Below are positions 1-64,000 of a DNA stretch of 64,000 bases, in pieces. Numbering within the stretch: position 1 is the first letter of the stretch; each line of letters begins with the position of its first letter. The position numbers and the translations under genes were made by a program. The notes beneath the pieces are model-generated. The model had not been told where the DNA came from and ran no database searches. It was given only the letters and a program-made list of their open reading frames with translations. This DNA comes from Rossellomorea marisflavi (GTDB lineage Bacteria > Bacillota > Bacilli > Bacillales > Bacillaceae_B), in NCBI RefSeq assembly GCF_009806575.1, contig NZ_CP047095.1, positions 1,554,001-1,618,000 of the forward strand, written 5' to 3'.

Positions 1-170
1 GATGAATCGAGGATGTCATAGGTGCGGGGGGAACTGAAGACGCTGTCCCCTTCGCTTTCGTGGATCAAAAGTCCATCTTCTCCCTGCATGAGGACCATCT
101 TCTCCCCTGGATGATCGTCTTTGATCGTCTTAAGGAAATCGTGGGTCCCTGTCGTCATATAAATCTTCAT
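1..170 (-). CDS. hmoB: haem-degrading monooxygenase HmoB (YhgC), partial
   Basis: The N-terminal 56 residues are present; the rest lies beyond the left edge. The start MKIYMTTGTHDFLK and the segment LMQGEDGLLIHES closely resemble the beginning of B. subtilis HmoB (YhgC), an antibiotic-biosynthesis-monooxygenase-fold enzyme that opens the haem ring and releases iron in the cytoplasm. I chose the ATG at 170 because an AGAGGTG ribosome site lies six bases upstream; an ATG two codons earlier sits directly on that site. The gene diverges from hemE, so haem breakdown and haem synthesis flank one 290-bp intergenic region. In B. subtilis pbpF lies between the two; here it does not. The catalytic part cannot be inspected. 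Confidence 0.85.
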   Translation of the reverse strand, partial: MKIYMTTGTHDFLKTIKDDHPGEKMVLMQGEDGLLIHESEGDSVFSSPRTYDILDS

Positions 171-457
171 GTCCATCACCTCTAGCGATATAGTTACCTT
201 CTATTATACCCTTCCCTAAAACCGTTTGCATGTAACATGAAGAGGGAAATGTTTTATAAAACGATGGTGTAGGCGTGAAAATCGGCAATTTTATGACAGT
301 TGGCACGTAAATCTATACTTTCAGACTGAAAACGTCTATAGTAGTGAGGTTGAGAACATCTGCACTTATGAAAACTCTTACATAATCGTTGGAATCAAAC
401 TTATTTAGGCTACACTATACATAATGGATGTACGAGGAAAGGTGGACGAACAAGGGT

Positions 458-1489
458 ATGAAAGCAATGAATGATACGCTGCTGCGTGCAGCAAGGGGAG
501 AAGAAACGGAGCATACTCCGGTATGGTTCATGAGACAGGCTGGACGTTCCCAGCCAGAATACAGGGCAATCAAAGAGAAATATTCTCTGTTTGAGATCAC
601 TCATCAGCCTGAACTCTGCGCATATGTGACGAGACTTCCGGTCGAGCAATATGATGTGGATGCGGCCATCCTTTACAAGGATATCATGTCACCACTGCCA
701 TCGATCGGGGTGGATGTAGAGATCAAGACGGGAATCGGTCCGGTCATCGACCAACAGATCCGCTCCATGTCGGATGTGGAGAAACTCGGTGAAATCCATC
801 CGGAAGAGGACGTTCCGTACGTTCTTGATACGATCCGACTGCTGACAACCGAGCAGCTGTCGGTTCCCCTGATCGGATTTGCAGGGGCGCCGTTCACCAT
901 GGCAAGCTACATGATCGAGGGAGGGCCATCAAAGAATTATAATAAGACGAAGGCCTTCATGTATGAACAGCCTCAAAGCTGGTTCGCCCTCATGGACAAA
1001 CTGTCTGACATGACGATCACGTATGGGAAATCACAGATCAAGGCAGGAGCATCGGCGTTCCAGATTTTTGATTCCTGGGTCGGTTCACTGAATGTACAGG
1101 ATTACCGTTATTTCATAAAGCCTTATATGGAGCGCATCTTCAATGAATTGAAAGAATCCGGTGTTCCCCTAATCCTCTTCGGGGTGGGTGCGAGTCATCT
1201 GGCAAGGGAATGGCATGACCTGCCGGTGGACGTCGTCGGTCTGGACTGGAGACTATCCATCAAGGAAGCAAGGGGAATGGGGCTTACGAAGACCCTTATG
1301 GGTAATCTTGATCCTGCGATCCTCCTTGCACCATGGGAAGTCATCGAAGAGCGTACAAAAGCGATACTGGATCAAGGCATGGAACTGCCTGGCCATATCT
1401 TCAACCTGGGGCACGGAGTGTTCCCTCAGGTGAATCCGGACACATTGAAGAGGCTCGCTGCCTTTGTGCACGACTATAGTTCGAGATAA
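458..1489 (+). CDS. hemE: uroporphyrinogen decarboxylase HemE
   Basis: The enzyme decarboxylates uroporphyrinogen III to coproporphyrinogen III in the cytoplasm. About 343 residues match the family length. Signatures near the N-terminus include [16 protein letters not shown] and [19 protein letters not shown], and NLGHGVFP lies near the C-terminus; all are diagnostic of HemE. The start is uncertain: the frame is open from 428, but similarity to family members begins at about 458 ([15 protein letters not shown]), and an ATG at 467 is also possible with AAGGG upstream. It is the first gene of hemE-hemH-hemY, the order seen in B. subtilis, where the pathway runs through coproporphyrin. Confidence 0.97.
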
Positions 1490-1577
1490 CCGATCTGCCA
1501 AGCACTATTTTTGGTATTAATGATACAAACATGGCACAATATTCACAGATAAGTTATCAACTAAGAGGTGAAGAAGT

Positions 1578-2506
1578 ATGTCAAAGAAAAAAATGGGTCT
1601 CCTCGTCATGGCCTACGGGACCCCATATAAAGAAGAAGATTTAGAACGGTATTACACGCATATCCGTCACGGAAGGACTCCATCAAGTGAACTTCTTGAA
1701 GACCTCCGCAGTCGATATGAAGCAATCGGGGAATCTCTCCTTTGGCGAAGATCACCCTGGATCAGGCCAAAAGCCTTGAAGAACATTTGAATGGTATTCA
1801 GGACGAGATCGAATTCAAGATGTATCTCGGCTTGAAGCATATCGAACCGTTCGTGGAAGATGCTGTCGAACAGATGCATCAAGATGGAATTGAAGAAGCG
1901 GTGTCCATCGTACTTGCCCCTCATTTCTCAACCTTCAGTGTGAAGTCCTATAACGGCCGGGCGAAAGAAGCTGCAGAGAAACTTGGAGGACCGGTCATCA
2001 CTTCCGTTGAAAGCTGGTATGATGAACCGAAATTCATTCAGTACTGGGTGGACCGCGTGAAGGAGACCTATGCAGGCATGTCACCGGAGGAACGTGAATC
2101 GGCCGTGCTGATCGTCTCGGCACACAGCCTTCCCCAGCGCATCCTTCAATCAGGGGATCCGTATCCGCAGCAGCTTGAAGACACGGCACGTATGATTGCA
2201 GAAGGTGCCGGAGTGAAGGAGTATGCGGTCGGATGGCAGAGTGAAGGCAACACACCGGATCCTTGGATAGGCCCGGATGTACAGGATCTGACAAGGGATC
2301 TTCATAAAGAAAAAGGGTACAAAACCTTTGTCTACACTCCCGTCGGATTTGTGTCCGACCACTTGGAAGTACTATACGATAATGACTATGAATGTAAAGT
2401 GGTGACGGAAGAAATCGGTGCTGCTTACTATCGCCCGGAAATGCCGAATAGTAAGCCGGAATTCATCGACGCCCTTGCAGACGTTGTAATGAAGCACATT
2501 CAGTAG
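1578..2506 (+). pseudogene. hemH: coproporphyrin III ferrochelatase HemH (CpfC), frameshifted
   Basis: HemH inserts ferrous iron into coproporphyrin III. The start ([30 protein letters not shown], in two halves) is in one frame up to about residue 52, and the rest ([63 protein letters not shown]) continues in the +2 frame to 2506. The break is at 1728-1731, where four Gs stand in place of the five needed to read EAIGGISPLA. With one G restored the protein would be 309 residues, the normal family length, and all active-site segments would be intact. The ribosome site AAGAGGTG precedes the ATG at 1578. Loss of this enzyme would block haem formation, so an assembly error is more likely than true decay; a real frameshift cannot be excluded. 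Confidence 0.93.
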
Positions 2507-2600
2507 CTCAGGCAGTTGGACTGAGGCAGAAGGAAACCATTCCCGCAGCCCAGTCCTTCTCTGTGTTTTATGATCTTTGAATAAAAGAAGGCGATGAAGT

Positions 2601-3992
2601 ATGGCAGACAGAACGAATAAGCGGGTCGTCGTGATCGGCGGGGGCATCACCGGATTGGCGGCAACCTTTTATCTTCAAAAAGAAGCACGCGAAAAGGGGC
2701 TTCCTTATGATGTAAAACTTGTGGAGTCGACGCACAGGGTCGGCGGCAAGGTGCAGACCGTCAAAAGGGATGGGTATGTGATTGAAAAAGGCCCTGATTC
2801 CGTTTTCACGACCAATGACTCGATCCTGAAGCTGGCCGGGGAACTGGGGATCAGCGATACATTAGTGACGAATGAGAAAGGGAAGTCCTTTGTGATTGCC
2901 GGGGGCGAATTATACCCGATCCCGGGAGGTTCGATCGTAGGGATCCCTACCCAGATCGCGCCTTTTGTAACCACCAATCTTTTCTCCCTCACCGGTAAGA
3001 TGAGGGCAGCAGCAGATTTCCTCCTGCCACGGTCTCAAATGACAGAGGATCAATCACTCGGTACTTTTTTCAGGAGGAGAATGGGGGATGAAGTGGTGGA
3101 TCATCTCATTGAACCCCTTCTGACGGGCATTTTTGCAGGGGATATTGATCAGATGAGCCTGATGTCAACCTTTCCCCAATTCTATGAACTAGAACAAAAA
3201 CATCGCAGTTTGATAGCAGGAATCAAGAAGAACAGCCAGAAAGAGACGTCAGAAGGCGGATTTCTAACCTTTACCGGCGGACTGCAGTCCATGATCGACG
3301 CCCTGGAGGCGAAGATTGAACCTGGGACGGTGTACAAGAGCATGAAGGCGACCCATATCCGGAAAGAAGACAAAGGATATTCCGTCACCTTTGCCAATGG
3401 AAGCATCGAGTGCGATGCGATCATACTGGCTGCCCCTCACCATGTGGTCCAAAGACTTCTTCCCCAGGAAGAGTATCTGGAGTTTCTGAAAGAAATGCCT
3501 GCCACTTCTGTCGCCACCGTTGCCATGGGCTTCGACAATGATGCGATCAAGCAGAAAAGGGACGGCACTGAGTTCCTTGTGTCTAGAAACAGTGATTTTT
3601 CCCTCACGGCAGCCGCATGGACGCATCGAAAGTGGCCGCATACGGCACCGACGGGGAAAGCACTGATCAGGAGCTACTTAGGGAAACCAGGGGATGAAGC
3701 GATCGTGGACCTTTCAGATGATCAGATCGAGCAGATAGTCATCGAGGATCTGAACAAAATCGTGGAGTTGAAGGCGAAGCCGGAATTCACCATTGTGTCG
3801 AGATATAAACAATCCATGCCTCAATATACGGTCGGACACAGGGACCGCATCAGGGAAATGGCAAGAAAGGCGGAGGAATCCATTCCCGGTATCTTCATCA
3901 CCGGAAGCTCCTTCGAGGGACTGAGCATACCTGACTGTGTTGTGCAGGGGGAAGCGGCAGTGGAAAAGACCCTGCAATTTCTTCAAGATTGA
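2601..3992 (+). CDS. hemY: coproporphyrinogen III oxidase HemY (CgoX)
   Basis: This FAD enzyme oxidises coproporphyrinogen III to coproporphyrin III at the cytoplasmic membrane face. The 463-residue protein begins with the dinucleotide fold VVVIGGGITGLAATFYL and continues VESTHRVGGKVQT. It has the IEKGPDSVFT segment and ends with FITGSSFEGLSIPDCVVQGEAA, the C-terminal FAD motif of the family. An AAGGCG ribosome site lies seven bases before the ATG. It is the last gene of the hem operon and is followed at once by a strong hairpin terminator. Confidence 0.96.
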   Translation: MADRTNKRVVVIGGGITGLAATFYLQKEAREKGLPYDVKLVESTHRVGGKVQTVKRDGYVIEKGPDSVFTTNDSILKLAGELGISDTLVTNEKGKSFVIAGGELYPIPGGSIVGIPTQIAPFVTTNLFSLTGKMRAAADFLLPRSQMTEDQSLGTFFRRRMGDEVVDHLIEPLLTGIFAGDIDQMSLMSTFPQFYELEQKHRSLIAGIKKNSQKETSEGGFLTFTGGLQSMIDALEAKIEPGTVYKSMKATHIRKEDKGYSVTFANGSIECDAIILAAPHHVVQRLLPQEEYLEFLKEMPATSVATVAMGFDNDAIKQKRDGTEFLVSRNSDFSLTAAAWTHRKWPHTAPTGKALIRSYLGKPGDEAIVDLSDDQIEQIVIEDLNKIVELKAKPEFTIVSRYKQSMPQYTVGHRDRIREMARKAEESIPGIFITGSSFEGLSIPDCVVQGEAAVEKTLQFLQD

Positions 3993-4004
3993 TGCGTTAG
4001 CCCG

Positions 4005-4036
4005 AAAGGCCAAATCATGTCGATTTGGCCTTTTTT
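4005..4036 (+). terminator. Rho-independent terminator of the hemEHY operon
   Basis: AAAGGCCAAATC pairs with GATTTGGCCTTT around a short ATGTC loop and is followed by a run of six Ts. It begins 12 bases after the hemY stop and separates the hem genes from yhgD. Confidence 0.9.
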
Positions 4037-4092
4037 CTTTTCCTTCTTGCTAATGGTGGGCGTATATGGTAAGGTAATTAACGGCAAGAAAT

Positions 4093-4115
4093 TGACCAAA
4101 AATCAAATTTAGTCA
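4093..4115. promoter_or_regulatory. putative YhgD operator in front of yhgD
   Basis: The 23-bp sequence has TGACC at its left end and AGTCA at its right end around a 13-bp AT-rich centre. Two sequences with the same ends and the same 23-bp length lie upstream of yhgE. Its position 10 bp before the regulator's start codon suggests autoregulation by the TetR protein, which is an inference. Confidence 0.6.
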
Positions 4116-4124
4116 TTCAGTCAT

Positions 4125-4706
4125 ATGGAGGTGAAAACCATCGACCGTAAAAAACAGATCGTGGATGCAGCTACTAAATCTTTTTCGCTATTCGGGTATA
4201 AGGCAACGACCATGGACCAGGTTGCAAAGCTTGCGAATGTAGGGAAAGGGACCATCTATACGTTTTTCAGCAACAAAGAAGAGCTGTTCGATGAAATAGC
4301 GTTTTCCCTAATGGATGAAATGAAAGGCAGAGCTGAGAAAGCCATCTCTCCTACCGTCACTTTTTCCGAGAATGTTCATAATGCCCTGTTCTCTATGCTG
4401 GAATATCGGAAAGAGCATAAGCTCACCATCAAACTTTATCAGGAAGCAAGGGAAATGGGCACGCCTGCTGTCTCCGATGCCCTGCAGAAGTTGGAACAGA
4501 TGGTGGTGGAGTTCCTGAGTGAGCGGATATCAAGGGCCATCGAGTCAAAAGCGATCAAACCGTGCAACCCCGAGATGACGGCTTTCGTTATGCTGAAGCT
4601 TTATGTGGCTCTTATCTTCGATTGGGAGCGCGAACGGGGAGAACTCGATAAAGATGAAATCGCCAATCTTTTTAAGCTTTATTTGATTGAAGGGTTATCT
4701 ATTTGA
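4125..4706 (+). CDS. yhgD: TetR/AcrR-family transcriptional regulator YhgD
   Basis: This is a one-component DNA-binding repressor of 193 residues. The N-terminal TetR helix-turn-helix is clear: IVDAATKSFSLFGYKATTMD, then VAKLANVGKGTIYTFFSNKEELF. The C-terminal ligand domain is poorly conserved, as usual. The start is unclear. The ATG at 4125 has no upstream ribosome site, because the GGAGGTG at 4127-4133 lies within the first codons. That site is ideally placed for an ATC codon at 4140, and the residues following it (DRKKQIVDAA) match where homologues begin. The gene lies between hemY and yhgE, and matching operators precede both yhgD and yhgE, so it probably represses both. Confidence 0.88.
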   Translation: MEVKTIDRKKQIVDAATKSFSLFGYKATTMDQVAKLANVGKGTIYTFFSNKEELFDEIAFSLMDEMKGRAEKAISPTVTFSENVHNALFSMLEYRKEHKLTIKLYQEAREMGTPAVSDALQKLEQMVVEFLSERISRAIESKAIKPCNPEMTAFVMLKLYVALIFDWERERGELDKDEIANLFKLYLIEGLSI

Positions 4707-4731
4707 TAGTCCCTTTCTTTTGGAGTGGAAT
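4703..4731 (+). promoter_or_regulatory. possible sigma-A promoter for yhgE
   Basis: TTGATA and TGGAAT are separated by 17 bp. The -35 overlaps the yhgD stop codon and the -10 runs into the first operator, an arrangement that suits repression. The -10 is weak. Confidence 0.4.
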
Positions 4732-4753
4732 GACCAAATGAATAATATGGTCA
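4731..4753. promoter_or_regulatory. putative YhgD operator 1 upstream of yhgE
   Basis: A 23-bp inverted repeat runs from TGACCAAATG to ATGGTCA; the outer arms extend as AATGACCA and TGGTCATT. It shares its first 15 bases with operator 2, which starts 41 bp further on, about four helical turns. Confidence 0.65.
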
Positions 4754-4771
4754 TTTATTTTGCGGCCGATA

Positions 4772-4794
4772 TGACCAAATGAATAAAATAGTCA
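4772..4794. promoter_or_regulatory. putative YhgD operator 2 upstream of yhgE
   Basis: A 23-bp sequence beginning TGACCAAATGAATAA and ending TAGTCA differs from operator 1 at only two positions. It ends 22 bp before the yhgE start codon. Confidence 0.65.
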
Positions 4795-4816
4795 ATATGA
4801 ATGAGAGGGAAGCTAC

Positions 4817-7012
4817 ATGTTTAAATCTGCGGGCTCAGAATTTAAAGCCATTTTCAAAAATAAAAAATTATTGATACCGATCATCGCGGTCCTCCTCATA
4901 CCGGTCATGTACAGCGGTATGTTCCTATGGGCCTTCTGGGATCCATATGAACAGCTGAGCGATCTGCCGGTTGCCATCGTGAATAACGATGAAGGCGCCG
5001 ACTTCGAGGGGCAGTCACTTGAAATCGGTTCTGAGCTGGTCAAGAAGCTGAAAGACAGTGATCAGTTCGACTTTCACTTTGTAAATGAGAAGGATGGATA
5101 CAAAAATCTCGAGAAACAGAAATACTATATGCTGGTGGAGATTCCGAAGGACTTCTCAAAGAACGGGACGACATTGCTTGAGGAGCATCCCACAAAGCTT
5201 GCGTTGAAGTATGTACCGAATGAAAGCTTCAACTTTTTGTCCGCCCAGATCGGCGAGACTGCAATGAAAGAAATCAAAGCGAGTCTGTCCAAGTCTGTTT
5301 CTGAAACATATGCAGAAACGATGTTCGATAAAATCGGAGAGCTTGGAGACGGGTTCAAAACGGCGAGTGATTCCGCCTCTGACATTAATAAGGGGGCAGG
5401 AGATCTGGCAAAAGGGGCAGGAAGCCTCAAGGAAAACCTGACAACCCTTGCTGAAAAAAATGTGGAAATGAATAATGGTGTCGAGAAGACCCGCTCAGGT
5501 GCCAAGTCTCTGGCTGACGGTTCAAGCGAGCTGTTGGGAGGCATGGGGCAGCTTTCTGAAAACTACGGAAAACTATATAACGGATCCGAGGATATTCAGG
5601 CCGGAATCAACAGCCTGTCCTCCGGTTTGGTCCAGAGCAGTGAGGGATTGACCCAGGTGGACCAAGGCCTTCAATCCGCTATCGACAATACGGGAAAACT
5701 CCAAACGGGTGCCCAGGAACTAACAGGTAAAATCGGTGAACTGCAGGAAGGGGCGGGCAAGGTGAATACAGGTGCTGAGCAGGTTAACGCCGGTTCGAAG
5801 CAGCTGAAGGAACAGTTGACACCACTCCTTGCCACTCTCCCTGCTGAACAGAGAGCCGCTTTGGAAGGGGCATTGAACCAACTGACCGAGGGTACAGCAT
5901 CCCTTCAACAAGGAACAGGTGCCCTCCAAGAAGGAGCAGGTGCCCTTAAGACGGGAGCGGGTACGCTTGCTTCAGGACTCGGTGCCTTGAATGAAGGACA
6001 AAATTCATTGCTTTCTGGGGTGAATCAGCTTGAAAGTGGATCGGCAGCCCTCCAAGAGGGAGCGGGCAAACTTCAGGCCGGCCAAGGCGAGATCATGAGC
6101 AATTTCGCGCTCCTCAACGGAAAGCTGAATGAAGCCAGAGACGGGACTCAGCGTCTTGCTGCAGGTGCCGGAGAGTTAAGTGCCGGTATGGATCAGCTGT
6201 ATGATGGATCAAGCCAACTGACGGAAGGATCCAGACAGCTCGCAGATGGATCAGCTAAGCTGGCGGATGGATCGACTAAACTTTCTGAAGGAACCGGTGA
6301 GTACGATGAAAAACTGAAGGAAGCATCGGAAAAAGCCAACAGCGTCAAACCGAATGAAGAAACCGCCGACATGATGGCGGCTCCAGTCGATGTGAAAAAT
6401 GAAAAGATCAATCATGTACCGAACTATGGTACAGGGTTTACACCTTATTTCCTTTCACTTGGACTATTCGTCGGTGCATTGCTGATCTCAATCGTCTACC
6501 CGTTAAGGGAACCTGCAGGCATTCCTTCCAATGGAGGAAGCTGGTTCTTCGGTAAACTCATGGTCCTTGCAACCGTAGGGATCATCCAATCGATTGTAGC
6601 AGTCGCCATTCTCCTTTGGGGACTCGGGCTTGAAGTGGAAAGTGTACCGCTGTTCCTTCTATTCTCAGTGGTGACAAGTTTCACATTCCTTGCTCTTATC
6701 CAGATGCTTGTGACGATCCTTGGAGACCCGGGACGCTTCGTTGCCATCGTGATCCTGATTCTTCAATTGACTACGAGTGCAGGAACATTCCCGCTGGAAC
6801 TGATTCCTACCGCTCTTCAGCCGATCAGTGCACTATTGCCGATGACCTATTCGGTGGCAGGGTTCAAGGCGGTCATCTCAAGCGGGGATATGACGGTCAT
6901 GTGGAATAATCTCGGCATCCTCTTTGGATATGCAGCAGTATTTGCGGTGATTACGTTGACATTCTTCATTGTGAAGTTCAAGAAACAGGCAGATCAACCC
7001 GCAGAAGCATAA
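4817..7012 (+). CDS. yhgE: YhgE/Pip-family membrane protein
   Basis: This is a 731-residue integral membrane protein of the YhgE/Pip (phage infection protein) family. A transmembrane helix at about residues 17-39 is followed by a long extracellular region, then a cluster of five or six helices from about residue 530 to the end. The central region, about residues 185-500, is built from many short repeats with Gly-Ala-Gly or Asp-Gly-Ser spaced about seven to eleven residues apart (for example LKENL, LQEGAGALKTGAGTLASG), probably a long coiled stalk. Pip homologues act as phage receptors, but the cellular role is not settled. Tandem operators for the upstream TetR protein suggest drug- or metabolite-induced export. 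Placement after hemEHY raises a porphyrin or haem link, which is only inferred. Confidence 0.9.
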   Translation: MFKSAGSEFKAIFKNKKLLIPIIAVLLIPVMYSGMFLWAFWDPYEQLSDLPVAIVNNDEGADFEGQSLEIGSELVKKLKDSDQFDFHFVNEKDGYKNLEKQKYYMLVEIPKDFSKNGTTLLEEHPTKLALKYVPNESFNFLSAQIGETAMKEIKASLSKSVSETYAETMFDKIGELGDGFKTASDSASDINKGAGDLAKGAGSLKENLTTLAEKNVEMNNGVEKTRSGAKSLADGSSELLGGMGQLSENYGKLYNGSEDIQAGINSLSSGLVQSSEGLTQVDQGLQSAIDNTGKLQTGAQELTGKIGELQEGAGKVNTGAEQVNAGSKQLKEQLTPLLATLPAEQRAALEGALNQLTEGTASLQQGTGALQEGAGALKTGAGTLASGLGALNEGQNSLLSGVNQLESGSAALQEGAGKLQAGQGEIMSNFALLNGKLNEARDGTQRLAAGAGELSAGMDQLYDGSSQLTEGSRQLADGSAKLADGSTKLSEGTGEYDEKLKEASEKANSVKPNEETADMMAAPVDVKNEKINHVPNYGTGFTPYFLSLGLFVGALLISIVYPLREPAGIPSNGGSWFFGKLMVLATVGIIQSIVAVAILLWGLGLEVESVPLFLLFSVVTSFTFLALIQMLVTILGDPGRFVAIVILILQLTTSAGTFPLELIPTALQPISALLPMTYSVAGFKAVISSGDMTVMWNNLGILFGYAAVFAVITLTFFIVKFKKQADQPAEA

Positions 7013-7051
7013 TAGATAAAGAGTAGGACACATGTGTTCCTGACAAAAAAT

Positions 7052-7104
7052 ATCCGGACAATCATTCGCCTTTCTATTGAAATCGAATGAGTTCGGATTT
7101 TTTT
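7052..7104 (+). terminator. terminator after yhgE
   Basis: ATCCGGAC and TCATTCG pair with CGAATGA and TTCGGAT around a 14-base loop, and seven Ts follow. Confidence 0.75.
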
Positions 7105-7356
7105 GTCAATATGTATATGTATCCGATTCAGACTGTTGAATGCCCAAGGCGAACAGAACGACTTTGTCAAACCTATAGGGGAGTATGAAAAATCTCAGAT
7201 TTTCCTTGATTGAAGCAACAGGGTGCAGGTATGTGAAAGCCTCACTTTCTGACCTTCATAAAATGGACAAATACAGTCCTCCCACTCGGGTGTATACTAA
7301 TGGAAGGATCGATTAATACTAGAATGGAAACTATGAAGTAAAGGAGCGGATCGACC
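7105..7356. other. non-coding stretch before the YtkA-like lipoprotein gene
   Basis: Together with the preceding terminator this makes a 344-bp gap between genes. I see no conserved small gene in it on either strand. The ribosome site AAAGGAG lies just before 7357, and TATACT at 7295-7300 may be a -10 element, but no convincing -35 stands at the right distance. Confidence 0.5.
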
Positions 7357-8073
7357 ATGAAAAAAGCATGGATGATTCTGATTGGTGCTGCCATTATGTT
7401 GGCCGCATGCGGTCAAGGAAATGACACGTCGTCGGACGGCGGAGAAATGCAAAAGCCGATCGATGCCCAAATCGATATTCCTAAAGAAGCAGATAAAGGG
7501 GAGAAGGTGACCCTAGCCGTTACGGTGACCCAAGATGATAAAGCGGTGGATGATGCAGGGGAACTTGAATTTGAAGTATGGCCGAAAGATAAAAAAGAAG
7601 ATAGTGAAATGGTAGAAGCAAAACATGATAAAGAAGGACTCTATAAAGGGGAAACGACATTCGATCAGGATGGTACATATGTTGTGCAGGCTCATGTGAC
7701 CGCCCGGGATATGCATACGATGCCAAAGGAAGAAATTACGATCGGCAATGGGGGAGATCATGAGCATCACCATGAAGGAAGCGACACCTCCATCCACTTC
7801 ATGGCACCGGACGAACTGAAAGCCTCTCAAGATGAAGTCTTTACCGTTCATGTGGAAAATGACAAAAAACCATTGACCGGGGCGGAGGTAAGGCTTGAAA
7901 TTTCCCAGGAAGGCGTCGAAAAACATGAATGGATCGACGGAACAGAAAAAGGGAATGGAGAATACGAAGTGAAACACACATTCCCTGAAGCGGGGGAATA
8001 TATGGTGAAGGTCCATGTGACCAAAGGGGACGAGGTCCACGACCACATCATGGAAACCGTAAAAGTCGATTAA
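7357..8073 (+). CDS. lipoprotein with two YtkA/FixH-like domains
   Basis: The 238-residue protein begins with a lipoprotein signal (MKKAWMILIGAAIMLAACG, lipid-bearing cysteine at 18), so it should be anchored outside the membrane. Two similar beta-sandwich repeats follow, at about residues 40-127 and 145-237. Each has the pattern 'harmful or added effect, E/D-rich strands, G-x-Y' ending in YVVQAHVTARDMHTM and YMVKVHVTKGDEVHDH. They are joined by a histidine-rich linker, DHEHHHEG. YtkA/FixH-like domains often occur with copper handling, and the methionine and histidine clusters would suit copper or another soft metal; this is inferred. The gene stands alone between two terminators. Confidence 0.75.
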   Translation: MKKAWMILIGAAIMLAACGQGNDTSSDGGEMQKPIDAQIDIPKEADKGEKVTLAVTVTQDDKAVDDAGELEFEVWPKDKKEDSEMVEAKHDKEGLYKGETTFDQDGTYVVQAHVTARDMHTMPKEEITIGNGGDHEHHHEGSDTSIHFMAPDELKASQDEVFTVHVENDKKPLTGAEVRLEISQEGVEKHEWIDGTEKGNGEYEVKHTFPEAGEYMVKVHVTKGDEVHDHIMETVKVD

Positions 8074-8098
8074 GCTATCGAATAGAACAGAAAACATT

Positions 8099-8133
8099 GA
8101 AAGTGGCGCCCATACAGGGACGCCACTTTTTTC
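8099..8133. terminator. terminator between the lipoprotein gene and yhfH
   Basis: AAGTGGCG pairs with CGCCACTT around a 12-base loop and is followed by Ts. The flanking genes converge; the T tract favours the plus-strand gene. Confidence 0.85.
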
Positions 8134-8139
8134 TCTATA

Positions 8140-8274
8140 TCAATACTCGTAGTCTGTCGTGCACTTCTCGCAGTATATGCCGTAGCATTCGTGCTGTTCT
8201 TCGATTTCATCCCCGCATTGGGCACAAGACTTTGGCGGCAGGTTCCTGAAAAACTCCATAATGTTTTTTACCAT
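8140..8274 (-). CDS. yhfH: YhfH-family small zinc-finger-like protein
   Basis: This 44-residue protein has an amphipathic start (MVKNIMEFFRNLPPKSC) and two CxxC pairs, CAQC at 17-20 and CEKC at 35-38, with EEQHECYG between them. That arrangement is the signature of the Bacillus YhfH family, and the cysteines probably bind zinc. Three ATG codons lie in phase near the start. I chose 8274 because GGAAGGTG lies nine bases upstream, whereas the two earlier ATGs are too close to it. It is divergent from yhfI, as in B. subtilis. The function is unknown. Confidence 0.88.
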   Translation of the reverse strand: MVKNIMEFFRNLPPKSCAQCGDEIEEQHECYGIYCEKCTTDYEY

Positions 8275-8459
8275 GTTCATCATCACCTTCCAGGTTAGTA
8301 TCCATCCTTATTGTTATATAACTGACGGATCGATTTGTTTTATTGTATTATAACAGTATGAAAAGCGTCAACCATTTATTCAAAAATAGGCTGAAAAAAT
8401 GAAAAACTAGGCACAATGAAGTATAGTATGAGTAGCGCACAACAGAATGGAGGTACACG

Positions 8460-9191
8460 ATGAAACTTACTGTTATCGGGCATTGGGGAGGTTACCCGAA
8501 AGCCGGGGAGGCAAGCTCCGGATACATAGTGGAACATGACGGATTCCGATTACTGATCGACTGTGGCAGTGGGGTGCTCTCAAGGCTTCAGACCCATTTC
8601 CCTGTCAGTCAGCTTGATGCCGCCATCCTTTCACACTATCACCCCGATCATGTGGCGGATATCGGTGTTCTTCAGCATGCTCTCCTGATCCAGTCTTTTC
8701 TTGGAACGAAGAAAAAACTGCCGGTCTATGGACATCGCGAAGACGAGCAGGGATTCCGCTCGCTTGCATATCGGGATGTGATGGAGGGGATCGAATATAA
8801 AGGGGACTCAAGCGTTTCAGTCGGCCCCTTTACCATCACCTTCGTGAAGACGCGTCATCCTGCCCCGTGCTATGCCATGAGGATCGAGGCTGGAGGGAAG
8901 GTCCTGTATTATACGGGAGACACATCTTTTACTGAATCCCTTATCCCTCTTGCCCATCAGGCTGATCTACTGCTGTGTGAATGTAATTTCTATGGTGGGA
9001 TGGATGGTTCGGGAGCCGGTCACATGACGAGCATCGATGCAGGACGACTCGCCCATCATGCCGGTGCTACACGACTTGTCCTGACTCACCTCCCGCATTT
9101 CGGAAATCTTCAGCAACTGGTGGATGAAGCAGGAACAGTCTTCAACGGGACCATCGAACTTGCCGCCATGAATAAAGAATGGATCATATAG
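8460..9191 (+). CDS. yhfI: metallo-beta-lactamase-fold hydrolase YhfI
   Basis: A 243-residue cytoplasmic protein of the RNase Z/MBL-fold type. The metal motif HYHPDH lies at residues 59-64, and later ligands are visible in KTRHPAPCYAM, YYTGDTSFT and LTHLPHFG. This layout suits a two-metal phosphodiesterase-type hydrolase; the substrate is unknown. The ATG at 8460 follows a GGAGG site. Only 16 bp separate it from lplJ, so they are probably cotranscribed, as in B. subtilis. Confidence 0.88.
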   Translation: MKLTVIGHWGGYPKAGEASSGYIVEHDGFRLLIDCGSGVLSRLQTHFPVSQLDAAILSHYHPDHVADIGVLQHALLIQSFLGTKKKLPVYGHREDEQGFRSLAYRDVMEGIEYKGDSSVSVGPFTITFVKTRHPAPCYAMRIEAGGKVLYYTGDTSFTESLIPLAHQADLLLCECNFYGGMDGSGAGHMTSIDAGRLAHHAGATRLVLTHLPHFGNLQQLVDEAGTVFNGTIELAAMNKEWII

Positions 9192-9207
9192 AGGAGGAAT
9201 CATCAAC

Positions 9208-10194
9208 ATGCAATTCATCGACAATAAAGGCATCACCGATCCGCGGATCAATCTGGCCATAGAGGAATACGCCCTTAAGAATCTTGATATCAATGAGAGC
9301 TATCTGTTGTTCTATATCAATGAGCCTTCCATCATCATCGGGAAAAACCAGAATACCATTGAAGAAATCAACACAGACTATGTGGAAAAGCAAGGTCTGC
9401 ATGTTGTCCGTCGCCTCTCGGGCGGAGGGGCCGTCTATCATGATCTCGGCAATCTGAACTTCAGCTTCATCACAAAGGACGATGGTGACAGCTTCCACAA
9501 CTTCAAGAAGTTCACCGAACCGGTGATCGAAGCATTGAATAAACTGGGCGTCAAAGCGGAGCTGAGTGGAAGGAATGATATCCTTGCAGAAGGAAGGAAG
9601 ATTTCCGGAAATGCCCAGTTCTCTACGAGGGGCCGCATGTTCAGCCACGGTACACTGCTGTTCGATTCGGAAATGGAAAACGTTGTATCTGCCCTCCGGG
9701 TGAAAAAGGACAAGATAGAATCGAAAGGCATCAAATCAATCCGGAGCCGGGTAGCAAACATTTCCGAGTTCCTGGAAGAAAAAATGACGATCGAAGAATT
9801 CAGGTCCACCCTTCTCAAGTACATTTTCAATGACAGCGATGTAGAGGAGTATGTCTTGACCGATGAGGACTGGGATCGCATTCACGCCTTGTCCAAGGAA
9901 CGCTATCAGAACTGGGATTGGAATTATGGGAAATCTCCTTCGTTCAATCTGCAGCACTCCCATCGCTTCCCTGTCGGTCAGATCGATGTGAGATTGGAAG
10001 TGAAGAAGGGCACCATTGAAAACTGCAAGATATACGGGGATTTCTTCGGAGTCGGCAATGTGGATGAAATTGAAGAAAAGCTCACCGGTATCCGCTATGA
10101 GCGCAACGAAATTGAACGGGTTCTAGAAGCTGTGGATATCCAGCATTACTTCGGAAAAGTGACGAAAGAGGAATTTATCGATTTAGTGTACTGA
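9208..10194 (+). CDS. lplJ: lipoate-protein ligase LplJ
   Basis: The enzyme activates free lipoate with ATP and attaches it to the lipoyl domains of 2-oxoacid dehydrogenases and GcvH. The 328-residue protein has the N-terminal catalytic domain with the RRLSGGGAVYHDLGNLNFSF loop near residues 70-89 and GRKISGNAQF near 131-140, which carries the conserved lysine. It also has the C-terminal accessory domain ending in the usual FGKVTKEEFIDLVY region. The ribosome site GAGGAGG lies before the ATG. It matches B. subtilis LplJ (YhfJ) in size and position. Confidence 0.95.
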   Translation: MQFIDNKGITDPRINLAIEEYALKNLDINESYLLFYINEPSIIIGKNQNTIEEINTDYVEKQGLHVVRRLSGGGAVYHDLGNLNFSFITKDDGDSFHNFKKFTEPVIEALNKLGVKAELSGRNDILAEGRKISGNAQFSTRGRMFSHGTLLFDSEMENVVSALRVKKDKIESKGIKSIRSRVANISEFLEEKMTIEEFRSTLLKYIFNDSDVEEYVLTDEDWDRIHALSKERYQNWDWNYGKSPSFNLQHSHRFPVGQIDVRLEVKKGTIENCKIYGDFFGVGNVDEIEEKLTGIRYERNEIERVLEAVDIQHYFGKVTKEEFIDLVY

Positions 10195-10202
10195 GTGTCG
10201 CG

Positions 10203-10229
10203 AGGCAGGCCATTATGGTCTGCCTTTTT
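10203..10229 (+). terminator. terminator after lplJ
   Basis: AGGCAGgCCAT and ATGGtCTGCC form a short hairpin followed by five Ts, directly after the lplJ stop codon. Confidence 0.75.
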
Positions 10230-10286
10230 CAATGTACATACGTGATGCGCAATGACAAAGGTAGCGGGGGATGGATCGTTTAAATC

Positions 10287-10315
10287 TTGCAATCTGACTT
10301 TTCTTTTAATAGAAT
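10287..10315 (+). promoter_or_regulatory. sigma-A-type promoter of lcfB
   Basis: TTGCAA and TAGAAT are separated by exactly 17 bp. The start point would fall near 10322, about 20 bp before the FadR-type operator. Confidence 0.65.
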
Positions 10316-10342
10316 ATATTTTGAATACTTCAACTAGTTTTA

Positions 10343-10360
10343 TGAATGACCATTCATTCA
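10343..10360. promoter_or_regulatory. FadR-type operator upstream of lcfB
   Basis: TGAATGACCATTCATTCA is an 18-bp palindrome with perfect 7-base arms TGAATGA and TCATTCA. It differs at one position from the published B. subtilis FadR consensus TGAATGAMTANTCATTCA. It lies just downstream of the predicted start point, where binding would repress. lcfB is a known FadR target in B. subtilis. Confidence 0.85.
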
Positions 10361-10385
10361 TTTCGAGAAAAGGGGAGGGATAGGA

Positions 10386-11942
10386 ATGAATATTGCTTCA
10401 CGATTAAAGGAGGTTTCACAGGACAAAGGGGAGAAGATCGCGTATCATTTCCTGGATGCATCGGTCTCATATAGGGAGCTTGATGATTCGGTTTCCCGCT
10501 TTGCCGGGGGTCTAGAGAGTCTCGGTTTGGAGAAGGGGGATCACATTGCTCTTATACTGGGAAACTCGCCACATTTCGTCATTGGTCTATACGGCGCTCT
10601 TCGCTTAGGATTAAGGGTCATTCCGATCAATCCGATTTATACGCCTGATGAAATCGGGTACATATTGCGTAACGGGGATGTGAAGGCAGTCATCACATTG
10701 GATCTCATGGTCCCTCTTATGGGGAAACTCGAGTCACTCCTTCAGACTGTTGATCACGTCATCCTCTGTGAATCAGGGGACGAGAGGGCAAAAGGGGTGG
10801 ACCTCGAACGGATCGGTTTGTTGAATCCAAAAATGAAATCGTTTACAAGTGTGATCTCCTTGGGAGGAACGAACTTTGAAGGGGTAGAGGCTGAAGAAGA
10901 TGATACAGCCATCATTCTTTATACATCCGGAACAACGGGAAGGCCGAAAGGAGCCATGCTTACACATAAGAATGTGTATTCAAATGCATGGGATGTCGGA
11001 ACGTACCTGCAGATGAGTGAAGAAGATCGTGTCATCACGGCCCTTCCCATGTTCCATGTGTTCTGTCTTACAGTGGCACTCAATGCCCCGCTTATGATGG
11101 GTGCGACCATCCTCATCGCCCCGAAGTTCAGCCCAAAGGGGATCTTCGGATTATCCAGGCTACATAAACCGACTGTTTTTGCCGGTGTACCGACCATGTA
11201 TAATTTCCTCTACCAGTACCCTGATGGAGATCCCGATGATCTCAGTTCTCTCAGGCTCTGTATATCCGGGGGAGCTTCCATGCCTGTGGCCCTCTTGAAA
11301 AACTTCGAGCAGAAGTTCAACGTCATGATTTCAGAAGGATACGGTTTATCCGAGGCCTCACCGGTGACCTGTTTCAATCCACTTGATCGTCCAAGAAAGC
11401 CCGGTTCGATCGGAACATCAATCATGAGCATCAAGAATAAAGTCGTCAATGAACTCGGAGAAGAGGTCTCTCCGGGGCAAGTGGGGGAATTGATTGTAAA
11501 CGGGCCGAACGTGATGAAGGGTTATTATAACATGGAGGAAGAAACCCAAGCAGCCATCAGGGACGGTTGGCTTTACACCGGTGACCTGGCCCGCATGGAT
11601 GAAGAGGGGTATTTCTATATCGTGGATCGGAAAAAAGAGCTGATCATCGTCGGTGGATTCAATGTGTATCCAAGGGAAATAGAAGAAGTGCTGTATGATC
11701 ACCCGGAAATCGTGGAAGCGGCCGTCATCGGGGTCCCGCATCCCGAGAAAGGGGAAGCCGTGAGCTGTTACGTCGTGAGGAAAAATGCGTCTCTGTCGGA
11801 AGAAGAGGTGATGGCGTATTGTCGTGAGCGATTGGCAAAATACAAACTGCCTTCCTCCATTGAATTCCTCGAGGAACTGCCAAAGAATACGACCGGCAAA
11901 ATTCTGAGGAGGGCGTTGAAAGCACAGGTGCTGAATTCCTGA
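10386..11942 (+). CDS. lcfB: long-chain fatty-acid-CoA ligase LcfB (YhfL)
   Basis: This AMP-forming ligase activates fatty acids to acyl-CoA for beta-oxidation. In 518 residues it carries the adenylate motif [16 protein letters not shown] at about 179-194, the [11 protein letters not shown] segment, [13 protein letters not shown], and the hinge [21 protein letters not shown] with the C-terminal catalytic lysine in NTTGKILRR. The ribosome site GGGGAGGGA precedes the ATG. A FadR-type operator stands upstream, and a crotonase gene follows 64 bp downstream, so the pair probably serves fatty-acid degradation. Confidence 0.95.
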
Positions 11943-12006
11943 TTTAGAGGTTTTTTTTGAAACATGTCGAATATACGTAGAGACATGTGGAAAGGGGGAG
12001 TGAAGG

Positions 12007-12783
12007 ATGGAATACATTCTGTTGGAACAAAGGGATCACGTGGCGGTGGTGACGATCAACCGTCCGGATGCCATGAACGCCTTTCATTATGATTCCCTGC
12101 ATGAATTGCAGCAAATCGTGGAATCTCTCAGGCTGAACCCTGATGTACGAGCGGTGATCTTCACTGGTAGCGGGGAGAAAGCATTCAGTGTAGGGGCCGA
12201 CCTGAAAGAACGCAAGACCCTTACGGATCAGCAGGTCGTCCGGAACGTATACAAGATCGGAGAAGTATTCAATGAAGTGGCCATGCTGCCGCAGCCGACC
12301 ATTGCAGCCATGAATGGATATGCATTCGGCGGGGGGATGGAACTTGCACTGGCATGTGATTTCCGCCTTGCGGTGGAGGGCACGTCCATGGGGCTGACCG
12401 AAACGAGTCTTGCCATCATACCGGGAGCGGGTGGCACCCAGCGTCTTCCAAGATTGATCGGGGAATCGAAAGCGCTGGAACTGATCCTTACTGCGAAGCG
12501 GCTGACTTCCGAGGAAGCGCTTGATGTGGGGTTGGTGAACCGTGTTATCGCTAAAGACCTCTTCATGGAAGAGGTATATGACTTTATTGACCCTATGCTG
12601 AATAATGGCCCTATCGCTGTGCAACAGGCAAAATATGCTGTGAAATCCGGTATGAACGTCGACCTTCAGACAGGGCTCCAGATTGAACGAAAGGCTTATG
12701 AACGACTGATCCCAACAGAAGATCGTGTGGAAGCACTGTTGGCCTTCAGCCAAAAACGCAAGGCGGAGTTCAAAGGGAAATAA
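12007..12783 (+). CDS. enoyl-CoA hydratase/isomerase family protein
   Basis: A 258-residue crotonase-fold protein. It begins with VAVVTINRPDAMNAF, has the oxyanion-hole segments AFSVGADLKE and NGYAFGGGMELALACDFRLA, and carries the second acidic residue in ETSLAIIPGAGGTQRLPRLIG. Both glutamates typical of true hydratases are therefore present. It resembles Bacillus FadB and YngF-type hydratases; sequence alone does not settle straight-chain enoyl-CoA versus methylglutaconyl-CoA. It lies 64 bp after lcfB with no terminator between them, and a terminator follows, so lcfB and this gene probably form one FadR-controlled unit. Confidence 0.88.
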   Translation: MEYILLEQRDHVAVVTINRPDAMNAFHYDSLHELQQIVESLRLNPDVRAVIFTGSGEKAFSVGADLKERKTLTDQQVVRNVYKIGEVFNEVAMLPQPTIAAMNGYAFGGGMELALACDFRLAVEGTSMGLTETSLAIIPGAGGTQRLPRLIGESKALELILTAKRLTSEEALDVGLVNRVIAKDLFMEEVYDFIDPMLNNGPIAVQQAKYAVKSGMNVDLQTGLQIERKAYERLIPTEDRVEALLAFSQKRKAEFKGK

Positions 12784-12800
12784 TGACGTTGCACATGGAA

Positions 12801-12828
12801 AAGGACTCGAGGGGACGAGTCCTTTTTT
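12801..12828 (+). terminator. terminator after the enoyl-CoA hydratase gene
   Basis: AAGGACTCG pairs perfectly with CGAGTCCTT around AGGGGA, and a run of Ts follows. Confidence 0.9.
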
Positions 12829-13016
12829 CATGAGGTGGTAAAGAGAGCGCGCAGCCCCTTATAAATAAGGAATAAAGAGGACAACAAGATGGTGATGATA
12901 CCGATGATGTCTGTCACTGGTGAAATCCCTTCAAGGAACGTTCCGCTAAGCGGGAGCTTCAATAGCGCAAAACCGGCGAGGATGCTGGCGAGCATCAGTG
13001 GGATGAATCGATCCAT
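12828..13016 (-). CDS. small two-helix membrane protein, unknown
   Basis: A 62-residue hydrophobic protein with two likely transmembrane helices, at about residues 4-22 and 35-54, and a short basic tail. The ATG at 13016 follows a near-ideal AAAGGAGGTACTATT ribosome site, which argues that the gene is real. I do not recognise the family. It converges on the enoyl-CoA hydratase gene and diverges from the kinase-like gene. No motif suggests a function. Confidence 0.6.
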   Translation of the reverse strand: MDRFIPLMLASILAGFALLKLPLSGTFLEGISPVTDIIGIITILLSSLFLIYKGLRALFTTS

Positions 13017-13156
13017 AATAGTACCTCCTTTCGATGATAACACTATATGTAAGCGTTATTATTTTTGGCTGGGTGATAGTACCAGATGCAGATTTATATC
13101 AGTTTTCTGACAGTCGTGCTATAGTGTTTGGAACATATCCTGAAAGGGGAATCAGT

Positions 13157-13837
13157 ATGTCTCATGAATGGAAAACGCTCATCGCTTCATTAGAACAGAT
13201 TACCGTCACCTCGACGGATGACAATGAACCGGTGACCATCCGTGGTAACTATGAAGGGTTCACCTGCGTGGGAATCGGGACGGACGCTGCCGTATTCCGC
13301 TCCCCTGATGATCCGGAGGTTGCCTTCAAAGTGTATGCATCCACCAAAGCAGATAAAGCCGAGGCGGAAGCCCGGGTCTATGAAGCGCTTGGAGAGTCAT
13401 CTTATTTTCCCCGCTGTTATGGGACCTATGGGAATATTCTCGTACTGAGTTTTGAATCGGGCATTACGCTATTCGATTGCGTCCTGCAGGGGATTCATAT
13501 CCCGAAACATGTAGTCGACGAAGTAGAGGAGGCGAGGGAGTATGTAAGGAGCGTCGGTCTGAACCCGAGGGACATCCACTTGAAGAATATCCTGTTGCAA
13601 GACGGCAGGGCAAAGATCGTCGATGTTTCAGAGTACATCCTGGAGGGCAATGATTATCGATGGGAGCATCTTAAGAAGGGATACGACGAATTTTATTCGC
13701 TGATCGACGGGAGAGCAATCCCCTTCTGGGTCGTTGAAACGGTCCGCAAGTGGTACCATCAATGGGTGAACAGGCCATCTACCATAGAAGACTTCATGGC
13801 CATGCTGTCCAAGTTCATTCCCTTTAATAAGCAATAG
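13157..13837 (+). CDS. small serine/threonine protein kinase-like protein
   Basis: The 226-residue protein keeps the core of the protein-kinase fold. A glycine-containing strand GIGTDAAVF and the VAFKVYAS lysine (about residues 43-60) are followed by an acidic helix, the catalytic-loop-like RDIHLKNILL (about 138-147) and DVSE in place of DFG (about 154-157). The catalytic and metal aspartates therefore seem present, so it may be active, but the C-lobe is short. I set the start at the ATG at 13157, after an AAAGGGG site; the frame is open further upstream without a ribosome site. It resembles the small YrzF-like kinases of Bacillus. The substrate is unknown. Confidence 0.7.
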   Translation: MSHEWKTLIASLEQITVTSTDDNEPVTIRGNYEGFTCVGIGTDAAVFRSPDDPEVAFKVYASTKADKAEAEARVYEALGESSYFPRCYGTYGNILVLSFESGITLFDCVLQGIHIPKHVVDEVEEAREYVRSVGLNPRDIHLKNILLQDGRAKIVDVSEYILEGNDYRWEHLKKGYDEFYSLIDGRAIPFWVVETVRKWYHQWVNRPSTIEDFMAMLSKFIPFNKQ

Positions 13838-13839
13838 TC

Positions 13840-13870
13840 GGATCTTTCCTTCTGGGAAGGTCTTTTTTTA
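13840..13870 (+). terminator. terminator after the kinase-like gene
   Basis: GATCTTTCC and GGGAAGGTC pair with two mismatches or wobbles around TTCT and are followed by seven Ts. Confidence 0.65.
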
Positions 13871-14016
13871 TTGTTTCTATCGCTTCCTTGGGACTCCGAC
13901 CTGCTGCAGGGGGAATAGTTCGTCTGGAAATGGGTAAAAGGAGAAGGGCGGATTTTTGACAAGTCGCCCAGAATCGATTAAAATCCAACTATTACAATAA
14001 GAAAAGGAGGATTAAA

Positions 14017-15267
14017 ATGACGAAAGTTGTTCAACCAGTATCAGAGCAGAAAGGTCCGGTCCAAGAAGGGAAAGAGTTGAATCCGCCTCAAATTCCATTG
14101 GTGGTCGCAGGCAGCATCGTATCTGCCATACTGGTCATCTATCTCGCTTTCACCCAAGATGTCAGCCAGGTCGTGCTTCTGATTCTCGGTCTCTTATTAG
14201 GATTCACCCTATTTCATGCACGCTTTGGCTTCACATCTGCGTTCCGTCGGGTGATGTCGGTGGGGAACGGTCAGGCACTCAGGGCCCACATGCTCATGCT
14301 TGCCATCGCGGTCACACTCTTCGCCCCGATCCTTGCTACCGGGTTCACATTTTTCGGCGGACAGGCGACCGGGTATGTCTCTCCTGTAGGAGTGAGTCTC
14401 CTCGTCGGTGCCTTCGTGTTCGGAATCGGGATGCAACTGGGGGGCGGATGTGCTTCCGGAACCCTATATGCCGTAGGGGGAGGCCGTTCCGTTATGTTCA
14501 TCACGCTTCTATTCTTTATTGTCGGTTCGACCGTGGGGGCTTATCATCTTCCTTTCTGGACAGAAGAGATGCCTTCATTCAAGCCGTTCTCCTTGGCCAC
14601 CTCTACGGGTCTTGGTTACACAGGTGCCTGGATTGTATCCCTCATCTTCTTTGCCCTGGTGGCATGGGTGACGCTGAGGGTCGAGAAGGTGAAGAATCCT
14701 CCCCGCATGGCAGCCTTGCCTACTGCAAAAGGATGGAAACGGGTTGTGCGCGGTTCTTGGCCGCTTATGGCTGCGGCTGTCGTCCTCGCTGTACTCAATG
14801 CGCTGACGCTCATGACGCGCGGAACCCCTTGGGGAATTACTTCTGCATTTGCCCTGTGGGGTTCAAAAGCGGCATCATCCATTGGGATCGATGTGGCAAG
14901 CTGGGGCTACTGGACGGGTGAGAATGCAAGCGCCCTTCAGGCTTCCATCTTCAGTGATTCCACCACCGTGTTGAACTTCGGTGTGATCCTTGGGGCATTC
15001 CTCGCCTCGGCTGCAGGTGGTCTTTTCCGTTTCAATAAGATTACGGGCGGGAACGCCATGGCCTCCGTCATCGGCGGGCTGATGATGGGCTATGGTGCCC
15101 GTCTTGCCTTTGGATGCAATATCGGTGCGTATTTCGGCGGGATCGCTTCATTCAGCCTTCACGGGTATGTATGGGGGATTGTAGCCCTTTCCGGAACATT
15201 CCTTGCCCTCTATCTGAGGCCGATATTCGGATTGTCCGTACCGAAGCCTAAAGATACCTTCTGCTAA
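14017..15267 (+). CDS. YeeE/YedE (TsuA-like) sulfur-compound transporter
   Basis: A 416-residue polytopic membrane protein with about ten helices. It has the two family motifs GGGCASGTLY (cysteine at residue 145) and FGCNIGAYFGG (cysteine at 367), which in TsuA line the path for thiosulfate. The protein therefore probably imports thiosulfate or a related sulfur compound. The AAAGGAGG site before the ATG is strong. No TusA-like or rhodanese gene is adjacent, unlike many yeeE loci. Flanking terminators make it a single-gene unit. Confidence 0.87.
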   Translation: MTKVVQPVSEQKGPVQEGKELNPPQIPLVVAGSIVSAILVIYLAFTQDVSQVVLLILGLLLGFTLFHARFGFTSAFRRVMSVGNGQALRAHMLMLAIAVTLFAPILATGFTFFGGQATGYVSPVGVSLLVGAFVFGIGMQLGGGCASGTLYAVGGGRSVMFITLLFFIVGSTVGAYHLPFWTEEMPSFKPFSLATSTGLGYTGAWIVSLIFFALVAWVTLRVEKVKNPPRMAALPTAKGWKRVVRGSWPLMAAAVVLAVLNALTLMTRGTPWGITSAFALWGSKAASSIGIDVASWGYWTGENASALQASIFSDSTTVLNFGVILGAFLASAAGGLFRFNKITGGNAMASVIGGLMMGYGARLAFGCNIGAYFGGIASFSLHGYVWGIVALSGTFLALYLRPIFGLSVPKPKDTFC

Positions 15268-15310
15268 ACATGCTAAAAAGAGATTGTGACAAAAGTGTCT
15301 TAGTCATAGT

Positions 15311-15350
15311 AAAACCCGAATTCATCTTCTTAAGATGAATTCGGGTTTTT
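15311..15350 (+). terminator. terminator after the YeeE-like gene
   Basis: AAACCCGAATTCATCTT pairs perfectly with AAGATGAATTCGGGTTT around a very short loop, followed by Ts. Confidence 0.92.
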
Positions 15351-15401
15351 CATTTGATTCGTGACCATTACGATTTCATTGTTGCCCAGCGGTTGATTGG
15401 A

Positions 15402-15495
15402 GTGCAAGACGAAGACTCCTGGGGGAAGAGTAGCTGATGTGAGACGGCTTGCCGATGAGGCACACGGGCTACCCGCGGAAAGCGAAGTCTTGCAC
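15402..15495. repeat. Bacillus-type palindromic intergenic repeat element
   Basis: The ~94-bp element starts GTGCAAGAC and ends with its exact inverse GTCTTGCAC. Inside it are GAAGACTCCTGGGGGAA and CCGCGGAAAGCGAAGTC, which resemble the dispersed GACTCCTGCGGGAA...CCGCGGAAAGCG repeats common between genes in Bacillaceae. It can fold into one long imperfect hairpin. I noticed only this copy in the window. An open frame of 66 codons crosses it but looks accidental. It occupies most of the 311-bp gap between the YeeE-like gene and the cupin regulator, which otherwise holds only the terminator. Confidence 0.7.
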
Positions 15496-15578
15496 GGAAA
15501 TCATGAGCGGTATAATGAGCCTACACTGATCGTGTTCGTCATGAAGTGGTACCTATTTGTTTTGTCCCAGTCTCTTTT

Positions 15579-16139
15579 TCATGAGAGTTCACCATAGTAG
15601 ATGACCATATGACACTCGGCATCGTCTGAAGAGGGGTTGAGGTATTCATGTGCAACATCAGCTTCAAACCGGATCGATTCTCCTTCAGAGAGGGAGTAGG
15701 AGGCATCCCCGATCTTTAAGAAGAATGTACCTTTCAGTACGGTTAAATATTCTTCGACTCCCCGTGGGTGCCCGTCGTTACGGTAATCACAGCCGGGTTT
15801 CATCACAATGCGGTAGCTTTCCCATTTTTTAGTTGGATCGAATGGGAAGATCGGTATGACCACATACTTTCCCTCATCTTCGAGAACAGGCTCTACATCT
15901 TTGTAATCGATGATGGCAACATCGGTAGCAGGTGCTTCAAGGAGGGAAGAGAATGATACTTTCAGACCGTTCGCGATTTTCCAAAGGGTCGCAACTGTCG
16001 GATTGGAATCATCCCTCTCGATCTGACCGATCATGGCTTTGCTCACCCCTGTCCTTTCTGCAACCTGGTCAAGACTGAGTCCTCTTTCTTTTCTGATTTT
16101 CCTGATATTGTCTCCGATCTTCATCGGCATCTCATTCAT
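15579..16139 (-). CDS. XRE-family regulator with C-terminal cupin domain
   Basis: A 186-residue DNA-binding protein. An N-terminal helix-turn-helix of the lambda-repressor type (IRKIRKERGLSLDQVAERTG, then VSKAMIGQIERDDSNPTVATLWKIANGL) is joined to a C-terminal cupin barrel at about residues 110-185 (YRNDGHPRGVEEYLTVLKG, EGESIRFEADVAHEYLN), which usually binds a small ligand or metal. The AAGGGGTG site lies seven bases before the ATG at 16139. It diverges from azlC across about 100 bp, so it most likely controls the azlCD exporter, as XRE-cupin proteins often do in Firmicutes; this is inferred from position. Confidence 0.85.
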   Translation of the reverse strand: MNEMPMKIGDNIRKIRKERGLSLDQVAERTGVSKAMIGQIERDDSNPTVATLWKIANGLKVSFSSLLEAPATDVAIIDYKDVEPVLEDEGKYVVIPIFPFDPTKKWESYRIVMKPGCDYRNDGHPRGVEEYLTVLKGTFFLKIGDASYSLSEGESIRFEADVAHEYLNPSSDDAECHMVIYYGELS

Positions 16140-16241
16140 CCACTACACCCCTTGTGCAATATAACGTCTATATGTATACTATAATGAATTATTAGAATAT
16201 TTTCATTGTACGATAGTTTATATGATAAAGGAAGTGTATGT

Positions 16242-16961
16242 GTGGAAGCTACCTACTCTGTAAAAAAAACCTCTGATTTTCGTTTGGGACTGCAGGCGGG
16301 CTTAAGCATAGCAATCGGTTATATGCCCGTCGCCCTCACGTTCGGGCTCCTGGCAAGGACAACGGGCTTGACGTTTGCAGAGACGGTACTCATGAGCCTC
16401 TTTGTCTACGCGGGTGCTGCGCAGTATATTTCACTGAGTCTCATTGCTGTGGGGACCGGCGTCATGGAAATCGTCCTCACCACGCTGATCGTGAATATCC
16501 GCCATTTCCTCATGTCCGCTTCACTGACTGAGAGATTGGAAGAACATCAACTTTATAAAAAGCTGATGACGGCCTTCGGTGTGACAGATGAAACGTTTTC
16601 TGTCATCTCGACTCAGACAGGGAAGGTCCGGACCGCTTTTGCAGCCGGCGTGATGGTCATCTCGTATGGAAGCTGGGTGGTATTTTCCGGAGTCGGCCAT
16701 CTCATGGGTGATATCATGCCCGGCTTCCTCCAAGTAAGCATGTCCATTGCCCTTTATGCCATGTTTGTTGGACTTCTCGTTCCATCCATGAAAAAGAGTG
16801 TGAAGGTCACGTATCTTGCAGCGGTTGCGGCAGCCGTGAACAGTCTGCTCATCTTTTACACCGATCTGTCTGGAGGCTGGTCCATCGTTGCTTCGACCCT
16901 GGTCTCATCCCTAATGGTTGAATGGGTTTGGCATATGAAGAGGAGGAATCCACGTGGATAA
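16242..16961 (+). CDS. azlC: branched-chain amino-acid exporter large subunit AzlC
   Basis: This is a 239-residue integral membrane protein of the AzlC family, with the motifs GYMPVALTFGLLAR and SLFVYAGAAQYISLSLIA near the N-terminus and IVNIRHFLMSASL in the centre. AzlC works with AzlD in export of branched-chain amino acids or their analogues. I set the start at the GTG at 16242, seven bases after AAAGGAAG; a TTG at 16206 has no ribosome site. The stop overlaps the azlD start by 8 bp, so the two are translationally coupled. Confidence 0.88.
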   Translation: MEATYSVKKTSDFRLGLQAGLSIAIGYMPVALTFGLLARTTGLTFAETVLMSLFVYAGAAQYISLSLIAVGTGVMEIVLTTLIVNIRHFLMSASLTERLEEHQLYKKLMTAFGVTDETFSVISTQTGKVRTAFAAGVMVISYGSWVVFSGVGHLMGDIMPGFLQVSMSIALYAMFVGLLVPSMKKSVKVTYLAAVAAAVNSLLIFYTDLSGGWSIVASTLVSSLMVEWVWHMKRRNPRG

Positions 16962-17262
16962 AATGATGCTCTTGATGATTGCAGGTATGGCCTTTGTTAC
17001 CTACGTTCCGAGAATGCTTCCATTTGTGATGTTTTCCGGGAAGGAGCTGCACCCATTTGTGAAGGGGGTACTCAATAATGTTCCTTATGCCGTCTTAGGG
17101 GCCCTCATTTTCCCGAGTATCTTCCTGATCAAAGAAGGAGACGTGCTGTTCGGCGTCGTCGGAGCCGTAGCCGCCTTTGCCCTCGCGTTTTGCGGAGCCA
17201 ATGTCATCATGGTCGTACTTGGTGCCATCGCGATTTTATCAGCCTATACCTTCTTGGTTTGA
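16954..17262 (+). CDS. azlD: branched-chain amino-acid exporter small subunit AzlD
   Basis: A 102-residue membrane protein with three or four helices and the AzlD-family segments TYVPRMLPF and LNNVPYAVLGALIFP. It starts at a GTG at 16954, seven bases after AGGAGG inside the end of azlC. It partners AzlC, and the divergent XRE-cupin gene probably regulates both. Confidence 0.87.
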   Translation: MDKMMLLMIAGMAFVTYVPRMLPFVMFSGKELHPFVKGVLNNVPYAVLGALIFPSIFLIKEGDVLFGVVGAVAAFALAFCGANVIMVVLGAIAILSAYTFLV

Positions 17263-17297
17263 TCATGGAATGGATAAAATGAAAGGAGTGGTTCATA

Positions 17298-17407
17298 ATG
17301 AGTGATAGATGCTGCATGGACAGGAGGCAGATCCGGCAGCTTTTACTGGTTTGCGCTGCTCATTGCTCTGTACTTCCGGGTTCTAAATGAGTGGACAGGA
17401 TATTACA
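17298..17407 (+). other. possible remnant of a YjcZ-like small hydrophobic protein gene
   Basis: A strong ribosome site, AAAGGAGTGG, precedes an ATG at 17298, but the frame gives only 30 residues without a hydrophobic core. In the next frame the same bases read GGRSGSFYWFALLIALYF, a glycine-rich stretch followed by a helix, as in the short YjcZ-type sporulation proteins. Joining the two would require one frameshift after the sixth codon. The similarity is weak and could be chance. Confidence 0.25.
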
Positions 17408-17441
17408 TATAGTAGTGAGGGTTGAGAAGGGAGGAAGTTGT

Positions 17442-18737
17442 TTGGCGAAGAAGTGGGCGTTTCGTGCGATACTTGCTTATGCGCTATTGGGCTTGATTTT
17501 ATATGCTTATCTATTCTATATTGCCGGTTCTGGTGTACCTGAGAGCTTCAAGGGGAGCAGCGCCGATCCTTCAACGTTTATGAATGCCAAGGAGATTCTC
17601 CTCAGTGAGGATTTTTCCAAGATCAAGAATTTGCTTTTCTTTTTATCCACTCCGTATGAATGGCTCCTGTATTTTTTGATCATGATACTGGGCGTTTCCC
17701 GTACGTTTGAGAAGTGGGCAAAAGGAACGGTGAAGAATGGATTCCTGCAGACGGCCATTTATCTGTTTTGGTTGTCGATCACGACGTTCATCGCAATCTT
17801 TCCGTTCCAGTACATCTCCTATCAAGTATCCAAGGCATACAATATTTCCACTCAGACGTTTTCGATGTGGATGAAGGACGAGACCATCGACTTTTGGGTG
17901 AATTACCTGTTGATGCTCATCATCGTTTCGGTTCTTTATGGACTGATGAAAAGGTTCAAACAGCGGTGGTGGCTAGCTGCATGGGCGCTATCGGTTCCAT
18001 TTACGATATTCATGATGTTCATCCAGCCGGTTCTCATCGATCCGCTTTATAACGAGTTTTACCCGTTAAAGAATAAGGAGCTTGAAGCGAAAATCCTTTC
18101 CCTGGCTGATCAGGCGGGGATTCCGGCCAATCACGTATTCGAGGTCGATATGTCAGAAAAGACGAATTCCCTCAATGCTTACGTGACCGGTGTGGGATCC
18201 AATTCCCGCATCGTGCTGTGGGATACGACGCTGGAGCAGCTGACCGATGACGAAATCCTATTCGTCATGGCCCATGAAATGGCCCACTATGTGGAGAAGC
18301 ATATTTATATCGGGATCGGGATCTACCTGCTCTTGTCGTTCTTCGGTCTCTTCCTTGCATCGAAGCTCATGAGGGGGATCGTCGCCAACTACGGGGAGGA
18401 AATCAAGGTGGACCGTGTGGCAAGCCTGCGTTCCCTGCCTCTCTTCTTATTGATCACATCGGTGCTGCTGTTCGCCGTAAGCCCGTTCAGCAACTGGATA
18501 TCCCGTTATCAGGAGACGAGAGCGGATCGATATGCCATTGAACTGACACAGGATAAAGAAGCGGCCATCACATCGTTCCAGAAGCTTTCCAAGGTCGGTT
18601 TATCTCAAGTGAATCCACCCCTTCTGGTCAAGATCTTCCGATATGGCCATCCTACCATGCTGGAGCGGCTGAACATGCTCGAGCAGTACAAAACGGATAC
18701 AAAAGAAAAAGAAGATCCTGCGGAATCTTCTCCATGA
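17442..18737 (+). CDS. yhfN: M48-family membrane metallopeptidase YhfN
   Basis: The 431-residue membrane protein has about six helices and a cytoplasmic zinc protease domain. The HEMAH motif places histidines at residues 278 and 282, and the third ligand is the glutamate in ETRADRYAIELT. This is the Ste24/CAAX-protease-like layout of B. subtilis YhfN, whose substrates are not well known. The best start is the TTG at 17442, six bases after GGGAGGA, giving MAKKWAFRAI; the frame is open upstream but has no ribosome site. The gene converges with the DUF421 gene at a shared hairpin. Confidence 0.88.
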   Translation: MAKKWAFRAILAYALLGLILYAYLFYIAGSGVPESFKGSSADPSTFMNAKEILLSEDFSKIKNLLFFLSTPYEWLLYFLIMILGVSRTFEKWAKGTVKNGFLQTAIYLFWLSITTFIAIFPFQYISYQVSKAYNISTQTFSMWMKDETIDFWVNYLLMLIIVSVLYGLMKRFKQRWWLAAWALSVPFTIFMMFIQPVLIDPLYNEFYPLKNKELEAKILSLADQAGIPANHVFEVDMSEKTNSLNAYVTGVGSNSRIVLWDTTLEQLTDDEILFVMAHEMAHYVEKHIYIGIGIYLLLSFFGLFLASKLMRGIVANYGEEIKVDRVASLRSLPLFLLITSVLLFAVSPFSNWISRYQETRADRYAIELTQDKEAAITSFQKLSKVGLSQVNPPLLVKIFRYGHPTMLERLNMLEQYKTDTKEKEDPAESSP

Positions 18738-18744
18738 GTCGTAC

Positions 18745-18771
18745 AAATAGGACCCGGTGCGGGTCCTATTT
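18745..18771. terminator. bidirectional hairpin between yhfN and the DUF421 gene
   Basis: AAATAGGACCC pairs perfectly with GGGTCCTATTT around GGTGC. The T tract is short on the plus side, and the hairpin overlaps the last codons of the minus-strand gene. Confidence 0.65.
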
Positions 18772-19425
18772 GCGTTTATTGATCACCAGGTTTTTTGTCT
18801 TTTCCGTCACATAGGCAAATAATACATCTTTGTGATGGAGCTGTTCCCTCCGAAGGCGAGCATTGATCCATTCTGAATCCAACCCGAGGAGGCGGAGGTT
18901 ATGGTGTTGCAGCCTTCCATCGACGATGACGGAGATGGGGAGGCCTTCGTCATCGATGCGGAGGTCCAGATGTTCAATCGTGACAGGCGTATTTTCCACC
19001 TTTGGTATGATGCTCACTTCGCCAATCGGCTCAAGTATGGCGTAATCGACGTCGGAAATCTTCGGGTATCCTTTAGCCCTCAGGATGGACGTAAGCTGGA
19101 TGATCGAGATTTTCGACTTCTCCAGATTATCTTCGAGGATCGTGCCTTCTTTGATCAGCAGGGTGGGTTCCCCGAGGAAGAAGCGGTTCCCGAACTGACT
19201 CAATGTTAGGAACGAGAAAAGGATATGTAAGGAGACGAGGATGATCAGGGCCCAAAGCGTAGGGAAGAACGCTGTTGAAATCAACGGCTCTGAAGCAATG
19301 GTACCGACGATGATGATGGCCACCAGGTCATAGGGGGTCATTTGGACAATGGTGGACTTGCCCATGAGCCGCATGGCGGCGATGGTGATGAGATAAAGAA
19401 TAAGCGTCTTGAAAAGGATGGTCAT
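18766..19425 (-). CDS. DUF421 (YetF-like) membrane protein
   Basis: This 219-residue protein has three N-terminal helices (about residues 1-85, including AAMRLMGKSTIVQMTPYDLVA, in two halves, and IIIVGTIASEPL) and a soluble C-terminal domain of two similar small folds. That layout is typical of DUF421 proteins, several of which are made during sporulation in B. subtilis. I set the start at the ATG at 19425; the upstream extension has no membrane or family features. The ribosome site GGGGTGAT is modest. The molecular function is unknown. Confidence 0.83.
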   Translation of the reverse strand: MTILFKTLILYLITIAAMRLMGKSTIVQMTPYDLVAIIIVGTIASEPLISTAFFPTLWALIILVSLHILFSFLTLSQFGNRFFLGEPTLLIKEGTILEDNLEKSKISIIQLTSILRAKGYPKISDVDYAILEPIGEVSIIPKVENTPVTIEHLDLRIDDEGLPISVIVDGRLQHHNLRLLGLDSEWINARLRREQLHHKDVLFAYVTEKTKNLVINKRK

Positions 19426-19531
19426 GGTATCACCCCGGGGCTCTTTTTCCTTAGGATGACCATTGGATGGAAGGAACATGCGGAACGGACATGAAAATGG
19501 CCGCCACCCGATGGGGAAGCGGCCAAGCCAT

Positions 19532-19768
19532 TCATCCATAATGGCAGGATAGTGAAGTCAATTCATCCGTCAATTTCATAAAGAGGGTTTCATCTTTGCA
19601 ATCCAGGGCGGCATCGATGGCTTCCAGTAAGTCGGCTTTTCTTGTCGTAAGGATGCTTTCGTGTATGACCATATCAATATAGATGTCTAAGACGCTCTTT
19701 TCAGCATGCTTTTTCCTGGTCATCGCGGAAGCCTTCATCATATCAGTATAGGATTTTTTGTTTTCCAT
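19532..19768 (-). CDS. IDEAL-domain small protein
   Basis: A 78-residue protein whose C-terminal half, YIDMVIHESILTTRK then LLEAIDAALDCKDETLF, fits the short IDEAL domain found in several Bacillus proteins. The N-terminal half is lysine-rich and probably disordered. The function is unknown. It lies 198 bp from the divergent comK gene and shares that regulatory region. Confidence 0.72.
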   Translation of the reverse strand: MENKKSYTDMMKASAMTRKKHAEKSVLDIYIDMVIHESILTTRKADLLEAIDAALDCKDETLFMKLTDELTSLSCHYG

Positions 19769-19833
19769 ATACGATCACCCCTGAATTCTTTTTCTTAGTA
19801 TATGGGCAAAGGGGTGAAAATTCAACCTGAAAA

Positions 19834-19856
19834 TTAAATATTCTGATAATATTTAA
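19834..19856. promoter_or_regulatory. CodY-like palindrome upstream of comK
   Basis: TTAAATATT and AATATTTAA form perfect 9-bp arms around CTGAT. The centre AATATTCTGATAATA matches the CodY consensus AATTTTCWGAAAATT at 12 of 15 positions. CodY represses comK in B. subtilis. The palindrome is about 85-110 bp upstream of the predicted comK start point and also close to the divergent IDEAL-domain gene. Confidence 0.5.
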
Positions 19857-19906
19857 CGCGGAAAACGGTCACTCTTTTCAAATGACTGAATTTTTTAAAA
19901 ATATTT

Positions 19907-19935
19907 AGGACAACTTAGTAAAAATGTGATAGTAT
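19907..19935 (+). promoter_or_regulatory. possible extended -10 promoter of comK
   Basis: AGGACA and TAGTAT are 17 bp apart, and a TG one base before the -10 gives an extended -10 element. The -35 is poor, which fits a promoter needing activation by ComK itself. I did not find a convincing AAAA-N5-TTTT pair of ComK boxes at the canonical spacing. Confidence 0.4.
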
Positions 19936-19966
19936 TATGGGGAAAAATGTAAAAGGAGGCGGAGGA

Positions 19967-20533
19967 ATGAGCACAAAATCCCGAATCATAGAAGAATATG
20001 AGGTGAATCCTCATACCATGGTCCTGAAACCGATCGAGTATGGGGCCAAGACGTTCACACAGATCATCGAAGTGAATGATGTTCTGATTTCACCGTTCAA
20101 GCCGCTCGAAATTCTGAAGAAAAGCTGTGAGTATTTCGGCTCTTCATACGAAGGACTGAAAGAAGGAACCAAAACATTGACTGGAATCGTCTATAAAGCC
20201 CCGATCATTGTGAATCCCCAGATGTCCCTTTTCTTCTTCCCTACAACATCTCCCGCCAAGCATGAATGCACATGGATATCCCATGCCTTTGTAAAGGAGT
20301 ACGAGCCGCTGGAAGATGGTTCCACGAATGTTTACCTGCAAAACCAGCAAACTTGCATCGTGCCGATTTCGTACAGCTCCTTCAAGAATCAGATGAGGAA
20401 GACAGCGGAACTGCGCATTGCCTACTCACAGAGGATTTCAGAGATGGAAACCCGTTATGGGCTCGGTGCACCCGATCCGTCCCAGGTGAAGATGTTCTTT
20501 CTGGATCGGGATATTCCGAAACAGGATGCGTGA
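19967..20533 (+). CDS. comK: competence transcription factor ComK
   Basis: ComK is the master activator of late competence genes and of its own promoter. The 188-residue protein aligns along its length with B. subtilis ComK: YEVNPHTMVLKP at the start, KSCEYFGSSYEGLKEGT, the HECTWISHAFVKEY block, and PISYSSFKNQMRKTAELR. The C-terminus (AYSQRISEMETRYGLGA onward) differs from B. subtilis, where this tail is involved in MecA binding. I chose the ATG at 19967 because GGCGGAGG precedes it; an ATG at 19937 has no ribosome site. Its presence suggests the strain may be, or may once have been, naturally competent. Confidence 0.93.
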   Translation: MSTKSRIIEEYEVNPHTMVLKPIEYGAKTFTQIIEVNDVLISPFKPLEILKKSCEYFGSSYEGLKEGTKTLTGIVYKAPIIVNPQMSLFFFPTTSPAKHECTWISHAFVKEYEPLEDGSTNVYLQNQQTCIVPISYSSFKNQMRKTAELRIAYSQRISEMETRYGLGAPDPSQVKMFFLDRDIPKQDA

Positions 20534-20536
20534 TAT

Positions 20537-20926
20537 TCAAGCTTCCTTCGTCGAATCCTTTCCAGGACTGAGGAAGCGCTGGAATAAGTAGTGGCGCAGG
20601 AGTTCTTCCACCCTGTTCCTCAGCCTCGGGTTGAAGTAATTATGGTGTTCTTCATACCCCTTGTATAAAAACATGTACATGGTGAATGCATCATCCGTCT
20701 GGATTTTCTCCACCTTCATCTTGTTATTCCTCATATACCTCCTCACACGGGCAAGCTCTGCCTGTATCGTTTTCATCGTTTCCTCGATCAGTTCCAGGTA
20801 GGGACGTTTCAGTTTGAACGGGCTGGAGGTCACGACCTGCATATCACGATTCAGGATCGTCAGGACCATGGGCAGGTAAATCGCCAGTTCCAGAATGTTT
20901 CGATCGTCTTCAGGGATCCTTGTCAT
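20537..20926 (-). CDS. yhjD: YhjD family protein
   Basis: A 129-residue soluble protein beginning MTRIPEDDRNILELAIYLPM, like B. subtilis YhjD, with a helical central part and a basic C-terminus. I placed the start at 20926, nine bases after AAAGGAG. The stop lies three bases from the end of comK in a tail-to-tail arrangement, with no clear terminator between them. The function is unknown. Confidence 0.8.
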   Translation of the reverse strand: MTRIPEDDRNILELAIYLPMVLTILNRDMQVVTSSPFKLKRPYLELIEETMKTIQAELARVRRYMRNNKMKVEKIQTDDAFTMYMFLYKGYEEHHNYFNPRLRNRVEELLRHYLFQRFLSPGKDSTKEA

Positions 20927-21182
20927 GAGTGATGACTCCTTTGATTCATGCTTTCCAACCGGGGATCCCCGGGGAAGGCATGAGTCTTTTTGATTGGAAC
21001 GTGTGTTCGTATCTATTGTACGGTGTATGAAGATGCTTTTCAATACTAAGTTAATGTGTTTCTATTATGAAAGTTTTTGCAATGTTTTATCCATGGCCAT
21101 GCTGGATGGTAGAATGATGAATATCCGTACCTTGGTGACAGGAGGGTACACACCATCACATCAAAGGAGTGATCATACGCTC

Positions 21183-23153
21183 ATGGATCGACAAACCGTT
21201 TCCATCAATGATCTATACCATATCAAGGCCATTTCCTCCCCGCGGTTTTCCCCGGACGGAAAGGAGGCCGTTTTTCTTCAGACGGTGATGTGTGAAGAAA
21301 AGGATGCCTACTTCACCCGGCTTTTCCATTATGAAGGGGAGGGTGACCGGCTTCGGCAGTGGACGTTTCAGGAAGAAAGGATTTCATCCCCTGCATGGTC
21401 GCCGTGTGGCAGGTATATCGCCTTTCTGTCAGATCGCACAGGCGTCACGCAAATCTATAGGATGTCACGCAGCGGGGGAGAGCCTGAAAGGATGACGGAT
21501 TGCTCGTCATCGGTCAAGCAGTTTCTTTGGTCTCCCTGCTCCACCAAAATCGTGTTCAGCATGAAGCTTGGGGCGGGGGCCGACCCGCAAGGAAAGATGG
21601 AAGAAGAGAAGCGTCTCCTGCCTTATGTCACCTCTACGATGAAATATAAAGGCGACGGGGAAGGGCTGCGGGATCACCGCCATTCTCAGCTTGTCATCAT
21701 GGATCTGGTCACCGGGAAGGCTGAAAGAGTGAGTGATGATCATCATGATTATACTCTCCAGGACTGGTCCCCAGATGGCAAAGAACTTTTGGTGGCAGCC
21801 GACCTCAGTGATGATGCGGATTTTTCATTTCAGCATCATTTGTATACTTGGTCCATCGATACGGGCAGCAAGGAGAGGATTACCGGAGGGCGAGGACAGT
21901 ACGGAGCCGCACGGTGGTCCCCCGATGGACGGCATATCGCATACATAGGGGATGAGAGGGAGTATGTCAACGCCACGCAGCCGAAACTGTGGATCCACAA
22001 CGTGGAAGCCCGGAATGCATACTGCTTGAGCGAAGGACTCGATCTTCCCATCGGTGACTATATGAACAGTGATGCCGTCCAGGCGGTCCAGGCACCGGGG
22101 ATCAAATGGTCTACAGATAATGAAAGTGTATATTTCTTGGCATCCGACTCGGGGAATACGGTTTTATACTATGGTCATATCGACGGCGCGATCTTCCCTG
22201 CCTATCTGGAAGCGGAACAGCATGTATATGATTTTGACTTCCATCCTCAAGGGCAGCGGATCATCATGGCGATGAGCACTCCTTCCAAACCGGGAGAGCT
22301 TTACCTGCTCCATGTTCCGACCGGGGCCATCAGGCAGCTGACTACAAGCAATGAAGAATGGATTGAAAGTCGGTCATTGGCCGAAACTGAATCCTTTTAC
22401 TTTCAAGGGGCGAAGGGTGAGATGGTCCAAGGATGGCTAATGAAACCTGCAGACACAGGCGGTGAAAGGAAAATTCCCCTTGTGGTGGAAATCCACGGAG
22501 GTCCCCACACCATGTATGGGAATACATTCTTCCATGAGCTACAGGTGCTCGCCGGAGACTATGCGGTCTTGTTCATCAATCCAAGGGGGAGTCATGGCTA
22601 TGGTCAGGCATTTGCCGATGATGTGCGCGGTGACTATGGCAACGGAGATTACGAAGACATCATGAAAGCCGTCGATCACGTGCTGGAACACTTCAGCTTC
22701 CTGGACGAGAACCGGTTGGGTGTGACCGGCGGGAGCTACGGTGGATTCATGACGAATTGGATCATCGGTCATACAGATCGTTTCAAAGCTGCCGTCACCC
22801 AAAGGTCCATCAGTAATTGGGTCAGCTTTTATGGAGTGAGCGATATCGGCTATTCCTTCACGGAGTGGCAGATCGGTTCAGGTCTGGAGGATATGGAGAA
22901 ACTTTGGAGGCACTCGCCCCTTGCGTTTGTGAGAGAGATGGCTACCCCCCTTCTCATCATGCATAGTGAAGAAGACCTGAGATGCCCTATCGAACAGGCG
23001 GAACAACTGTACATCGCTTTGAAGCGCGAGAAGAAAGAAGCAAAGTTCGTCCGCTTCCCTCAATCAGATCATAACCTGTCCAGGAATGGTACGCCGTCAC
23101 TCAGGGTTCACAGATTGAAAGAGATGACGCAGTGGTTCAAGGAACATCTGTAA
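21183..23153 (+). CDS. S9-family prolyl-oligopeptidase-like peptidase (YuxL-like)
   Basis: This is a 656-residue cytoplasmic serine peptidase with an N-terminal beta-propeller of WD40/PD40-like blades (repeated SPDGK or SPCGRYIAFLSD motifs) and a C-terminal alpha/beta-hydrolase domain. The catalytic triad is visible: serine 518 in GGSYGG, aspartate 598 in HSEEDLRCP and histidine 630 in SDHNLSR. Size and layout match B. subtilis YuxL. The chosen ATG at 21183 has a ribosome site (AAAGGAG) rather far upstream, at 13 bases; the frame stays open for 63 more codons that show no family similarity. It probably cleaves short acylated or proline-containing peptides. Confidence 0.87.
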   Translation: MDRQTVSINDLYHIKAISSPRFSPDGKEAVFLQTVMCEEKDAYFTRLFHYEGEGDRLRQWTFQEERISSPAWSPCGRYIAFLSDRTGVTQIYRMSRSGGEPERMTDCSSSVKQFLWSPCSTKIVFSMKLGAGADPQGKMEEEKRLLPYVTSTMKYKGDGEGLRDHRHSQLVIMDLVTGKAERVSDDHHDYTLQDWSPDGKELLVAADLSDDADFSFQHHLYTWSIDTGSKERITGGRGQYGAARWSPDGRHIAYIGDEREYVNATQPKLWIHNVEARNAYCLSEGLDLPIGDYMNSDAVQAVQAPGIKWSTDNESVYFLASDSGNTVLYYGHIDGAIFPAYLEAEQHVYDFDFHPQGQRIIMAMSTPSKPGELYLLHVPTGAIRQLTTSNEEWIESRSLAETESFYFQGAKGEMVQGWLMKPADTGGERKIPLVVEIHGGPHTMYGNTFFHELQVLAGDYAVLFINPRGSHGYGQAFADDVRGDYGNGDYEDIMKAVDHVLEHFSFLDENRLGVTGGSYGGFMTNWIIGHTDRFKAAVTQRSISNWVSFYGVSDIGYSFTEWQIGSGLEDMEKLWRHSPLAFVREMATPLLIMHSEEDLRCPIEQAEQLYIALKREKKEAKFVRFPQSDHNLSRNGTPSLRVHRLKEMTQWFKEHL

Positions 23154-23378
23154 GGGAAAGGACCGCGGAGGGAGAGTGTGATCCCGAAGCGGTTTTTTTC
23201 TGGGATCCTGCCCTTTCAGGGGGACGGATTGAAAAGGGGAGGTTTAAAGCGGCCCTTGCGAGGTTAAGGATGTATAATACAAACTGCGATATGGAAAATG
23301 AAACATGATATGATATGATGAAGAAAATATCACGAAATGAGTCTTTTTTTCATGGTCGTTTAAGGGGAAACATATACT

Positions 23379-24020
23379 ATGGATATCCAAGCGTTCAAAG
23401 ATTGGTTCACACTTGAAAACATTATGGACCTCATTCAGCAATACCGGTCATTCGGGCCCGTTCCGGGAATCCTTCTACCAATGCTTGAAGCCTTCCTTCC
23501 TTTTTTGCCGCTGTTTGTATTCGTCCTAGCGAATGCGAATGCGTTCGGTTTGTGGTTCGGATTCCTGTTTTCATGGATAGGGGCTTCTGCAGGGGCTTTG
23601 TTGGTCTTTATGCTGGTAAGAAGATACGGGGAAGCAAGGTTCTTCCGTTTCTTAAAGAAGAATAAACAGGCATCCCGTCTGACCCATTGGGTGGACAGGC
23701 ACGGCTTCGGTCCTTTATTCATCCTGCTCTGCTTCCCGTTTACACCCTCGGCCCTCGTAAACGTCGTGGCCGGGCTCTCCCGTATCAGTATCGCTCAATA
23801 TATGCTGGCCGTCATCACGGGAAAAATGGTGATGATTTTCACCATTAGCTTTATCGGTTATGATATTGTATCATTAGTGAAACAGCCGATCCGTACCGTC
23901 ATCGTGGGAGCGATCATCTTCCTCCTTTGGTTTGTCGGCAAGCGCATAGAGGCTCATCTCAATAAAAAGCTTGAAATGGACCAGCGAAACGAACGCAAGA
24001 AGCAGGAGGAATCACATTGA
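23379..24020 (+). CDS. yhjE: TVP38/TMEM64 (DedA-superfamily) membrane protein YhjE
   Basis: The 213-residue protein has about five helices and the family motif FGPLFILLCFPFTPSALVN followed by VAGLSRISIAQYM. TVP38/TMEM64 proteins belong to the DedA/VTT superfamily, implicated in lipid movement across membranes; the role of this member is not known. Its TGA stop overlaps the TTG start of sipV, so the two are translationally coupled, as in B. subtilis. Confidence 0.88.
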   Translation: MDIQAFKDWFTLENIMDLIQQYRSFGPVPGILLPMLEAFLPFLPLFVFVLANANAFGLWFGFLFSWIGASAGALLVFMLVRRYGEARFFRFLKKNKQASRLTHWVDRHGFGPLFILLCFPFTPSALVNVVAGLSRISIAQYMLAVITGKMVMIFTISFIGYDIVSLVKQPIRTVIVGAIIFLLWFVGKRIEAHLNKKLEMDQRNERKKQEESH

Positions 24021-24577
24021 AAGAACAGATAAAGAAAGAGGGCCTGGAATGGATCAAGGCACTTGCGATCGGATTGATCATCTTCATCGTCATCCGCACG
24101 TTCCTCTTTTCGAATTATGTAGTGGACGGCGAATCCATGATGCCCACCCTTCAAGACGGCAATAAGCTCGTCGTGAATAAAATCGGATATCAGATCGGGG
24201 ATCTTCACCGCTTTGACGTACTCGTATTCCATGCCAATGAAAAAGAAGACTATGTAAAGCGCGTCATCGGGCTGCCGGGCGACACGGTCACCTATAAAAA
24301 TGATAAACTTTATATAAACGGAAAATATTACGAAGAGCCATATCTGGATACGTATAAAGCAGAAAATTCTGGCGGGAAGCTTACTGGTGATTTCACCCTC
24401 GAAGAATTGACAGGGGATAAGAAAGTGCCAAAGGGTAAACTCTTCGTCCTTGGAGACAATCGCCGAGGCAGCGAGGACAGCCGATATTTCGGATTCATCG
24501 ACCGAGAGCAGGTAGTGGGGAAAGTGAATCTCCGGTACTGGCCATTGAATGAGTGGGACGTCCAATTTAAAAACTGA
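24017..24577 (+). CDS. sipV: type I signal peptidase SipV
   Basis: The enzyme removes signal peptides from secreted preproteins at the outer face of the membrane. The 186-residue protein has one N-terminal anchor (about residues 13-32) and then box motifs with the catalytic serine 40 in GESMMPTL and lysine 81 in DYVKRVIGLPGD, plus FVLGDNRRGSEDSRYFG. It starts at a TTG after AGGAGG inside the end of yhjE. It is the second gene of the yhjE-sipV pair, with a strong terminator after it. Confidence 0.94.
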   Translation: MKEQIKKEGLEWIKALAIGLIIFIVIRTFLFSNYVVDGESMMPTLQDGNKLVVNKIGYQIGDLHRFDVLVFHANEKEDYVKRVIGLPGDTVTYKNDKLYINGKYYEEPYLDTYKAENSGGKLTGDFTLEELTGDKKVPKGKLFVLGDNRRGSEDSRYFGFIDREQVVGKVNLRYWPLNEWDVQFKN

Positions 24578-24607
24578 TCCTGAAGGAACTACCCGTACAA
24601 AACATTG

Positions 24608-24647
24608 AAGCACCGAGCAAGGCATCCCTGCCTTGCTTGGTGCTTTT
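24608..24647 (+). terminator. terminator after sipV
   Basis: AGCACCGAGCAAGGCA pairs with TGCCTTGCTTGGTGCT around TCCC and is followed by five Ts. Confidence 0.92.
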
Positions 24648-24782
24648 TATCATGTCCCGGGTCGAGGGGCAACACCGGGATGAGCCGAATGGAGCATTTT
24701 CCTGGAAATGATCAAAAAATCGATCTCCACGGCCCCGTTATCCTGTACGCTAAAGGTAGACCATACCTGGGAGGGAAGAGTA

Positions 24783-25964
24783 GTGAAACAATACATGCGG
24801 ATTACAGTGGTGCTGATCATGGCGGTCCTTTTGACGGCATGTGGGCAAGTGGCAGGCGATCAACCTGCAGGAAAGGAAGATGTTTCTCATCTTCAGATTG
24901 CAAAAAGAGACGCTTCCACACCGCTGACAGTAGAGGCTGCCCTTGAGCGCCAAGACGGTTCACTTGCTGAAGTAGCGGGATTTGTCACGGGTCAGCCTGT
25001 ATCTGATTCGGAAGTGCTGACAGCCGGTTTCACGAATGACTATGCCCTTGCCCTCGCGGATGAACCGGGAGAAGCAGATCCGGAGAAGATGCTGTTTGTC
25101 CAGATCCCTTCTTCCAAAAGGCTTGAAGATGGCCTGAAGACGAATCCTGGCATAATCGGTAAGAAACGAGTGATCACCGGGAAACTGACCAGTTACTTCT
25201 CCCACCCTGGAATAAAGGGAGTCACCTCCATTTCACCGGGGGAGGAGGACGAGGGGAAAGAGGACGAGCCTTCGACAGATTCCGGAGGCTACTACTCAAG
25301 TGCTGAAGGGTTGAGCGGTGAAGCACTGAAATCGGCTCTTCACGACATCATCGATGATCACAGGGAGCTGTCTTATAGCGAGCTATGGGACGCGATGGCC
25401 AAAACGGATGAGGACCCCGATCATCCCGGTAATGTCATTCTGCTTTATACGGGGAGATCCCAGGCAAAGGAGTTGCACGGGGGAGATGTGGATGATTGGA
25501 ACAGGGAGCATGTGTGGGCAAAGTCCCACGGGAATTTCGGAACGGCAAGAGGGCCGGGGACCGATCTACACCACCTGAGACCGGCCGATGTCACGGTCAA
25601 TTCTTCCAGGGGGAATCTCGATTTCGATAACGGCGGTTCACCGCATGATGAAGCGGATGGGAATTTTTCCGATGAAGACTCATGGGAACCGCGGGACGAG
25701 GTGAAAGGCGACGTGGCACGGATGCTCTTCTATATGGCCGTCCGCTATGAAGGGGATGCCGGGGAATTGGATCTTGAACTGAATGACCGCGTGAATAATG
25801 GCAAGGCACCGAACCACGGGCGGCTGTCGGTCCTGCTGGACTGGCATGAATCGGATCCCGTCGATGACCGTGAAAGGCGGAGGAACGAAATCATCTATGA
25901 GGAGTATCAGGGTAATCGGAACCCCTTTATCGATCATCCAGAATGGGCAGATCAAATATGGTGA
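24783..25964 (+). CDS. secreted endonuclease I-family nuclease lipoprotein
   Basis: A 393-residue exported protein. The signal ends in a lipobox, LLTACG, so it is probably anchored to the outer membrane face. An N-terminal OB-like domain (VAGFVTGQPVSDS to VTSISPGEE, about residues 45-150) resembles the DUF6359 domain of Bacillus secreted nucleases. An acidic linker is followed by the endonuclease I domain, with the active-site segment DDWNREHVWAKSHGNF (histidine 243), DLHHLRPAD and a conserved ...RNPFIDHPEW ending. B. subtilis YurI/BsnA has the same catalytic domain. The GTG at 24783, seven bases after GGAGGG, is the best start. It probably scavenges extracellular DNA or RNA. Confidence 0.85.
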   Translation: MKQYMRITVVLIMAVLLTACGQVAGDQPAGKEDVSHLQIAKRDASTPLTVEAALERQDGSLAEVAGFVTGQPVSDSEVLTAGFTNDYALALADEPGEADPEKMLFVQIPSSKRLEDGLKTNPGIIGKKRVITGKLTSYFSHPGIKGVTSISPGEEDEGKEDEPSTDSGGYYSSAEGLSGEALKSALHDIIDDHRELSYSELWDAMAKTDEDPDHPGNVILLYTGRSQAKELHGGDVDDWNREHVWAKSHGNFGTARGPGTDLHHLRPADVTVNSSRGNLDFDNGGSPHDEADGNFSDEDSWEPRDEVKGDVARMLFYMAVRYEGDAGELDLELNDRVNNGKAPNHGRLSVLLDWHESDPVDDRERRRNEIIYEEYQGNRNPFIDHPEWADQIW

Positions 25965-25966
25965 AA

Positions 25967-25999
25967 AGGACAGTCCGGGGCATCTTCCCGGACTGTTTT
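25967..25999 (+). terminator. terminator after the nuclease gene
   Basis: GACAGTCCGGG pairs with CCCGGACTGTT across a short GCATCTT loop and is followed by Ts. Confidence 0.88.
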
Positions 26000-26124
26000 G
26001 CTTTCTGTTGGAAATCAGGCGGATTAGCATATTTTATAGACAATCTATATTATAATGAACCTATCCAAAAAAACATGTTACTTACCGGATAGACTAAGAG
26101 GATAACGGGAAAGGAGTGAGGGAG

Positions 26125-29100
26125 ATGACGGTAAGATTCATTCTTGGACGCTCTGGAACAGGGAAGACGCATCGTATATTGCGAGAAATAAAAGAGGAAC
26201 TGAGGGAACGTCCGCAAGGGACCCCGATCCTTTATATCGTACCCGACCAGATGTCCTTCATATCGGAATACGAGCTTGTGAACACACCGGGGCTGAACGG
26301 TATGATCCGTGCACAGGTATTCAGTTTTACGCGTCTTGCGTGGAAGATCCTCCAGGAGACGGGGGGCATGACCCGCTATCATTTATCGGACGTCGGCCTG
26401 AATATGATGATCAGGAAAATCATCGAAGAGAATAAAGGAGAATTGAGCATTTTCCGGAAGTCGTCTGAAAAACCCGGTTTCATCGGGCATGTGGAAACGA
26501 TGCTCACAGAGTTCAAACGCTATTGCATCGAACCGGGCGACCTTGCCGCCTTCAAGGAAAACGGCATGGGGAAAAAGGTGCTCAGGGATAAACTTGCGGA
26601 TCTTGAGCTGATTTATGAAGAATTTCAGTCTGCCCTGGCAGGGAAATACCTCGATTCGGAAGATTATTTTCAGTTGCTTTCCGATCAGATCCAGCATTCC
26701 GATCTCCTGCAGGATGCAGTCATCTACATAGATGGTTTCCATAGTTTCACCCCACAGGAATACAGGATCATCCAGCAGCTCATCCAGCGCACCCGCAAAG
26801 TGACCATCGCCCTGACGGCGGATGCCGGGGAAGTGAGACTCCCTGAGAACGAACTCAGCCTCTTCCGGATGACAAGTGAAACATATGGGATCATCCGGGA
26901 AGCCTGTATCGAGGCCGCTATACCGGTGGAAGAAGAAGTGATGGAGACGCCGATCCGCTATCAGAGCGGACCCCTCGCCCATCTGGAGCAGCACTATGAG
27001 ACAAGGCCGGTCATCTCTTCCGAAGCAGAAGGCAATCGGATTGAATTTATGGAAGCATCGAATCGCCGGGCGGAGATAGAGGGGGTTGCACGGAAAATCC
27101 GGGAGCTTGCCCGTGGAAGGGATCACCGGTATAAGGATATCGCCGTCCTGGTCAGAAACGGGGCGGACTACAGGGATAAAATCGAAACGATCTTCCAAGA
27201 CCATGATATCCCGTACTTCCTTGATCAAAAACGGACGATGCTCAATCATCCCCTGATTGAACTGATCCGCTCCACTCTTGAAATCATCTCTTCCAATTGG
27301 AGGTATGAACCCGTATTCCGGGCTGTGAAGACCGATTTACTATTCCCCCTTCACGAGGAACCGGGGGAGCTCAGGGAGAAAATGGATCGCCTGGAAAATT
27401 ACGTCCTTGCCCATGGGGTGAAGGGAGACCGATGGGTGAAGAAGGACCGGTGGAAGTATCGTCGATTCAGGGGGCTTGAACACGTGGATTCTCCCCAGAC
27501 CGACCAGGAAAAAGAAATTGAGCATGAAATCAACGAGCTTCGACTCTTTATCTCAGCACCAATCATCCGGTTGTCAAAACGGTTGAAAAAGCAGAAGACG
27601 GGGCAGGAATACTGCGAAACGCTCTTCGCCTATCTCGAGGAACTTGATATTCCTGCGAAGCTCGAGCGGAAGCGGGTGGAAGCGGAAGAGAACGGGGATC
27701 TGGTGGCTGCAAGGGAGCATGACCAGGCATGGGCCGCTGTCATGGACCTCCTCGATCAATACGTGGAGATCCTGGGTGGGGAAAAGACGAGCGTGAAGGC
27801 ATTCGCCTCAATTCTCGATACGGGCATGGAAGCGATGAAGTTTTCCCTCGTACCGCCTGCCATCGATCAGGTCATCATTGCAGACCTTGAGAAATCAAGG
27901 CTCGCCCATATCAAAACTGCGTTCGTCATCGGTGTGAACGAAGGGGTACTCCCTGCCAAAGTGACCGAAGACGGTATCCTGTCGGATGAAGACAGGGAAA
28001 CCCTGCAAATCGGAGGAGTGAAAGTTGGCCCAAGGAGCAGGACGAAGCTCCTGGATGAAGAGTTTGTAGCCTATAAAGCGTTCACGACACCGGGTGAACG
28101 ATTGATCATTTCCTATCCGATAGCCGATGAGGAGGGGAAGGCTCTCCTGCCATCCCCCCTCATCAAGAGGCTCAAGGAACTGTTCCCGACAGCAGGACAT
28201 TCCCTTGTCGTCAATGATCCAGCTGAGCTAGACGAACGTGGTCAGCTTGACTATGTCAGCCATCCCGGGGTTTCCATTGCCCATTTGACGACGCAGCTTC
28301 AGCAGAAGAAGCGGGGATACCCGGTCTTTGATTTTTGGTGGAATGTATACGACTACTACGTCACATCCGATCAATGGAAGTGGCATGCCGGCCATGTCCT
28401 CTCGAGCTTGTTCCATCGCAATGAATCAGCCGTCTTGACCGATGAGGCGAGCAAGGACCTGTACGGGGAACATATCCTGGCCAGCGTCTCAAGGATGGAA
28501 ATGTTCCACGGCTGTCCATTCTCCCATTTTGCAAGTCACGGCTTGAAACTGAGGGAGCGGGAGTTATTCAGACTCGAAGCACCAGACATAGGGGAGATGT
28601 TCCACTCTGCCCTCAAATGGATTTCGGAAGAAGTGGAGCGTGCCGGCCTGAGCTGGGCATCCCTCTCCAGAAATCAGTGTTTAAGACTGGCCAAGGAGGC
28701 AGTGGCGATGCTTGCGCCGAAGCTGCAGCACCAGATTCTCCTCAGTTCCAACCGCTACCACTATATTGCACAGAAGCTTGAACAGATCATCGGGCGGGCG
28801 AATTTGATCCTCAGCGAACATGCGAAGGCCAGTGGTTTCGTACCCGTCGGCGTCGAACTTGGCTTTGGGCCGAAAGCGACGCTTCCCCCGTTCCAATTCA
28901 AACTGCGCAACGGTACGCAAATGGAGCTTCAGGGAAGGATCGACCGGGTGGACAAAGCAGAGGACCAGAATGGCGTATACCTCCGCATCGTCGATTACAA
29001 ATCGAGCGCGAGGGACCTGGACATGACCGAGGTGTACTACGGGCTTGCCCTTCAGATGCTCACCTACCTGGATATCGTATTGAGCAATTCCAAGCAATTC

Positions 29101-29601
29101 GTAGGAAAAGAAGCGAAACCTGCGGGGGTCCTCTATTTCCACGTGCACAATCCCCTGATCAACAGCAAAAAGCTCCTTACCCTTGATCAAATTGAACAGG
29201 AGATTTTCAAAAGCTTCAAGATGAAAGGACTGGTGCTGGGGGACAGCGATGTGATCCGCCTGATGGACCAGACGTTGGATACCGGGAATTCAGACATCAT
29301 TTCCGCGGGGATCAAAAAGGACGGCTCCCTGTCATCGAGATCGAAGGCGGCGTCGGGAGAAGACTTCCAGTACATGCGCCATCATGTAAGGAAAATGTAT
29401 GAATCATCGGGAAATCGGATCGTCTCAGGTGAAACGGGCATCTCGCCATATAAACTGAAGGACCGGACACCATGTCAGTTCTGTTCCTACAAACCCGTCT
29501 GCCAGTTCGATCAGTCCCTTGAGGAAAATGAATACAGGGTACTGCCCGAGGCAAAGCCGGAAGACATCATGGCGAAGATAAGAGAGGAGGCTGATCAATG
29601 A
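26125..29601 (+). CDS. addB: ATP-dependent deoxyribonuclease subunit B, AddB
   Basis: AddB pairs with AddA in the helicase-nuclease that processes double-strand breaks up to Chi sites for RecA loading. The ~1158-residue protein has a Walker A motif, LGRSGTGKT, at the very N-terminus. It has a C-terminal RecB-type nuclease domain (GRIDRVDKA, then RIVDYKSS) and the four cysteines of the Fe-S cluster: one in FHGCPFSHF and three in PCQFCSYKPVCQF. The ATG at 26125 has AAAGGAG eight bases upstream. The stop overlaps the addA start (ATGA), giving tight coupling. Confidence 0.96.
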   Translation: MTVRFILGRSGTGKTHRILREIKEELRERPQGTPILYIVPDQMSFISEYELVNTPGLNGMIRAQVFSFTRLAWKILQETGGMTRYHLSDVGLNMMIRKIIEENKGELSIFRKSSEKPGFIGHVETMLTEFKRYCIEPGDLAAFKENGMGKKVLRDKLADLELIYEEFQSALAGKYLDSEDYFQLLSDQIQHSDLLQDAVIYIDGFHSFTPQEYRIIQQLIQRTRKVTIALTADAGEVRLPENELSLFRMTSETYGIIREACIEAAIPVEEEVMETPIRYQSGPLAHLEQHYETRPVISSEAEGNRIEFMEASNRRAEIEGVARKIRELARGRDHRYKDIAVLVRNGADYRDKIETIFQDHDIPYFLDQKRTMLNHPLIELIRSTLEIISSNWRYEPVFRAVKTDLLFPLHEEPGELREKMDRLENYVLAHGVKGDRWVKKDRWKYRRFRGLEHVDSPQTDQEKEIEHEINELRLFISAPIIRLSKRLKKQKTGQEYCETLFAYLEELDIPAKLERKRVEAEENGDLVAAREHDQAWAAVMDLLDQYVEILGGEKTSVKAFASILDTGMEAMKFSLVPPAIDQVIIADLEKSRLAHIKTAFVIGVNEGVLPAKVTEDGILSDEDRETLQIGGVKVGPRSRTKLLDEEFVAYKAFTTPGERLIISYPIADEEGKALLPSPLIKRLKELFPTAGHSLVVNDPAELDERGQLDYVSHPGVSIAHLTTQLQQKKRGYPVFDFWWNVYDYYVTSDQWKWHAGHVLSSLFHRNESAVLTDEASKDLYGEHILASVSRMEMFHGCPFSHFASHGLKLRERELFRLEAPDIGEMFHSALKWISEEVERAGLSWASLSRNQCLRLAKEAVAMLAPKLQHQILLSSNRYHYIAQKLEQIIGRANLILSEHAKASGFVPVGVELGFGPKATLPPFQFKLRNGTQMELQGRIDRVDKAEDQNGVYLRIVDYKSSARDLDMTEVYYGLALQMLTYLDIVLSNSKQFVGKEAKPAGVLYFHVHNPLINSKKLLTLDQIEQEIFKSFKMKGLVLGDSDVIRLMDQTLDTGNSDIISAGIKKDGSLSSRSKAASGEDFQYMRHHVRKMYESSGNRIVSGETGISPYKLKDRTPCQFCSYKPVCQFDQSLEENEYRVLPEAKPEDIMAKIREEADQ

Positions 29602-32600
29602 GCAGTCATCATATACCTGTAAAACCAGACGAAGCAACGTGGACAGATGATCAGTGGAAGGCCATCTGGGCAAAAGGACAGGATGTCCTTGTGGCGGCCG
29701 CGGCCGGATCGGGAAAAACGGCGGTACTCGTGGAGCGTATCATTCAGCGTATCCTATCCGCACAAGACGGATTGGATGTGGATGAACTGCTGGTCGTCAC
29801 CTTCACGAATGCTTCCGCGGCCGAGATGAGGCACAGGATCGGTCAGGCCCTTGAAAAAGCCATTGACTCTGATCCCCATTCCACCCATTTGAGGAAGCAA
29901 CTGAGCTTATTGAACAAAGCATCGATTTCCACCCTCCACTCATTCTGCCTCGAAGTGATCCGCAAATATTATTATTTGATCGATATCGATCCCGGCTTCA
30001 GGATTGCCGATGCGACCGAGGGAGATCTTATGAGGGATGAAGTGGTGGAAGAGCTATTTGAAGAAGAGTACGGGAAGGAAGGGAATACCCCGTTCTATAC
30101 ACTGGTCGATACGTTTACGAGTGACCGGAGCGATAAAGCCCTGCAGGATATGATCCTCAAGCTTTATGATTTTTCACGTTCCCATCCCGCCCCGTCCCTG
30201 TGGCTGAACGGACTTGGTGAAATGTATGGCGTAGAAGGGGTCGGGAGTATCGATGAACTCCCGATTGCCGACCATCTCCACAGGGATATTTCCCTCCAGC
30301 TTGAAGGAGCAAAAGATTTATTTCTGCAGGCATTGAACATGAGCCGAATGCCTGGAGGTCCCGCCCCCCGGGCGGAAAATTTCCTCGACGACCTGGGTGT
30401 CGTCGAGATGCTTCAGCTCAAGCAGAAGGAGTCATGGGAGGCCCTTTACGACGGGATTCAATCCCTCCATTTCACAAAGCTGAAACCATGCCGGGGAGAT
30501 GACTTCAATAAAGATCTCGTCGAGCAGGCAAAGGCCCTTCGCGATCAAGGAAAGAAAATGGTGGAAAAGATCCAGGAAGATTTCTTCTCCCGCCGGCCGG
30601 ATTCGTTTTTGAGAGACATGGGCGAAATGCAGGCCGTCATCGTCACGTTGGCGGAACTCGTCTCTCAATTCGCAGTACGCTTCAAAGCGGCTAAAGAAGA
30701 AAAAGGCCTCGTTGATTTTGCCGATCTCGAACATTTCTGCCTTGATATCCTCAGGGAGCCCGGAAGTACGGAATTGATTCCTTCTGCGGCAGCGATGGAG
30801 TATAAGGAGAAGTTCAAAGAGGTGCTCATCGATGAGTATCAGGATACCAATATGGTACAGGAGTCCATTTTGAGGCTCATCACCGAAGAGGATGAAGGGA
30901 AGGGCAACCGGTTCATGGTAGGGGATGTGAAGCAGTCGATCTACCGTTTCCGTCTGGCTGAGCCGAACCTTTTCCTGGATAAATACAACCGGTTCGGCAG
31001 TGGCGGAACAGGCATGAAAATCGACCTTTCCAAAAACTTCAGGAGCCGAAAGGAAGTCCTGGACGGCACCAATTTCCTGTTCAAGCAGATCATGGGCATG
31101 AATATCGGGGAAATGGAGTATAACCGCGAAGCAGAACTGGTTCCGGGTGCACCTTATCCGGCGGATCGACCGTATCCCGTGGAGCTTGCACTCATACAAC
31201 AGGAGGCGGGCGGCGGTGATGATCCCCTTGACGGGGAGGATATCGAAAAGTCCGTGCTGGAAGCGAGATTCATGGCGAAGAAAGTCAAAGAGCTCATCGA
31301 AGGCCGGGCGCTCATACATGATGCCAAGAGCGGTACGGATCGTCCGATTGAATACCGGGATATCGTCATTCTTCTCCGTTCGATGCCCTGGGCGCCGGAA
31401 ATCATGGAAGAATTCAAGCGACACGGGATTCCAATTTACGCCAATCTGTCCACCGGGTATTTCGATGCCGTCGAAGTGGCCATCATGCTATCGCTTCTAA
31501 AAGTGATCGATAACCCATATCAGGACATCCCCCTGGCTTCCGTCCTCCGATCACCGGTGGTCGGTCTCGATGAAGAGGGCCTTGCGAGGATCCGGATCCA
31601 TTCTAAAGCCGGTACGTACTATGAAGCATTGAAATCCTTTGCGAAAAAGAGGCCTCAGGGAGAACGGGATGAACAGGTGTATGAAAAAGTCCGCGTATTC
31701 TTGTATCATTTGGAACTATGGCGTACAAAAGCGAGACAGGGGTCAGTAACGGAACTGATCTGGCAGCTCTACAGGGATACGCGATTCTATGATTATGTAG
31801 GCGGGATGGCTGGCGGCAAACAGCGCCAGGCGAATCTGCGCGCTTTATATGACCGTGCAAGGCAGTACGAAGAAACATCGTTCCGGGGACTGTTCCGATT
31901 CCTTCGATTCATCGATCGCATGAGGGAGAGAGGGGATGATCTCGGGGTCGCCCGGGCATTGAGCGAGCAGGAAGACGTCGTCAGGTTGATGACGATCCAT
32001 TCCAGTAAAGGCCTTGAATTCCCGGTTGTTTTCGTTGCAGGGACCACGAGGCAATTCAACCTTATGGACCTGAACGCTTCCTACCTCCTTGATAAGGATC
32101 TCGGGCTGGCGGTGAAATACACCGATCCGGTAAAGCGGATCAGCTACCCGTCCCTTCCACAGCTTGCCTTTAAACGAAAGAAGAAGCTCGAGGCGATTTC
32201 TGAAGAAATGAGGGTCCTGTATGTGGCCCTCACACGGGCAAAGGAGAAGCTGTATCTCGTCGGGACTGTCAAGAACATTGATAAAACCCTGGATAACTGG
32301 AAGCGCGGGGGCACGACGGAAGGGTGGCTGCTTTCCGACCATGAACGTTCAAAAGCCCTTTCGTATCTCGACTGGATCGGGCCTGCGGTGCTGCGCCACA
32401 GGGACGGAGATCCACTGAGGGAAGAAGTGCTTGCAGGGACGAATGAAATTGCCGATCATCCTTCCTCTTGGAAGATCAGCACATTCCAGGCAGCAGAGCT
32501 TATGGAAGAATCAAGTGATGATCAAGGGGAATCACAGGACTGGATGGACACTGTCAAGGCCTCTGAAGAGATGGGGATGGATTCACCTTTCAAAGAGGAA

Positions 32601-33323
32601 GTGCTCCACCGCCTTTCCTGGGCGTATCCTCATGAGAGGGCAACAAGCCTAAGGTCCAAGCAATCCGTTTCCGAACTTAAGCGGATGGTGGAAATCAAGG
32701 ATGAAGCGGCAAGCAATGACATCCTGAGAAGACATCAGAAGCCGGTATATGAACGTCCGAAATTCATGCAGTCTAAGGACCTCTCCCCGGCAGAAAAAGG
32801 TACTGCCATGCATGCTGTCATGCAGCATCTTCCCCTTGGTGGAGCGGCACCCGGCGAAGCTGAAATACGCAGTCTGCTGGGAGACCTTCTCAAACGGGAG
32901 ATCATGACGGAAGAACAGATTGCTTCCATCGACACCTCCCGCATCGAACAATTCTTCCACACTCCTGTCGGAAGCCGGTTATTGAAGGCAAATGAAATCC
33001 AACGGGAAATTCCGTTCAGCATGAGTGTCCCCCTGAGGGATATCGCCCTCGATGGGGAAGGCGCACCGGAAGAAACGGTCCTTGTACAGGGAGTGATCGA
33101 CTGTGTGTTCCGGGATGAGGCAGGACTTATCCTTCTTGATTATAAGACGGATGGAATCCACGATCGATACGAGAATGGATTCGAGGAAGCAAGGCCGGTC
33201 CTGGAAGAGCGGTACAGGGTCCAAATCGAACTGTATACACGTGCCCTTGAATCCATCTGGAGGGAGCCTGTGAAACAGAAATTCCTCTACTTCTTCGATG
33301 GCGGGCATGTCCTCGAAATCTGA
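29598..33323 (+). CDS. addA: ATP-dependent helicase/nuclease subunit A, AddA
   Basis: The 1241-residue protein is a UvrD-type superfamily 1 helicase joined to a RecB-type nuclease. The helicase motifs are all visible: AAAGSGKTAVLVERI (motif I), VTFTNASAAEMRHRI, IDEYQDTN (motif II), GDVKQSIYRFRLAEP (motif III), MTIHSSKGLEFPVVF and YVALTRAKEKL (motif VI). The nuclease centre GVIDCVFRDEAGLILLDYKTD (in two halves) is near the C-terminus. It follows addB with a 4-bp overlap. In B. subtilis sbcD and sbcC come next; here an HNH gene follows directly. Confidence 0.97.
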   Translation: MSSHHIPVKPDEATWTDDQWKAIWAKGQDVLVAAAAGSGKTAVLVERIIQRILSAQDGLDVDELLVVTFTNASAAEMRHRIGQALEKAIDSDPHSTHLRKQLSLLNKASISTLHSFCLEVIRKYYYLIDIDPGFRIADATEGDLMRDEVVEELFEEEYGKEGNTPFYTLVDTFTSDRSDKALQDMILKLYDFSRSHPAPSLWLNGLGEMYGVEGVGSIDELPIADHLHRDISLQLEGAKDLFLQALNMSRMPGGPAPRAENFLDDLGVVEMLQLKQKESWEALYDGIQSLHFTKLKPCRGDDFNKDLVEQAKALRDQGKKMVEKIQEDFFSRRPDSFLRDMGEMQAVIVTLAELVSQFAVRFKAAKEEKGLVDFADLEHFCLDILREPGSTELIPSAAAMEYKEKFKEVLIDEYQDTNMVQESILRLITEEDEGKGNRFMVGDVKQSIYRFRLAEPNLFLDKYNRFGSGGTGMKIDLSKNFRSRKEVLDGTNFLFKQIMGMNIGEMEYNREAELVPGAPYPADRPYPVELALIQQEAGGGDDPLDGEDIEKSVLEARFMAKKVKELIEGRALIHDAKSGTDRPIEYRDIVILLRSMPWAPEIMEEFKRHGIPIYANLSTGYFDAVEVAIMLSLLKVIDNPYQDIPLASVLRSPVVGLDEEGLARIRIHSKAGTYYEALKSFAKKRPQGERDEQVYEKVRVFLYHLELWRTKARQGSVTELIWQLYRDTRFYDYVGGMAGGKQRQANLRALYDRARQYEETSFRGLFRFLRFIDRMRERGDDLGVARALSEQEDVVRLMTIHSSKGLEFPVVFVAGTTRQFNLMDLNASYLLDKDLGLAVKYTDPVKRISYPSLPQLAFKRKKKLEAISEEMRVLYVALTRAKEKLYLVGTVKNIDKTLDNWKRGGTTEGWLLSDHERSKALSYLDWIGPAVLRHRDGDPLREEVLAGTNEIADHPSSWKISTFQAAELMEESSDDQGESQDWMDTVKASEEMGMDSPFKEEVLHRLSWAYPHERATSLRSKQSVSELKRMVEIKDEAASNDILRRHQKPVYERPKFMQSKDLSPAEKGTAMHAVMQHLPLGGAAPGEAEIRSLLGDLLKREIMTEEQIASIDTSRIEQFFHTPVGSRLLKANEIQREIPFSMSVPLRDIALDGEGAPEETVLVQGVIDCVFRDEAGLILLDYKTDGIHDRYENGFEEARPVLEERYRVQIELYTRALESIWREPVKQKFLYFFDGGHVLEI

Positions 33324-33356
33324 CGGGCATCCTACGCGTAGGGAGGAGGGATAGCG

Positions 33357-33652
33357 ATGGCCGAGGACCAAACATGCGAACTCTGCGGCAGGCCGGATGT
33401 GGAGACGACCACCCATCATCTTACGCCAAAAGAGGTGGGGGGACCTTTCTCCCGACGGCGGAACTTTGCATCCCCTGTCATAAACAAATCCATTCCCTCT
33501 ATACGAATGAGGAGCTGGGTATCCGTCTGAATTCCATCGAAACCTTGCGACAGGACCCGAAGATATCGGCATTCATCAGATGGATCAGGAAGCAGCCATC
33601 TTCCAAACTCGTCAGAACGCGGAAAAGCAGGGAACGGCGGAAAAAAAGATGA
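33357..33652 (+). pseudogene. hlpB: HNH nuclease-like protein HlpB (YisB), frameshifted
   Basis: The N-terminal part, from the ATG at 33357, reads MAEDQTCELCGRPDVETTTHHLTPKE and has the first CxxC and the HH pair. The C-terminal part (GGTFLPTAELCIPCHKQIHSLYTNEEL, in two halves) is in the next frame, to 33652. The break falls at 33437-33442, where six Gs replace the seven required. With one G restored the gene would encode a 98-residue HNH-type zinc protein like B. subtilis YisB/HlpB, the last gene of the addBA-sbcDC operon there. GGGAGGAGGG precedes the start. A true pseudogene is possible, but the defect repeats that in hemH. Confidence 0.85.
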
Positions 33653-33656
33653 ACAC

Positions 33657-33695
33657 AAAAAGCCAAAGGCCCGTGAAGGGGCTTTTGGCTTTTTA
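33657..33695. terminator. bidirectional terminator between hlpB and gerPF
   Basis: AAAAAGCCAAAGGCCC pairs with GGGCTTTTGGCTTTTT around GTGAAG, with A and T tracts on both sides. It serves the converging add and gerP operons. Confidence 0.92.
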
Positions 33696-33911
33696 ATTGT
33701 TGCCGGCAATGGGCTGGTCGACTACATTGCAGTCAAAAGTCGTTGTGGCACTGAATACATTGTAGGTGAGCTGGAACGGACCGGTATTGAATCCTCCGGA
33801 GCCACCATAGGTTTTAGAGGCGTTTTTGGGTGAAATGATCCCCGTGTCTCCGAATTGGACATTCCCCCCGCCGATATTCAGGATCGAGACGGGGCCGACT
33901 AATGCTGGCAT
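33693..33911 (-). CDS. gerPF: spore germination protein GerPF
   Basis: A 72-residue spore-coat-associated protein that begins MPALVGPVSILNIGGGNVQFGD and contains the ISPKNASKTYGGSG pattern shared by GerPA and GerPF. GerP proteins help small germinants cross the coat to their receptors. The ATG at 33911 lies nine bases after AGGAG; an ATG three codons earlier sits too close. It is the last gene of the operon. Confidence 0.92.
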   Translation of the reverse strand: MPALVGPVSILNIGGGNVQFGDTGIISPKNASKTYGGSGGFNTGPFQLTYNVFSATTTFDCNVVDQPIAGNN

Positions 33912-33974
33912 ATCTACCATCTCCTGTCGCTAGTAAGGCTATCATCATTAGCCTATGTGATTGTATGAAAATTG

Positions 33975-34373
33975 TTAATTGGGCCCTTCGATTTCTTCTG
34001 TCTGCCCCGATCCTCCTTGGGTATCTTCCAGCTGCCGAATGTGTTTTACCCTGGCATCCATGGATACAAGGGAAACATTCCCTACATGGACGATGGAGGA
34101 GAAAGCCGTTGCTTTTACAAATAAGCGGTTAACCTTGATGGGACACAGGCTCAGCCGTGAGACCTTTACTCTTGGATCAATGGGGGCTTTTTGAATGGGG
34201 GACTGGAACACCCGATAATCGTAGCTCCCTTCGCTGGACAGGAAGAATTCCTGCTCGCGCTGGACAGCGTATGCCCACGAGACGGAATCGATGTTCCGTG
34301 TATCCCCGAGTTGATAAAAAGAGCTGAATGCCAGGGTGATGCCTTCGAGTTGGTTCACGATGGAATAACGCAT
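33975..34373 (-). CDS. gerPE: spore germination protein GerPE
   Basis: The 132-residue protein has the GerPE pattern FSSFYQLGDTRNIDS, WAYAVQREQEFF and SSIVHVGNVSLVSMDARVKHIRQL. It is predicted to be spore-localised and needed for normal coat permeability to germinants. It begins three bases after the gerPD stop codon on the minus strand. Confidence 0.92.
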   Translation of the reverse strand: MRYSIVNQLEGITLAFSSFYQLGDTRNIDSVSWAYAVQREQEFFLSSEGSYDYRVFQSPIQKAPIDPRVKVSRLSLCPIKVNRLFVKATAFSSIVHVGNVSLVSMDARVKHIRQLEDTQGGSGQTEEIEGPN

Positions 34374-34375
34374 GG

Positions 34376-34555
34376 TTAACCTTTCGGGGTCAGCGGTACA
34401 AAAGGTCCGATGATCAGGGATTCGGCAGGAGTGTCAAAGGCTGAGGTGAGCTGGATGATATCAGCGTCGCCGATCAGCACGAGGGAAGAGCTGGCAACCC
34501 CTGCAATATCGATGTTTCCAACGGATAATTCCCTATTGATTACCTGGAGGTTCAT
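34376..34555 (-). CDS. gerPD: spore germination protein GerPD
   Basis: A 59-residue protein reading MNLQVINRELSVGNIDIAGV, then ASSSLVLIGDADIIQLTSAF and a proline-rich end, as in other GerPD proteins. It is short enough to be missed by a 60-codon cut-off. Its start overlaps the end of gerPC by 23 bp. Confidence 0.92.
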   Translation of the reverse strand: MNLQVINRELSVGNIDIAGVASSSLVLIGDADIIQLTSAFDTPAESLIIGPFVPLTPKG

Positions 34556-35159
34556 GTTGATTCATCCCTTCCATATTGTTTGGCATTTGAGACATGAAGG
34601 TGTACAGTGCGGTCTGGATATCCTGTTTGATCCGGGATAGCACTTTGGCTTCCCATTCTTCTTTCGTATGGCGGCCCTCCATGTAGGGGATCGTTTCAAG
34701 ATAGAACTCGATCCTTCCCGGCATTTGATTCAGGAGGTCCTGTTGGATCATCTCATGATACTGGGGGTCCAATGAACGTTGGAATTGCATTTCATTATCC
34801 TGTATCAAGACGGGAAGTTCTTCTTTTATATACCTTCCGACTGCTTCAGCAAGCCTTGACTTATAGGGCCCGAGATCCTGCATGGACTTGACGTTGACGT
34901 TTTGCTCCACCGCAAGATCCTCGATGGTTTCTTTCAGTGAGTTCGGGTTCAGCCCGATATTCAATGTGCCGTCAAGGGACTCCACCTTGAGCTGATCGAA
35001 TTTATATTCAATCTTCTCCACGTTGATTGATGGAGAGTCCCTCATGTTCTGGAGTTCAGCGGAGAGATCATTCATCCTTTTTTCTAACGCGGCAATCTTT
35101 GAATGGAGATTTTCAATATATTGATAGAGTTGTTGTGGGGTCATATAGTAATTATTCAT
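34533..35159 (-). CDS. gerPC: spore germination protein GerPC
   Basis: A 208-residue protein with an N-terminal coiled coil (about residues 10-42, MTPQQLYQYIENLHSKIAAL onward) and a globular C-terminal part containing LNIGLNPNSLKETIEDLAV. It is the only large GerP subunit and is needed for coat permeability. The AAAGAGGTGG ribosome site precedes the ATG. Confidence 0.92.
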   Translation of the reverse strand: MNNYYMTPQQLYQYIENLHSKIAALEKRMNDLSAELQNMRDSPSINVEKIEYKFDQLKVESLDGTLNIGLNPNSLKETIEDLAVEQNVNVKSMQDLGPYKSRLAEAVGRYIKEELPVLIQDNEMQFQRSLDPQYHEMIQQDLLNQMPGRIEFYLETIPYMEGRHTKEEWEAKVLSRIKQDIQTALYTFMSQMPNNMEGMNQHEPPGNQ

Positions 35160-35191
35160 GGTACCACCTCTTTCAGTGCCGCGTGATTTCC

Positions 35192-35425
35192 TTACGATTC
35201 GCCTGGGGGTTGAAGAGGGACGAAGGGAGGAACGGATTGTGATTGTCCTCCCGTCCCCCCGTTCTTTTGTGCCTGTGGAGCAGGTTCAGTGAATCCGCCT
35301 GTATTATAAAGGTAATCGTTTGTGGCGATTTGTCCGCACGTCCCGATCTGAAGCACCGAGGAGTTTGACATTCCGCCGATTTTGATGAATTGGATTTGGA
35401 TGGACTGCTGCACATAATAATTCAT
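35192..35425 (-). CDS. gerPB: spore germination protein GerPB
   Basis: A 77-residue protein beginning MNYYVQQSIQIQFIKIGGMS and containing SSVLQIGTCGQIATNDYLYN, as in GerPB. The tail is rich in Gly, Gln and Pro, which is normal for the family. Confidence 0.92.
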   Translation of the reverse strand: MNYYVQQSIQIQFIKIGGMSNSSVLQIGTCGQIATNDYLYNTGGFTEPAPQAQKNGGTGGQSQSVPPFVPLQPPGES

Positions 35426-35437
35426 CTCGCCACTTCC

Positions 35438-35659
35438 TTATACGTTTAGGATAATCCCTTGATCCATCGTGTCGTCATCCACCGTGTACGTCAAGGAGCT
35501 TTCGTTATAGACGGATATTCCGCGTCCGGTGATGAAGGATCCAGCTCCTGCAAAGGTCTTGGCCGTTGAAATGGGGCTGATATTGAATACGTCACCTATA
35601 TGGAAAACACCGCTCGAACCAATGCTGATCACTTGGGCGAAGCCTACGATCGCGGGCAT
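35438..35659 (-). CDS. gerPA: spore germination protein GerPA
   Basis: A 73-residue protein, MPAIVGFAQVISIGSSGVFHIGDVF onward (given in part), with ISPISTAKTFAGAGSF, diagnostic of GerPA. It is the first gene of the six-gene gerPA-gerPF operon, and a putative late mother-cell promoter stands just upstream. Confidence 0.93.
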   Translation of the reverse strand: MPAIVGFAQVISIGSSGVFHIGDVFNISPISTAKTFAGAGSFITGRGISVYNESSLTYTVDDDTMDQGIILNV

Positions 35660-35693
35660 AAAATACTCACACCTTTATTTATCAATAATTAGT

Positions 35694-35725
35694 ACCAATG
35701 TATGTGAGAATTTTGCAAAAGTGAC
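35694..35725 (-). promoter_or_regulatory. possible sigma-K promoter of the gerP operon
   Basis: On the minus strand GTCAC is followed after 16 bases by CATACATTG. This resembles the sigma-K consensus AC-N16-CATANNNTA with one mismatch. In B. subtilis gerP is expressed late from sigma-K with GerE influence. Confidence 0.42.
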
Positions 35726-35789
35726 AATCGCCTAATCGGCCGTTTCGATGTACACTAGAGTAGAAGAGATTAAGAAAGGGGGACGATTC

Positions 35790-36992
35790 ATGGCCGTATT
35801 ATCGCCTGTGAGTCAATCGGAAAGAATAATCAGCCTTGATGTGATAAGAGGTTTTTCACTTCTCGGGATCTTGATCATCAACATGATTTCGTTTCATTCG
35901 CCATTTCTGTATATGGACCCGTATTCCTGGTGGAAAACGCCTGGTGATACAGCGTTGTATCCCTGGATCGATATCTTTGTCCAAGCCAGTTTTTATCCGC
36001 TGTTCGCCATGCTGTTCGGATACGGCCTGGGTATACAAAAGATCCGGGCCGATGTAAAAGGGACATCCTTTTATATGTTCGGGATCCGGAGGCTGTTGAT
36101 TTTACTAATCATCGGCTGCCTGCACGCCTTTTTCATCTGGTCGGGTGACATCCTCATCAACTATGCGGTATTTGGGCTGATGCTCCTCTTGTTCATGAAC
36201 TTGCCTGGAAAATGGCTCATGCTGTTGGGAGGCGCCATGCTGCTCCTGCCTCAGGTGTTTTTCAGCTCTTTGCTCGTATTGATGACATTCGTCGATCCTG
36301 AAGGCGTAAGCTTTTACTCGGATATTGCATCGCTTCAGAACTCGGTGGCTGCTTATGGAAACGGGTCATTCAGCGACATCATGAGTCAGCGTTTTTCTGA
36401 CTGGTATGCTGTGAACGGTCCGGGGAATTTTATCTTCCTTGCCCTGTCGATCCTGCCCATGATGTTGCTCGGAGCAGGGGCGAGCAAACTGAGATTATTG
36501 GAGAAAGTCGCCATACATAAGAAAGCCTGGCTATGGATCGGGATCTCTACATTGGTGATCGGGACTGCCGTCAAATCACTGCCGTTTCTGATCGAGGCCA
36601 ACACGGCCTATGGCTATATCCAGGATTTCCTGGGAGGTCCGTTCTTATCAGTATCTTATGCAATAATACTCTCATTATTATTGCAGAACCAAAAAATCTT
36701 GAAGTGGAGCAAGCCTATCGCTTCGATGGGGAAGATGTCGATGACCAACTACCTGCTTCAATCGATCATCGGAACCCTTATCTTCTATTCTTATGGACTC
36801 GGACTCTACGGGGAAGTCACGCTGACGACAGGGACTCTCCTCGCAATCGGGATCTATATCGTCCAGGTCATCTTCTCAGAGATCTGGCTCACGTATTTCA
36901 AGTACGGACCAGTAGAGAAAGTGTGGCGGTCACTGAGCTACGGGAAGCGGAATCTGTCTCCTGACAGGTACCACCAAACCAAGGGGGAGTAA
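35790..36992 (+). CDS. DUF418 (YeiB-like) membrane protein
   Basis: The ~400-residue protein has about ten helices. It starts SERIISLDVIRGFSLLGILI, the N-terminal signature shared by YeiB/DUF418 proteins and related acyltransferase-like membrane proteins. The C-terminal DUF418 domain includes GKMSMTNYLLQSIIGTL and ends with the usual FKYGPVEKVWRSLSYG. I chose the ATG at 35790 after AAAGGGGG. The function is unknown. It occupies the B. subtilis yisI position, and no yisI is seen. Only three bases separate it from yisK. Confidence 0.83.
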   Translation: MAVLSPVSQSERIISLDVIRGFSLLGILIINMISFHSPFLYMDPYSWWKTPGDTALYPWIDIFVQASFYPLFAMLFGYGLGIQKIRADVKGTSFYMFGIRRLLILLIIGCLHAFFIWSGDILINYAVFGLMLLLFMNLPGKWLMLLGGAMLLLPQVFFSSLLVLMTFVDPEGVSFYSDIASLQNSVAAYGNGSFSDIMSQRFSDWYAVNGPGNFIFLALSILPMMLLGAGASKLRLLEKVAIHKKAWLWIGISTLVIGTAVKSLPFLIEANTAYGYIQDFLGGPFLSVSYAIILSLLLQNQKILKWSKPIASMGKMSMTNYLLQSIIGTLIFYSYGLGLYGEVTLTTGTLLAIGIYIVQVIFSEIWLTYFKYGPVEKVWRSLSYGKRNLSPDRYHQTKGE

Positions 36993-36995
36993 ACG

Positions 36996-37892
36996 ATGAA
37001 ATTAGTCAGTTTTGCGGAAAATGACCGCGTATCGTATGGGATCTGGACTGAAAACGGGGTAGTGGATGTATTCGCTGCCAGCACTGAGCTCGGAGAAGGA
37101 CATGCGCTGCCGATGGATGTGAGGAGTGGAATCGTGGAAGGGGACGGGTTCCTGGAAAGGATTGAGGAAGCATGGGGTGCCATGGATGAGGAAGCCCGGG
37201 AAAGGCACACCTATGGTTCCGATGCCATCCGTCTTCTCCCGCCCCTCACATCACTCGGGAAAAATATCATGTGCGTCGGTAAAAACTACCGTGATCATGC
37301 GATCGAGATGGGGTCGGAGGATGCACCTGAAAACATCATGATCTTCACCAAAGCACCAACCACCCTGGCTGCTCCAGGGGAAGAGCTCCCTGTCCATGCT
37401 GAGCTTACGGAACAGCTTGATTATGAAGGAGAACTTGCCGTTGTCATCGGACAGGGCGGACGCGGCATTCCTGTGGAAAACGCCATGGACCATGTCTTTG
37501 GCTACACGATCCTCAATGACATCACGGCAAGGGACCTGCAGAAAAAGCACGGTCAATTTTTCCTTGGCAAAAGCCTCGATGCTACCTGTCCGATGGGCCC
37601 ATATCTTGTGACGAAGAATGAAATCGATGACCCTCACGATCTGTCCATCACCACAAAGGTCAATGGGGAAGTCAGACAGTCCTCGAACACGAAGAACATG
37701 ATGTTCAAGATCAGCGATATCATTTCGATCCTGTCAAAAGGGATGACCCTCGAGCCGGGTGATGTGATTGCGACGGGTACCCCGGCAGGAGTAGGGAAAG
37801 GCTTCAACCCTCCTAAATTCCTCAAGGGTGGCGATCTGGTTGAAATTGAAGTGGAATCAGTAGGAAAATTGACAAATCGGTTACAGTCCTAG
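36996..37892 (+). CDS. yisK: oxaloacetate decarboxylase YisK (FAH family)
   Basis: A 298-residue fumarylacetoacetate-hydrolase-fold protein with VGKNYRDHAIEMG, the metal-binding glutamates in QLDYEGELAVVIG, GYTILNDITARDLQ, and the end GDVIATGTPAGVG. B. subtilis YisK is reported to decarboxylate oxaloacetate and to interact with the cell-shape protein Mbl. It follows the DUF418 gene by three bases, with GGGGGAG in the overlap region as ribosome site. Confidence 0.9.
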   Translation: MKLVSFAENDRVSYGIWTENGVVDVFAASTELGEGHALPMDVRSGIVEGDGFLERIEEAWGAMDEEARERHTYGSDAIRLLPPLTSLGKNIMCVGKNYRDHAIEMGSEDAPENIMIFTKAPTTLAAPGEELPVHAELTEQLDYEGELAVVIGQGGRGIPVENAMDHVFGYTILNDITARDLQKKHGQFFLGKSLDATCPMGPYLVTKNEIDDPHDLSITTKVNGEVRQSSNTKNMMFKISDIISILSKGMTLEPGDVIATGTPAGVGKGFNPPKFLKGGDLVEIEVESVGKLTNRLQS

Positions 37893-37964
37893 ATAAAATT
37901 TTGGAATGGTGGCGGACTATGGTAATATTATGAGCGTAAATATACTCTTTTTAGGAGGGTTCAC

Positions 37965-38336
37965 ATGTTTTATAGAACGGATGCTCATATTACTACGTGG
38001 GTAGTCGCCATTATCCTGTTCTTTGTCGCACTAGCGTTGCATCGAGCAGGTAATGCCAAAGCGATGAAGATTGTACATATGATCCTGCGATTATTCTACA
38101 TCCTGATCATCGTGACAGGAGCATTATTATTCTGGAAGAACCAAGGATTCGATCCTGCACTTTATGGAGTTAAAGGGTTGGTCGGTATTTGGGTGATTGC
38201 CATGTTCGAAATCATCCTCGTGCGCTTGAATAAAGGGAAGAGTACGAAAGTGGCTGCAATCCTTCTTGTCATCTCTTTATTGGCCGTCCTTTATCTTGGA
38301 TTCAAGTTGCCACTCGGAATTAACTTCCTGGCATAA
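37965..38336 (+). CDS. yisL: DUF1516 membrane protein YisL
   Basis: The 123-residue protein has four predicted helices and the YisL pattern HITTWVVAIILFFVALALHR, with the conserved basic residues at the end of helix 1. An AGGAGGG site lies before the ATG. The function is unknown. It has the same place after yisK as in B. subtilis. Confidence 0.88.
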   Translation: MFYRTDAHITTWVVAIILFFVALALHRAGNAKAMKIVHMILRLFYILIIVTGALLFWKNQGFDPALYGVKGLVGIWVIAMFEIILVRLNKGKSTKVAAILLVISLLAVLYLGFKLPLGINFLA

Positions 38337-38339
38337 TAC

Positions 38340-38379
38340 AAAAAAGCCGGTGCACTCGTTTGAGTGCACCGGCTTTTTT
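38340..38379 (+). terminator. terminator after yisL
   Basis: AAAAAAGCCGGTGCACTC pairs perfectly with GAGTGCACCGGCTTTTTT around GTTT. It also lies at the tail of the converging yisN gene. Confidence 0.94.
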
Positions 38380-38430
38380 ATGGTCTTGGATGTGCGATAT
38401 TTGACGGTCAGAACAAGCCGCAGCCTATCG

Positions 38431-38994
38431 TTACTTCACAATATTCTCTATTACAATCCTTTTGCCGGTGCTGAGGGTGAATTCGAAGCGGTCGCGCTGC
38501 TTTTTGTAGTAAGTGAAGTGGTGTTGAACCGCGCAGATTTCATCCCCGTTGTCGAAGGTTATGAAGTTCACGCCCTGTTTGATTTTCTGGTTTCCGAGGA
38601 ATACCAGATGGTTGTGACAAAAAATACAGTCATAAATGGAATAGTTCAGATTATTCAAAGTGGTGATGAACTGGTTGAATGCGTCATCGGTTATTTCCTC
38701 CATCAGGTTTTCGAGGGAGAATAAGATGCTTTTCTTAATCAAGATCCGGTCCCCGTTCTCGATTCTGATCTTCTCATATGGGGTTGCAAGGATGCCGTCC
38801 TCAAGCAGGACCCCCGTGATCCATTCATCATCCCTGTACAGTCTGAGTTCCTGGTGAAGATAAAAATCCAGTTCCGATTCCTCTTCGGCATCTATCTCAA
38901 AGAAATACCATATATCATCTTCTAAGAGCACGGTCCCTTCGGAATATGCCCGCTTTTGGGATTTTAAGATGTTTGATCGATAAATATTGCTCAA
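38431..38994 (-). CDS. yisN: DUF2777-type protein YisN
   Basis: A 187-residue soluble protein of unknown function. I assign it to YisN/DUF2777 from its position between yisL and asnO and its segments WYFFEIDAEEESELDFYLHQ, CIFCHNHLVFLG and FTFDNGDEICAVQHHFTYY (partly quoted). It begins at a TTG eight bases after GGAGGG. The CxxCH motif might bind a metal, but no second pair is seen. Confidence 0.68.
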   Translation of the reverse strand: MSNIYRSNILKSQKRAYSEGTVLLEDDIWYFFEIDAEEESELDFYLHQELRLYRDDEWITGVLLEDGILATPYEKIRIENGDRILIKKSILFSLENLMEEITDDAFNQFITTLNNLNYSIYDCIFCHNHLVFLGNQKIKQGVNFITFDNGDEICAVQHHFTYYKKQRDRFEFTLSTGKRIVIENIVK

Positions 38995-39144
38995 ATGAAT
39001 ATCCCTCCTTAACTACATTACTTATCATTATTATCATATTTCATTCATATAAAATTGATTGAGTCAATTAACCATTTCCCTTTAGAAGCATAAGATAATC
39101 TACATGTCGAAGAGCTGTTTTCTACGAAAGTGAGGATGATGACC

Positions 39145-40992
39145 ATGTGCGGGATCACAGGATGGGTACATTTCGAGCGAAATCTGACAGGTGAACGAGG
39201 GATTGTAAGGGAGATGGCGGAAACGTTATCAAAGAGAGGACCCGATGAGAATAATTTGTGGGGCGGTGAACATGTCCTGTTCGGTCATAAGAGGCTGATC
39301 GTGGTCGATCCGGAAGGCGGACGGCAGCCCATGTCCATCCAGCATGAAGGGAAATCCTATACAATTTGCTACAACGGTGAGCTATATAACACGGAAGATC
39401 TCAGGGATGTATTGAGGGGAAAGGGATATACTTTCCGGGGACATTCGGATACAGAAGTCCTCCTCACATCCTATATCGAATGGAAGGAAGAGTGCGTTGA
39501 TCACTTGAACGGAATCTTTGCCTTTGCCGTCTGGGATGAACAGGAAGGGCGGGTTTTCCTTGCCCGTGACCGACTCGGCGTCAAACCCCTGTTTTATACC
39601 GAGAAAGACGGTGGTCTCTTATTTGCTTCGGAAATCAAAGCGTTGCTGGCCCACCCTGATATCGAACCTGAGATCGATCTTCAGGGGTTGAAGGAAGTGT
39701 TGGGACTCGGGCCATCGAGGACCCCGGGGCATGGGGTTTTCAGAGGGGTACAGGAACTGCGCCCGGCATTCGCCATGAGCTTCGGTCCTGAAGGTGTGAA
39801 GAAGTGGAGATACTGGAATGTGAAAAGTGAGAAGCACACAGATTCCTTCGAAGAGACTGTTGAAAAAGTGAGATTCCTCGTGATGGATGCGATCAAAAGG
39901 CAGCTTGTATCGGATGTGCCCCTGTGCACATTTTTATCAGGGGGTCTTGATTCCAGTGCCATCACGGCGGTGGCTGCCAATTGCTACAGGGATGAAGGGA
40001 AGGGGCAGCTCCATACGTATTCCATCGATTACGAAGGGAATGAGGAACACTTCAAGGCCAATGATTTCCAGCCCAATGCCGATGCGTACTGGATTGATCA
40101 AATGACCCAAGAATTCGGAACGGTTCATCACAGCTGCGTCATCGATCAGGAAAAGCTGAAGGACTATCTCACGCAGGCAGTCCTCGTGAGGGATCTGCCT
40201 GGCATGGCCGATGTCGATTCGTCCCTTTTATGGTTCTGTGAGGAAATCAAACAGGACTTCACGGTCGGTTTATCGGGAGAATGCGCGGATGAGATTTTCG
40301 GGGGGTACCCATGGTTCCATCGGAGTGATGATTTCAATCGCAGAGGATTCCCGTGGATGCGCTCAACAGAAGAAAGGCAGGGTTTGCTGAAAGAAGAATG
40401 GAGAAACAAGCTCAATCTTGAAGAATACGTCCTGGCCAGGTACGAGGATACGGTAGAAGAGACTCCTTTGCTTGAAGGGGAATCGGATGAAGAGGCGAAA
40501 AGGAGGCAGATGTTCTATCTGAATCAGCTATGGTTCATGACGACCCTCCTGGACCGGAAGGATCGCATGAGCATGGGGGCTAGCCTCGAGGTCAGGGTGC
40601 CTTTTGCCGATCACCGCCTTGTAGAGTATGCGTGGAATATCCCTTGGGAGATGAAACACCACGAAGGAAGGGAAAAAGGTCTTCTTAGAAAAGCACTTGA
40701 GGGCATCCTCCCTGATGAGGTACTTTACCGTAAAAAGAGCCCTTACCCGAAAACACATCATCCTAAGTATACAGAACTTGTACGTGAATGGCTCTCAGAG
40801 ATCCTGGAAGATGAAACGAGTGTCCTTCATACCTTATTCGAAGAAGAAAAGCTGAAGGATATCGTCCAATCCGGCGGTGCTGCATTCCAGACTCCTTGGT
40901 ACGGTCAGCTCATGACAGGGCCGCAGCTTCTTGCCCACCTGGCACAGATCCATGTCTGGTTCAAAACCTACAATATTAAAATCGTTTCCTGA
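39145..40992 (+). CDS. asnO: asparagine synthetase (glutamine-hydrolysing) AsnO
   Basis: This enzyme amidates aspartate with glutamine nitrogen and ATP. The 615-residue protein starts MCGITGWVHF with the catalytic cysteine 2, and the glutaminase domain continues with RGPDENNLW and YNGELYN. The synthetase domain has the PP-loop SGGLDSSAITAVAA and the GECADEIFGGYPW segment. The ATG at 39145 follows GAGG; an upstream in-frame ATG would bury the nucleophile and is rejected. Length and locus match B. subtilis AsnO, which is linked with sporulation. Confidence 0.94.
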   Translation: MCGITGWVHFERNLTGERGIVREMAETLSKRGPDENNLWGGEHVLFGHKRLIVVDPEGGRQPMSIQHEGKSYTICYNGELYNTEDLRDVLRGKGYTFRGHSDTEVLLTSYIEWKEECVDHLNGIFAFAVWDEQEGRVFLARDRLGVKPLFYTEKDGGLLFASEIKALLAHPDIEPEIDLQGLKEVLGLGPSRTPGHGVFRGVQELRPAFAMSFGPEGVKKWRYWNVKSEKHTDSFEETVEKVRFLVMDAIKRQLVSDVPLCTFLSGGLDSSAITAVAANCYRDEGKGQLHTYSIDYEGNEEHFKANDFQPNADAYWIDQMTQEFGTVHHSCVIDQEKLKDYLTQAVLVRDLPGMADVDSSLLWFCEEIKQDFTVGLSGECADEIFGGYPWFHRSDDFNRRGFPWMRSTEERQGLLKEEWRNKLNLEEYVLARYEDTVEETPLLEGESDEEAKRRQMFYLNQLWFMTTLLDRKDRMSMGASLEVRVPFADHRLVEYAWNIPWEMKHHEGREKGLLRKALEGILPDEVLYRKKSPYPKTHHPKYTELVREWLSEILEDETSVLHTLFEEEKLKDIVQSGGAAFQTPWYGQLMTGPQLLAHLAQIHVWFKTYNIKIVS

Positions 40993-40999
40993 ACCTACC

Positions 41000-41030
41000 G
41001 CACCCCGGACAAATGCCCGGGGTGTTTTTT
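41000..41030 (+). terminator. terminator after asnO
   Basis: CACCCCGG pairs with CCGGGGTG around a short ACAAATGC-like loop and is followed by six Ts. Confidence 0.9.
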
Positions 41031-41298
41031 ATGGAGAAACCCTGTTCCAGCAGGTGTGATGGCGCTCAACTGGAGGCTTCGTGATTAAAATGAACTTTTG
41101 CTCATACTAATCATTAAATAGCAAAAAAGAGGGTAAACTAAGAGGGATGCTTTATATGACTATTTTTACATATGGCAAAAAAGAAATTTGTTAGTAAAAT
41201 AGAGTGTTAATCTTTGTGCCCATGAAAGAAGCATTGTATACTTAATTTATAATCAATGTTCAGGTATTGTATAAACTTTGTACAAGGAGGAAGAGAAG

Positions 41299-42819
41299 AT
41301 GTCCAAAAATGTGATTGTCATCGGAGCGGGACCTGGAGGTTTGGCTTCTGCCATGCTTCTGGCCAGTAAAGGATATGAAGTCGATGTATACGAAAAGCAC
41401 TCCTTTGTTGGCGGTCGTAACGGTGCCATCAAACAAGACGGATATACATTTGATATCGGGCCGACGTTCCTAGGCATGCCGGAGATTGCGGAGGAACTTT
41501 TTGAAGCGGCAGGGAAAAACCTTCATGATTATGTGGATCTGAAGGAGCTGCCCATGATGTACGAACTGAAATTCAAAGATAAAGATGTGAAAATGTACAG
41601 GGACCCAGAACAATTGAAAAAGGAAATCGAGCGACATTTTCCTGGGAACGGAAAAGGGTACGAGCGATTCATGAATGATACACGCAAGAAGATGGACCGC
41701 TTGAAACCCATCCTTCAGAGCCCGATGGACCAATACTATCAATATATCAGCTGGAAAGTCTTGCGGGCCCTGCCTCAGCTTTCCCTCGGTAAGTCACTCT
41801 ACAGTGTGCTGAGTGATTACTTCACCGATCACGAACTGAGACTTTCATTTACCTTTCAGTCCAAATATTTGGGTATGTCACCTTGGGAATGTCCCGGGGC
41901 TTTCTCCATCCTTTCTTTCATGGAACACGAGTACGGTGTATTTCATCCCATCGGCGGGGTGAATCAACTTTCAGAAGCGATGGCGAAAGTCGTAAGAGAG
42001 AACGGAGGAAAGATCCATCTCTCGACGGGGATCAAAAAGCTTTGGCTTGACGGGAAAAACGTCAAGGGGGTCATCCTGGAAAATGGGGAGAGGGTATCAG
42101 CCGATGAAGTGGTCATTAACGGTGACTTCGCCCACGTGATGACGAATTTGGTGGATGACGGTGTGCTGAAGAAGTACAGCAAAGAAAAGCTTTCAAAGAA
42201 AAAATATTCCTGCTCCACCTTCATGATCTACCTAGGACTCGATAAAAAATATGACCTGCCTCATCATACGATCCTTTTCGCCGATGATTACAAAAAAAAC
42301 GTAGAAGAGATCACGAAAACGATGGAGTTGTCAGAAGATCCCTCCATCTATGTTCAGAATGCGTCCGTGACGGATCCCACCCTCGCCCCGGAAGGCCACT
42401 CGACGCTTTATGTCCTGGCCCCGGTACCGAATAATATGAGTGAAATCGATTGGGCAGATAACCAGGAAGACTTCAAGGAGCTCGTGATTCGTTCTCTGGA
42501 GGAGAGAGCCGGCCTCGAGGATATCCGGAGTCATATCCGGTTCGAGAAGGTGCTGGATCCCCATCAATGGGAGATCGACTTTAACATCTACAAAGGAGCA
42601 ACCTTCAATCTTGGTCATCAGCTTACCCAAATGATGGCCCTCAGACCTCATAATAAATTCGAGGAGCTTGATCACTGCTGGCTTGTCGGTGGGGGGACCC
42701 ATCCGGGCAGCGGTCTGCCGACGATACTCGAATCGGCCCGGATCACCACGTCCATCATGATGAAGGAAGACGCATCCAGGACTTCGGCTGCTCACAGGGA
42801 AATGGAGGAAGCACTATGA
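41299..42819 (+). CDS. CrtN-like C30 carotenoid desaturase/oxidase 1
   Basis: A 506-residue FAD-dependent phytoene-desaturase-family enzyme. The N-terminal dinucleotide fold VIVIGAGPGGLASAMLLASK is followed by VGGRNGAIKQDGYTFDIGPT, and the C-terminal FAD motif is VGGGTHPGSGLPTILESARI. KYSCSTFMIYLGL and DDPSIYV-like segments are shared with staphylococcal CrtN. In Bacillus C30 pathways two CrtN-type enzymes act in turn, one desaturating diapophytoene and one oxidising or further desaturating the product; which one this is cannot be told from sequence. The ribosome site AAGGAGGAAG precedes the ATG. The stop overlaps the next start (ATGA). Confidence 0.87.
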   Translation: MSKNVIVIGAGPGGLASAMLLASKGYEVDVYEKHSFVGGRNGAIKQDGYTFDIGPTFLGMPEIAEELFEAAGKNLHDYVDLKELPMMYELKFKDKDVKMYRDPEQLKKEIERHFPGNGKGYERFMNDTRKKMDRLKPILQSPMDQYYQYISWKVLRALPQLSLGKSLYSVLSDYFTDHELRLSFTFQSKYLGMSPWECPGAFSILSFMEHEYGVFHPIGGVNQLSEAMAKVVRENGGKIHLSTGIKKLWLDGKNVKGVILENGERVSADEVVINGDFAHVMTNLVDDGVLKKYSKEKLSKKKYSCSTFMIYLGLDKKYDLPHHTILFADDYKKNVEEITKTMELSEDPSIYVQNASVTDPTLAPEGHSTLYVLAPVPNNMSEIDWADNQEDFKELVIRSLEERAGLEDIRSHIRFEKVLDPHQWEIDFNIYKGATFNLGHQLTQMMALRPHNKFEELDHCWLVGGGTHPGSGLPTILESARITTSIMMKEDASRTSAAHREMEEAL

Positions 42820-44318
42820 AGGTCGCTGTAGCAGGCTCGGGAATCGGCGGGTTGATTACAGGATTGCTCCTTGCGAAGAATGGTCACACTGTGACGATCT
42901 TTGAAAAAGAAAAGGACATTGGAGGCAGACTTGCGTTTGTCACCAAGGGGGACTATAAGATCGATAAAGGCCCGACGATCGTACTGCTGCCCGACATGTT
43001 GATGTCCATTCTTGCCGATGCGGGTGTGAATACAGAAGAAATCGAGCTCATACGCTGCGATCCCCTCTATGGAATTCACTTCCCCGACGGGCAGACCTAC
43101 AGGAAATTTGCGGATCTTGAAACGCAGATGGATGAAATACGTCGGGAGTTCCCCGGGGATGAGGAAGGTTTCAAGAGATTCATGGCTGATATGGATGAAC
43201 GGTTTGCCATCGGGGAACCACAATTCCTCCAGTCCTCCTTCCTTGGTATAAAAGACTATATGAATCCAAAGACGATCGGCTCCCTCATAAAGCTCAAAGC
43301 CTACCGAACAGTCATGTCGAACCTGAGAACATACTTTTCCCATGAGCGGTTACAGATGTCATATGGATTGCAATCCCTCTATATTGGAGGGAACCCTTAT
43401 TCCACTCCCGCCATCTACAGTCTTGTGTCCTTCAGTGAACATAAGCACGGAATCTACTATATTAAAGGCGGGTATGCGAGTATACTTGAACCGGTCAGAA
43501 AGGCATGCGAGAGACTCGGGGTGGAGATCAAAACCTCGTGTCCGGTCGAGAAAATCCTTGTAAAGGATGGCAAGGCGAAGGGGATCCGGTCAGATGAGGG
43601 AGACTTTCTGGCCGATGCTGTCGTAGTGAACGGTGATTTTCCCGGTACCCATTCCCTCATGGAACGTCCATCCGATAAAAAATATAAGCCTTCTTCCGGA
43701 TGCGTCCTGTTTTATATGGGAGTCAAAGGTACCTACCCTGATAAAGATCTTCACCAGTTTTACCTCAATGAACATTTTTCGAAAAATATGAAGGAGATCT
43801 TCGAGAAAGGGAAAGTGCCCTCAGAACCCTCATTTTACGTCTTCAATCCATCCATCGTGGACGAATCCCTTGCACCCGAGGGGAACAGTGTCCTCTACGT
43901 TCTGGTCCCTGTTCCCGCATCTGAAAAGATTGATTGGGAGGACGCTTCTGGATATCTTTCGTCCTATATTTTAGATACAATGGAAGAGAGCGGATTCGAC
44001 GATTTGAGGGGGCGGCTGAATTGGATGGAAACAAGGACGCCTGATCAGGCCAGGCAGGAAGGGCTGTATGCAGGAGGAAGTTTTGGCATAGCCCCTGCTC
44101 TTGGACAATCCGGTCCTTTCCGTCCACAGGTGCAGCCGTTTCCGGAGAAGAATGTGTTTGCTGTCGGAGCATCAACCCATCCCGGTGGGGGTGTGCCCAT
44201 TGTCATGCAAGGGGCAAAACTGGTTGAACAGGCCGTACAGAGATATTTTGAAGAGGAATTAGAAAGGAAGGATGTGACCATGGATGAACAGGATTTCGGC
44301 AGCATACGATCACTGTGA
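42816..44318 (+). CDS. CrtN-like C30 carotenoid desaturase 2
   Basis: The 500-residue protein is a second phytoene-desaturase-family flavoenzyme. It has VAVAGSGIGGLITGLLLAK, EKDIGGRLAF and DKGPTIVLLPD at the N-terminus, LQSLYIGGNPYSTPAIYS in the centre, and VGASTHPGGGVPIVMQGAKL at the C-terminus. The central and terminal motifs look nearer to S. aureus CrtN than those of its upstream paralogue, so it is the better candidate for dehydrosqualene desaturase; this is a judgement by eye. It is translationally coupled to both neighbours, overlapping the upstream gene by 4 bp and the synthase gene by 35 bp. Confidence 0.87.
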   Translation: MKVAVAGSGIGGLITGLLLAKNGHTVTIFEKEKDIGGRLAFVTKGDYKIDKGPTIVLLPDMLMSILADAGVNTEEIELIRCDPLYGIHFPDGQTYRKFADLETQMDEIRREFPGDEEGFKRFMADMDERFAIGEPQFLQSSFLGIKDYMNPKTIGSLIKLKAYRTVMSNLRTYFSHERLQMSYGLQSLYIGGNPYSTPAIYSLVSFSEHKHGIYYIKGGYASILEPVRKACERLGVEIKTSCPVEKILVKDGKAKGIRSDEGDFLADAVVVNGDFPGTHSLMERPSDKKYKPSSGCVLFYMGVKGTYPDKDLHQFYLNEHFSKNMKEIFEKGKVPSEPSFYVFNPSIVDESLAPEGNSVLYVLVPVPASEKIDWEDASGYLSSYILDTMEESGFDDLRGRLNWMETRTPDQARQEGLYAGGSFGIAPALGQSGPFRPQVQPFPEKNVFAVGASTHPGGGVPIVMQGAKLVEQAVQRYFEEELERKDVTMDEQDFGSIRSL

Positions 44319-45114
44319 ATCGGTGATCAAACATCATTCAAAAACATTTTTCAGGGCATTTTCCCTCCTGCCGAAGAATCAGCGCAGAGCAGTGTGGGCG
44401 GTATACGCTTTTTGCCGTAAAGCGGACGATATCGTGGATGAGGGCAGTCCTCCTGAAGTATTGGATCGATTCGAGAGAGAATTTGAGTCCTTTCTTGAAG
44501 GGACTTTTGAAGAGCAACCGATTTGGATTGCCCTCGATGATGTCTTCAAGCGCTTCAATATGGACCGGGAAGCGTTCCGGGATATGATTAAAGGACAGCG
44601 CATGGACCTTGCCGGCAGGAGATATATGAAGATGGATGATGTGTTGGATTATTCCTACCATGTAGCGAGCACGGTCGGACTCATGCTCCTTCCGATCCTT
44701 GCGCCAGGCAAGGAAAGAGAACTGCGTGAAGACGGGATTTATCTAGGTTATGCCCTGCAACTGACGAATATCTTGAGGGATGTCGGTGAAGATCTGGACA
44801 GGGGCAGGCTCTATCTTCCTCAGGATCTGCTGGTAAAGCACGAGTGCTCGGTGGAAGATCTGCGTGAAGGGCGGACTACAGAAGCGTTCCGTCTCGTCTG
44901 GGAAGAAATGGCCGGTATGGCGGAACACTATTACAGTCTATCCATGAGGACGATCGGCCTTTATCCGATCTACTCCAGGGCTCCTGTAAAGGGCGCGGCC
45001 CTTCTGTATAAGGAAATCCTTAATGAAGTACGTAAGAATGGTTATGATGTCTTCTCAAAAAAGAACTTTGTATCTGGTGATGAAAAGGAAAAAATCATCT
45101 CGACGATATCATAA
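44284..45114 (+). CDS. crtM: squalene/phytoene synthase family protein (CrtM-like, at the yisP locus)
   Basis: The 276-residue enzyme is predicted to condense two farnesyl diphosphates to dehydrosqualene, the first step of C30 carotenoid formation. Both aspartate-rich metal motifs are intact: RKADDIVDE (about residues 45-53) and NILRDVGEDLDRGRLYLP (about 159-176), with YCRKAD-like and ASTVGLMLLPIL segments typical of trans-prenyl synthases. B. subtilis has YisP at this position after asnO, where it works as a farnesyl-diphosphate phosphatase. Here the two upstream desaturase genes favour a genuine synthase. The ATG at 44284 lies inside the end of the preceding gene. Confidence 0.85.
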   Translation: MNRISAAYDHCESVIKHHSKTFFRAFSLLPKNQRRAVWAVYAFCRKADDIVDEGSPPEVLDRFEREFESFLEGTFEEQPIWIALDDVFKRFNMDREAFRDMIKGQRMDLAGRRYMKMDDVLDYSYHVASTVGLMLLPILAPGKERELREDGIYLGYALQLTNILRDVGEDLDRGRLYLPQDLLVKHECSVEDLREGRTTEAFRLVWEEMAGMAEHYYSLSMRTIGLYPIYSRAPVKGAALLYKEILNEVRKNGYDVFSKKNFVSGDEKEKIISTIS

Positions 45115-45116
45115 AA

Positions 45117-45159
45117 AGAGCTTCCTGTCGCATGCTTTCAGACAGGAAGCTCTCTTTTT
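45117..45159. terminator. terminator between the carotenoid operon and amtB
   Basis: AGAGCTTCCTGTC pairs perfectly with GACAGGAAGCTCT around an 11-base loop and is followed by CTTTTT. A-rich bases on the other side may let it also serve the converging amtB. Confidence 0.92.
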
Positions 45160-45198
45160 GGGTTAAAAAAGAACTGCCCCGAAGGACAGTCCATTTCA

Positions 45199-46584
45199 TT
45201 ATACGCTGCTACGCTGCTTGAGGGAGTCTTCTGCCGATGGAGTGCCGATCGAATTCAACCGCTCGACAAGATCGCTGCCGAATGGGCTTGAAGCGATATC
45301 TGGCTCAAGAAATGTATCTTTCAATTCGTATGCGTTAGAACCGTGTTCTGCAAAATCCAAGCCTGAAAGCTCTTCTTCCTGAGACACGCGGATACTTGAA
45401 ACTCTTGTCACGATAAACAGGAAACCGCCTACGGTGACAGCTGTCCAGGCGATGACGGCAAGTACGCCCAAGGATTGAACCCCTAGGAGGGAAGCGCCAC
45501 CTCCGTAGAACAATCCGTTTTGAACATCGAATAATCCAACGGCGAGCGTACCCCAGATTCCGCAAATCCCATGGACCGCAATGGCACCGACCGGATCATC
45601 AATTTTGAGGAACGAATCCAACAGAGTGACACCTTCAACCAGGATCACTCCGGCAATCAGACCGATGATGATGGCGCCGGTCAGGGAGACATTTGCTGTA
45701 CCTGCCGTAATGCCGACTAGACCACCGAGTGCACCATTGAGCGTCAGGGAAGGGTCGATCCGATTATAACGGAAAAGTGTGTACAAGGCTGAAGATATGA
45801 TGGCAGCAGATGCTGAGAACAAGGTCGTGCCGATGACCATGGGTACAAGAGAAGGATCAGCAGCAAGGGTGCTGCCCCCGTTGAATCCGAACCACCCAAA
45901 CCAAAGGATGAAGACTCCGAGTGCACCAATCGGGATGTTATGTCCTGGAATGACGTTGACCTTTCCGTTCTGATACTTGCCGGTCCTTGCGCCGAGGAAT
46001 AGGACGGTAATCAGTGCCCCTATTGCTCCAGTCAAATGCACGACAGTGGAACCAGCGAAGTCAACGAATCCCAGTTCAGAAATCCAACCTCCACCCCATA
46101 CCCAGTGCCCGACTACCGGATAAATCAGGGCGGTCATGGCAACGGTGAGGACCATATAGCTTTTGAGCTTCATGCGTTCTGCTACTGCACCTGAAATGAT
46201 GGTGGCACAGGTCGCGGCGAAAACGGATTGGAAAACGAAGAATCCGATGTCTTCACGACCTGATAAAAGGAAACCATCACTTCCGAATAATCCACCGATA
46301 TCTTTTCCGAACATGATCCCAAAGCCCACGAAGAAATAAATCAACGATCCTATGGCGACGGTCAAGACGTTTTTCATAAGAATGTTCAATGTGTTCTTTG
46401 CCCGTGTGAACCCGGACTCTACCATTGCGAATCCGGCATGCATGAAGAATACAAGAATCGTTGCGATCATGACCCAGGTTGAATCAAGTGAAGCCTGAAC
46501 CGACTCGGCTGTAGGAGCTGCAGCGAATGCTTGACTCCCGATAAAGAAGGATAATAGAAGCAGAATAGATATTTTTTTAATCAT
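45199..46584 (-). CDS. amtB: ammonium transporter AmtB (NrgA)
   Basis: The 461-residue channel has an N-terminal signal-like helix (MIKKISILLLLSFFIGSQ, then AFAA) before about eleven Amt helices, so it is longer at the N-terminus than B. subtilis NrgA. Pore motifs are visible: WVMIATILVFFMHAGFAMVE, VHLTGAIGAL with the first pore histidine, and AVHGICGIWGTLAVGLF with the second. The last 60 residues form a cytoplasmic tail that should meet GlnK. It lies 24 bp after glnK on the minus strand, and GGAGGGG precedes the ATG. Confidence 0.94.
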   Translation of the reverse strand: MIKKISILLLLSFFIGSQAFAAAPTAESVQASLDSTWVMIATILVFFMHAGFAMVESGFTRAKNTLNILMKNVLTVAIGSLIYFFVGFGIMFGKDIGGLFGSDGFLLSGREDIGFFVFQSVFAATCATIISGAVAERMKLKSYMVLTVAMTALIYPVVGHWVWGGGWISELGFVDFAGSTVVHLTGAIGALITVLFLGARTGKYQNGKVNVIPGHNIPIGALGVFILWFGWFGFNGGSTLAADPSLVPMVIGTTLFSASAAIISSALYTLFRYNRIDPSLTLNGALGGLVGITAGTANVSLTGAIIIGLIAGVILVEGVTLLDSFLKIDDPVGAIAVHGICGIWGTLAVGLFDVQNGLFYGGGASLLGVQSLGVLAVIAWTAVTVGGFLFIVTRVSSIRVSQEEELSGLDFAEHGSNAYELKDTFLEPDIASSPFGSDLVERLNSIGTPSAEDSLKQRSSV

Positions 46585-46608
46585 TGTAACCCCTCCAATA
46601 ATGTTTTT

Positions 46609-46950
46609 TTACAGAACAGCTTGCTTTCCTCTTTCTCCAGAGCGGATACGGATGACTTCTTCAACAGGATAAATGAAGATCTTTCCGTCTCCGACTGTGT
46701 TGGTGCTGCAGTATTCCACAATGAGATCGACAATATCTTCTACTTGTTCATCATCAACAACCATTTCAACTTTGATCCGGGGGACCAGCTTGATTTCGAA
46801 TTTGTTGCCCCTGAATATCCCCTGTTTCCCTTTTTGCTTGCCGCAGCCGGCTGCTTCCGATACGGTCAATCCACTGAATCCCCTTGTGCTGAGTGCTTCA
46901 CGTAAATTGATGAATGCCTCCGCTCGAATGATGGCTTCCACTTTTTTCAT
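46609..46950 (-). CDS. glnK: PII nitrogen regulatory protein GlnK (NrgB)
   Basis: This 113-residue PII signal protein senses ATP/ADP and 2-oxoglutarate and gates AmtB. The T-loop region reads GCGKQKGKQGIFRGNKFEIK. The position equivalent to the uridylylated tyrosine 51 of enteric PII is phenylalanine, so covalent uridylylation is not expected, as in other Bacilli. The C-terminal signature GDGKIFIYPVEEVIRIRSGERG is clear. It is the first gene of glnK-amtB, the reverse of the B. subtilis order nrgA-nrgB. Two GlnR/TnrA palindromes flank its promoter. Confidence 0.94.
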   Translation of the reverse strand: MKKVEAIIRAEAFINLREALSTRGFSGLTVSEAAGCGKQKGKQGIFRGNKFEIKLVPRIKVEMVVDDEQVEDIVDLIVEYCSTNTVGDGKIFIYPVEEVIRIRSGERGKQAVL

Positions 46951-46972
46951 TTTTTCGCCTCCTGAGATTTGA

Positions 46973-46989
46973 TGTTAGTTTTTATGACA
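46973..46989. promoter_or_regulatory. GlnR/TnrA box downstream of the glnK start point
   Basis: TGTTAGTTTTTATGACA (TGTCATAAAAACTAACA on the gene strand) fits the shared GlnR/TnrA core TGTNAN7TNACA at every fixed position. Its centre lies about 20 bp downstream of the predicted transcription start, a repressor-like position. Confidence 0.7.
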
Positions 46990-47008
46990 TGAATAAGTTA
47001 TATGAACT

Positions 47009-47037
47009 ATCATATTCAGAAAATATAAAAAGTTCAA
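47009..47037 (-). promoter_or_regulatory. sigma-A-type promoter of glnK-amtB
   Basis: On the minus strand TTGAAC and TATGAT are 17 bp apart. The start point would be near 47002, leaving a leader of about 50 bases before the glnK ATG. Confidence 0.65.
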
Positions 47038-47065
47038 GTGTTAATTTCGTATGTAAGCGGTTAAA

Positions 47066-47082
47066 TGTAAAAAAACTTCACA
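47066..47082. promoter_or_regulatory. GlnR/TnrA box upstream of the glnK promoter
   Basis: TGTAAAAAAACTTCACA fits TGTNAN7TNACA at every fixed position. Its centre is about 72 bp upstream of the predicted start, further than the roughly -50 usual for TnrA activation by about two helical turns. Confidence 0.65.
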
Positions 47083-47097
47083 TAAATTTTTCGGCAT

Positions 47098-47130
47098 CAA
47101 AAAACCTCCCCTTTTTAAAAGGGAGGTTTT
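47098..47130 (-). terminator. terminator after yisQ
   Basis: AAAACCTCCC pairs with GGGAGGTTTT around CTTTTTAAAA. Read on the minus strand it ends in six Ts (AAAAAA on the plus strand) and separates yisQ from the glnK promoter. Confidence 0.88.
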
Positions 47131-47133
47131 GGG

Positions 47134-48483
47134 TTAAACGGCCTTTTCATTCCGTACAAATCCTTTGTGAATCCACGTTCTGGCACGCCATCGCCTCAGC
47201 ATGAGGAGACCCCTGAGCCATTCGTCCGCAATGAAGGAGATCCAGACGCCGACGAGTCCGAGCTCTAATGTGATGCCGAGAACATAAGAGAGGGGTACTC
47301 CGACCCCCCACATTGAAGCGATGCCGAGATAGACAGGGTACTTAACATCACCTGCTGCCCTCAATGCATTGATGACCACGAGATTGAAGCTTCTCCCGGG
47401 TTCCAATAAGAGGGTGAGATAAATGAGAACTTTCGCCGATGAGATGATCTCCGGATTGGAAGTGAAGATTCCCAATAATGGTTCTGCTGCGATCGAGACA
47501 ACTCCTGCCATACACAGTGATATGACAATGGCGATCTTGAGACTTTTTAGGCATCGTGCGTAGGCGTTCTCGTATTCCCTGGCACCAATCATATGGCCGA
47601 TCATGATCTGTGTACCTTGACTGATGGCCACGCTGAAAAGAAAAATGAACATCATCAGGTTCTGTGCGTATACTTTGGTGGTCAATGCATAGGTTCCGAT
47701 ACTCACGATGAAGTAGGTGATCACCATCTGAGAGCCGTTGTATGACAGTTGTTCACCGGCTGATGGAATCCCGATCTTTAGCAGATTCTTCATATGACGG
47801 ACAGGGATGTGCCCCAGCTTGTTCAACGGCAGGGCTGAAGGGATGCGCTTCTTGATGACAATGATGCTTACGACAAGGCCGATGAAGCGGGAGGCGATGG
47901 TGGAGATCGCCACGCCTTCCACTCCAAGGACCGGTAAGCCGAATGGGCCGAATATGAATAGATAATTTCCTGCTACATTCAGGATGTTCATGCCGATGGT
48001 GATGTACATAGCGTCTTTTGTATATCCGTAACTCCTTAGGATTGCCCCCGCCGTCATGATGAGGGCCTGGATGAAGATGAATCCTCCGACGATCCTGAGG
48101 TATCCGGATGCTTCTTCCATCAGTTCCCGGGGAAGCCCCATGATCTCCAGGATGCCTTTGCCGGTAAACAAAAGGATGGCACTCAAGAGCACTCCGAATG
48201 CAAGGTTCGTGACAAGGGAGACGAGGGCGACTTCACCGGATATGGCATGCTCTTTGGCTCCGAGGTGCTGGGCCACCAGGATCGCCGTGCCGGTTGCGAT
48301 GAAACCGAACATCACGATGATGAGGGAGAGGATCTGATTCGATACCCCGACGGCTGCAACGGAACGATCTGAATATTGACTGAGCATGAGGGTATCGGCA
48401 TTCCCCATGAGCATATGAAGAAGGATTTCAATGAAGATCGGCCACGTGAGGGCAAACAAGGTCATTCGTTTTTTTGTGTCCAT
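47134..48483 (-). CDS. yisQ: MATE-family efflux transporter YisQ
   Basis: The 449-residue protein has twelve predicted helices in two six-helix halves, with ALTWPIFIEILLHMLMGNAD and GNADTLMLSQYSD at the start and RSYGYTKDAMYITIGMNILN in the centre, typical of MATE drug/sodium antiporters. It matches B. subtilis YisQ by locus (downstream of the yisP slot) and size. The substrate is not known. TAAGGAGT precedes the ATG. Confidence 0.88.
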   Translation of the reverse strand: MDTKKRMTLFALTWPIFIEILLHMLMGNADTLMLSQYSDRSVAAVGVSNQILSLIIVMFGFIATGTAILVAQHLGAKEHAISGEVALVSLVTNLAFGVLLSAILLFTGKGILEIMGLPRELMEEASGYLRIVGGFIFIQALIMTAGAILRSYGYTKDAMYITIGMNILNVAGNYLFIFGPFGLPVLGVEGVAISTIASRFIGLVVSIIVIKKRIPSALPLNKLGHIPVRHMKNLLKIGIPSAGEQLSYNGSQMVITYFIVSIGTYALTTKVYAQNLMMFIFLFSVAISQGTQIMIGHMIGAREYENAYARCLKSLKIAIVISLCMAGVVSIAAEPLLGIFTSNPEIISSAKVLIYLTLLLEPGRSFNLVVINALRAAGDVKYPVYLGIASMWGVGVPLSYVLGITLELGLVGVWISFIADEWLRGLLMLRRWRARTWIHKGFVRNEKAV

Positions 48484-48507
48484 ACTGACTCCTTACATAG
48501 AGATACC

Positions 48508-50327
<1,820 letters not shown>

Positions 50328-50365
50328 TTATGTAATGATATAGAAAAGTTTTTAATAAAAAGGTA

Positions 50366-50393
50366 TTGTCAAATGGGCGTTACTTAGTATAAT
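50366..50393 (+). promoter_or_regulatory. sigma-A promoter of the mdxEFG operon
   Basis: TTGTCA and a perfect TATAAT are 16 bp apart. The start would be near 50400, so the first operator lies within the first 20 transcribed bases. Confidence 0.75.
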
Positions 50394-50405
50394 GAAAGTA
50401 GATTG

Positions 50406-50419
50406 TGCAATCGCTTTCA
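50406..50419. promoter_or_regulatory. cre-like site 1 (CcpA or MalR) in the mdxE leader
   Basis: TGCAATCGCTTTCA matches the cre consensus TGWNANCGNTNWCA at all but one position. Immediately after the start point it could act as a repressor roadblock. Confidence 0.68.
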
Positions 50420-50429
50420 CAATAAAAAT

Positions 50430-50443
50430 GTAAACGTTATCTT
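50430..50443. promoter_or_regulatory. cre-like site 2 in the mdxE leader
   Basis: TGTAAACGTTATCT matches the cre consensus except for its last base. Its centre lies 24 bp from that of site 1, so both could be bound on a similar face of the helix. Confidence 0.6.
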
Positions 50444-50531
50444 ATATCGGGTGATCGTAAATCATTTATGGAAATCCGATAGGGGAAGCCCGGGGACCAT
50501 ACATAGATTCCAGGGGAATATTCCTGTTTTT

Positions 50532-50549
50532 GTGCAAGCGGTTGTCCAC
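50532..50549. promoter_or_regulatory. LacI-type operator-like palindrome before mdxE
   Basis: GTGCAAGCGGTTGTCCAC has the CG-centred imperfect dyad typical of LacI-family operators and shares GTGCAA with site 1. It may be a site for the regulator encoded at 55692-56714. The assignment is tentative. Confidence 0.4.
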
Positions 50550-50584
50550 ATTCGGAAATTGACAAACCATTAGGAGGGGTCAGG

Positions 50585-51859
50585 GTGAAGAAAGTCGTTT
50601 CGTTATTCATGGTCTTGATGCTGGTAGCAGGGGTATTGGCTGCATGCGGTCCGAACAGAGAAGAAGGAGCATCCGGAGACGGAGGCAAGAAAGCGGAAGA
50701 TAAGGATAAGCCTGAAAAACTGGTAATCTGGGAAGATGAGAAGAAATCCGGATGGCTGGATGAAGTTGGTAAGAAGTTCACGGAAGAAACAGGAATCGAG
50801 CTTGAGGTAAAGGAAGTCGAAATGGCTTCTAAAATGAAAGAGCAGCTGCGTCTCGATGGACCAGCAGGTACGGGTCCTGATGTCGTGACATTCCCACATG
50901 ATCAAATCGGGGAACTTGCCCTTGCCGGCCATATTGCGCCACTTGAAGTGTCTGATGACGTCAAGAAGCGTTTCACAGAGTCTTCCATCCTTGCAGAAAG
51001 CTATGATGGTAAGCTTTATGGCCTGCCTAAATCGTCTGAAACACCAGTATTCATTTACAACAAAGAGTTGATGAAAGAAGCACCTGCATCAATGGATGAT
51101 GTGTATTCGTTCGCAAAAGATTTCACGAAAGATGGCAACTATGGATTCCTTGCACTATGGGATAACTTCTACTTTGCCCACGCACCGATGGGTGGATACG
51201 GTGGCTATGTGTTCGCTGAAAATGACGGAGCCCTTGATCCGAAAGATCTTGGACTGAATAACGATGGAGCAGTAGAAGGAACGGAATATATTCAGAAATG
51301 GTACAAAGAAGGGTTATTCCCTAAAGGCATCATCGGTGAAAACGGTGGATCCGCCATGGACGGATTGTTCAACGAAGGAAAAGTGGCATCTGTCATGAAC
51401 GGACCATGGTCCTTCCAGGGGTATAAGGATGCGGGGATCGATATCGGTGTAACAGCGATGCCGAAGCTTCCGAACGGTGAGCCGATGAAAACGTTCATGG
51501 GTGTTAAAGGATGGCATGTATCCGGCTATTCCAAGAACAAAGAATGGGCACAGAAATTCGTAGAGTTCATCACAGAAGATGAGAATGCAAAATATCGTTT
51601 TGAACAAACACAGGAAGTACCGACAAATGAAGGCTTGATCAATGATTCTGCGATTGCTGAAAATGAAGGCGCTAAAGCTGTTGCCGAGCAGTCCAAATAC
51701 GCTGTACCGATGCCGAATATCCCTGAAATGGGTGAAGTCTGGGATCCGATGGCCAAATCACTGCAAACAGTCGTGACCGGCAAGCAGGAGCCTAAAGCGG
51801 CCATGGATGCTGCGGTCAAGCAAATCGAGGATAACATCAAAGCCAACCATTCTAATTAA
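50585..51859 (+). CDS. mdxE: maltodextrin ABC transporter substrate-binding lipoprotein MdxE
   Basis: The 424-residue lipoprotein has signal MKKVVSLFMVLMLVAGVLAACG with the lipid-bearing cysteine at 21 and a MalE-like fold: LVIWEDEKKSGWLDEVGKKF, GPDVVTFPHDQIGELA, GLPKSSETPVFIYNKEL and FMGVKGWHVSGYSKN. It binds maltose and maltodextrins outside the cell and delivers them to MdxF-MdxG. The start is a GTG after TAGGAGGGG. No ATPase gene is in the operon; in Bacillus the shared ATPase MsmX is encoded elsewhere. Confidence 0.93.
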   Translation: MKKVVSLFMVLMLVAGVLAACGPNREEGASGDGGKKAEDKDKPEKLVIWEDEKKSGWLDEVGKKFTEETGIELEVKEVEMASKMKEQLRLDGPAGTGPDVVTFPHDQIGELALAGHIAPLEVSDDVKKRFTESSILAESYDGKLYGLPKSSETPVFIYNKELMKEAPASMDDVYSFAKDFTKDGNYGFLALWDNFYFAHAPMGGYGGYVFAENDGALDPKDLGLNNDGAVEGTEYIQKWYKEGLFPKGIIGENGGSAMDGLFNEGKVASVMNGPWSFQGYKDAGIDIGVTAMPKLPNGEPMKTFMGVKGWHVSGYSKNKEWAQKFVEFITEDENAKYRFEQTQEVPTNEGLINDSAIAENEGAKAVAEQSKYAVPMPNIPEMGEVWDPMAKSLQTVVTGKQEPKAAMDAAVKQIEDNIKANHSN

Positions 51860-51865
51860 AGAGAG

Positions 51866-51900
51866 TGGCGGCACCTGTCTGCAGGTGCCGCCATCCTTTT
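51866..51900 (+). terminator. hairpin 1 in the mdxE-mdxF gap
   Basis: TGGCGGCACCTG pairs perfectly with CAGGTGCCGCCA around TCTG and is followed by TCCTTTTC. It may be a leaky terminator or a 3' stabiliser that keeps mdxE mRNA above the permease mRNAs. Confidence 0.72.
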
Positions 51901-51944
51901 CAAGAGCTTTCTAAGCAAATAGCCGCCGGTTTAGAAAGCTCTTG
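51901..51944 (+). promoter_or_regulatory. hairpin 2 in the mdxE-mdxF gap
   Basis: CAAGAGCTTTCTAA pairs perfectly over 14 bp with TTAGAAAGCTCTTG around a 16-base loop. No T tract follows, so it is more like an RNA stability or processing element than a terminator. Confidence 0.6.
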
Positions 51945-51972
51945 AAGCATAAAGATAAAGGGGGAGTTCAGG

Positions 51973-53259
51973 ATGGATCAATCCAATCCTACTACTAAAC
52001 ATAGAAAAACGGCACTGGCCCTATCTCTCATTCCCGGCCTTGGCCAGCTCTACCATCGTCAATTCCTGAAGGGGGTCTTCTTCCTCATCATGACCCTTTC
52101 CTTCATCCTGGTGTTCAAGGATCTCATATCCTTAGGGCTCTGGGGCATCACGACCCTGGGCACCGATGTTTCCTACGGAGACCATTCCATCTTCCTCATG
52201 GTATATGGCATTTTGGCCATCATCGTCATCTTATTCGGAATCGCATTCTATCTGTATAACCTGAGGGACGCTTATAAGAACGGAGTCAAAAGGGACAATG
52301 GAGAGAAGATCGCAACGATCCGCGAACAGTATCGGAACCTTGTGGATAATGGATTTCCGTACCTTATCATGTCACCGGGGTTCCTGCTTCTGATCTTCGT
52401 GGTCATTTTCCCGATCATCTTTGTCATCCTGCTGGCATTCACGAACTATGATCTTTATCACTCTCCGCCTGCAAAACTCGTAGATTGGGTGGGTATCCAG
52501 AACTTCGTCGATATCTTCAAGATCGATATCTGGCGTGAAACCTTTGTGACGGTCCTTGCGTGGACGCTGGTCTGGACCCTTGGCGCCACGACCCTGCAAG
52601 TGGCTCTTGGAATCTTCCTGGCCATCATCGTGAATCAAAAAGATCTGAAAGGGAAAGCCATCATCCGTACGGTTCTCATCCTGCCGTGGGCCATCCCGGC
52701 ATTCGTCTCCATCCTCGTCTTCGCCGGGATGTTTAACGAATCATTCGGTGCCATCAACCGTGATATCCTCGGCTTCTTCGGGATTGAAGGACTCCCATGG
52801 ATGACAGAGCCGCTATTCTCACGGATTGCCCTGATCATGATCCAGATGTGGCTTGGTTTCCCGTTCATCTTTGCCATGACGACGGGAGTACTCCAGTCGA
52901 TCCCGGATGAATTGTATGAAGCTGCGACCGTGGACGGTGCTTCTGCCGTACAGAAGTTCAAGAATATCACACTGCCGCTTGTCCTGTTTGCAACGGCGCC
53001 GATCATCATCACGCAGTACACATTCAACTTCAACAATTTCAACGTCATTTATCTGTTCAACGGAGGCGGTCCGGCACTGACAGGGCAAAATGCCGGCGGT
53101 ACCGACATCCTGATTTCATGGATCTATCGATTGACCATGACATCTGCGCAGTATTCGAAGGCAGCAGCCATCACGCTGCTCCTGTCCATCATCGTCATCA
53201 CAGTGGCCATCTGGCAGTTCAAGAAGACGAAATCATTCCAGGAAGAGGATATGATGTAA
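51973..53259 (+). CDS. mdxF: maltodextrin ABC transporter permease MdxF
   Basis: This is a 428-residue permease of the MalF type. An N-terminal extension of about 120 residues has three helices and the LSLIPGLGQLYHRQFLKG motif common in Bacillus MalF proteins. The core permease domain has the EAA loop YEAATVDGASAVQKFKNITLPL (given in part), which should dock onto the ATPase. The ribosome site GGGGGAG precedes the ATG. Its stop lies one base before the mdxG start codon. Confidence 0.93.
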   Translation: MDQSNPTTKHRKTALALSLIPGLGQLYHRQFLKGVFFLIMTLSFILVFKDLISLGLWGITTLGTDVSYGDHSIFLMVYGILAIIVILFGIAFYLYNLRDAYKNGVKRDNGEKIATIREQYRNLVDNGFPYLIMSPGFLLLIFVVIFPIIFVILLAFTNYDLYHSPPAKLVDWVGIQNFVDIFKIDIWRETFVTVLAWTLVWTLGATTLQVALGIFLAIIVNQKDLKGKAIIRTVLILPWAIPAFVSILVFAGMFNESFGAINRDILGFFGIEGLPWMTEPLFSRIALIMIQMWLGFPFIFAMTTGVLQSIPDELYEAATVDGASAVQKFKNITLPLVLFATAPIIITQYTFNFNNFNVIYLFNGGGPALTGQNAGGTDILISWIYRLTMTSAQYSKAAAITLLLSIIVITVAIWQFKKTKSFQEEDMM

Positions 53260-53260
53260 A

Positions 53261-54097
53261 ATGAAAAAACAAAAAATCATCCGGTTGACCCTATCGTACC
53301 TTGTCATTGGCATCATGTTCGCGGTGATTCTCTATCCTGTCGCATGGATCATCGGTTCCTCGTTCAATCCCGGGCAGAGCTTGTCCGGTTCGAGCATCAT
53401 CCCTAAGAATGCGACCCTTGCCCATTATAAAGAGCTTTTCAATCTGGAAGAAAGCAACTATATGCTCTGGTATTGGAATTCCTTGAAGGTGAGTCTCTCG
53501 ACCATGGCCCTGACCGTGTGCCTTGTGAGTTTGACGGCCTATGCCTTTTCCCGCTACCGCTTCGTCGGACGGAAAAATGGTCTGATGGCTTTCCTCGTCC
53601 TGCAGATGATTCCGAACTTTGCAGCCCTGATTGCCATTTTCGTCCTGGCGCTTTTGACAGGACTCCTTGACAGCCATCTCGGACTTATCCTCGTTTACGT
53701 TGGAGGACAGATCCCGATGAACACGTGGCTGATGAAAGGGTATCTCGATACCATCCCGAAGGAGCTCGACGAATCGGCAAAGATCGATGGAGCAGGACAT
53801 CTCAGGATCTTCCTGCAGATCGTCATGCCCCTTGCAAAACCGATCATCGCCGTCGTGGCCCTGTTTTCGTTCATCTCTCCGTTCGCAGACTTTATCATCG
53901 CAAGCATCCTGCTTCGTTCAGAGAAGATGTATACGCTTCCTGTGGCACTATATGATATGGTCGCGAAGCAATTCGGGGCGGAATTCACGACCTTTGCAGC
54001 AGGCTCCGTACTGATTGCTGTTCCAATTGCCCTACTTTTCCTTTTCTTCCAGAAATACTTCGTTTCAGGATTGACGGCAGGGGGCACGAAAGGATAA
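53261..54097 (+). CDS. mdxG: maltodextrin ABC transporter permease MdxG
   Basis: A 278-residue MalG-type permease with six helices and the EAA loop DESAKIDGAGHLRIFLQIVM followed by PLAKP. It forms the membrane channel with MdxF. It starts one base after the mdxF stop, so translation is probably coupled. The C-terminal FQKYFVSGLTAGGTKG is typical of the family. Confidence 0.94.
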   Translation: MKKQKIIRLTLSYLVIGIMFAVILYPVAWIIGSSFNPGQSLSGSSIIPKNATLAHYKELFNLEESNYMLWYWNSLKVSLSTMALTVCLVSLTAYAFSRYRFVGRKNGLMAFLVLQMIPNFAALIAIFVLALLTGLLDSHLGLILVYVGGQIPMNTWLMKGYLDTIPKELDESAKIDGAGHLRIFLQIVMPLAKPIIAVVALFSFISPFADFIIASILLRSEKMYTLPVALYDMVAKQFGAEFTTFAAGSVLIAVPIALLFLFFQKYFVSGLTAGGTKG

Positions 54098-54135
54098 TCT
54101 TATAGGCGTTACTAACATTTGGAGGAGGAGCGGAG

Positions 54136-55680
54136 ATGAAAAGAAGAGTGTTATCTCTCATTTTAGTCCCGTTTCTTCTTTTTTACGCCCATCCGGTAGG
54201 TGCAGCTGAAAAAGAAGAGCGAATGTGGCAGGATGAATCGATTTACTTTTTGATGGTGGACCGGTTCAACAATGGGGATTCAAGCAATGACAAAAATGTG
54301 GACGCCAATGACCCGCTGAGTTATCAAGGGGGAGATTTCCAGGGGATCATCGATCGCTTGGATTACATTCAGGAGATGGGCTTCACAGCCATCTGGCTCA
54401 CCCCGATTTTTGAGAATCAGCCTGGGGGTTACCATGGATATTGGACCACCGACTATTATAAGACAGAAGAGCATTTCGGCTCGATCGAGACGTTTAAAAA
54501 GCTTGTGGAAGAAGCGCATAAACGCGATATGAAGATCATCCTCGATTTTGTCGTGAACCATGTCGGACCGGAGCATCCGTGGGTAACGGATCCTGCCAAA
54601 GCAGACTGGTTCCATGAAAAGCAGACGATGAATTTCGAAGATGAAGAAAGCGTTAAAAATGCATGGTTATATGACCTGCCCGATTTGAATACAGAGAATC
54701 AGGAAGTGAAGGAATACCTGATCGATGCCGCTAAATGGTGGATCAAGGAAACCGATATCGATGGGTATCGCCTCGATACCGTAAAGCACGTACCGAAGGA
54801 TTTTTGGGAGGACTTCACGAAAGAAGTGAAGGCGGAGAAGGATGATTTTTACCTTTTAGGCGAAATTTTTGACACGGATCCTGAAAAGATAGCAGAGTAC
54901 AATGGCGTGGGGATCGACGGATTCGTCAATGTACCGCAGGCGGAAGAAATGCGGCAGGTATTCAAGAAACCCGATACATCCATGGACCGCCTTTTCAATT
55001 TCTGGGGATACAATCAGACCTTTTATGAGAACCCTTACTTGATGGGTACCTTCATTGATAATCACGATATGAAACGGTTCACGCGATTGATGGTGGAAGA
55101 GAAGGAGTTCCCGGGGACGAGGTGGAAGCTCGCACTTACCTATATGTATACAACGCCTGGCATCCCGATCCTTTACTATGGTTCTGAAATTGCCGTCGAT
55201 GGGGGAGAAGATCCTGATAACCGGAGGCTGATGAATTTCCGGGCCGATAAAGAACTCATCGATTACATCACCCGCCTTGGGGAGCTGCGGAAGACCGAAC
55301 CCGCCCTCACAAGGGGAGAGATTGAAAACGTATACGAAAATGACGGTATGGGGATCTACAAGAGGACCTATAAAGATCAGACCCTGCTGATCGCGATCAA
55401 TAATACGACGGAAACACAAACGATCGATCTGACGGAAGACCAGTTGGAAGCAGATCAAGAGCTGAAGAGTCTTCTTACAACGGATCTTGTCAGGAGCGAT
55501 GGTGACGGAACCTATAAAATCGTCCTTGACCGTGAGGAATCGGAAATTTATGAGCTCAAGAGTAAATCCGGGCTCAATATCCCGTTCCTGGTCGCCCTTG
55601 GAATCGTTTACGTATTATTCATGGTATTCCTATATGTAGTGAAAAAACGGGGTAAAAAGATAAAGCATCAGAAAGAATAG
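54136..55680 (+). CDS. exported, membrane-anchored alpha-amylase (GH13)
   Basis: The 514-residue enzyme has a signal peptide (residues 1-23, ending PVGAA) and a GH13 barrel: DFVVNHVG, DGYRLDTVKH (nucleophile aspartate 214), LLGEIF (acid glutamate 243) and FIDNHD (aspartate 311). A C-terminal helix at about 488-505 (IPFLVALGIVYVLFMVFLYV) is followed by a lysine-rich tail (KKRGKKIKHQKE). It should therefore stay tethered to the outer membrane face with the tail inside. Degrading starch or long dextrins there would feed MdxE directly. The GGAGGAG site precedes the ATG, and the gene lies 38 bp after mdxG. Confidence 0.9.
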   Translation: MKRRVLSLILVPFLLFYAHPVGAAEKEERMWQDESIYFLMVDRFNNGDSSNDKNVDANDPLSYQGGDFQGIIDRLDYIQEMGFTAIWLTPIFENQPGGYHGYWTTDYYKTEEHFGSIETFKKLVEEAHKRDMKIILDFVVNHVGPEHPWVTDPAKADWFHEKQTMNFEDEESVKNAWLYDLPDLNTENQEVKEYLIDAAKWWIKETDIDGYRLDTVKHVPKDFWEDFTKEVKAEKDDFYLLGEIFDTDPEKIAEYNGVGIDGFVNVPQAEEMRQVFKKPDTSMDRLFNFWGYNQTFYENPYLMGTFIDNHDMKRFTRLMVEEKEFPGTRWKLALTYMYTTPGIPILYYGSEIAVDGGEDPDNRRLMNFRADKELIDYITRLGELRKTEPALTRGEIENVYENDGMGIYKRTYKDQTLLIAINNTTETQTIDLTEDQLEADQELKSLLTTDLVRSDGDGTYKIVLDREESEIYELKSKSGLNIPFLVALGIVYVLFMVFLYVVKKRGKKIKHQKE

Positions 55681-55691
55681 AGGTGGAATAC

Positions 55692-56714
55692 ATGGCGATT
55701 ACCATAAAGGATGTGGCAAGGCTTGCGGACGTCGCTCCTTCGACGGTTTCCCGCGTCATTGCCAATAATCCAAGAATCAGTGAGAAGACGAAGAAGAAGG
55801 TTAGGGAAGCCATGACCGAGCTCGGATATCACCCTAACTTCATCGCCAGAAGCCTCGCCAATCAATCGACACAGGTCCTGGGTCTGGTCATGCCCGGTTC
55901 CACGAGCACATTCTCACAAAATCCATTCTTCCCGACCGTATTGAGGGGACTCAGTGAAGGCGCACATAAGGAACAATACGCCCTGCAGATGTCCACGGGT
56001 CAGACAGAAGAGGAAATTTACGAAGGTATTGTACAGATGGTCCAGGGAGGAAGGGTGGACGGGATCGTCCTTCTATACTCCCGGGTGGAAGACCGGGTGA
56101 TGAACTATCTGAGGGAAAGGGATTTTCCTTTTGTGATGATCGGGAAGCCTTACAAATATGCCGAAGAAATCACCCATGTGGACAATGACAATTTCCGGGC
56201 GACAAAAGAGGTGACCGAGTATCTGTTGAATCTCGGTCATACGTGCATTGGATTCATCGGTGGAGATCTGAATCTCGTAGTGACGGTCGAGCGTCTATTG
56301 GGCTATGAGAAAGCGCTGGGTGAGGTCGGGCTTGAGCTTCATGATGACTACATCATCCATGAGGAATTCCTTCTGGAAGGCGGCCGCGAAGCGATCAATG
56401 AGCTGATGCAGCTCGATGAACCACCTACGGCCCTGGTGGTGGCAGACGATCTGATGGCCCTAGGGGTACTCAATACCCTGGATGAGATGGGGATCTCGGT
56501 GCCGGATGATATCTCCATCGTCAGCTTCAACAACGTCTTGCTGGCGGAGATGTCCCGTCCACCCCTGACCTCGGTCGATATCAACATCTTCAAGCTTGGG
56601 AATGAGGCAGCGAAGAATTTGATTCAGAAGATCAAAGATCCCCTGGAGCCGGTGAAGCGGATCATCGTTCCTCATTGCATAGTCGAAAGGCAATCGTGCG
56701 CGCGTAAGAGATGA
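55692..56714 (+). CDS. LacI-family maltose/maltodextrin regulator (MdxR/MalR-like)
   Basis: A 340-residue repressor-type protein. The N-terminal LacI helix-turn-helix ITIKDVARLADVAPSTVSRV, then the hinge NPRISEKTKKKVREAM and ELGYHPNFIARSLANQ, precede a sugar-binding domain (about residues 60-330) with the DDISIVSFNN segment. The ATG at 55692 after AGAGGTGG is the best start; a GTG three codons earlier is less likely. It is the last gene of the mdx cluster and probably controls the operators before mdxE. The closest B. subtilis counterpart by context is YvdE (MdxR). Confidence 0.88.
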   Translation: MAITIKDVARLADVAPSTVSRVIANNPRISEKTKKKVREAMTELGYHPNFIARSLANQSTQVLGLVMPGSTSTFSQNPFFPTVLRGLSEGAHKEQYALQMSTGQTEEEIYEGIVQMVQGGRVDGIVLLYSRVEDRVMNYLRERDFPFVMIGKPYKYAEEITHVDNDNFRATKEVTEYLLNLGHTCIGFIGGDLNLVVTVERLLGYEKALGEVGLELHDDYIIHEEFLLEGGREAINELMQLDEPPTALVVADDLMALGVLNTLDEMGISVPDDISIVSFNNVLLAEMSRPPLTSVDINIFKLGNEAAKNLIQKIKDPLEPVKRIIVPHCIVERQSCARKR

Positions 56715-56724
56715 AGGCGGGCAA

Positions 56725-56758
56725 GCAAAAAGGCATTCCGATCGGAATGCCTTTTTGC
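56725..56758. terminator. bidirectional terminator between the mdx cluster and the SDR gene
   Basis: GCAAAAAGGCATTCC pairs perfectly with GGAATGCCTTTTTGC around GATC, with A and T tracts on both sides. Confidence 0.93.
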
Positions 56759-56768
56759 TTTGGTTCTG

Positions 56769-57641
56769 TCATCCGTTCACGATCATGCCGCCATTGACAT
56801 GAATCATTTGACCTGAAACGTAGGTGGAGTCAGAGCTGGCGAGGTATACGTAAGCCGGGGCAAGCTCGAATGGTTGTCCCGCTCTTCCCATCGGTGTATT
56901 GCCACCGAATTGTGAAACCTTTTCCGAGGTGAAGGTGGAGGGGATCAGCGGCGTCCAGATCGGCCCCGGAGCCACACCATTCACCCTGATACCTTTTGAA
57001 GCGATATTGTCGGCAAGGGAACGGGTGAAACTGACAATGGCCCCCTTGGTGGCCGAATAATCGATCAGATCCTTACTGCCTTTATACGCGGTGATGGATG
57101 CCGTATTGATGATGGAAGCCCCCTCTTTCAAGTGGGGAAGTGCAGCGCGGGTCACATAGAACATGGAGAAGATATTGGTCCTGAATGTGCGCTCCAGCTG
57201 TTCATCATCGATCTCTTCAAGCCCCGCTTGTGGATGCTGTTCAGCAGCATTGTTCACGAGAACGTCCAGTTTGCCGAAGCGGGAGATCGTCTTTTCCACA
57301 AGCTCTTTGCAGAAATGGGAATCCCCGATATCACCCGGGATGAGCTCACAGCTGACGCCTTCCGCTTCTACGAGCTCTTTCGTTTTTTGTGCGTCTTCAT
57401 GTTCATCCAGATACGAAATGACCACATCGGCTCCTTCACGTGCGAAATACCACGCAACTGAACGTCCGATTCCACTGTCTCCTCCAGTGATAAGGGCTAC
57501 TTCCCCTTCCAGTTTGCCACTGCCTTTGTAGTTTTGATCGGTATGGATCGGCTGTGGGTTCATTTCATCGATTGTACCGGGCTGGTGATCCTGATGCTGA
57601 GGGGGGAATTGCTGATTTTTTTGTTGGGACAATGAAAACAC
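56769..57641 (-). CDS. yhxD: YhdF/YhxD-type short-chain dehydrogenase (general stress type)
   Basis: A 290-residue classical-type SDR with a long glutamine- and proline-rich N-terminal extension (about residues 1-40). The nucleotide motif GGDSGIGRSVAWYFAREGAD is followed by NNAAEQ and the catalytic YSATKGAIV (tyrosine and lysine), with a serine in IINTASITAYKGS. This extended form matches the YhxD/YhdF/YdaD stress-induced dehydrogenases of Bacillus; the substrate is not established. A lone gene, with GGAGTG before the ATG. Confidence 0.83.
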   Translation of the reverse strand: MFSLSQQKNQQFPPQHQDHQPGTIDEMNPQPIHTDQNYKGSGKLEGEVALITGGDSGIGRSVAWYFAREGADVVISYLDEHEDAQKTKELVEAEGVSCELIPGDIGDSHFCKELVEKTISRFGKLDVLVNNAAEQHPQAGLEEIDDEQLERTFRTNIFSMFYVTRAALPHLKEGASIINTASITAYKGSKDLIDYSATKGAIVSFTRSLADNIASKGIRVNGVAPGPIWTPLIPSTFTSEKVSQFGGNTPMGRAGQPFELAPAYVYLASSDSTYVSGQMIHVNGGMIVNG

Positions 57642-57717
57642 TCCTTCTTGATATTTAGTAACATGGAATAGTGTTTACCCAACCTTTGGAAATCATAACG
57701 TCTACTGTACAGATTTT

Positions 57718-59081
57718 TCACTTGCAAGATTCCGGTCGATCCATTTCAGCCTCAGCCTTATAGCCGACCATGTTCAACAGTCCTTTTGGTGAAGAAAATG
57801 GTGGGGCGTAGCACGTTTCGATTTCCTGAAGTCCTGTGATGGTGATGCCCCCGTATATGGCGGTAGCGAGGATGTCGATTTGTTTATCGGTTTTTTCTTC
57901 GCCGATGACGCTCCCACCGTAGATTTTACCGCTGCCGGGATCAAAGTGGACACGTATGTATAGATCCTTTGCTCCGGGGTAGTAGGCGGCATGGGATTTC
58001 CCTTTATGGACAATGGTCTTGAACCGGTAGCCCTTCTTTTTCAATTCCTTTTCCCCTAGACCTGTGGAAGCGACGTGGAGATCAAAAACTTTCGCGATGG
58101 CCGTTCCGAGCATCCCGTGGAATGGCACGGAATCCCCTGTGATATGTCTCGCGATGACATAAGCCTGACGATGGGCGGGCCATGCGAGGGGCACCTGCTT
58201 AGGGGCGTGATCGATGAAATCGATGGACTCGACGGCGTCCCCGACACAGTAGATGGAAGGGTCGTCGGTTTGCATGAATTCATTCGCCTTGACTCCCCCG
58301 ATTCACCTAGAGATAGCCCGGCCTGTTCTGCGAGGGAGTTGTTCGGTTTGATCCCGACTGCAAGGAGCAGGCAATCTGCCTGGATGATCTTACCGCTATC
58401 GAGTTTAAGCTGATCAGGTCCCGCCACTTCTTGCAGCCCATCGTCAAGAAAAACATCGACTCTGTTTTCCTCGAGGTGCTTCTGGACGATTTCAGCCGCT
58501 TCAGGGTCAATGATATGGATGAGCTGGGGAGAGCGCTCCACCACTGCTACGTTCATGCCTAGTCCTGAAAGGTTTTCCGCCATCTCCACCCCGATGTAGC
58601 CTCCGCCGATGATGGCGCAGGAAGTCGGCTTTTCTGTGGTAAGGTATTGCTTCATCCGGTCCATGTCCGCTACCGTCCGCAGATGGAAGGCAGGGATCTG
58701 CTCTAGGCCCGGAATATCAGGGAGGATGGAGGAGGCACCGGTGGCAAGAACCAGTGCGTCATAGGTCTCTTTATAATCCTCATTGGTGGAATGATTGCGA
58801 ATATGTAAGGTTTTATGGTCCCGGTCGATCTTCAATGCCTCATGCTTCATCCTGACATCCAGCCCTTTTTTGGTTTGAAGGGATTCAGGAGTGGCGGCGA
58901 ACAGGCTTTCACGGTCCTTGATCACATCCCCGAGATAATAGGGCATCCCGCAGGCGCCGTAAGAGAGGTGGTCGGTTCTTTCAAGGACGATGATTTCCAT
59001 TGTTTCATCCAGCTTCCTGAGCTGGGATGCCGTGGTGGCACCGCCTCCGACTGCACCGATGATGATCACTTTTTTCGTCAT
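57718..59081 (-). pseudogene. cdr: CoA-disulfide reductase, frameshifted
   Basis: The N-terminal 265 codons, from the ATG at 59081, encode the FAD domain (IIIGAVGGGATTASQLRKL), the redox motif SYGACGMPYYLGD with cysteine 44, and the NAD domain AIIGGGYIGVEMAENL. The frame is lost at 58295-58299, where five Cs (Gs on the gene strand) replace six; reading resumes in the next frame as EFMQTDDPSIYCVGDAVE and runs to 57718. Repaired, it would be 454 residues. The single cysteine and the absence of a rhodanese domain fit CoA-disulfide or related reductases that keep low-molecular-weight thiols reduced. An assembly error is likely. Confidence 0.87.
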
Positions 59082-59094
59082 GTTCTACCTCCTA

Positions 59095-59132
59095 AAATAA
59101 AAAGTCCGATGGGTTTATGATACCCATCGGAC
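59095..59132 (-). terminator. terminator after yajQ
   Basis: TGTCCGATGGGT pairs with ACCCATCGGACT around a short loop on the minus strand and is followed by TTTTATTTT. Confidence 0.88.
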
Positions 59133-59151
59133 AGAGAGAAGAAACGGGGGA

Positions 59152-59643
59152 TCAGCGGAAGTTCACAAACTGGACGTCGATGGAGAGGTCGGCTCCCCTG
59201 ACGGCTGCCATGATCTTCTGCAGATCATCCTTGCTTTTCCCCGTAACCCGGACCTGGTCATCCTGCACCTGGCTTTTGACCTTCACGCCGGATTGCTTGA
59301 TCAGCAGATTGATTTTTTTTGCATTTTCCTTATCGATTCCCTGTACCAGCTTGGCACGCTGACGCACGGTACCACCGGAAGCACCTTCAAGCTTGCTGTA
59401 GTCGAGATTCTTGACAGGCACATTGCGCTTGATCAGCTTTCCAAGCAGGACATCTTTCAGTTGGTTCATCTTGAACTCATCATCCGAAATCAGGACGAGC
59501 TCCTCCCCGTCAAGTGTGATATCGCTTTTGCTCCCTTTGAAATCATAGCGTGTCTTGACTTCCTTCAGTGCAATTTGAATCGCATTGCTTACCTCAGACA
59601 TATCAACCTGTGAAACGATATCAAATGAATTTTCTTTTGCCAT
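59152..59643 (-). CDS. yajQ: YajQ-family nucleotide-binding protein (YitK)
   Basis: The 163-residue protein starts [20 protein letters not shown] and contains [30 protein letters not shown] and the [20 protein letters not shown] end. That is the full YajQ fold of two ferredoxin-like halves. Some family members bind c-di-GMP or other nucleotides and act on transcription factors; the role in Bacillus is unknown. The ATG at 59643 follows GGAGGG, and the upstream open frame has no family similarity. Confidence 0.93.
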
Positions 59644-59756
59644 ATGTAAATCCCTCCGTATATGCATGATTCTTTTTCTCTTATTAAAATACCACCTGGG
59701 CCGGTATAAAGTACAGGATATTCCCCTTATGGGATGGATTTCTTGAATGATCGGCA

Positions 59757-59785
59757 ACAAAAAAGCCGCCTTAGAATAAGGCGGC
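59757..59785 (-). terminator. terminator after the 43-residue gene
   Basis: GCCGCCTTA pairs with TAAGGCGGC around TTC on the minus strand and is followed by six Ts. Confidence 0.9.
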
Positions 59786-59791
59786 AGCTGA

Positions 59792-59923
59792 TCAAAGATG
59801 ATCGGTTTTTTTGGAAAATTGATGTTTACCTGCTTCTCTGTTCTTTTCTTTCAGCTTGTTCTTTTTTTGAAGCAGGGCGTTATTGTCCCTGGCTTTCTTC
59901 TCGTTATCTGATGTATGTGACAT
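59792..59923 (-). CDS. small basic hydrophilic protein, possibly DUF3941
   Basis: A 43-residue protein, [20 protein letters not shown] onward, ending [10 protein letters not shown]. The GGAGGG site is seven bases before the ATG, and its own terminator follows seven bases after the stop. Together these make a convincing tiny gene between degV and yajQ. The KKARDNNAL pattern recalls the short DUF3941 proteins of Bacillus, from memory and unchecked. No structured domain is expected. Confidence 0.7.
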
Positions 59924-59975
59924 GATATACCCTCCTTTCCCTTAGTATGGGCAGGGTGGGGAGGAATATGTCTTA

Positions 59976-60824
59976 TCAGTTCAAGAAATAGATGGCGAGG
60001 GTTCCGGTGCCTGTATGAGAACCCACGGCACATCCAATAATATTGATGGTAACGTCCTTAGGAGAGAAACGCTCTTCAATCATCGCTTTCATCTCTAGGG
60101 CAAGCTCTTCATCATCTCCATGTGAAATGCCGATTGTCTGTTGGGAAAGGTTGTTTCCGCGTTCTTCCATCAGATCGAGGATGCGCTTCAGGAGCTTCTT
60201 CTTCCCGCGATGTTTTTCAAGTGGCACGAGTTTACCATCTTCCACATGAAGAAGGGGCTTAATATTCAACAGCCCTCCAAGGAATGCAGAAGCTTTTGAT
60301 ACACGACCGCCCTTGGCGAGATATTCCAAGTCTTCGACGGTGAACAAATGCTCCATATGCTCCACATGGTAGCGTGCCGTTTCCAGGATTTCATCCTTGG
60401 TGCCGCCGGCATGGAGTACTTCAGCAGTCTTGATGACCGACAGTCCGTATCCAAGGGATGCGCTCTTGGAATCGATGATGGTCAAATCAAGATCAGGATA
60501 CTCTTCCTTCACCTGATCCCTGATCATCACCGCTGTCTGATAGGTCCCTGACAGTTGGGAGGAGAAGGCGATGTAGACACCTGCATCGCCGGATTTGGCC
60601 AACTCTGTGAACGTCCTCAGGAACATATCGGGTGAAACCTGGGAGGTCTTCGGAACATGACCTTCGCGGATTTTATCAAATACTTCCTTGGGCTGGATCG
60701 TGACAAGGTCTTCATAATCATGTCCGTCAATATGTACCTGCAGTGGAAGCAGTTCTATGTTGGGTTGGTCGAAGAAAGTTACCGGCAGGTCGCTGGCACT
60801 ATCAGCAAAAAGTTTTACGTTCAT
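59976..60824 (-). CDS. yitS: DegV-family fatty-acid-binding protein (YitS)
   Basis: The 282-residue protein has the DegV two-domain fold: ADSASDLP at the start, TSQVSPDMF, FSSQLSGTYQTA, IDSKSASLGYGL, and the C-terminal GCAVGSHTGTGTLAIYF. DegV/FakB proteins bind a fatty acid and can present it to a FakA kinase. AAAGGTG lies six bases before the ATG at 60824. It diverges from yitT, the same pair as in B. subtilis. Confidence 0.93.
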   Translation of the reverse strand: MNVKLFADSASDLPVTFFDQPNIELLPLQVHIDGHDYEDLVTIQPKEVFDKIREGHVPKTSQVSPDMFLRTFTELAKSGDAGVYIAFSSQLSGTYQTAVMIRDQVKEEYPDLDLTIIDSKSASLGYGLSVIKTAEVLHAGGTKDEILETARYHVEHMEHLFTVEDLEYLAKGGRVSKASAFLGGLLNIKPLLHVEDGKLVPLEKHRGKKKLLKRILDLMEERGNNLSQQTIGISHGDDEELALEMKAMIEERFSPKDVTINIIGCAVGSHTGTGTLAIYFLN

Positions 60825-60990
60825 ATCTATCACCTTTTTTCGTTATATAGGTTTAGTCTAGCTATTTTTCAGTAAAAGCACAATCCATAGTTATTCAAAT
60901 TCCTGTACATAAGGATCATGTGCAAGGGGTTTAGCTATGATAAAGTGTGGAACATAAGGAACAATGACACTTGCCGAAGGAGTTCGATTC

Positions 60991-61845
60991 ATGAAGAAAA
61001 TGCACGTTACCCTGGAAGCGAAGAAGTTTTTTGTTGTATTGGTAGGGGCAGTCCTCGGGGCTGTCGCCATGAACTTCTTCCTGATTCCTGCTAATGTATA
61101 TGCAAGTGGATTCACTGGTATGGCTCAATTATTATCCAGCCTCCTGAAGGAATTCACACCGTTTCACCTGTCTACAGGTATTTTATTATTCATACTGAAC
61201 ATACCCGTCACCATCTTGGGATGGATGAAGGTGGGTAGGTCCTTTACGATCTACAGCTTCGTCTCGGTTTTCCTCACTTCATTCTTCCTTGAAGTCATCC
61301 CTGTGGTGGAGCTTTCACCCGATATCCTTCTCAATGCCGTATTCGGAGGGGTCATTGCAGCAGTTGGGGTCGGTCTCACCCTGAAATACGGTGCTTCGAC
61401 CGGAGGGATGGATATCATCGCCATGATCCTTTCCAGGTTGAAGGACAGACCGGTCGGAACCTATTTCTTCATTATGAATTCAATCATCATCGTTTCTGCG
61501 GGCTTTTTGTATGGATGGGAAAAATCTCTTTATACGCTGGTGACGCTTTATGTGACGACCAGGGTCATCGACGCCATCCATACGCGGCATGAAAAGCTTA
61601 CCGCTATGATCATCACGAAAAGGACACAGGAACTGAAGGACGCCATCCATGCGAAGCTTGTGAGGGGGATTACGACGGTACCGGCCAAAGGGGCATTTTC
61701 CGGGGAAGATAAAGAAATGCTCATCATCGTCATTTCCAGATATGAGCTGTATGAACTGGAGCATACCATCAAGGAAGTCGATCCCCAGGCTTTTACGAAT
61801 ATCGTCCAGACGACGGGGGTATTCGGTTTTTTCAGGAAAGACTAA
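60991..61845 (+). CDS. yitT: YitT-family membrane protein (DUF161/DUF2179)
   Basis: The 284-residue protein has five or six helices in the first 180 residues (GAVLGAVAMNFFLIPANVYA, KYGASTGGMDIIAMILSR) and a C-terminal soluble DUF2179 domain (TAMIITKRTQELKDAIHAKL onward, ending TNIVQTTGVFGFF). It is thought to be a transporter, but the substrate is unknown. I chose the ATG at 60991 after GAAGGAG; an open frame from 60964 lacks a ribosome site. Confidence 0.9.
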   Translation: MKKMHVTLEAKKFFVVLVGAVLGAVAMNFFLIPANVYASGFTGMAQLLSSLLKEFTPFHLSTGILLFILNIPVTILGWMKVGRSFTIYSFVSVFLTSFFLEVIPVVELSPDILLNAVFGGVIAAVGVGLTLKYGASTGGMDIIAMILSRLKDRPVGTYFFIMNSIIIVSAGFLYGWEKSLYTLVTLYVTTRVIDAIHTRHEKLTAMIITKRTQELKDAIHAKLVRGITTVPAKGAFSGEDKEMLIIVISRYELYELEHTIKEVDPQAFTNIVQTTGVFGFFRKD

Positions 61846-61848
61846 ACA

Positions 61849-61879
61849 AAAGGGCAGCCGTTCAACGGCTGCCCTTTGC
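61849..61879. terminator. bidirectional terminator between yitT and the DUF3813 gene
   Basis: AAAGGGCAGCCGTT pairs with AACGGCTGCCCTTT around two bases. T tracts are short on both strands. Confidence 0.8.
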
Positions 61880-61884
61880 ATTTC

Positions 61885-62064
61885 TTACGATAAGCGGTTC
61901 AACTCATCCTGCATGGAGTGAAGCTGCTTTTTCTCCTCGTTATTCGAGTTTGCAAATGCGGAGGAGAGGGCATTTTTCGCTTTCTGTATCGCCTGTGGAT
62001 CCGTTTGAGAGCCACAGGCTTCCTCTACTGCGGTCCGGGCCTGTCGGAAAAGTGGATTTGCCAT
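61885..62064 (-). CDS. DUF3813-type small protein
   Basis: A 59-residue acidic, helical protein beginning MANPLFRQARTAVEEACGSQ and continuing KAKNALSSAFANSNNEEKKQ, which I recognise as DUF3813. The ribosome site GGAGGT overlaps the end of the upstream 47-residue gene, so the two are translated as a pair. The function is unknown. Confidence 0.8.
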   Translation of the reverse strand: MANPLFRQARTAVEEACGSQTDPQAIQKAKNALSSAFANSNNEEKKQLHSMQDELNRLS

Positions 62065-62065
62065 G

Positions 62066-62209
62066 TTACAGACCTCCGTCGTAAGGAGTATTGGAAAGCT
62101 TCCTTGCTTCTGCCTCGGCATAAGTCAAATGGTATGGAATGCGTTCATCATGTTTGGAGACCGCATTTTTTCCTTGCTGTACAAAACGCTTGGATTTGTT
62201 CCTTCCCAT
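62066..62209 (-). CDS. 47-residue basic protein, unknown
   Basis: The frame reads MGRNKSKRFVQQGKNAVSKH, then DERIPYHLTYAEAEARKLSN and a short end. AGGGGTGG precedes the ATG by five bases. Its stop lies one base before the DUF3813 start, indicating coupled translation. I do not recognise the family, though such small basic proteins next to yizC-like genes seem common in Bacillus. Confidence 0.62.
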   Translation of the reverse strand: MGRNKSKRFVQQGKNAVSKHDERIPYHLTYAEAEARKLSNTPYDGGL

Positions 62210-62314
62210 CCTAACCACCCCTTATCGAAGTTGGAGCACCCTTCGGATGCTCCTGATTAGTATGGCTGAAATCCGGCGAATTACGTGAGCAAGTATTACC
62301 CTCCATTGCCAGGA

Positions 62315-63124
62315 TTACAATCCAAGATGCCTTTCGAGGAATCTTCCTATCCCATCGTCTTGATTACTTTCCGTGATATGATTGGCAAGGTCTTTAAGGG
62401 GATCAATGGCGTTCCCCATGGCCACACCCGTTCCTGCATATTGGATCATTTCAAGATCATTATCTTCGTCTCCGAAAGCGATGATGCGGTCTTGTGGAAT
62501 CTGTAGGCTTGAGGCTACCTTTTCGATGCCGACTGCTTTATTCAGGCCGGTTTTGACGATTTCGATGATGTGCCAAGGGGCGGCCCAGCGGCGGTGATCG
62601 ATCAGTTCCGCATGGACGTCATCAAGGTGGGATCGAATCTCGGGAACATCGTGTTCGTCAGCATGGATCAGCATGGAAGTGGGGTGGTCTTTCAATACCT
62701 GACGTATATCACCGGTAGAGATGGATGGATTCCCCATCATGAATACATCGATGATTTTTTCATCATGATAGTGAAGGTACACATCATCCTTCACTTCCGC
62801 GACGATATTCTGGAATTTGAAGCCATGACAGGCATCAATGATCTGCTTGGCTGTTTCAAGGTCCATCGGCTCATGATGGACCCCCCAGGAAGGGTCCTCC
62901 GGGTGATGGACGAATGCCCCGTTAAAGTTGACAATCGGAGTCGTGAGTCCCATCTGCTTATAGTAAAGCTCACTCGCGCGGAATGGCCTGCCTGTGGCGA
63001 TCATCACCTCATGCCCATTTTTCCTGGCTTTATTGAGGGTCTCCAACGTGCGTACGGATATTTTCTTTTCATCGGTAAGCAAGGTTCCGTCCAGGTCAAG
63101 GACGATAAGATGTTTTTCTTTCAT
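62315..63124 (-). CDS. yitU: Cof-type HAD phosphatase YitU
   Basis: The 269-residue HAD hydrolase has motif I DLDGTLLTD (aspartates 10 and 12), ATGRPFRAS (motif II), a C2-type cap of about 110 residues, and motifs III/IV in NKAVGIEKVA and IAFGDEDNDLEMI. Family members dephosphorylate sugar phosphates, pyridoxal phosphate or the riboflavin intermediate; YitU has been linked to that last step in B. subtilis. The ATG at 63124 follows GGGGGA. It diverges from yitV, as in B. subtilis. Confidence 0.9.
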   Translation of the reverse strand: MKEKHLIVLDLDGTLLTDEKKISVRTLETLNKARKNGHEVMIATGRPFRASELYYKQMGLTTPIVNFNGAFVHHPEDPSWGVHHEPMDLETAKQIIDACHGFKFQNIVAEVKDDVYLHYHDEKIIDVFMMGNPSISTGDIRQVLKDHPTSMLIHADEHDVPEIRSHLDDVHAELIDHRRWAAPWHIIEIVKTGLNKAVGIEKVASSLQIPQDRIIAFGDEDNDLEMIQYAGTGVAMGNAIDPLKDLANHITESNQDDGIGRFLERHLGL

Positions 63125-63274
63125 ATTCACTAATCCCCCATCTATATGTTCTCTAGTTGTAGTGTACGCATAAGGCAGCATACTTGTCCACTGCACGGAA
63201 GGCCAAATAATATACATGCCCCTTCCACTAGGATATCATAGGAAGGAAGCCATACCCGGAAGGAGCGGACGATT

Positions 63275-64000
63275 GTGATCATCGTAGAGAATAATGCCAT
63301 TGAAGAAATCCCTTTTCTTCATCTGGTCAAAGAAGAATACCGTAATGAAGCGTTGCCGACATGTTTTTTCGTACATGGATTCACCAGTGCGAAGGAGCAT
63401 AATCTGCACTATGCATATTATTTAGCCGAGAAAGGGTTCAGAGTGATCCTGCCCGACTGTCTGGAGCACGGGGAGAGGGGGACCGGCAAGACGGAATATG
63501 AGCTGGGCAAAAGATTCTGGAACATCGTCATTCACACGATCAGGGAATTGAACACCCTCAAGGAGGCCTTTGCCCGGGATGGGCTCATTGATGGGGAGAG
63601 GATCGGTCTTGCCGGAACGAGCATGGGAGGAATCGTGACCCTGGGTGCCTTAACTCAATATGAATGGATCAACAGTGCCGTATCCCTCATGGGAAATCCC
63701 TCCTATGTGAAGCTTGCGCAGGCCCAGCTTGGCCAGCTCGAAAAAATGGGTTATGACAATCCTTTCACCGAAAAGCAGGTTGAAGAGATCCTTTCTGAGC
63801 TGGCTAGATTCGACCTCAGTCTGCAACCGGAAAAGCTGAACGGCCGTCCACTCATGTTCTGGCACGGGAAAAATGATAAAGTGGTACCGTTCCAACTTAC
63901 ATATGAAGCGTATACGGAACTCCTCCCTTTCTATGAAGGACGAGAGGATCGACTGGTCTTCCTTGAAGATCAGAAGGCCGATCACAAAGTCAGCCGCGAC
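63275..64000 (+). CDS. yitV: alpha/beta hydrolase YitV, partial at the right edge
   Basis: The first 242 residues are in the window, and only a short end is missing if the length follows B. subtilis YitV. The oxyanion region FFVHGFTSAKEH and the nucleophile elbow GTSMGG (serine 116) are present, with an aspartate in WHGKNDKVVP and the histidine in KADHKVS at the very edge. It is therefore probably an active esterase or peptidase of the DLH/S9-like type. The start is the GTG at 63275, nine bases after AAGGAG; there is no upstream ATG in frame with a ribosome site. Confidence 0.87.
   Translation, partial: MIIVENNAIEEIPFLHLVKEEYRNEALPTCFFVHGFTSAKEHNLHYAYYLAEKGFRVILPDCLEHGERGTGKTEYELGKRFWNIVIHTIRELNTLKEAFARDGLIDGERIGLAGTSMGGIVTLGALTQYEWINSAVSLMGNPSYVKLAQAQLGQLEKMGYDNPFTEKQVEEILSELARFDLSLQPEKLNGRPLMFWHGKNDKVVPFQLTYEAYTELLPFYEGREDRLVFLEDQKADHKVSRD

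Follow-up and report, generated by a model that had tools for sequence, protein, structure and literature searches.

The 64-kb window analyzed here, the whole stretch of Rossellomorea marisflavi DNA under study, raises the question of which protein reads the TGACC-N13-RGTCA repeats that precede the genes yhgD and yhgE, and how these two genes would be controlled through them. The yhgD gene (4125..4706, forward strand) encodes a TetR-family regulator (Pfam TetR_N, 3.5e-16; TetR_C_24, 2.7e-07) and lies downstream of hemE, hemH, and hemY; its product shares 96% identity with a YhgD of Rossellomorea marisflavi. It is followed by yhgE (4817..7012, forward strand), which encodes a YhgE/Pip family membrane protein, a relative of the phage-infection protein Pip. 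The YhgE sequence scores above both cut-offs of its family models (TIGR03061, 207.5 bits, 9.4e-62; TIGR03062, 223.1 bits, 2.7e-66) and has ABC2-type membrane segments (ABC2_membrane_3). The AlphaFold2 model of YhgD (pLDDT 90.4) has 9 helices and matches TetR-family chains, with the N-terminal HTH and the all-helical C-terminal domain by which the family is recognized.

A sequence-only reading had claimed three copies of the repeat, one 5' of yhgD and two 5' of yhgE. We recovered all three as exact matches in the window at these positions: O1 at 4093-4115 (TGACCAAAAATCAAATTTAGTCA), O2 at 4731-4753 (TGACCAAATGAATAATATGGTCA), and O3 at 4772-4794 (TGACCAAATGAATAAAATAGTCA). As had also been claimed, the starts of the yhgE pair are 41 bp apart (~4 helical turns), and its two copies differ by 2 mismatches. 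O2 (by pattern match and logo) and O3 are assigned to the forward strand and O1, by analogy with relatives, to the reverse strand. The pattern occurs at no other place in the window; shuffled sequence would give 0.29 occurrences on average, and 4 strand-matches, as counted here, were reached in 1 of 100 shuffles. An extra half-site AGTCA (4119..4123, reverse strand) is situated exactly 8 bp past the right half-site of O1; the resulting 31-bp pattern is unique in the genome, and the inner part of O1 itself is a weak match to the operator consensus described below. We are confident, from the comparative evidence that follows, that the three sites are YhgD operators through which yhgD and yhgE would be repressed until a ligand releases the protein, with two dimers predicted on each operator.

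The sequence-only reading had named a lack of conservation in relatives as grounds for abandoning the idea, and the sites proved to be deeply conserved. Two sets of loci were used: a first set of 58 loci from genus and order relatives, searched both 5' of yhgD and between yhgD and yhgE, and a second set of 114 yhgE-linked loci drawn from 80 named GTDB genomes plus a sample across the class. The sets share some genomes and their counts are not independent; de-duplicated logos (84-95 sequences) agree with the counts of both. In the second set, TGACY-N13-RGTCA was found before yhgD in 112 of 114 loci, between yhgD and yhgE in 102 of 114, and before one or both genes in 113 of 114; half-sites at other spacings were not favored. 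Its conservation reaches down to ~40% YhgD identity and extends from Bacillaceae to far more distant relatives; the upstream site is present in each of the seven loci that share <50% identity with the nearest YhgD query. The B. subtilis group is represented by B. halotolerans (L110), which has the same gene pair by hemY and the same 23-bp sites; it differs from the window in having one operator before yhgE, not two, and its yhgE site is more diverged. An O2/O3-type spacing of 41-44 bp is shared by 25 of the 27 distinct loci with a double operator. The intergenic region of locus L042 carries two sites 79 bp apart, and one class-level locus has four intergenic sites with spacings of 76, 74, and 74.

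The spacing between half-sites was scanned in the 58 first-set loci with TGACY-Nk-RGTCA for every k from 0 to 30. In the 58 upstream regions, N13 was found in 46, N21 in 32, and N5 in 1; in 57 intergenic regions, N13 was found in 52, N5 in 3, and N22 in 2. When the same loci were dinucleotide-shuffled, the N13 counts were 0 upstream and 0.02 intergenic, and a chance origin of the sites is ruled out by these shuffles together with the conservation.

The bare pattern TGACY-N13-RGTCA occurs at 15 places in the whole 4.55-Mb genome versus 12 for a reversed-pattern control. It is thus unspecific, and the finding rests on the clustering of sites at the locus and on their conservation. A strict directional pattern, TGACYNAATGN7TRGTCA, for which we estimate ~0.03 expected matches per genome, gave 43 matches in 61 genomes, 42 of them at yhgD/yhgE (<=250 bp from the yhgD gene), compared with 1 match for its control. 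With the bare pattern at background and a single strict site off yhgD/yhgE in these 61 genomes, a wider YhgD regulon was rejected; with 42 of 43 strict matches at yhgD/yhgE, YhgD would appear to be an autoregulator that acts purely locally. The same concentration of strict matches at conserved yhgD-yhgE loci makes YhgD by far the likeliest protein to bind the sites and act on yhgD and yhgE. The earlier proposal that YhgD represses itself and YhgE is accordingly favored by the conservation and the local regulon, with binding predicted from sequence.

The operators have a direction. De-duplicated consensus sequences were TGACCAAATGAACAAAATRGTCA before yhgE and TGACYAAATTGTTCATTTRGTCA before yhgD, and the latter is the reverse complement of the former except for an A/T-rich part near one end; the operator is therefore directional and flipped between the two genes. 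The outer ends look invariant in the logos since the search pattern fixed them. Conservation extends beyond the outer TGAC/GTCA to an inner half-site, which reads TGAA (positions 9-12) before yhgE and TTCA (positions 12-15) before yhgD and in both cases lies 8 bp away from one of the outer half-sites. Before yhgD, perfect extra half-sites were found at -8 in 17 of 159 operators and at +8 in 50 of 159, with 2 more at -4, so that 67 of 159 have one extra half-site exactly 8 bp outside. At the intergenic sites, extras were merely scattered (2 at -9, 3 at +32), and 3 perfect inner half-sites were present at +8. The N13, N5, and N21 spacings fit one 8-bp lattice of half-sites, with the two intergenic N22 cases standing besides.

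We infer that the natural unit is the 15-bp TGACY-N5-RGTCA, with half-sites one turn apart and the length of a single-dimer TetR operator. Dimer-of-dimers operators of the TetR family measure 22-32 bp (CprB, 22 bp; QacR, 28 bp) and single-dimer operators 15-17 bp (PMC4150764). With its 23 bp, extended to 31 bp where the extra half-site is present, the YhgD operator falls within the former range and would fit the QacR/CprB class if read as a pair of 15-bp dimer sites that overlap with an 8-bp offset. Like the QacR and CprB operators, it would consist of overlapping, imperfectly palindromic dimer sites. It differs from them in the half-site TGACY, the 8-bp offset of the dimer sites, the optional outer half-sites, and in that two-dimer binding is predicted by analogy; the identity of YhgD to QacR is low, about 20%.

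The strongest competitor to this arrangement holds that a single YhgD dimer contacts the outer TGACY/RGTCA ends only and that the extras 8 bp away are independent additional sites. The outer ends are indeed the most constant part, though fixed by the pattern search, and one unusual dimer could in principle read the two outer half-sites. However, the centers of the outer half-sites are 18 bp apart (~1.7 turns) and face different sides of the DNA, the operator exceeds the known single-dimer length, the inner half-sites are conserved, and the extras lie at exactly 8 bp. We regard the single-dimer arrangement as unlikely. As an extension of the two-dimer reading, the operator may be an expandable 8-bp ladder of half-sites that takes two or three dimers, with a rung added in a lineage-specific manner and the yhgE operator flipped; we advance this tentatively, as a possibility somewhat short of an even case. 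If true, the added rung is at +8 in Rossellomorea and near relatives versus -8 in distant class-level loci, and autoregulation and repression of yhgE would differ in sensitivity.

The position of the operators relative to candidate promoters suggests how two-dimer binding by YhgD would act. A candidate yhgD promoter (4047..4075, forward strand; TTGCTA-17 bp-TAAGGT, TG before the -10) is a weak match and was absent from the list of a stricter promoter scan; O1 lies between it and the yhgD start. In 93 de-duplicated relatives, the best -10 mostly ends 14-18 bases before the yhgD operator, which places the operator at approximately +8 to +35 of the transcript. A repressor bound just 3' of the yhgD promoter would block RNA polymerase loading or clearance. 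For yhgE, a candidate promoter (TTGGAG 4720-4725, 17 bp, TAATAT 4743-4748) scored only modestly above shuffled controls, and promoter scans of the window and relatives did not establish a clear sigma-A promoter; O2 may cover its -10 (4743-4748), a weak assignment. In the proposed circuit, unliganded YhgD would occupy O1 and repress yhgD, and would occupy O2 and O3 and repress yhgE, with two dimers per 23-bp operator, as for QacR and CprB, and possibly a further dimer on O1 through the half-site at 4119-4123. Binding of a ligand would then free YhgD from its operators.

The protein itself offers some hints to the ligand. The region of the DNA-binding helix, KGTIYTFF, is nearly invariant among YhgD homologues, and the residues Gly112, Cys147, Glu107, Tyr160, and His98 vary little or not at all. 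The nearest solved folds to the YhgD model, at ~20% identity, include FadR, FasR, AibR, and QacR, and are mostly acyl-CoA sensors. The acyl-CoA-responsive regulators FadR (B. subtilis, B. halodurans), FasR, and AibR are found among both the nearest folds (3whb, 5gpa, 6o6n, 5k7z) and the best NCBIfam near-hits. YhgD nevertheless falls far under the cut-off of the FadR model NF053878 (44.6 versus 200 bits), and its target genes are others. A YhgE homologue is mutated in ginkgolic-acid-nonsensitive isolates of E. faecalis (PMC8754111), a weak hint to membrane-active lipids. Glutamate represses the yhgD transcript of B. subtilis ~9-fold (PMC2743287), which counts against a simple YhgD circuit, as such a circuit does not predict the effect.

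Next in standing is the possibility that YhgD senses haem or a porphyrin intermediate and that the linkage to hemEHY is functional, as for the haem-sensing TetR regulators HrtR and FhtR. Such sensors exist, and FhtR binds two operators in its own promoter, with palindromes of 14 nt (PMC7858072). Like yhgD, the HrtR and FhtR genes adjoin a membrane exporter gene; hemY lies within ~3.5 kb in 55 of 77 named yhgE-linked loci, and His98 and Cys147 belong to the invariant or nearly invariant residues. In contrast, the target of HrtR and FhtR is HrtBA and that predicted for YhgD is YhgE, which is not HrtBA, no hrtBA gene was identified beside yhgD at the locus, the nearest solved folds point mostly to acyl-CoA, and the hem linkage is lost in many genomes. 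The hem genes also carry no operator, and terminators part hemY, yhgD, and yhgE. A terminator-like hairpin after hemY (4004..4034, forward strand; 13 pairs, T tail) lies between the hem genes and yhgD, and an intrinsic-terminator-like hairpin with a T-rich tail spans the yhgD end (4689..4716, forward strand; -11.4 kcal/mol, z -2.27). These terminators indicate that the haem-gene linkage reflects synteny and not co-transcription; hem genes, yhgD, and yhgE probably form separate transcription units with limited read-through. We therefore consider haem sensing improbable. The earlier description of a YhgD regulon next to the haem genes stands as to the adjacency and falls as to the haem genes being members, since terminators lie between.

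The 5' arm of the 4689-4716 hairpin is formed by the last yhgD codons (AAGGNTTATC) and its 3' arm, GATARTCCTT, lies at and after the stop. A hairpin with a pyrimidine-rich 3' arm and T-tail recurs at the yhgD end in many families and in most relatives displayed; the automatic terminator count in relatives (27 of 75) is an undercount, as the tail is hidden by longer folds. A conserved pyrimidine tract after yhgD, considered as a novel element, turned out to be the 3' arm and tail of this hairpin.

The sites might also be bound by another regulator, or by a nucleoid or competence factor, since YhgD binding is deduced from sequence. This is still less probable than haem sensing, as the sites track the yhgD-yhgE pair over distant families, with almost none at other places in the 61 genomes. 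Homologues lacking yhgE are mostly without sites: among 15 TetR homologues with no detected adjacent yhgE, the upstream site is present in 5 and absent in 10. These cases include L075, which is cut by a contig end, L145 and L151, with a 70% identical YhgD, and L186, which has the upstream site and no adjacent yhgE. In addition, several paralogous yhgD2-yhgE2 loci have their own copy. An RNA role for the repeats, as hairpins in leaders or terminators instead of operators on DNA, is hardly credible and was rejected: the sites do lie within probable leaders and O2 folds weakly (-6.6 kcal/mol), but folding of O1 and O3 yields no more than -1.1 and -0.3 kcal/mol, positions 5/19 hold a non-pairing C/A in 20 of 95 distinct sites, the extra half-sites and their exact spacing obey a DNA lattice, the consensus sites of O1 and O2 are oppositely oriented, and termination is explained by the separate, better hairpin at 4689-4716.

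The YhgD operator is thus well supported as a new operator for an ordinary TetR-type mechanism. The sequence-only reading knew of no defined operator for this regulator, and we likewise found none in the papers searched, a search outside of which lay regulon databases and subscription journals. The YhgD/YhgE pair is widespread in Bacillaceae and more distant Bacilli, and its regulator becomes open to testing once a deeply conserved operator is defined; compounds could be screened for the inducer with a reporter built on that operator, and the inducer would point to what YhgE handles.

Several genomes of the genus contain the second pair, yhgD2-yhgE2 (L041, L043, L044, and L047-L052), with its own intergenic operator. 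Before yhgD2, only a degenerate site is present, with the half-site TTTGGTCA after a conserved TTTGAACGAAACACT-like stretch, suggesting altered autoregulation. No Shine-Dalgarno sequence precedes the yhgD ATG at 4125, and one close relative (L003) has CTG in its place. A GGAGGTG stretch at 4128-4134 is suitably placed for an ATC codon at 4140, which L002 and L003 share, and the true start may lie later, at ~4140, with a rare AUC as initiation codon. Upstream, the hemH (ferrochelatase) frame from 1579 is broken near 1730-1745 and resumes in another frame (ORF 1742-2506), the cause being either a G-run sequencing error or a true frameshift.
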